From a virus, in the IMG/VR virus record IMGVR_UViG_3300020735_000075, positions 1 to 20,046 of that record: 20,046 bases of DNA; one strand, given 5' to 3'. The notes below the pieces were generated by a model. The model was not told the DNA's origin. It ran no database searches and saw only the letters and a list, made by a program, of their open reading frames with translations. Positions 1-20,046 of the stretch are shown here, piece after piece (positions within the stretch are counted from its first letter, which is position 1; every line of letters begins with the position of its first letter). Position numbers and translations under genes: made by a program.

Positions 1-1
1 A

Positions 2-481
2 TCTGCTGCTAATACAATCACCTCATTAACTGTTGATGCTTATGGTCGTGTAACAGCGGCTACTGGCGCTGCAATTTCTGGTCTGACTGTATCACAAGGC
101 GGTACTGGACAATCATCGTTCACTAACGGACAACTTATTGTTGGCTCTGGTACTGGCGCACTACAACAAATTGCTAACGTATCTACATCTGTAACAGGTT
201 CATTATTATCCAATAATACAATCACATCAATTACAACAGATGCGTATGGTCGTTTAACTGCTTATACTGGTTCTGCAATTTCTGGTTTAACAGTACCACA
301 AGGCGGTACCGGTTTAACAACTGCTACACTAAACGGTATCACATTTGGTAACGGTGTAGGTGCTCTTGGTGTTACTGCTGCTGCCGGTTCTTCTGACCAA
401 ACTTGGAGTAACCAAATTCTTACAGTAACCAATGCTGGTGTGCCAGTTTGGTCGTCTGCTCTTGATGGAGGCACATTCTAG
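2..481 (+). CDS. Tail-fibre-like repetitive protein, 3' end only
   Basis: An open frame enters from the left edge and runs about 159 codons to TAG at 479-481; its start lies outside the window. The product is rich in Thr, Ser, Gly, Ala and Asn and has no charged core. A 33-residue unit occurs twice, at 11-109 and 215-313. Each copy starts NTITS, contains DAYGR and ends in a GGTG turn. Repeats of this DAYGR...GGTG kind are common in phage tail fibres and other trimeric beta-structured fibres. The segment ends in a short aromatic tail (TWSNQ...VPVWSSALDGGTF) that could be the distal tip or a trimer-closing element. Two fibre-like genes follow downstream, which supports a host-recognition role. 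The exact receptor and the N-terminal attachment domain cannot be seen. Confidence 0.75.
   Translation, partial: SAANTITSLTVDAYGRVTAATGAAISGLTVSQGGTGQSSFTNGQLIVGSGTGALQQIANVSTSVTGSLLSNNTITSITTDAYGRLTAYTGSAISGLTVPQGGTGLTTATLNGITFGNGVGALGVTAAAGSSDQTWSNQILTVTNAGVPVWSSALDGGTF
11..313 (+). repeat. Two 99-nt coding repeats in fibre gene
   Basis: Positions 11-109 and 215-313 encode two similar 33-residue units, NTITS-x-T-x-DAYGR-x-TA...AISGLTV-x-QGGTG. They are offset by 204 nt (68 residues). The intervening 35 residues are not an obvious further copy. The DNA has diverged at many synonymous positions. Confidence 0.8.
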
Positions 482-518
482 TAGTGACTATATAATTCTT
501 TTATAATAGGAGTTTGAG

Positions 519-1091
519 ATGGAAAATAATGAATACGTGAATCATTACATTGAAATAATGACAGGTACTTTGACAGATGCAGTATTGAGAAATATTTCAC
601 TACAAGCAAATGCCAAAGTTACCGAATCAGTTTTAGAGAATCAGGCAAGAGTAATTGAAGAATTACAAGGTACAGTTGAAGAATTACAGGGTAAAGTTGA
701 AAATCATAATGTAGGTAATAATGAAACTATTTCTAGTCTAGAAAAAACTATATTGGATCTTAGAAATGAATTGTCAACTGTCAATAATTTAAAAAATGAA
801 TATGAGAGTGTAAAGCATCAAGCTCAACACGTTGATACATTTAGAAATGAATTAGCAAAAGAGCGTGAAGAACACCAAAGGACTAGAGAAGGCTTTGAAA
901 GACAAAAAGCTGATATTAGTCAAAATTATGAAAAACAAATTGCCGGACTGAATGAACAAATTGAATATTTACAATTAACTCCTGCCAAGCGAAAAAAAGT
1001 GGATGAGGCTAAAGCAATAGCATTAGGTGGTTCGACCATTGATGTTACAACTTTAGTAGACGCAACGACAAAGGATGGCGGAAGTTTTTAA
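519..1091 (+). CDS. Coiled-coil protein of unknown function, in fibre cluster
   Basis: This is a 190-residue hydrophilic protein. A good ribosome binding site, AGGAG at 508-512, lies six bases before the ATG. Residues about 38-165 are dominated by Glu, Lys, Gln and Leu in heptad-like spacing, including the repeated EELQG units near residues 46-57. A long alpha-helical coiled coil is therefore likely. The last 25 residues turn Thr/Gly-rich. No signal peptide or membrane segment is visible. The gene lies between two fibre-like genes and ends four bases before the next ATG, so the two are probably translated together. I do not recognise the family. A fibre-assembly chaperone, or a rod segment in the fibre or baseplate, are guesses from position and helical character only. 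Confidence 0.8.
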   Translation: MENNEYVNHYIEIMTGTLTDAVLRNISLQANAKVTESVLENQARVIEELQGTVEELQGKVENHNVGNNETISSLEKTILDLRNELSTVNNLKNEYESVKHQAQHVDTFRNELAKEREEHQRTREGFERQKADISQNYEKQIAGLNEQIEYLQLTPAKRKKVDEAKAIALGGSTIDVTTLVDATTKDGGSF

Positions 1092-1095
1092 ATAA

Positions 1096-1851
1096 ATGGC
1101 AATAGCAAATACAACAATCCAGATTAAAAAATCCACGGTTAGTGGTAATACACCAAGCACACTTGCTAATGGTGAGATTGCCATTAACACTGCGGATGGA
1201 AAGTTGTTCTATCGGACCCCGTCCGGTAGTATTGGTACTATTTCTCAAGCTTATTCTTTTGCGACAGTTAATGCTAATTCATCATTAATTCTTGCAACAT
1301 CTTCTACTGATACACTTAGTATCAATCCTAGCACCAATATTGTTGTTACGGCAAATACAAGTGCCAAATCAGTTACACTTTCACTAGCAAATAATGTTAC
1401 TGTTGCAAATAGTTTAACTATTGCTGGTTCTGGTGGTAATATTAGTGGTGCAAATACTATTTCCGCTAATACAGTTAATGTTAGTTCAGCTTTAATATTT
1501 CCTGATGGCACAATTCAGTATACTGCTAATGCTGGCGGTAGTGCAACGGATACTGTAGCAAGAACATTAGCACAAAACGCATATAATCAGGCAAACGCAG
1601 CCACCAATTATGCTGGTTCTGGTTATAATCAAGCCAACTCTGCTTACAGTTTAGCATCTTCTGCTTCAAGTACCGCAGGAGCCGCATATACTACGGCTTG
1701 CAATGCTACTGTTCTTGCTCAGGCGGCTTACAATCAAGCAAATACAGGTGGTGGCGGTGGTCCATACATTATTACTGGCGCAAATTATGTTGATTACGGA
1801 TGGGTTTATCAGTCAGCCGGTCCGGTCCAATTTAATTATGGAACGCTATAA
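1096..1851 (+). CDS. Short tail-fibre-like protein
   Basis: This 251-residue protein opens with a pattern seen at the N-terminus of many phage fibre and receptor-binding proteins (TTIQIKKSTVSG..., then LANGEIAINTADGKLFYR at about residues 22-39). That region resembles the attachment domain of tropism-determinant-like proteins. The middle is a beta-type Thr/Asn/Ser-rich segment ending in FPDGTIQYTAN. From about residue 155 come YNQAN/AY-type Ala/Asn repeats related to those in the next gene. A five-glycine hinge then leads to a short C-terminus (PYIITGANYVDYGWVY...). A virion tail fibre or fibre adaptor is the best reading. The start has only a weak upstream GGAAG and may rely on coupling to the preceding gene. 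It is short for a full fibre and may act as a connector. Confidence 0.75.
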   Translation: MAIANTTIQIKKSTVSGNTPSTLANGEIAINTADGKLFYRTPSGSIGTISQAYSFATVNANSSLILATSSTDTLSINPSTNIVVTANTSAKSVTLSLANNVTVANSLTIAGSGGNISGANTISANTVNVSSALIFPDGTIQYTANAGGSATDTVARTLAQNAYNQANAATNYAGSGYNQANSAYSLASSASSTAGAAYTTACNATVLAQAAYNQANTGGGGGPYIITGANYVDYGWVYQSAGPVQFNYGTL

Positions 1852-1854
1852 ATA
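1847..1854 (+). promoter_or_regulatory. T4-type late promoter motif TATAAATA
   Basis: An exact TATAAATA overlaps the stop codon of the 251-residue fibre gene and lies 22 bases before the ATG of the 930-residue fibre gene. This octamer is the T4 late promoter -10 element, used by gp55-programmed RNA polymerase. The same motif recurs before other genes in this window. Confidence 0.7.
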
Positions 1855-1876
1855 CTAGAATATATTTGGAAAAGAT

Positions 1877-4669
1877 ATGTCAGCAAATAACGCAACAATA
1901 GTTCAGATTAGACGAGGTAATACGGCACAAACGGCTGCCTATACCGGAGCACTTGCGGAACTTATTGTTGATACAGACCAAAATACAATCGTTGTTCAAG
2001 ATGGTACCACACAAGGCGGTAACTATCTCATTTCTAAAAGCCAATTCAATGCCAATGTATCTTATCTTTTAGGTATTGATGGTGTTCAAAATACAGCAAT
2101 TCAAGTAGCAAATACCACAGCAAATAATGCTTCTGCTAATACCATAGCACTTCAAGGTGCAATGACTTCCGCAAACGCCAATATTGTGGCTTTGTTTGCT
2201 ATTGATAATGCTCAAAACACTAGTATTACTAATACTCTTACATTTGCTAACTCAGCATATAATCAAGCTAACATAGCTTACATTGTTGCCAATAATGCTT
2301 ATAATTTAGCAAATACAGAATCGAGTTATACTTTTGCCAATGCGGCCTTCAACACCGCCAACTCAGCACAAGCAAATACAATTGCATTACAAGGTGCGAT
2401 GGCTACGGCCAATGCCAATATTGCTTATATTCTAGCGGTTGACGTTGGTCAAAACACAGCAATCACCAATACCACTACATTCGCTAATGGTGCATATAAT
2501 ACGGCAAATAGTGCTTCATCAAATACTGTAGCACTTCAAGGTGGTTTAAATACCGCTAACGCAAACATAGCGTATATTCTGGCAGTAGATATTGGTCAAA
2601 ACACTAGTATTACTAACACCACTACATTTGCCAACGGTGCTTATAATACTGCTAACTCTGCTCAAGCTAATACGATTGCACTCCAAGGCGGTCTCAATAC
2701 TGCTAATGCAAACATAGCGTATATTCTTGGTGTTGACTTAGTTCAAAACACAGCAATTACAAATACGACTACTTTTGCTAACGGTGCCTACAATACAGCC
2801 AATTCAGCTCAAGCAAACACGATAGCATTGCAAGGTGGTCTTAATACTGCCAATGCTAATATTGCTTATATTCTTGCCGTTGATTTGGCACAAAATACGG
2901 CCATTACTAGTGCAAACAATTTAGCCGCTAGTGCAGCTGCTGCAGCAAATACTAAATTACCTTTATCTGGCGGTACTATTACCGGCGATTTAGTTGTTAA
3001 TGCAAACTTGACAATTACTGGCACAACATTCTATGCTAATACACAATTAGTTGATGTTGCAAATAATAATCTTATTTTAAATGCTAGTGTATCATCAACA
3101 ACTGCACCAACACAAAACGTATACATTACTATTGACCGTGGTAATCAAGCAAACTCTCAGATTATTTGGTATGAAGCGGCAAAGAATTGGTTGTTATATA
3201 ACGGAACAACTTCTGATTATGTTGCTACTTATTCAAACATTGCAGCGGTACAAGGCGGTCTCAATACTGCTAACTCAAACATTGCTTACATTTTAGCCGT
3301 TCAAGGTGTTCAAAATACTGCAATATCTACCGCAGCATCTAACACAGTTGCTTTACAAGGTGGATTAAACACCGCCAATGCTAATATAGCCTATATTCTT
3401 GGCGTAGACTTAGCACAAAATACGGCTATATTATCGGCTTCAGCAAATACCATTGCTTTGCAAGGTGGGTTGAATACTGCTAATGCCAACATAGCATACA
3501 TTCTTGGTGTCGATATTGGACAAAATACTGCAATTACAAATACAACCACTTTTGCCAACGGTGCTTATAATACTGCTAATAGTGCGTCTGCTAATACGAT
3601 AGCACTCCAAGGTGGCTTGAATACCGCAAATGCTAATATTGCTTATATTTTGGCAGTTGATGTTGGTCAAAATACGGCCATTACTAATACAACAACATTC
3701 GCCAATTCGGCATATAACCAAGCCAATTTGGCATACATTGTGGCAAATAATGCTTACAATTTAGCCAATACAGAATCAAGTTATGTCTTTGCTAATGCAG
3801 CTTTCAATACTGCAAATAGTGCTCAAGCAAATACTATTGCTTTACAAGGCGGTCTTAATACTGCAAATGCTAATATTGCTTATATCTTAGGTGTTGACTT
3901 AACACAAAATACAGCAATTCAAGTAGCAAATAATACTGCCAATATTGCCAACGCTAGAGCATATTCAACAGTATTAAAAGCTGGCGATACAATGACCGGT
4001 TCTTTACAGATTACTGGTTCAACATCAAATGTAGCCGTTATACAAAGTTCATTAACACAAGATATAGCTGCAACTTATAATCATTCTTCAGTTGGTTTTA
4101 TTACAACGGCAAATACTGACCAATTTTTCCAAGCTGGTATTCAAAACTTTGCCAACACATCAAACTCGTCTATTGACTTCTCCATATATAATAATGCAGG
4201 TACCGATTCAAATAATTTCTTAGATGTTGGTATGTTGGGTACCTCATATAATGTGGTATTAAATCAATTTACGGCTGCATATGCTGGCGATGCATATGTT
4301 TATACAAATACAGCAAACTTAATTATTGGTACAGACACACCAAATAAATCATTAAAAGTGATGATTGGTGGTTATCTTGCAAATAATATATCTGCAGTAT
4401 ATAATGCAGCCAATACTGCTTCATCATCAAATACAACCGGTACCTTAACTATTACCGGTGGTGTTGGTGTAACAGGTAATGTATACTCAGATAGAATTTA
4501 TACCAATGGACTATATTACGCTGCTAATGGTAGTCCAATTTCTACTGGTGGTGGTTCAGTAACTCTTAGCGATTCTATTTCATCAAATTCATCCGCCAAT
4601 GCGGCTACTTCTAATGCTGTTTATATTGCTGTATCAACTGCGTTGGCTTACTCGATTGCGTTAGGATAA
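1877..4669 (+). CDS. Large repetitive tail fibre protein
   Basis: This is a 930-residue fibre-like protein. Residues 1-60 (TIVQIRRGNTAQTAAYTG...AELIVDTDQNTIVVQDG) match the N-terminal attachment pattern of phage fibres and parallel the start of the preceding gene. Residues about 90-355 and 456-690 form two blocks with ten copies in all of a unit containing TANANIAYIL, separated by QNTAITNTTTFANGAYNTANSA-type linkers. Between the blocks, at about 360-455, lies a distinct beta domain (LSGGTITGDL...VDVANNNLILN...). After block two comes GDTMTGSLQI and a non-repetitive C-terminal domain (about 695-930) that probably holds the receptor-binding and trimerisation regions. The ribosome site is weak (GGAAAAG). 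A TATAAATA late motif lies just upstream. The fibre role is confident; which of several fibres it is remains unknown. Confidence 0.88.
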   Translation: MSANNATIVQIRRGNTAQTAAYTGALAELIVDTDQNTIVVQDGTTQGGNYLISKSQFNANVSYLLGIDGVQNTAIQVANTTANNASANTIALQGAMTSANANIVALFAIDNAQNTSITNTLTFANSAYNQANIAYIVANNAYNLANTESSYTFANAAFNTANSAQANTIALQGAMATANANIAYILAVDVGQNTAITNTTTFANGAYNTANSASSNTVALQGGLNTANANIAYILAVDIGQNTSITNTTTFANGAYNTANSAQANTIALQGGLNTANANIAYILGVDLVQNTAITNTTTFANGAYNTANSAQANTIALQGGLNTANANIAYILAVDLAQNTAITSANNLAASAAAAANTKLPLSGGTITGDLVVNANLTITGTTFYANTQLVDVANNNLILNASVSSTTAPTQNVYITIDRGNQANSQIIWYEAAKNWLLYNGTTSDYVATYSNIAAVQGGLNTANSNIAYILAVQGVQNTAISTAASNTVALQGGLNTANANIAYILGVDLAQNTAILSASANTIALQGGLNTANANIAYILGVDIGQNTAITNTTTFANGAYNTANSASANTIALQGGLNTANANIAYILAVDVGQNTAITNTTTFANSAYNQANLAYIVANNAYNLANTESSYVFANAAFNTANSAQANTIALQGGLNTANANIAYILGVDLTQNTAIQVANNTANIANARAYSTVLKAGDTMTGSLQITGSTSNVAVIQSSLTQDIAATYNHSSVGFITTANTDQFFQAGIQNFANTSNSSIDFSIYNNAGTDSNNFLDVGMLGTSYNVVLNQFTAAYAGDAYVYTNTANLIIGTDTPNKSLKVMIGGYLANNISAVYNAANTASSSNTTGTLTITGGVGVTGNVYSDRIYTNGLYYAANGSPISTGGGSVTLSDSISSNSSANAATSNAVYIAVSTALAYSIALG
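2140..2925 (+). repeat. Fibre repeat block I (five units)
   Basis: This block encodes five copies of a unit centred on (S/T)ANANI(A/V)...(A/G)(V/I)D-x-x-QNT. The first copy is degenerate (NIVALFAID). Copies are joined by TTTFANGAYNTANSAQANTIALQGG linkers. A variant insert (IAYIVANNAYNLANTESSY...) follows copy one. The peptide is nearly constant while codons vary between copies. Confidence 0.85.
3240..3935 (+). repeat. Fibre repeat block II (five units)
   Basis: Five further copies of the NANIAYIL(A/G)V unit follow a separate beta domain. The IAYIVANNAYNLANTESSY insert of block I recurs here between copies nine and ten. The similar arrangement suggests that an ancestral block was duplicated, or exchanged by recombination. 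Confidence 0.85.
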
Positions 4670-4672
4670 AAA

Positions 4673-5443
4673 ATGGCAACAATTACAAACAGAGCAGATT
4701 TTACAGATTATTGTAAGCGTAGATTGGGATTTCCCGTCATTGATATCAACGTGGATGACGACCAAGTAGACGACCGTATTGATGATGCTTTGCAATATTG
4801 GCAAGATTATCACTTTGATGGTCTACAAAAAGTTTATTGGATTAAACACATTACTCAAGATGATGTTAATAACAAATATCTTGATGCCACATCTGCGGTA
4901 GATTCGGCAAATAATACATTAGAAATTGCTGGTGTAACTCGTATATTTCCGCTTTCAGATTCACAAGCAAGCGTTAATATGTTTGACTTGCGTTATCAAT
5001 TACGCTTAAACGAATTATATGATTTTACTTCTGCCTCATATATTAACTATACATTAACTCAACAACATTTACGTTCATTAGAGATTATGTTTACTGGTGA
5101 AGTTCCTATTCGCTTTCAAAGACATATGCAAAGATTGTATATTGATTGGGCATGGGGATATGATGTTAATGTAGGTGATGTGGCAATTTCTGAATGTTAT
5201 GCACTTATTAATCCAGATACTTTTAATTTGGTATGGAATGACCGTTGGTTAAAAGAATATGCTACTGCCCTCATCAAGCGAAGTTGGGGTGCCAACATGA
5301 AGAAGTTTGGTGGCCTACAATTACCTGGTGGTGTAACACTAAATGGTGAAGATACTTATAATGAAGCTGCAGCAGAAATTGAAAGACTTGAAAAAGAAAT
5401 GGAAATGAATTACGGTGCCCCGTTGGAATTTTTCATGAACTAA
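4673..5443 (+). CDS. 13: Neck protein gp13 (head closure)
   Basis: This 256-residue protein is recognised as T4 gp13-like from its N-terminus (RADFTDYCKRRLGFPVIDIN, then DDQVDDRIDDALQYWQDYH at about residues 27-45) and from its place directly before gene 14. In T4, gp13 and gp14 form the neck that closes the portal after DNA packaging and gives the docking surface for the tail. The later part includes the motif YIDWAWGYDVNVGD and a helical Glu-rich C-terminus. It is shorter than T4 gp13 (about 309 residues). AGGA at 4663-4666, inside the end of the fibre gene, lies six bases before the ATG, and the intergenic gap is three bases, so translation is probably coupled. Confidence 0.88.
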   Translation: MATITNRADFTDYCKRRLGFPVIDINVDDDQVDDRIDDALQYWQDYHFDGLQKVYWIKHITQDDVNNKYLDATSAVDSANNTLEIAGVTRIFPLSDSQASVNMFDLRYQLRLNELYDFTSASYINYTLTQQHLRSLEIMFTGEVPIRFQRHMQRLYIDWAWGYDVNVGDVAISECYALINPDTFNLVWNDRWLKEYATALIKRSWGANMKKFGGLQLPGGVTLNGEDTYNEAAAEIERLEKEMEMNYGAPLEFFMN

Positions 5444-5444
5444 C

Positions 5445-6326
5445 ATGGCAACTTCTCAATACTTCAACAACTATGCGTCACTCAGCGAACAAAGGTTAAT
5501 TGAGGACCTAATAACAGAATCCATTAGAATTCAAGGATTTGATTGCTACTACCTACCCAATGATAATGACCAAGCTCGTGATTTATTATTTGGTGAAGAT
5601 CCAGTTAAAAAGTTTCAATCAGCATTTCAATTAGAAATGTATCTTTCTAATGCTACCGAATATGGTGGCGAAAAAGAATTCTTCTCTAAATTTGGACTTG
5701 AAATTAAAAACAATGTTCAAGTAATAGTTTCTAAGCGTGCTTTTACTCAAAGAGTTCCACAAAATACTTTTACCAGACCCCGTGAAGGTGACTTAATTTA
5801 TATTCCGTTCTTAAATGGTACTGGTGAATTGTTTGAAATTAAATTTACAAATCAAACAAAAGATTTCTTCATGTTAGGCAGAAAAGTTCCATATTTCTAT
5901 GAGTTAGAGATGGAGAAATTCAAATACTCACAAGAAATTATTTCTACTGGTGTTGCTGCTATTGATTCTGTTGTTACGGATTCTGCTTATACATTGCATC
6001 TGAATACAGGTGCAGGAACAGGAACATATGCAATCAACGAAATCGTATACCAATCTTCAGATTCAACATATGCAAACGCTGCTACTGTTGCTGTTGTTCA
6101 GTCCTGGATTCCTTCTTCTAACACACTTTCTGTGTCCAATATTGCCGGCCAATTTATTAACAATCAACTCATTATTGGACAATCTAGTAACGCAAGATAC
6201 ACATTGACTACATTTGATCCGTTAAATAATCCGGCTAATAAAGAAAATTATGATAATGCTTATATTCATTCTTCAGCAAATTCTATTATTGATTGGAGTG
6301 AAAGTAATCCGTTTGGTAACATTTAA
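5445..6326 (+). CDS. 14: Neck protein gp14
   Basis: This 293-residue protein is gp14-like: the N-terminal part (LIEDLITESIRIQGFDCYYLP) and the central core (TFTRPREGDLIYIPF, then FEIKFTN) read as the T4-superfamily neck protein. With gp13 it forms the collar at the head-tail junction. Residues about 185-262 look like an added small beta domain (YAINEIVYQSS...LSVSNIAGQF...LIIGQSSNARY). A related segment occurs in gp15 two genes downstream. The gene starts one base after the gene 13 stop, with no strong ribosome site of its own. Gene 15 would normally follow directly; here a homing endonuclease gene intervenes. Confidence 0.9.
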   Translation: MATSQYFNNYASLSEQRLIEDLITESIRIQGFDCYYLPNDNDQARDLLFGEDPVKKFQSAFQLEMYLSNATEYGGEKEFFSKFGLEIKNNVQVIVSKRAFTQRVPQNTFTRPREGDLIYIPFLNGTGELFEIKFTNQTKDFFMLGRKVPYFYELEMEKFKYSQEIISTGVAAIDSVVTDSAYTLHLNTGAGTGTYAINEIVYQSSDSTYANAATVAVVQSWIPSSNTLSVSNIAGQFINNQLIIGQSSNARYTLTTFDPLNNPANKENYDNAYIHSSANSIIDWSESNPFGNI

Positions 6327-6328
6327 AG

Positions 6329-6336
6329 TATAAATA
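6329..6336 (+). promoter_or_regulatory. Late promoter motif TATAAATA before endonuclease gene
   Basis: An exact TATAAATA starts three bases after the gene 14 stop. It could drive late transcription of the homing endonuclease and gene 15. It may have arrived with the endonuclease gene or belonged to the original 14-15 junction. Confidence 0.65.
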
Positions 6337-6339
6337 AGT

Positions 6340-6370
6340 ATAGGCCACGATATTATCAATATCCGCCTAT
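6340..6370 (+). promoter_or_regulatory. Bipartite hairpin in endonuclease leader
   Basis: An outer stem ATAGGC (6340-6345) pairs with GCCTAT (6365-6370). An inner stem GATATT (6349-6354) pairs with AATATC (6358-6363) around an ATC loop. Only a small internal loop (CAC opposite C) separates the stems. It lies between the late motif and the endonuclease start and has no T-tract, so a terminator is unlikely. Leader hairpins are known to limit expression of some T4 homing endonucleases; a similar role here is inference. Confidence 0.55.
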
Positions 6371-6395
6371 TCTAACATTATACGAGAATGCCAGC

Positions 6396-7055
6396 ATGAA
6401 TATTTATTACACTTATGCTTATATAAGAAAAAATGGAACACCATATTATATTGGTAAAGGAAAAGAAAATCGAGCTTGGACTAACCATAAAATACACGGT
6501 ATAATTACTCCAAAAAATAATAACAGAATAGTTATATTGGAATCCAATTTAACTGAGATTGGCGCTTTGGCTCTAGAAAGAAGAATGATTAAATGGTGGG
6601 GACGAAAAGATTTGGGTACCGGTATTTTATATAATAAAACAGAAGGTGGAGAAGGAACTTCAGGATATTCACATACAAAGTTATCAAAAATAATTATGAA
6701 AGAATATAAAATTAATAAACCTTTATGTAAAACCCATTGCAATAATATTTCAAAAAGTCTTATTGGTAATACCAGAGCTCTAGGTCATAAACACACAAAA
6801 GAAACTTTATTAAAAATTAGTAATTCAAATAAAGGTAAAAAAAGAAGTAAACAAGTAAAACAAAATATAAGCAATTCTTTAATAGGAAAAAATTATATTG
6901 ATTTACATGGTGAAGAAAAAGCAAAAGAAATTAAAAATAAATTAAGTTTAAGTAAAAAAAATATGCCTCAAAAAACTTGTATACATTGTGGAGTCACAGG
7001 AAAAGGCAGTAATATGACCAGATATCATTTTAATAATTGTAAAAAGAAGATATAA
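6396..7055 (+). CDS. GIY-YIG homing endonuclease with NUMOD3 repeats and zinc finger
   Basis: This 219-residue protein carries a GIY-YIG nuclease domain at about residues 4-85: TYAYI (6-10) and YYIGKG (17-22) are the signature strands, Arg26 and Glu61 are the likely catalytic pair, and Asn80 lies before TEGGEG. Residues about 118-190 contain NUMOD3-type DNA-binding motifs ([13 protein letters not shown], then [12 protein letters not shown]). The C-terminus has a Cys/His zinc-finger pattern with Cys195, Cys198, His211 and Cys215. This layout is typical of free-standing phage homing endonucleases. The gene is visibly more A-rich than its neighbours, which suggests later arrival. It separates genes 14 and 15, and its TAA overlaps the gene 15 ATG by one base (TAATG). 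No intron is implied, since both flanking genes are intact. Confidence 0.93.
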
Positions 7056-8062
7056 TGGCTAACACATATTATCCTCGTATCATTCGTAAACTCGTTGTAG
7101 GTTTTGGTAACCTATTTGACGATATTACTTTGGTGCGTTACAATCCAGACCAAACAGAAGCGGAACGATTTATTGTTCCTATTGCTTATGCAACTAAAGA
7201 AAAGTATGTTCAACGTTTAGAAGGTGATCCTAACTTAGATAAAAAAGTTCAGATGACTTTACCTCGTATGTCATTTGAAATGTCTGGTTTATCATACGAT
7301 GCTTCTCGTAAACAAAATACCAATATTAAAAACTTTAGTAATGCTTCTGGTACCGTAAAATCTCAATACAATCCTGTTCCTTATAATTTTGATTTTTCTC
7401 TTTATGTCTATGTGCGTAATGTGGAAGATGGTACACAAATTATTGAACATATTCTTCCATACTTTACACCAGACTATACTATTAAATTAAACTTAATACC
7501 TGAGATGGGTATTATCAAAGAAGTGCCTGTGGTATTAAATAGCACAAGTTATGATGTAGAATATGAAGGCGTTAGAGATTCAGACCCACGATTAATTATT
7601 TGGACATTAAACTTTACGGTCAAAGGATTTATCTTTGGTGCTTCAAGTGGTCCTGTTGGATTAATTAAAACATCCATTACTAATATTCTTAATGATATTA
7701 CTGTTAATGATAATGTTGTTTTAAATACAGCAAACACCGGTGTTGGACAATATCAAGTAGGTGAATTTGTATATCAAGGCTATTCAATGAATACCGCAGT
7801 TGCTACAGGTAAAGTAGTTGCTTTCATTAATAATAAATTAACTTTAACAAATATTAATGGTAATTTTGTATCATCTCAACCTATTATTGGCCAAACAACA
7901 AATGCCAATTATGCTTTTACTTCTTTCCAAATAGCTCCATTAAATTACTCACAAATTGTTATCACGCCTAATCCAACTAGCGCTAACGCTAATAGTAATT
8001 ATACATACACAGTCAATGTAGCTGAAACACCGCTGATATCAAACACTTATCCAAAAGTTTAA
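7055..8062 (+). CDS. 15: Tail sheath stabiliser / tail terminator gp15
   Basis: This 335-residue protein matches gp15 of T4-like phages. The N-terminal half has YYPRIIRKLVVGFGNLFDDI, the conserved PIAYATKEKY segment (compare T4 VPITYASKEHF), VKSQYNPVPYNFDFSLYVY and IEHILPYFTPDYT. The core ends near residue 215 with LIKTSITNI. In T4, gp15 hexamers cap the tail tube and sheath and bind the neck. The C-terminal 120 residues exceed T4 gp15. They contain a small beta domain (about 223-298, GEFVYQG...NGNF...IIGQTTNANY) resembling part of gp14, then a Ser/Asn/Pro/Thr-rich tail. Translation probably depends on coupling to the overlapping endonuclease stop, because only a weak AGAAG lies upstream. Confidence 0.92.
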   Translation: MANTYYPRIIRKLVVGFGNLFDDITLVRYNPDQTEAERFIVPIAYATKEKYVQRLEGDPNLDKKVQMTLPRMSFEMSGLSYDASRKQNTNIKNFSNASGTVKSQYNPVPYNFDFSLYVYVRNVEDGTQIIEHILPYFTPDYTIKLNLIPEMGIIKEVPVVLNSTSYDVEYEGVRDSDPRLIIWTLNFTVKGFIFGASSGPVGLIKTSITNILNDITVNDNVVLNTANTGVGQYQVGEFVYQGYSMNTAVATGKVVAFINNKLTLTNINGNFVSSQPIIGQTTNANYAFTSFQIAPLNYSQIVITPNPTSANANSNYTYTVNVAETPLISNTYPKV

Positions 8063-8065
8063 ATT

Positions 8066-8767
8066 ATGTTAATTGGCCAAGGCATTAAGATTGGTAGTGG
8101 AATAAACATCACTCCAGATGTAACTTCTGGTATTGTTACTAATGGATTAATTTTAAATCTTGATGCTGGAAATACATCAAGTTATCCCGGTTCTGGCACA
8201 TCATGGACAGATTTAAGTGGCGCAGGAAATAATTTTTCATTTTCATCTGGTGATTCAACATTTACAAGTGCAGGTAATCAAAGTTATTTTTATTTTGGAA
8301 ACATTGCAACAGGCGGTAATATATTACCAGCAACAGCATACACTAAAGTAGCAATATTTAAAGTTGCTGGTTCATATGCCAATATTATCTCTGGCGGAAA
8401 TACAGGAAATGACCATGCGTTTTGGGGTGCCGGCACACAAACGTTACAATCAGGTCACAATGGTGCTTGGAGTACCATACAAGCGGCAGTTACTACTCCA
8501 CTCAATCAATGGGTATTTGGTGCAGTAAGTTTCAATACATCAACCGGATGGAAATTGTATATTGGAACTCAAACACCAGTTACCAATTCTAGCACAAGCA
8601 CATTTAGTCCTACTCCAGCAGGCGTAGAAATTGGTGGTTTCCAAGGCAACGCCAATAACATGAACGGTAGTGTGGGTGTTGCTTTGATATATAATAGAGT
8701 ATTAAGCGATACTGAAATATATCAGATACGCACATACTATTCATCTAGATTTACCAACTTATATTAA
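8066..8767 (+). CDS. LamG/concanavalin A-like lectin domain protein
   Basis: This is a 233-residue protein. From about residue 25 it follows the LamG-like (Laminin_G_3/concanavalin superfamily) pattern: GLILNLDAGNTSSYPGSG, SWTDLSGAGNNF, a WVFGAVSFN strand with GWKLYIG, and the closing helix-turn ALIYNRVLSDTEIYQIRTYY. Such domains bind carbohydrate and occur on phage fibres and on head or neck decorations. The first 24 residues (GQGIKIGSGINITPD) look like a short beta anchor. No signal peptide or membrane segment is seen. The gene lies three bases after gene 15 and one base before gene 16, so it is built into the morphogenesis operon. Virion-surface sugar binding is inferred. No strong ribosome site precedes it. 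Confidence 0.82.
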   Translation: MLIGQGIKIGSGINITPDVTSGIVTNGLILNLDAGNTSSYPGSGTSWTDLSGAGNNFSFSSGDSTFTSAGNQSYFYFGNIATGGNILPATAYTKVAIFKVAGSYANIISGGNTGNDHAFWGAGTQTLQSGHNGAWSTIQAAVTTPLNQWVFGAVSFNTSTGWKLYIGTQTPVTNSSTSTFSPTPAGVEIGGFQGNANNMNGSVGVALIYNRVLSDTEIYQIRTYYSSRFTNLY

Positions 8768-8768
8768 T

Positions 8769-9185
8769 ATGAATGAATTGAATAAAAATTTATCCGAATT
8801 ACTTGATGTGACACCGATACCAGAAGAAAAGAAAGAAAGACTTCCTACGGTATCTGCCAGTTATAATAAACCTGATATTGAATCAGACTTAACGGACGCA
8901 TATCAACAATCTAAAGAGAACCTTCAAGGTATTATTGACCAAGGCCACGAAGCCATGGAGGAGATTCTCAACATCGCCAAAGCAGGACAACACCCAAGAG
9001 CATTTGAAGTCTACGGAACACTACTTAAAAATATGGTGGATGCAAACAAGGAACTTCTAAACATCCAAAAACAAATGCGTGAGATGGACAAAAAGAAAGA
9101 AGTCAATAACACCACAATTGACAAAGCAATTTTTGTTGGTTCTACTGCTGACCTAGGTAAGTTACTCAAAGATAATGGCAAATAA
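8769..9185 (+). CDS. 16: Terminase small subunit gp16
   Basis: This 138-residue, largely helical, charged protein lies directly before the large terminase gene and overlaps it by 11 bases, the T4 order. The text reads as gp16-like: an N-terminal segment NLSELLDVTPIP, then DLTDAYQQSKENLQGIIDQGHEAMEEIL and a central HPRAFEVYGTLLKNMVDANKELL helix typical of the coiled-coil oligomerisation core. In T4, gp16 forms ring oligomers that recognise the DNA substrate and regulate gp17 ATPase and nuclease activity. T4 gp16 is slightly longer (about 164). The C-terminal ten residues are encoded in the overlap region. No clear Shine-Dalgarno sequence precedes the ATG. Confidence 0.85.
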   Translation: MNELNKNLSELLDVTPIPEEKKERLPTVSASYNKPDIESDLTDAYQQSKENLQGIIDQGHEAMEEILNIAKAGQHPRAFEVYGTLLKNMVDANKELLNIQKQMREMDKKKEVNNTTIDKAIFVGSTADLGKLLKDNGK

Positions 9186-10830
9186 ACAAACCTATCGTGA
9201 TAATTTATTACTCAAAAGAGTAGGAGTAAAACAAAGTTATACTCAAGAGCAGTTTGATGAGTATGTCAAATGTGCTCAGGATCCTATTTACTTTACCAAA
9301 TACATTAAAATTATTACACTAGATGAAGGTCTAGTTCCATTTGAAATGTATGACTTTCAGAAGGACATGATAAGTAAATTCCATGAAAATCGTTTTGTTA
9401 TTGTTAAATGTCCTCGTCAGGTCGGTAAAACTACTACTGCGGTTGCATATCTTCTTTGGACTATTCTTTTTAAAGATTCACAAACGATTGCGGTTCTTGC
9501 AAACCGTTCTAAAACTGCCATTGGTATTCTTGGTAAATTACAATTGGCCTATGAGAACCTTCCACAATGGATCCAGCAAGGCGTGGTTGAGTGGAACAAA
9601 TCTCGTATAGAACTAGAGAACGGATCAGTTATTATTGCGGACTCGACTTCCTCCGCAGCGTCCCGTTCAGGATCTTTTAACATTGTATTCTTAGACGAAT
9701 TTGCTTTCGTACCATCTAATATTGCCTCAGAGTTTATTACCTCAGTTTATCCTGTGATTACTGCTGGTACTAAAACCAAGATTCTGATGGTGTCTACCCC
9801 AAACGGTATGAATCTGTTCTACAAATATTGGAATGATGCGGTCAACAAGCGAAACAACTATGTTCCGTTTGAAATTCATTGGTCACAAGTTCCTGGTCGT
9901 GATGAAGATTGGAAAGAAGAAACGATTAAGAACACTTCTGAACATCAATTCAGACAAGAGTTTGAAACGGAATTCTTAGGTTCTACCAATACCCTTATTT
10001 CTGGAACAAAACTTCAACAGATGGCATATCAGCAACCTATCGCTGAGCATGAGATGTTGAAGATTTATAAACAACCAATCAAAGGTGATAAACCTCACCT
10101 GTATGGTATGTTCGTGGATGTGTCAGAAGGCAAAGGATTAGATTCTTCTACATTCTCGGTGATTGATTTAACTACAATGCCATATGAACAGGTGGCAACT
10201 TATAAGAGTTCTTCAGTTTCACCGCTATTGTTTCCAACTTATATTCACGATGCAGCTAGATTGTATAATGATGCGTATGTTTTAGTAGAAGTCAACAATA
10301 CTCCACAGGTTGCCGATATTCTACACCAAGACCTTGAATACGAAAATTTATGGAAAATATTCACAGGTAATAAAAAACCACAACAACTTTCAGCTGGTTT
10401 TGCTAGAGGTGTTCAAATGGGTCTTAAAATGTCTACTCAGGTTAAGAGAATTGGTTGTTCTAATCTGAAAACATTAATTGAAGGTAATAAGTTAGTCATT
10501 AATGATTTTGATACTATTTCAGAATTGACTACTTTTGTGGCAAATAAGAGTTCTTTTGCCGCTGAAGAAGATGCCAATGACGATATGGTGATGGGTTTGG
10601 TCATGTTCTCTTGGGCAACCACTCAGAAATACTTTAGAGAAATTGTGGCTCATGATGTCCGTAAGCAACTTCAACTGGAAACAATGAATCAATATGATGA
10701 AGAAACCTTACCGGCACCCATTATTGAAGATGGATTAGAGCATAGTTTTATGGTGGAAGGTGGAGATGTGTGGGAAAAAGCAGATTCCGGTGAAACTTAT
10801 GCAGGTTATATCAGAGAATTACACCGTTAA
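9175..10830 (+). CDS. 17: Terminase large subunit gp17 (packaging ATPase-nuclease)
   Basis: This 551-residue DNA-packaging motor works at the gp20 portal. The N-terminal ATPase has Walker A CPRQVGKTT at 79-87, Walker B VFLDEFAF at 171-178 (Asp174, Glu175 catalytic) and a coupling motif STPNG at 207-211. The C-terminal RNase H-like nuclease has VDVSEG with Asp315, VEVNN with Glu372, and NDDMVM with Asp469/Asp470. These match the T4 nuclease triad of two Asp and one Glu. The length is slightly below T4 gp17 (610). It overlaps gene 16 by 11 bases, so translation is coupled. All catalytic residues are present and the frame is intact. A leader with late-promoter-like motifs follows before gene 18. 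Confidence 0.98.
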   Translation: MANKQTYRDNLLLKRVGVKQSYTQEQFDEYVKCAQDPIYFTKYIKIITLDEGLVPFEMYDFQKDMISKFHENRFVIVKCPRQVGKTTTAVAYLLWTILFKDSQTIAVLANRSKTAIGILGKLQLAYENLPQWIQQGVVEWNKSRIELENGSVIIADSTSSAASRSGSFNIVFLDEFAFVPSNIASEFITSVYPVITAGTKTKILMVSTPNGMNLFYKYWNDAVNKRNNYVPFEIHWSQVPGRDEDWKEETIKNTSEHQFRQEFETEFLGSTNTLISGTKLQQMAYQQPIAEHEMLKIYKQPIKGDKPHLYGMFVDVSEGKGLDSSTFSVIDLTTMPYEQVATYKSSSVSPLLFPTYIHDAARLYNDAYVLVEVNNTPQVADILHQDLEYENLWKIFTGNKKPQQLSAGFARGVQMGLKMSTQVKRIGCSNLKTLIEGNKLVINDFDTISELTTFVANKSSFAAEEDANDDMVMGLVMFSWATTQKYFREIVAHDVRKQLQLETMNQYDEETLPAPIIEDGLEHSFMVEGGDVWEKADSGETYAGYIRELHR

Positions 10831-10848
10831 TCTCTAAATATGGCCTTT

Positions 10849-10856
10849 CATAAATA
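10849..10856 (+). promoter_or_regulatory. Late promoter-like motif CATAAATA before gene 18
   Basis: CATAAATA differs from TATAAATA at one position and lies 52 bases before the gene 18 ATG. A second weaker match, TCTAAATA, lies at 10833-10840. The 14 bases TAAATATCCGTATG at 10851-10864 recur exactly at 19390-19403. Confidence 0.6.
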
Positions 10857-10908
10857 TCCGTATGGTATCATAACTGCCAAAATAATCATAATATCAAGGA
10901 GATAAAAA

Positions 10909-12621
10909 ATGGCGTTTCAAATCTCTCCAGGCGTAAACGTTTCCGAAGTCGACTTAACAACAGTCGTTCCTTCGGTACTAACTACTGCCGGTGCCTTTGC
11001 TGGAAATTTTCAATGGGGTCCAGTAAATAAACGAATTTTAGTTGATTCCGAAATTACCTTAGCAAAAATATTTGGTAATCCAGATTCTAACACTTATGTT
11101 TCATTTTTTACCGCAGCTTCTTTCTTAGCTTATGGTAACAATCTTCAAGTTGTTCGTTCAGCCAACAATGCTTCATACAATGCTGACGCAAACACAACAG
11201 GCAACAACATTCAAGTTGCTAATGAAGATGTATTTCAAGCTACTTACTTAACAAGTAATAATAATAACGCCTATGGTGCTTTCATGGCTCGTTATCCAGG
11301 TGCTTTAGGTAACTCACTAACCATTTCTTTGGTTGATACCGCTTCTTATTCCGCTTCTTGGAATATTGGTGGCGTAACAATCTCTGGATATGTAAATGGC
11401 GCTCCTGGTACTTCTACACAAGCTGCAGCTGCCGGCGCAGCAAACGATGAAGTTCATATTGTTGTGATGGATACTGGTGGTCTATTTACTGGTGCTAAAA
11501 ATACCGTATTAGAAGTATTTCCGTATTTGTCTAAAGGTTTAAATGCAACCGATTCTTTGGGCAACTCAAACTACTATAAGAATTATATTTTCAATAATTC
11601 TAAGTATATCTACGCAGTTGATCCAGTGAGTTATGCAACAACTTCTTCTACATGGGGCCAACCACTTGCCAATACAAGTTATGCCACAGTTTCTACTGCA
11701 CAGACATTTGCTTTAGGTTCTGGTTCAGATGCAGCAACTGTTGACGGTGACCGTATTACTTCTTATGGCCAGTTTACTAATGCCGATGCTGTTAATATTT
11801 CATTGGTAATGACTGGTGGCCATAGCACAACAGTTCAACAATATGTAATTGATAATATTGCTAACTCTCGTAAAGATTGTGTAGCGTTTGTATCACCTCC
11901 ATCTTCTGCTGTTGTTAACCAGTCTGGTAGTGAAGTTACCAACATTCAAAGTTGGAACACTTCATTGGCTCGTTCTACTTCTTACGCAGTTGCTGATTGT
12001 GGTTGGAAGTATATGTTCGACAAGTATAACAACACCTATCGTTGGGTACCATTGAACGGTGATACTGCTGGTCTTTGTGTATACACCGATTCAGTTCGTG
12101 ATCCATGGTTCTCACCTGCTGGTTACAACCGTGGTAATCTGAAGAATGTTGTTAAATTGGCATGGAATCCAAATCAGACTCAACGTGATTCGTTGTATTC
12201 TATTGGTATCAATCCAGTTGTAACATTCCCATCTAACGGAACAATCCTTTATGGTGATAAGACACTACAAGCTAAACCATCAGCATTTGACCGTATCAAC
12301 GTTCGTAGATTGTTTATTGTATTAGAGAAAACAATTGCTCAAGCTGCTAAGTATTCATTGTTTGAATTTAACGATTCATTCACACAAGCACAGTTTGTTG
12401 CTCTTGTAACTCCATTCCTTCGTGATGTTCAAGGTCGCCGTGGTATCTATGACTTTAAAGTAGTTTGTGATTCTACAAACAACACTCCACAAGTTGTTGA
12501 TTCTAATCAGTTTGTTGGTGATATCTATGTCAAACCTGCTCGTTCAATTAACTTTATCCAGTTGAACTTTGTTGCTGTAAGAACAGGTGTTGACTTTACT
12601 GAAGTCGTTGGCCAGTTCTAA
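10909..12621 (+). CDS. 18: Tail sheath protein gp18
   Basis: This 570-residue contractile tail sheath subunit is recognised from the N-terminal handshake segment (FQISPGVNVSEVDLTT), then VVPSVLTTAGAFAGNFQWGPV, and a conserved C-terminal domain with FDRINVRRLFIVLEKTI, FEFNDSFTQAQF, FLRDVQGRRGIYDFKVVCD and GDIYVKPARSINFIQLNFV. It is a little shorter than T4 gp18 (659), probably in the variable surface domain. Sheath subunits polymerise around the gp19 tube and contract to drive the tube through the envelope. Translation signals are strong: AAGGAG at 10896-10901 lies seven bases before the ATG. The gene forms a tail pair with gene 19, 28 bases downstream. Confidence 0.97.
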   Translation: MAFQISPGVNVSEVDLTTVVPSVLTTAGAFAGNFQWGPVNKRILVDSEITLAKIFGNPDSNTYVSFFTAASFLAYGNNLQVVRSANNASYNADANTTGNNIQVANEDVFQATYLTSNNNNAYGAFMARYPGALGNSLTISLVDTASYSASWNIGGVTISGYVNGAPGTSTQAAAAGAANDEVHIVVMDTGGLFTGAKNTVLEVFPYLSKGLNATDSLGNSNYYKNYIFNNSKYIYAVDPVSYATTSSTWGQPLANTSYATVSTAQTFALGSGSDAATVDGDRITSYGQFTNADAVNISLVMTGGHSTTVQQYVIDNIANSRKDCVAFVSPPSSAVVNQSGSEVTNIQSWNTSLARSTSYAVADCGWKYMFDKYNNTYRWVPLNGDTAGLCVYTDSVRDPWFSPAGYNRGNLKNVVKLAWNPNQTQRDSLYSIGINPVVTFPSNGTILYGDKTLQAKPSAFDRINVRRLFIVLEKTIAQAAKYSLFEFNDSFTQAQFVALVTPFLRDVQGRRGIYDFKVVCDSTNNTPQVVDSNQFVGDIYVKPARSINFIQLNFVAVRTGVDFTEVVGQF

Positions 12622-12627
12622 TAAATA
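12620..12627 (+). promoter_or_regulatory. Late promoter-like motif AATAAATA before gene 19
   Basis: AATAAATA overlaps the gene 18 stop codon and lies 22 bases before the gene 19 ATG, with AGGAG between. It differs from TATAAATA at one base. The position matches other late motifs here, but in an AT-rich gap chance is possible. Confidence 0.45.
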
Positions 12628-12649
12628 AACAAGGATATAGGAGAAAACA

Positions 12650-13198
12650 ATGACATTCAATGTAGCAGAATTTAGAGCAAATATGATTGGTGACGGTGCT
12701 CGTCCCAATCTATTTCAAGTGACTCTAACATTACCACAGTTTGCTAATAATGCAACCGCTGCAGGTCAAAAATTGCAATTTATGGCAAAAGCATCACAGT
12801 TACCAGGTTCAACCGTTGGTCAAGTTCCAGTTTACTACTTTGGTCGTGAAATGAAATTTGCCGGTAATCGTACCTTTGCTGACTGGACATTACAGATTAT
12901 TAACGATGAAGATTTCTTGATTCGCAATTCTATGGAATCTTGGATGAGTGCTCTTAATAGTCACGCAGGCAATGTTCGCAGTGCTTCGGCAACAAGTCCA
13001 ACAAGTTATACAGTTGATGCAACAGTTACTCAATATGGTAAAACTGGCTCAGCAATTAACACATATAAGTTTGTTGGTATGTTCCCGTTAGATGTAGCGC
13101 CAATTGATTTAGATTGGAGTTCAAATGATACTATTGAAGAATACTCAGTAACATTTGCATACCAATACTGGACAAATACTGCATCAACAGACGCTTAA
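12650..13198 (+). CDS. 19: Tail tube protein gp19
   Basis: This 182-residue protein follows the sheath gene and reads as the T4-type tail tube subunit. It starts FNVAEFRANMIGDGARPNLFQVTLTLP and has KLQFMAKASQLPGSTVGQVPVYYFGREMKFAGNRTFADWTLQI. It then has EDFLIRNSMESWM and a C-terminal strand region ending YSVTFAYQYW. The SQLPGSTVGQVPV and GREMKFAGNR strands are family hallmarks. Hexamer rings stack into the tube that conducts DNA. T4 gp19 is 163 residues. AGGAG at 12639-12643 lies six bases before the ATG. A hairpin terminator follows immediately, closing the 18-19 tail unit. Confidence 0.94.
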   Translation: MTFNVAEFRANMIGDGARPNLFQVTLTLPQFANNATAAGQKLQFMAKASQLPGSTVGQVPVYYFGREMKFAGNRTFADWTLQIINDEDFLIRNSMESWMSALNSHAGNVRSASATSPTSYTVDATVTQYGKTGSAINTYKFVGMFPLDVAPIDLDWSSNDTIEEYSVTFAYQYWTNTASTDA

Positions 13199-13209
13199 TT
13201 ATTTTATTA

Positions 13210-13242
13210 GAGAGGACTTTGGTCCTCTCATTATGTTTTTTT
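13210..13242 (+). terminator. Rho-independent terminator after gene 19
   Basis: A perfect 8-bp stem, GAGAGGAC (13210-13217) with GTCCTCTC (13222-13229), has a TTTG loop. Seven T residues follow at 13236-13242. The six-base gap between stem and T-tract may make it leaky, which fits the lack of a clear late motif before gene 20. Confidence 0.8.
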
Positions 13243-13261
13243 GAATTGGATATAACACAAT

Positions 13262-14866
13262 ATGGCAGCTAATAAATTCTCTCTTTTTGGTTTTACAATT
13301 GCACGGAAGCAGGCCAATGATGACCAAGCTGTGCAACAATCTTTTTCGCCTCCATCAAATGACGATGGCGCTTTAACGATTACCTCAGCAGCATATTATG
13401 GAACATATGTTGACTTAGACGGTACTGCCAAAAATGAAGTAGAACTTATCTCTCGTTACCGTGAAATGGCTATGCAGCCAGAAATTGAATCAGCGATTGA
13501 CGATATCGTTGGTGAAGCTATTTGCCAAGATGACGATGGCAAAATTATTCAAATTGTTCTGGATGATTTAAAGCAACCAGAAAAAATCAAAAAAGCCATT
13601 AAAGACGAATTCTCTACGATTCTTCGTATGCTGAATTACAACAACATGGCACAAGATATTTTCCGTAGATACTATGTTGATGGTAAGATGTATTACCACA
13701 TCATTATTGACCGTGAAAATCCTACTCAAGGCATTAAAGAACTTCGTTATATTGATCCACGCAAACTTCGTAAAGTGCGTGAAATGAAAAAGAAAAAAGA
13801 TGAACGCACTGGTGTGGAGGTAATGAACGTTGTTAACGAATATTATATTTTCAATGATAAGGTTACTACTGGTTCTTCATCTAATTTTGGACCAGTTGGT
13901 GTTCGTATTACCACAGATTCTATTATTTCCGTTGTGTCTGGTCTTATGGATTCTCGTAGAGCTGTCGTATTGTCTTATCTTCATAAGGCTATAAAACCAC
14001 TCAACCAGTTAAGGATGATTGAAGATGCTACTGTCATCTATCGTATTAGCCGTGCCCCTGAGCGCCGTATTTTTTACATTGATGTGGGTAATTTACCTAA
14101 ATTAAAGGCAGAACAATACCTCCGTGATATTATGGTAAAATACAAGAACAAACTTGTATATGATGCTAACACAGGTGAAGTTCGTGATGACCGTAAATTC
14201 TTGTCTATGATGGAAGATTTTTGGTTGCCACGCCGTGAAGGTGGAAAAGGTACCGAGATTTCTACATTACCTGGTGGTCAAAACCTTGGAGAGTTAGAAG
14301 ATGTTAAGTATTTTGAAAAGAAACTATACAAAGCATTGAATGTTCCTGTTTCTCGTTTAAATCCAGAATCAGCAGGTTTTACTCTTGGTCGCACCAATGA
14401 GATTACCCGTGATGAATTAAAGTTTGCTAAATTTGTTGACCGTTTGCGTAACAAATTTGCTGACTTGTTTGACCAAGCATTAAGAGTTCAGTGCGTTCTT
14501 AAAGGTATTTGTACCAATGAAGAATGGAACGAATTCAAAGAACATATCTATTATGACTTTATTAAAGATAATAACTTTACTGAATTAAAAGATGCGGAAT
14601 TAATGAAGGAACGCCTTGGATTGTTAAGTCAGGTTGATCCTTATACAGGTCGTTATTTTTCTCAAGCTTGGATTCAGCGTCAAGTTTTACGCTTGACCGA
14701 TGACCAAATCAAAGAAATGCAATCTGAAATTGATGAAGAAAAAGAAATGGGTCTTGGTTTACCAGTTGGTGTAGGTAATGAAGTGGCACAACAGATGATG
14801 ATGTCTAATGTACCAAAACAACCTGAAGGTCCAGCTGGTGATGAAGAAGATGAAGCAGATGAATAG
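13262..14866 (+). CDS. 20: Portal vertex protein gp20
   Basis: This 534-residue protein is close in length to T4 gp20 (524). Recognisable segments include VELISRYREMAMQPEIESAIDDIVGEAI (about 60-87), YYVDGKMYYHIIID, LRYIDPRKLRKVREM, a crown/stem stretch with YRISRAPERRIFYIDVGNLPK, FWLPRREGGKGTEISTLPGGQNLG, and VPVSRLNPE with FTLGRTNEITRDELKFAKFV. The C-terminus is acidic. A dodecameric gp20 ring initiates prohead assembly, receives the gp16/gp17 motor and later binds gp13/gp14. No strong Shine-Dalgarno sequence is seen (only GGAT at 13248-13251). There is also no exact late motif in the 63-base gap, so expression may come by read-through of the upstream terminator. Confidence 0.97.
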   Translation: MAANKFSLFGFTIARKQANDDQAVQQSFSPPSNDDGALTITSAAYYGTYVDLDGTAKNEVELISRYREMAMQPEIESAIDDIVGEAICQDDDGKIIQIVLDDLKQPEKIKKAIKDEFSTILRMLNYNNMAQDIFRRYYVDGKMYYHIIIDRENPTQGIKELRYIDPRKLRKVREMKKKKDERTGVEVMNVVNEYYIFNDKVTTGSSSNFGPVGVRITTDSIISVVSGLMDSRRAVVLSYLHKAIKPLNQLRMIEDATVIYRISRAPERRIFYIDVGNLPKLKAEQYLRDIMVKYKNKLVYDANTGEVRDDRKFLSMMEDFWLPRREGGKGTEISTLPGGQNLGELEDVKYFEKKLYKALNVPVSRLNPESAGFTLGRTNEITRDELKFAKFVDRLRNKFADLFDQALRVQCVLKGICTNEEWNEFKEHIYYDFIKDNNFTELKDAELMKERLGLLSQVDPYTGRYFSQAWIQRQVLRLTDDQIKEMQSEIDEEKEMGLGLPVGVGNEVAQQMMMSNVPKQPEGPAGDEEDEADE

Positions 14867-14872
14867 ATTTAT

Positions 14873-14880
14873 TATAAATA
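14873..14880 (+). promoter_or_regulatory. Late promoter motif TATAAATA before gene 67-like
   Basis: An exact TATAAATA seven bases after the gene 20 stop is followed by AGGAG (14893-14897) and the start of the small acidic head gene. This is a good candidate start point for late transcription of 67-like through 21. Confidence 0.72.
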
Positions 14881-14903
14881 TTTGAATACTTTAGGAGAAA
14901 ATG

Positions 14904-15116
14904 ATGCCGGATTACTCAACTCGCAATATTATTGATTACGCCATGGATGATAATGGTGTAGAATTTCGTAACGCTTTGTATGACAATATTCATGCAAAAG
15001 TATCAGCTCATTTTGAGTTGGCCAAACAAAACATGGCTCAAAATATGTTGGATGATGAAGAAACACAAGAAGAACAAGAAGAACAACAAGCTTCGGAAGA
15101 TTCTGGCCAAGAATAA
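14904..15116 (+). CDS. 67: Small acidic prohead core protein, gp67-like
   Basis: This is a 70-residue protein. Its first half (STRNIIDYAMDDNGVEFRNAL, then AHFELAKQNMAQNML) is helical, and its last third is almost all Glu, Gln and Asp. The place directly after gene 20 and the small size with an acidic tail fit T4 gp67, a prohead core protein that is cleaved by gp21. An in-frame ATG at 14901 is possible. The second ATG is preferred because AGGAG (14893-14897) is six bases before it, the spacing used by most strong sites here, and only three bases before the first. LDDE near the acidic tail resembles a gp21 cleavage site. Homology to gp67 rests on context and composition more than on sequence identity. 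Confidence 0.65.
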   Translation: MPDYSTRNIIDYAMDDNGVEFRNALYDNIHAKVSAHFELAKQNMAQNMLDDEETQEEQEEQQASEDSGQE

Positions 15117-15120
15117 CTTA

Positions 15121-15128
15121 CATAAATA
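15121..15128 (+). promoter_or_regulatory. Late promoter-like motif CATAAATA
   Basis: CATAAATA four bases after the gp67-like stop lies 25 bases before the ATG of the 182-residue head-region gene. It differs from the T4 late octamer at one position and repeats the form seen before gene 18. Confidence 0.55.
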
Positions 15129-15153
15129 TGTAACTATAAACACAGGATAAAAG

Positions 15154-15702
15154 ATGGCAAACAAATTTACATATCAAGTATTGAGAGATACAACAACAGA
15201 CGCTATTATTAAATTAACAGGTCAGTTTGATGGTACTTCAGGAAATGAAGCAAACAATGCTCGTATTCAAGCAAATACTTTGTATGGTGCTTTGGATGCA
15301 AATAGTGTGCCATTAAGAAGTTCTTTAAGTGTTAGCAATACTGCGTTACCTTATTATAATTTACAAGTAACTGGAGCACAATACTACGTAAGTATGGGAA
15401 CTTCAACTCCTCCTGGTTCCGTTGAATTATTTTGGGCAGGTAACACCACATCAAACAATGCAACTATCTTCTATTTGAACGGTAACGGTGAATTTGGTAG
15501 CCAACAAAATCCTGCTATTCCAAATAACGCTATCAATCCAAATGGAAATTTAGGAATTAATACTTACGGCGTAACTGCAAATACAGCATATACTTTAATT
15601 GTATCGTTAAGAAAAGACAACGCACATTATCAACGTGGTCAGTTTAATGATCCTGCTGCATTTAACTATGGTTCGTATGCTATTACTGGCGTTAAGCAGT
15701 AA
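15154..15702 (+). CDS. Putative head-associated structural protein, beta-rich
   Basis: This 182-residue protein is rich in Asn, Thr, Ala, Gly and Tyr with short alternating hydrophobic strands, so mostly beta structure is likely. The first segment (FTYQVLRDTTTDAIIKLTGQFDG) and the late segment (AYTLIVSLRKDNAHY) resemble, from memory, an uncharacterised structural protein found near head genes in T4-like cyanophages. No catalytic motif, signal peptide or membrane segment is visible. No LxE-type gp21 site is seen near its N-terminus, unlike core and internal proteins here, so an outer capsid decoration role is possible but unproven. Its own CATAAATA motif and AGGA (15144-15147, six bases before ATG) suggest strong late expression, as expected for a virion component. 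Confidence 0.75.
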   Translation: MANKFTYQVLRDTTTDAIIKLTGQFDGTSGNEANNARIQANTLYGALDANSVPLRSSLSVSNTALPYYNLQVTGAQYYVSMGTSTPPGSVELFWAGNTTSNNATIFYLNGNGEFGSQQNPAIPNNAINPNGNLGINTYGVTANTAYTLIVSLRKDNAHYQRGQFNDPAAFNYGSYAITGVKQ

Positions 15703-15704
15703 TA

Positions 15705-15995
15705 ATGTTAACCTTCAAAGAGTTTCTGCTAAATGAAGGCGTAGTTCAAAAAATTGGCAGAAAAAGAATTGTTAGAGTTCGTGTAAGAAAAGGTAAGATA
15801 CAAAGAAACAAAACTTTTTCTAACCAGCCAGGTTGGACAATTCGTAGTGGAAAATTAGTTCGTATGTCTTATCGTGAACGTAGAGATAGACAGTTAAGTG
15901 CTAAAAGAAGTAAATTTAAAAGGTTGGCTAAAATTAAGCAAACAATTAGAAAAAGAAAAACATCTTTAAGAAAAAGAGGCGCATTAGGAATATGA
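15705..15995 (+). CDS. Very basic internal head protein candidate (gene 68 position)
   Basis: This is a 96-residue protein. The first 11 residues, MLTFKEFLLNE, resemble the capsid-targeting leader of T4 internal proteins (MKTYQEFIAE-type). They end in L-N-E, which fits the gp21 protease preference for Leu/Ile-x-Glu. After cleavage at Glu11 the remaining 85 residues contain 32 Lys or Arg and only two acidic residues, giving a strongly DNA-binding character. No zinc site or enzyme motif is visible. It lies between the gp67-like gene and protease gene 21, the place of T4 core gene 68, and its stop overlaps the gene 21 ATG as ATGA. It could be a diverged gp68, or an internal protein packaged with DNA. 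Function is inferred from leader, charge and context. Confidence 0.8.
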   Translation: MLTFKEFLLNEGVVQKIGRKRIVRVRVRKGKIQRNKTFSNQPGWTIRSGKLVRMSYRERRDRQLSAKRSKFKRLAKIKQTIRKRKTSLRKRGALGI

Positions 15996-16636
15996 AACTC
16001 ATCAAAGAAATTCAAGAAACGGTAAATTATATTACCGAAGGCGCAGACGGCAAAAAAGAACTCTTTATTGAAGGTCCTTTCCTTGTTTCTGAAAAGAAAA
16101 ACAAGAACGGTCGTCTATACGAATACAATACGATGAAGAAAGAAGTTCATCGTTATACAGAAGAATACATTAATAAAAACCGTGCTTTTGGTGAATTAGG
16201 TCATCCTGAAACACCAACCATCAATCTAGACCGAGTATCTCATCTTATCGTAGGACTCAGAGAAGATGGTACACAATGGATTGGTAAAGCAAAAATTCTA
16301 GACACACCTATGGGTCAAATCGCTCGTCAATTGATTGAAGGTGGCGCCCAATTAGGTGTTTCTTCTAGAGGTATGGGTTCATTGAAAAATGTTAACGGTG
16401 TTAATGTTGTTCAGAACGATTTTTATCTAGCCACAGCGGCAGATATTGTAGCAGATCCTTCTGCGCCTGGAGCGTTTGTTCAAGGCATTATGGAAGGAAA
16501 AGAATGGGTATTAATAAATGGTGTTTGGACAGAACAAGATATCTCATATGCTAAGGCTCAAATTAAACAAGCCTCCAGAAAAGATATTGAATCTGTAAGT
16601 CTACGCATTTGGGAAAACCTAGTCAAAAAACTTTAA
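15992..16636 (+). CDS. 21: Prohead core protease gp21
   Basis: This 214-residue serine protease of the T4 prohead type (herpesvirus-assemblin-like fold) cleaves scaffold, internal and capsid proteins before DNA packaging. Conserved elements are SEKKNKNGRLYEYNTM (about 33-48), GELGHPETP with the likely catalytic His71, and LGVSSRGMGS with Ser124/Ser125. ATAADIVADPSAPGAFV follows, with Asp155 a further conserved acid. The length is close to T4 gp21 (212). An ITE at residues 14-16 could be a self-processing site. The ATGA overlap with the basic protein gene implies translational coupling. Confidence 0.96.
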   Translation: MKLIKEIQETVNYITEGADGKKELFIEGPFLVSEKKNKNGRLYEYNTMKKEVHRYTEEYINKNRAFGELGHPETPTINLDRVSHLIVGLREDGTQWIGKAKILDTPMGQIARQLIEGGAQLGVSSRGMGSLKNVNGVNVVQNDFYLATAADIVADPSAPGAFVQGIMEGKEWVLINGVWTEQDISYAKAQIKQASRKDIESVSLRIWENLVKKL

Positions 16637-16637
16637 T

Positions 16638-16645
16638 TATAAATA
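16638..16645 (+). promoter_or_regulatory. Late promoter motif TATAAATA before gene 22
   Basis: An exact TATAAATA one base after the gene 21 stop is followed by ATCC, as at the gene 18 and gp3-like leaders. AAGGAG at 16659-16664 precedes the gene 22 ATG. It probably boosts the scaffold and major capsid genes. Confidence 0.75.
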
Positions 16646-16673
16646 TCCAATATAAATCAAGGAGATTTTCAAA

Positions 16674-17960
16674 ATGGGAAATTTTAACCTGTCCGATGCC
16701 GCTAAGTCAATCTTGCTAGGCGAGGATTCCAAGTCAACTTTTGATGCCAATATCGCTTCCAAAAAAGGTCAGCGTGGCTCAGATAAACATCCACACGGTG
16801 AAGTTGGTGCAGACCGTTTAGCATCTAAGACCGCTTACGGTACTAATGATGCTGGCGAAATTGGCCAATCACCAGAACGTGCTTTGACAGACGAACTGCC
16901 TAATTACACTAAAGGTGTTCCATCAGCAACTCCTCCAGGTGCTACTCCTCCTGTTGGTTCAGAAAAAGATGGTGTAGGCGCTACTAAGGCAACTGGTCCA
17001 CAAGATTCTATGGGTCGTTCCGATATTGCTAATCCAGTTAAATCTGATGCAACACCATACGAAGCAATTCGTGACCGTATTGCTGGTAAATTAGCACCAC
17101 AAATGATGCAAAAGAATCCAGGCGCTACATTCCAGTCTTATGGCGAAGAAACAGAAGCCGATGACACAGTAATTTCCGAAGAGGAAGAAGAAAAAATGAT
17201 GAAGAAAAAAATGATGCAAGACAAAATGAAAGAAAAGATGAAAGAAGATATTGATGCTCTTTTGTCTGGCGAAAATCTTTCTGAAGAATTTGTCACCAAA
17301 GCATCTACCATTTTTGAAGCTGCCGTTATTGCTCGTGCAGAAGAAGTTATTGCCGAATCTGAGCAAGAGTTGATGGAACAATTTGAAGTTGCCGTAGAAC
17401 AAATTAAAGAAGATATGGCTGCTAAGGTTGACGATTACCTCAACTACATGGTAGAAGAATGGATTAAAGATAATCAAATTGCTGTTGAGTCTGGTCTCCG
17501 TGCTGAAATTGCTGAAGATTTCATGGCTGGTCTCCGTGATTTGTTTGTTGAACACTACATCGACGTTCCATCTGAGAAAATTGATATTGCTGAAGAATTA
17601 GCTGCTAAAGTAGAAGAATTAGAAGCTGCTTTGAATGAGCAAATCAACAAAGGTATTGAACTTACAAAAGATTTGAACGAACAGAAAAAAATTGAGGCTA
17701 TCTACACAGCGTGTGAAGGCCTGACGCAGACTCAAGTAGAGAAATTAAAAGCACTTGCAGAAGGTGTGGATTTTACTACTGAACAAGAATTTGTAACTAA
17801 ACTTGACACTTTGAAAGAATCATATTTCAAAGCGGATGTTAAGGTTGCAGACGCATCTGCTTTTGAAGAAGTGTTAGTTGAAGATGAGAAAAAACAAGTT
17901 TTCGCTGATCCTTCAATGGAAGTATATGCAAAAACCATTTCACAAACTTTGGTTAAGTAA
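16674..17960 (+). CDS. 22: Prohead core scaffold gp22
   Basis: This 428-residue protein is the major scaffold around which gp23 assembles. It lies between genes 21 and 23. Residues about 1-160 are low-complexity, Gly/Pro/Ala/Asp-rich, including PPGATPPVG. Residues 168-192 are a run of Glu then Met/Lys-rich sequence. From 195 on it is helical and acidic, containing LSEEFVTKASTIFEAAVIARAEE, the most gp22-like part, and later coiled-coil heptads (ELAAKVEELEAALNEQ). It is much longer than T4 gp22 (about 269), mainly through the N-terminal extension. LGE at residues 15-17 is a potential gp21 cleavage site, and the core is normally degraded to small peptides. AAGGAG lies nine bases before the ATG. 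Confidence 0.93.
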   Translation: MGNFNLSDAAKSILLGEDSKSTFDANIASKKGQRGSDKHPHGEVGADRLASKTAYGTNDAGEIGQSPERALTDELPNYTKGVPSATPPGATPPVGSEKDGVGATKATGPQDSMGRSDIANPVKSDATPYEAIRDRIAGKLAPQMMQKNPGATFQSYGEETEADDTVISEEEEEKMMKKKMMQDKMKEKMKEDIDALLSGENLSEEFVTKASTIFEAAVIARAEEVIAESEQELMEQFEVAVEQIKEDMAAKVDDYLNYMVEEWIKDNQIAVESGLRAEIAEDFMAGLRDLFVEHYIDVPSEKIDIAEELAAKVEELEAALNEQINKGIELTKDLNEQKKIEAIYTACEGLTQTQVEKLKALAEGVDFTTEQEFVTKLDTLKESYFKADVKVADASAFEEVLVEDEKKQVFADPSMEVYAKTISQTLVK

Positions 17961-17992
17961 TTAACCCCAATACATAAAAAAAAGGAATAAAA

Positions 17993-19327
17993 ATGTATTT
18001 GACAGAAGAACTACAAAAGAAATGGCAACCTGTTCTGGAGCATCCAGAATTAGAAGCCATTAAAGACCCATACAAGAAAGCTGTTACAGCTCTTGTTTTG
18101 GAAAACCAACACCAAGCAATGGCTAAAGACCGTCAGGCTTTGATGGAGACCAGCGATACAGGTCCTACAAACGTTACTGGTGGTGTTCAGAACTTCGACC
18201 CAATCTTGATTTCTTTGGTTCGCCGTTCATTGCCTAACCTCATCGCTTATGATGTTGCTGGCGTTCAACCAATGACTGGTCCTACAGGCTTGATTTTTGC
18301 AATGCGTGCTCGTTACGCTAACCAAACTGGTTCTGAGGCATTCTACAACGAAGCAAACACAATTTTCTCTGGTCAATCCTCTGCAAATGGTGGCTTCAAC
18401 AACTACGGTTTTGCTGGTAACTCCGGTACAGATACATCTAACAATGCTATCTCTAACGAAGCAGCTAACTCATTCACAACTGGTATTGGTATCCAAACAG
18501 CTTCTGCTGAATATTTGGGTGCTGACTCTGCTAACGTGTTCCAACAGATGGCATTCTCTATTGAGAAAGTTACTGTAACTGCACAAAGCCGTGCCTTGAA
18601 AGCTGAATACTCATTAGAACTCGCACAAGACTTGAAAGCAATTCATGGTCTTGATGCAGAAACAGAATTGTCTAACATTCTGTCTACTGAGATTCTTGCT
18701 GAAATCAACCGTGAAGTTATCCGTACCATTTATAGCTCTGCTGTTTTGGGTGCTCAATACGGTACAACAACTGCTGGTTATTTCGACTTAGATACAGACT
18801 CCAATGGTCGTTGGTCTGTTGAGCGTTTCAAAGGTTTGATTTTCCAAATCGAGCGTGACGCTAACGTGATTGCCAAGCAAACTCGTAGAGGTAAAGGTAA
18901 CGTATTGATTGTTTCATCTGACGTAGCATCTGCAATGGCTATGGCTGGTGTTCTTTCTTACACTCCTGCTCTTCAAGCTGACCTTCAAGTTGATGATACT
19001 GGCAATACATTTGCTGGTTTGTTACATGGTCGTATCAAGGTTTACATTGACCCATACTTTGGTGGCTATGCTGCTAACCAAGAGTTGGTAACAGTTGGAT
19101 ATAAGGGTTCTTCTCCTTATGACGCTGGTTTGTTCTATTGCCCATACGTTCCATTACAAATGGTTCGTGCAGTAGACCAATTTACATTCCAACCAAAGAT
19201 TGGTTTCAAGACTCGTTACGGTATGGTTGCAAACCCATTTGCTCAAGGTTTAAATCCAAGCAATGGTATTCTGACACCACGCAGCAACGTTTATTACAGG
19301 ATTTTTGGTGTCAAAAACCTCATGTGA
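17993..19327 (+). CDS. 23: Major capsid protein gp23
   Basis: This 444-residue HK97-fold major head protein of the T4 type carries the hallmark regions: FDPILISLVRRSLPNLIAYDVAGVQPMTGPTGLIFAMRARY (about residues 69-109) and FSGQ near 124. Further on are AEYSLELAQDLKAIHGLDAETELSNILSTEILAEINREVIR and the C-terminal GSSPYDAGLFYCPYVPLQMVRAVD...KTRYGMVANPFA. The first 52 residues form a delta/scaffold-like leader ending LME, a probable gp21 cleavage site giving a mature chain of about 392. T4 gp23 is cleaved after Glu65 of 521. AAAGGAA at 17981-17987 serves as ribosome site. Codons look more uniform and GC-richer at third positions than in the fibre genes, fitting high expression. A strong terminator follows. 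Confidence 0.98.
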   Translation: MYLTEELQKKWQPVLEHPELEAIKDPYKKAVTALVLENQHQAMAKDRQALMETSDTGPTNVTGGVQNFDPILISLVRRSLPNLIAYDVAGVQPMTGPTGLIFAMRARYANQTGSEAFYNEANTIFSGQSSANGGFNNYGFAGNSGTDTSNNAISNEAANSFTTGIGIQTASAEYLGADSANVFQQMAFSIEKVTVTAQSRALKAEYSLELAQDLKAIHGLDAETELSNILSTEILAEINREVIRTIYSSAVLGAQYGTTTAGYFDLDTDSNGRWSVERFKGLIFQIERDANVIAKQTRRGKGNVLIVSSDVASAMAMAGVLSYTPALQADLQVDDTGNTFAGLLHGRIKVYIDPYFGGYAANQELVTVGYKGSSPYDAGLFYCPYVPLQMVRAVDQFTFQPKIGFKTRYGMVANPFAQGLNPSNGILTPRSNVYYRIFGVKNLM

Positions 19328-19355
19328 TAAAAATCACCGTAGAGTGATATTTGAG

Positions 19356-19383
19356 AGAGACCGCTTCGGCGGTCTCTTTTTTT
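19356..19383 (+). terminator. Strong UUCG-loop terminator after gene 23
   Basis: A nine-base-pair stem, AGAGACCGC (19356-19364) with GCGGTCTCT (19369-19377), closes on a stable TTCG tetraloop. A run of seven T (19377-19383) follows. A small upstream hairpin (ATCAC at 19333-19337 with GTGAT at 19344-19348) may add protection to the capsid mRNA. It ends the head-gene transcription unit. Confidence 0.95.
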
Positions 19384-19387
19384 ATGG

Positions 19388-19395
19388 CCTAAATA
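19388..19395 (+). promoter_or_regulatory. Late promoter-like motif CCTAAATA
   Basis: CCTAAATA matches six of eight late octamer positions. The 14 bases from 19390 are identical to those in the gene 18 leader. It directly follows the gene 23 terminator, so a new start here is sensible. It is only a few bases from the proposed ATG, which would give a very short leader. Confidence 0.45.
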
Positions 19396-19400
19396 TCCGT

Positions 19401-19931
19401 ATGACAGCACTAACCAGACAGCCACAGAATACCAATCTCCTCCAACCGACAAAGTTTATAATGACTTTTGCGAGGATACCTACGGTTCAATACTTCTGCC
19501 AAGCGGTAAATATACCAGGGGTTCAACTAGGACAGGCCCCATTGAATTTTCCCGGTGTAGATGTATATGCACCTGGTAATAAGATGATGTATAATCAATT
19601 AGCATTGACTTTTACTGTTGATGAGAAGATGCAAAACTGGCAAGAAATACATGGTTGGTTCCGTTCCATCGCATCTCCAGAAGGCACGGATGAAAGAAAT
19701 AGGTTATCATCACAACAGAATCCTACCAAAACTAGAGGTCCTAAAGCCTATTCTGATGCCACCTTGACAGTTCTTTCGGCATTGAATAACCCATTGTTTC
19801 GTGTTCACTATATCAATTGTTTCCCTATCTCTCTTTCGGATATTATGTTTGATACCAAGCAATCCGCAGATGATATTATTACCGCCGATGGTGTATTCAT
19901 GTTTGATTATTTTAATTTTGAAACCGCTTGA
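19401..19931 (+). CDS. Tail completion protein, gp3-like (tail-tube fold)
   Basis: This 176-residue protein follows a pattern shared by tail tube and tail-tube-terminator proteins: an N-terminal strand PTKFIMTFARIPTVQYFCQA, then VNIPGVQLGQAPLNFPGVDVY, LALTFTVDEKMQNWQEIHGWF, a loop with TDERNRL, a central TLTVLSALNNPLFRVHYINCFP, and the C-terminal strand FMFDYFNFE. Length and layout agree with T4 gp3, which caps the tail tube before gp15 binds. In several T4-like phages gene 3 lies near genes 23 and uvsY, recalled from memory. The frame is open upstream to an ATG at 19305 inside gene 23, but that start would read through the terminator hairpin, so 19401 is preferred. No Shine-Dalgarno sequence is evident, so another start is possible (19461). 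Confidence 0.65.
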   Translation: MTALTRQPQNTNLLQPTKFIMTFARIPTVQYFCQAVNIPGVQLGQAPLNFPGVDVYAPGNKMMYNQLALTFTVDEKMQNWQEIHGWFRSIASPEGTDERNRLSSQQNPTKTRGPKAYSDATLTVLSALNNPLFRVHYINCFPISLSDIMFDTKQSADDIITADGVFMFDYFNFETA

Positions 19932-19956
19932 CATTTATTAAGGTCTGTGTTATTAT
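19928..19956 (+). promoter_or_regulatory. Sigma70-type promoter before uvsY-like gene
   Basis: TTGACA (19928-19933), a perfect -35 box, is followed by exactly 17 bases and TATTAT (19951-19956), a five-of-six -10 box. The -35 overlaps the stop of the gp3-like gene. It lies 29 bases before the next ATG. It stands out from the TATAAATA motifs of the structural genes and suggests early or middle expression by host polymerase. Confidence 0.75.
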
Positions 19957-19985
19957 AAAGGTTTAGAATACATTTTTATTATATT

Positions 19986-20046
19986 ATGGAAAACTTAGAA
20001 CAAGTATTAAAGCATTGGGAAAAAGACACAGTTATTGACCAGACCG
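19986..20046 (+). CDS. uvsY: Probable UvsY recombination mediator, N-terminus only
   Basis: Only 20 codons are in the window, and the frame is open at the right edge. The peptide begins MENLEQVLKHWEKDTVID. It resembles the start of T4 UvsY (an LxxLQEELKKDxxIDSTKL-like helix) in the spacing of hydrophobic residues and in the D-x-x-ID motif. UvsY loads UvsX recombinase onto gp32-coated single-stranded DNA in recombination-dependent replication. A position after gene 23 and the gp3-like gene fits T4-like phages of aquatic bacteria. The upstream sigma70-type promoter fits a DNA-metabolism gene expressed before the late genes. No clear Shine-Dalgarno sequence precedes the ATG. The call is based on a short match, so identity is probable rather than certain. 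Confidence 0.6.
   Translation, partial: MENLEQVLKHWEKDTVIDQT

Follow-up and report, generated by a model that had tools for sequence, protein, structure and literature searches.

The 96-aa protein encoded immediately upstream of the gp21 prohead protease gene in a 20-kb IMG/VR virus fragment (the window, that is, the whole stretch of 20,046 nucleotides analysed) is best explained as a diverged gp68 of a far-T4 virus. With a probability of roughly four in five, judged on sequence comparisons and structure predictions, this would be a core protein with a swapped leader, cut once by gp21 and providing a DNA-contacting basic peptide in the head. The gene is a variant of a known part, gp68, and not a new kind of system. 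An earlier note on this DNA had presented it primarily as a separate internal head protein of the T4 IPI-III type and had kept a strongly diverged gp68 as a fallback. The mature part of the protein belongs to the gp68 prohead core family, and it is the fallback, backed by a chain of profile comparisons (probabilities 95.5 and 96.7) and by gene order, that is retained here.

Genomic setting and conservation of the gene

The window carries genes in the order 20-67-(one gene)-68-21-22-23, which is that of the T4 head block (Table 1). The gene under study lies between portal/gp67 and gp21, in the place of gene 68, with one extra gene between 67 and 68. A 2-base gap separates it from this upstream ORF. 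On its other side, the ATGA overlap previously noticed with a protease gene is present, the neighbour being an S77 protease (PF03420), and the link to prohead assembly drawn from it finds support in the sequence.

Table 1. Features of the gp68-like gene and of the surrounding head block in the window.
Feature	Positions	Strand	Basis
gp20 portal	13262..14866	+	PF07230
gp67-like acidic prohead core protein, 71 aa	14901..15116	+	phrog_1064 E 9e-4; profile comparison
182-aa protein between gp67-like and gp68-like genes	15154..15702	+	kept in relatives
gp68-like prohead core protein gene, 96 aa	15705..15995	+	open ORF, ATG start, TGA stop
Leader MLTFKEFLLNE, capsid-targeting-type propeptide, 11 residues	15705..15737	+	direct reading; T4 IPI/II/III leaders; modular occurrence
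Predicted gp21 cleavage site N10-E11|G12 (motif L9-N10-E11)	15732..15740	+	conserved P1 Glu; motif position statistics
Predicted mature basic domain, residues 12-96	15738..15992	+	pI 12, calculated charge about +30
Predicted small beta-sheet region, strands 13-17, 20-28, 31-39, 44-47, 50-53	15741..15863	+	AlphaFold2
Predicted long Arg/Lys-rich C-terminal helix, residues 56-94 (39 residues)	15870..15986	+	AlphaFold2, 10-residue-block pLDDT >90
ATGA stop/start overlap with gp21	15992..15995	+	direct reading
gp21 prohead protease, peptidase S77	15992..16636	+	PF03420 E 1.5e-31; phrog_207 E 5.5e-75
gp22 scaffold	16674..17960	+	PF25623
gp23 major capsid protein	17993..19327	+	PF07068

The 96-aa ORF is a real gene, and its conservation extends over hundreds of uncultured T4-like viruses. 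A first scan of IMG/VR yielded 47 relatives, with a protein identical to that of the window in four other contigs. In a second scan, 411 of the 425 pattern matches encoded relatives, of which the best 80 were kept, and 84 distinct complete members were extracted from the loci. The nucleotide differences between close relatives fall mostly at third codon positions. In the inspected loci, the members lie upstream of gp21 and after the genes of the gp67-like and unknown proteins, with the exception of L331, where the unknown-protein gene is located between the family gene and gp21. In nearly all relatives, the gene of a conserved 170-200-aa protein separates the gp67-like gene from the gp68-like one, small proteins occupy a similar place in phages Mosig and Melnitz, and the 182-aa protein of the window has no family match in PHROG or Pfam.

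The DNA of the gp21-gp23 region is nearest to that of Methylophilales, Pelagibacter and Synechococcus/Prochlorococcus phages, so the virus is placed in a Kyanoviridae-like lineage; this far-T4 lineage is apparently mostly freshwater. By tblastn against isolated phages, the window protein has no match and its relatives have one, in Pseudoalteromonas phage XG4. In this phage (L093:1697-2800), the gp68-type basic domain constitutes the C-terminus of a 367-aa ORF spanning the whole portal-gp21 gap. Elsewhere in the window, a homing-endonuclease-like ORF (6396-7055; phrog_314 E 1e-11, weak NUMOD3) lies between the neck-protein and tail-sheath-stabiliser genes, a second tail-tube-like gene (19305-19931; phrog_45 E 1e-34) follows gp23, the other one being at 12650-13198, and a 930-aa repetitive protein with SANTIALQGGLNTANANIAYIL repeats and an Mtd_N domain (PF18454, E 2.6e-9) is encoded at 1877-4669.

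Relationship to gp68

The window protein has no match in Pfam or NCBIfam, and its best PHROG match reaches only E 0.037. Compared directly, the similarity to T4 gp68 is weak and restricted to the last ~40 residues. A first test of the family against T4-type gp68 gave a probability of 53 and hhalign gave 65.7 (score 29; best shuffle 15.8), while the basic domains taken separately scored 26.5 (highest of 100 shuffles 16.2). The connection becomes strong through a bridge set of 89-108-residue proteins whose genes precede gp21 in Ackermannviridae, pf16 and Vibrio K442; these proteins are annotated as 'head scaffolding' or gp68-like, and depositors name them gp68. In hhalign, the family matches this set with a probability of 95.5 (E 1.5e-8, score 47; best of 60 column shuffles 17.6) and the set in turn matches T4-type gp68 with 96.7 (E 3.9e-10, score 54.8; best shuffle 15.9), each E-value referring to a single pairwise comparison. 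The sequences compared are basic and of low complexity. The shuffles, the reversed profiles, which gave no match, and two unrelated basic leader-bearing families used as controls, which stayed at probability <0.3 with background scores, argue against an artefact of composition. Of the families named in the earlier note for a profile search, gp68 was matched, strongly by way of the bridge and weakly by the direct route; the window protein had no match to an internal-protein family in PHROG. The phrog_3503 profile, which apparently represents the Ackermannviridae/pf16 gp68 family, detected over whole records T4 gp68, ZPAH1 gp68, two Vibrio gp68, the homologue in XG4 and a single contig of the family, each at the place of gene 68, some of these matches reaching only E 0.01-0.04 and T4 giving in addition one weak off-target place.

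With T4 gp68 (phrog_1049), the window family shares its place before gp21, a basic C-terminal domain ending in K-R-[KR]-[AS]-[LM]-G-L, and an [LIV]xE just ahead of this domain with no [LI]xE within it; the C-terminal helix region of the window protein aligns with the T4 C-terminus. It differs by its 11-residue targeting leader, where T4 gp68 has its own acidic N-terminal domain of ~67 residues. This acidic part defines the T4 type only and not the whole gp68 family, because the N-terminal part is also short in the gp68 of Ackermannviridae and pf16. The latter ('head scaffolding protein') is itself short (89-105 aa), directly precedes gp21, shows PG[FY] and, after this motif, a conserved E/R/G.R stretch, and has in some cases a TFADFL-like segment in its short N-terminal part. 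Identity is low, however, at 26% over the 66 aligned columns, the N-terminal parts are unlike, and the Cys of CxPG, present in the bridge proteins, is missing from the window family.

The mature part of 85 residues holds 32 Lys/Arg and two acidic residues, exactly as first counted, and its calculated charge of about +30 compares with +23 for residues 68-141 of T4 gp68. The AlphaFold2 model of the window protein (mean pLDDT 84.5, pTM 0.56) consists of a small sheet followed by a long helix, and that of a longer relative (88.5 and 0.52) of a helical propeptide followed by the same sheet and helix. For both models, the top viral fold match carries the name 'Prohead core protein' (E 1.3e-4 for the short form, 6e-6 for the long form), and searches of the PDB by sequence and by fold returned no significant solved structure. 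The gene is filed as gp68 because the bridge matches on both sides, the gene-68 place is occupied and the fold match is to a prohead core protein.

Leader exchange and predicted cleavage site

The first 11 residues, MLTFKEFLLNE, had been likened to the leaders of T4 internal proteins, and the likeness holds, the counterparts being MKTFKEF... in IPI and MKTYQEFIAE|A in IPII and IPIII. In T4, gp21 cleaves after L/I-x-E, and the first ten residues of IPIII are enough for entry into the head (PMC9026906). Among 1047 distinct ORFs from loci chosen independently of the leader, 14 matched a leader-plus-site pattern composed after the matched leaders had been seen; these were the 12 short-form members together with T4 IPII and IPIII. 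A DNA-pattern scan detected M-[LK]-T-F-K-E-F starts on dozens of distinct proteins of viral contigs, with E|[AGSDN] at residues 7-16 in 105 of the 147 distinct ORFs of at least 60 aa bearing such leaders. To judge by these occurrences, the leader looks like a modular address tag. The carriers of M[KL]TFKEF leaders (loci L104-L343) include several small proteins of basic character and one of 412 aa that has a KWDGAPAI motif.

Most members of the family are longer, with 130-153 aa, and carry the same basic domain behind a helical N-terminal part of ~45-65 residues (MxxFVSKLLSNNLVEAR...) that is followed by a gp21-type site. This propeptide matches the N-terminal domain of gp67 (probability 95.8, E 6.6e-9, score 42.7; best of 60 shuffles 11.8) and has no homology to the T4 gp68 N-terminus (probability 0.6%); none was found either between the T4 gp68 N-terminus and gp67. 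Its presence in most relatives was not visible to the earlier note. Unlike the long forms, T4 gp67 has an acidic tail and no basic domain; the window protein is devoid of the gp67-like part, and a separate gp67-like gene is present in the window.

The window clade comprises 12 distinct short sequences in which MLTFKEFLLNE or a near variant stands in place of the gp67-like propeptide, with the predicted cleavage site at the same place as in the long forms. In the tree, this clade (support 100/97) is sister to the long form L055 and nested among long forms, so the swap is most simply read as long to short. There are two further short forms, L150 (MFTFKEFISE|GN) and L331 (MNLDFLLDFLRE|A). L150 is placed apart from the window clade by the tree, and a single clade is not rejected by the AU test (p 0.136); because of this value and of the long branches of L150 and L331, the tree does not fix the number of swaps. 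It is conceivable that an internal deletion in the long form made the leader out of its first helix, since both begin with MxxF; the DNA of the long and short forms holds no clear trace of such a deletion. A neighbouring capsid-targeting gene of the long-form relatives (DPPAVLIMKRKS protein) was considered as a candidate donor. Most long-form relatives contain a further small gene whose product has a leader of the capsid-targeting type (MKTFSQFMTE, MKTLKEVLSEG; L046:1919-2140, L048:3115-3324, L041:2493-2708) followed by DPP-x-x-LIMKRKSIRQFPN-x-QRVALYYVDKI; this gene is absent from the window.

The proposal that the leader closes on a gp21-type LNE site is supported at the level of the motif. 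A match to [LIVMF]xE|[AGSNDQ] lies 5-9 residues ahead of the basic core in 71 of the 84 members, and at 10 in seven more, where shuffling of the N-terminal parts (200 trials) gave a mean of 7 and a maximum of 14; the count is inflated by the kinship of the members, although their leaders have little else in common. Conservation of the P1 Glu reaches at least 90%, and a clear site is lacking in three to five of the 84. The T4-type gp68 compared also have [LIV]xE directly ahead of the basic domain (PLNE|FIVKHV in T4, LNE-67; residue 61 in KP13, where a pattern match further upstream is due to chance). No further [LI]xE occurs in the mature domains of the 84 family members or of ten T4-type gp68, as compared with 3-6 in each T4-type propeptide and about four in those of the long forms; this absence is weak, supporting evidence, since the mature domains hold very few Glu.

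Fate of the basic domain and meaning of the exchange

In the preferred reading, the leader would dock the gp68-like protein on the gp22 core while the prohead assembles. Once active, gp21 would make a single cut after LNE-11, and a ~10-kDa peptide with a charge of about +30 would be freed inside the head, where it would most likely bind or neutralise the incoming DNA. A share in head-size determination is likely, because gene 68 affects head length in T4; work cited in a review (PMC2984593) describes an altered head shape in T4 gene 67 and 68 mutants.

A lasting role on DNA fits poorly with the report that T4 gp68 is degraded by gp21 and not essential (PMC9958956). The protein could instead be a transient scaffold only, its basic peptide leaving the head or being degraded after cutting, with no DNA role. 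This is a substantial possibility, if a less probable one: gp21 breaks T4 gp67 and gp68 into small peptides that mostly exit the head (PMC9958956, PMC9026906), but no part of the protein is better conserved than the mature domain, which contains no further [LI]xE in 94 of 94 sequences and carries its high charge. It is unlikely that the protein is a true ejected internal protein like T4 IPI-III, the short leader having made a core protein into cargo that enters the host with the DNA. Its short targeting sequence ending in a single predicted gp21 site is of that type, such leaders are modular on many proteins of viral contigs, and the whole mature domain would survive one cut; the mature part is nevertheless homologous to gp68, the same domain is found in long forms behind a gp67-like propeptide, and no homology to IPI, IPII or IPIII was found as far as tested, the IPI* structure reaching only E 2.1 in the fold search. 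Two relatives weakly match phrog_2667 'internal head protein' (best E 0.018). That the gene codes for some unrelated small, basic binder of DNA or RNA and lies before gp21 by chance is compatible with the absent Pfam and NCBIfam matches and the marginal PHROG score but highly improbable in view of the gene-68 place kept in the inspected relatives, the profile chain and the prohead-core fold match. The sequence data would place a retained DNA-contacting peptide somewhat ahead of a disposable scaffold, and ejection behind both. A bolder proposal, which is doubtful, is that this clade traded its gp67-like core-building domain for an internal-protein tag and turned gp68 into an ejected DNA-condensing protein; by extension, the basic gp68 domain would across the T4 superfamily be a DNA counter-ion retained in the head and not a disposable scaffold.

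The retained gp68 assignment also bears on the cyanophages, from all of which gp67 and gp68 were reported missing (PMC2984593). A pooled gp67-like set (P-SSM2 PSSM2_132, S-SSM5 SSSM5_123 and the 71-aa gp67-like protein of the window, 14901-15116) matches T4-type gp67 with a probability of 96, which suggests that P-SSM2, S-SSM5 and relatives do possess gp67-like proteins. A gp68-like protein before gp21 was seen in none of the Kyanoviridae-type records inspected and is widespread in the lineage of the window. Despite the reported absence, gp68 is thereby placed in a cyanophage-like (far-T4) lineage.

No description of a gp67-like propeptide on gp68, or of its exchange for an internal-protein-type leader, was found in the open-licence literature. 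The scan for M[KL]TFKEF leaders offers a means to list candidate packaged or ejected proteins. The exchange itself suggests that gp68 is a two-part protein, in which an exchangeable core-docking propeptide is joined to a conserved basic domain. Two questions become testable through this natural swap: the docking partner of the capsid-targeting peptide, and a continued association of the basic gp68 half with the DNA.
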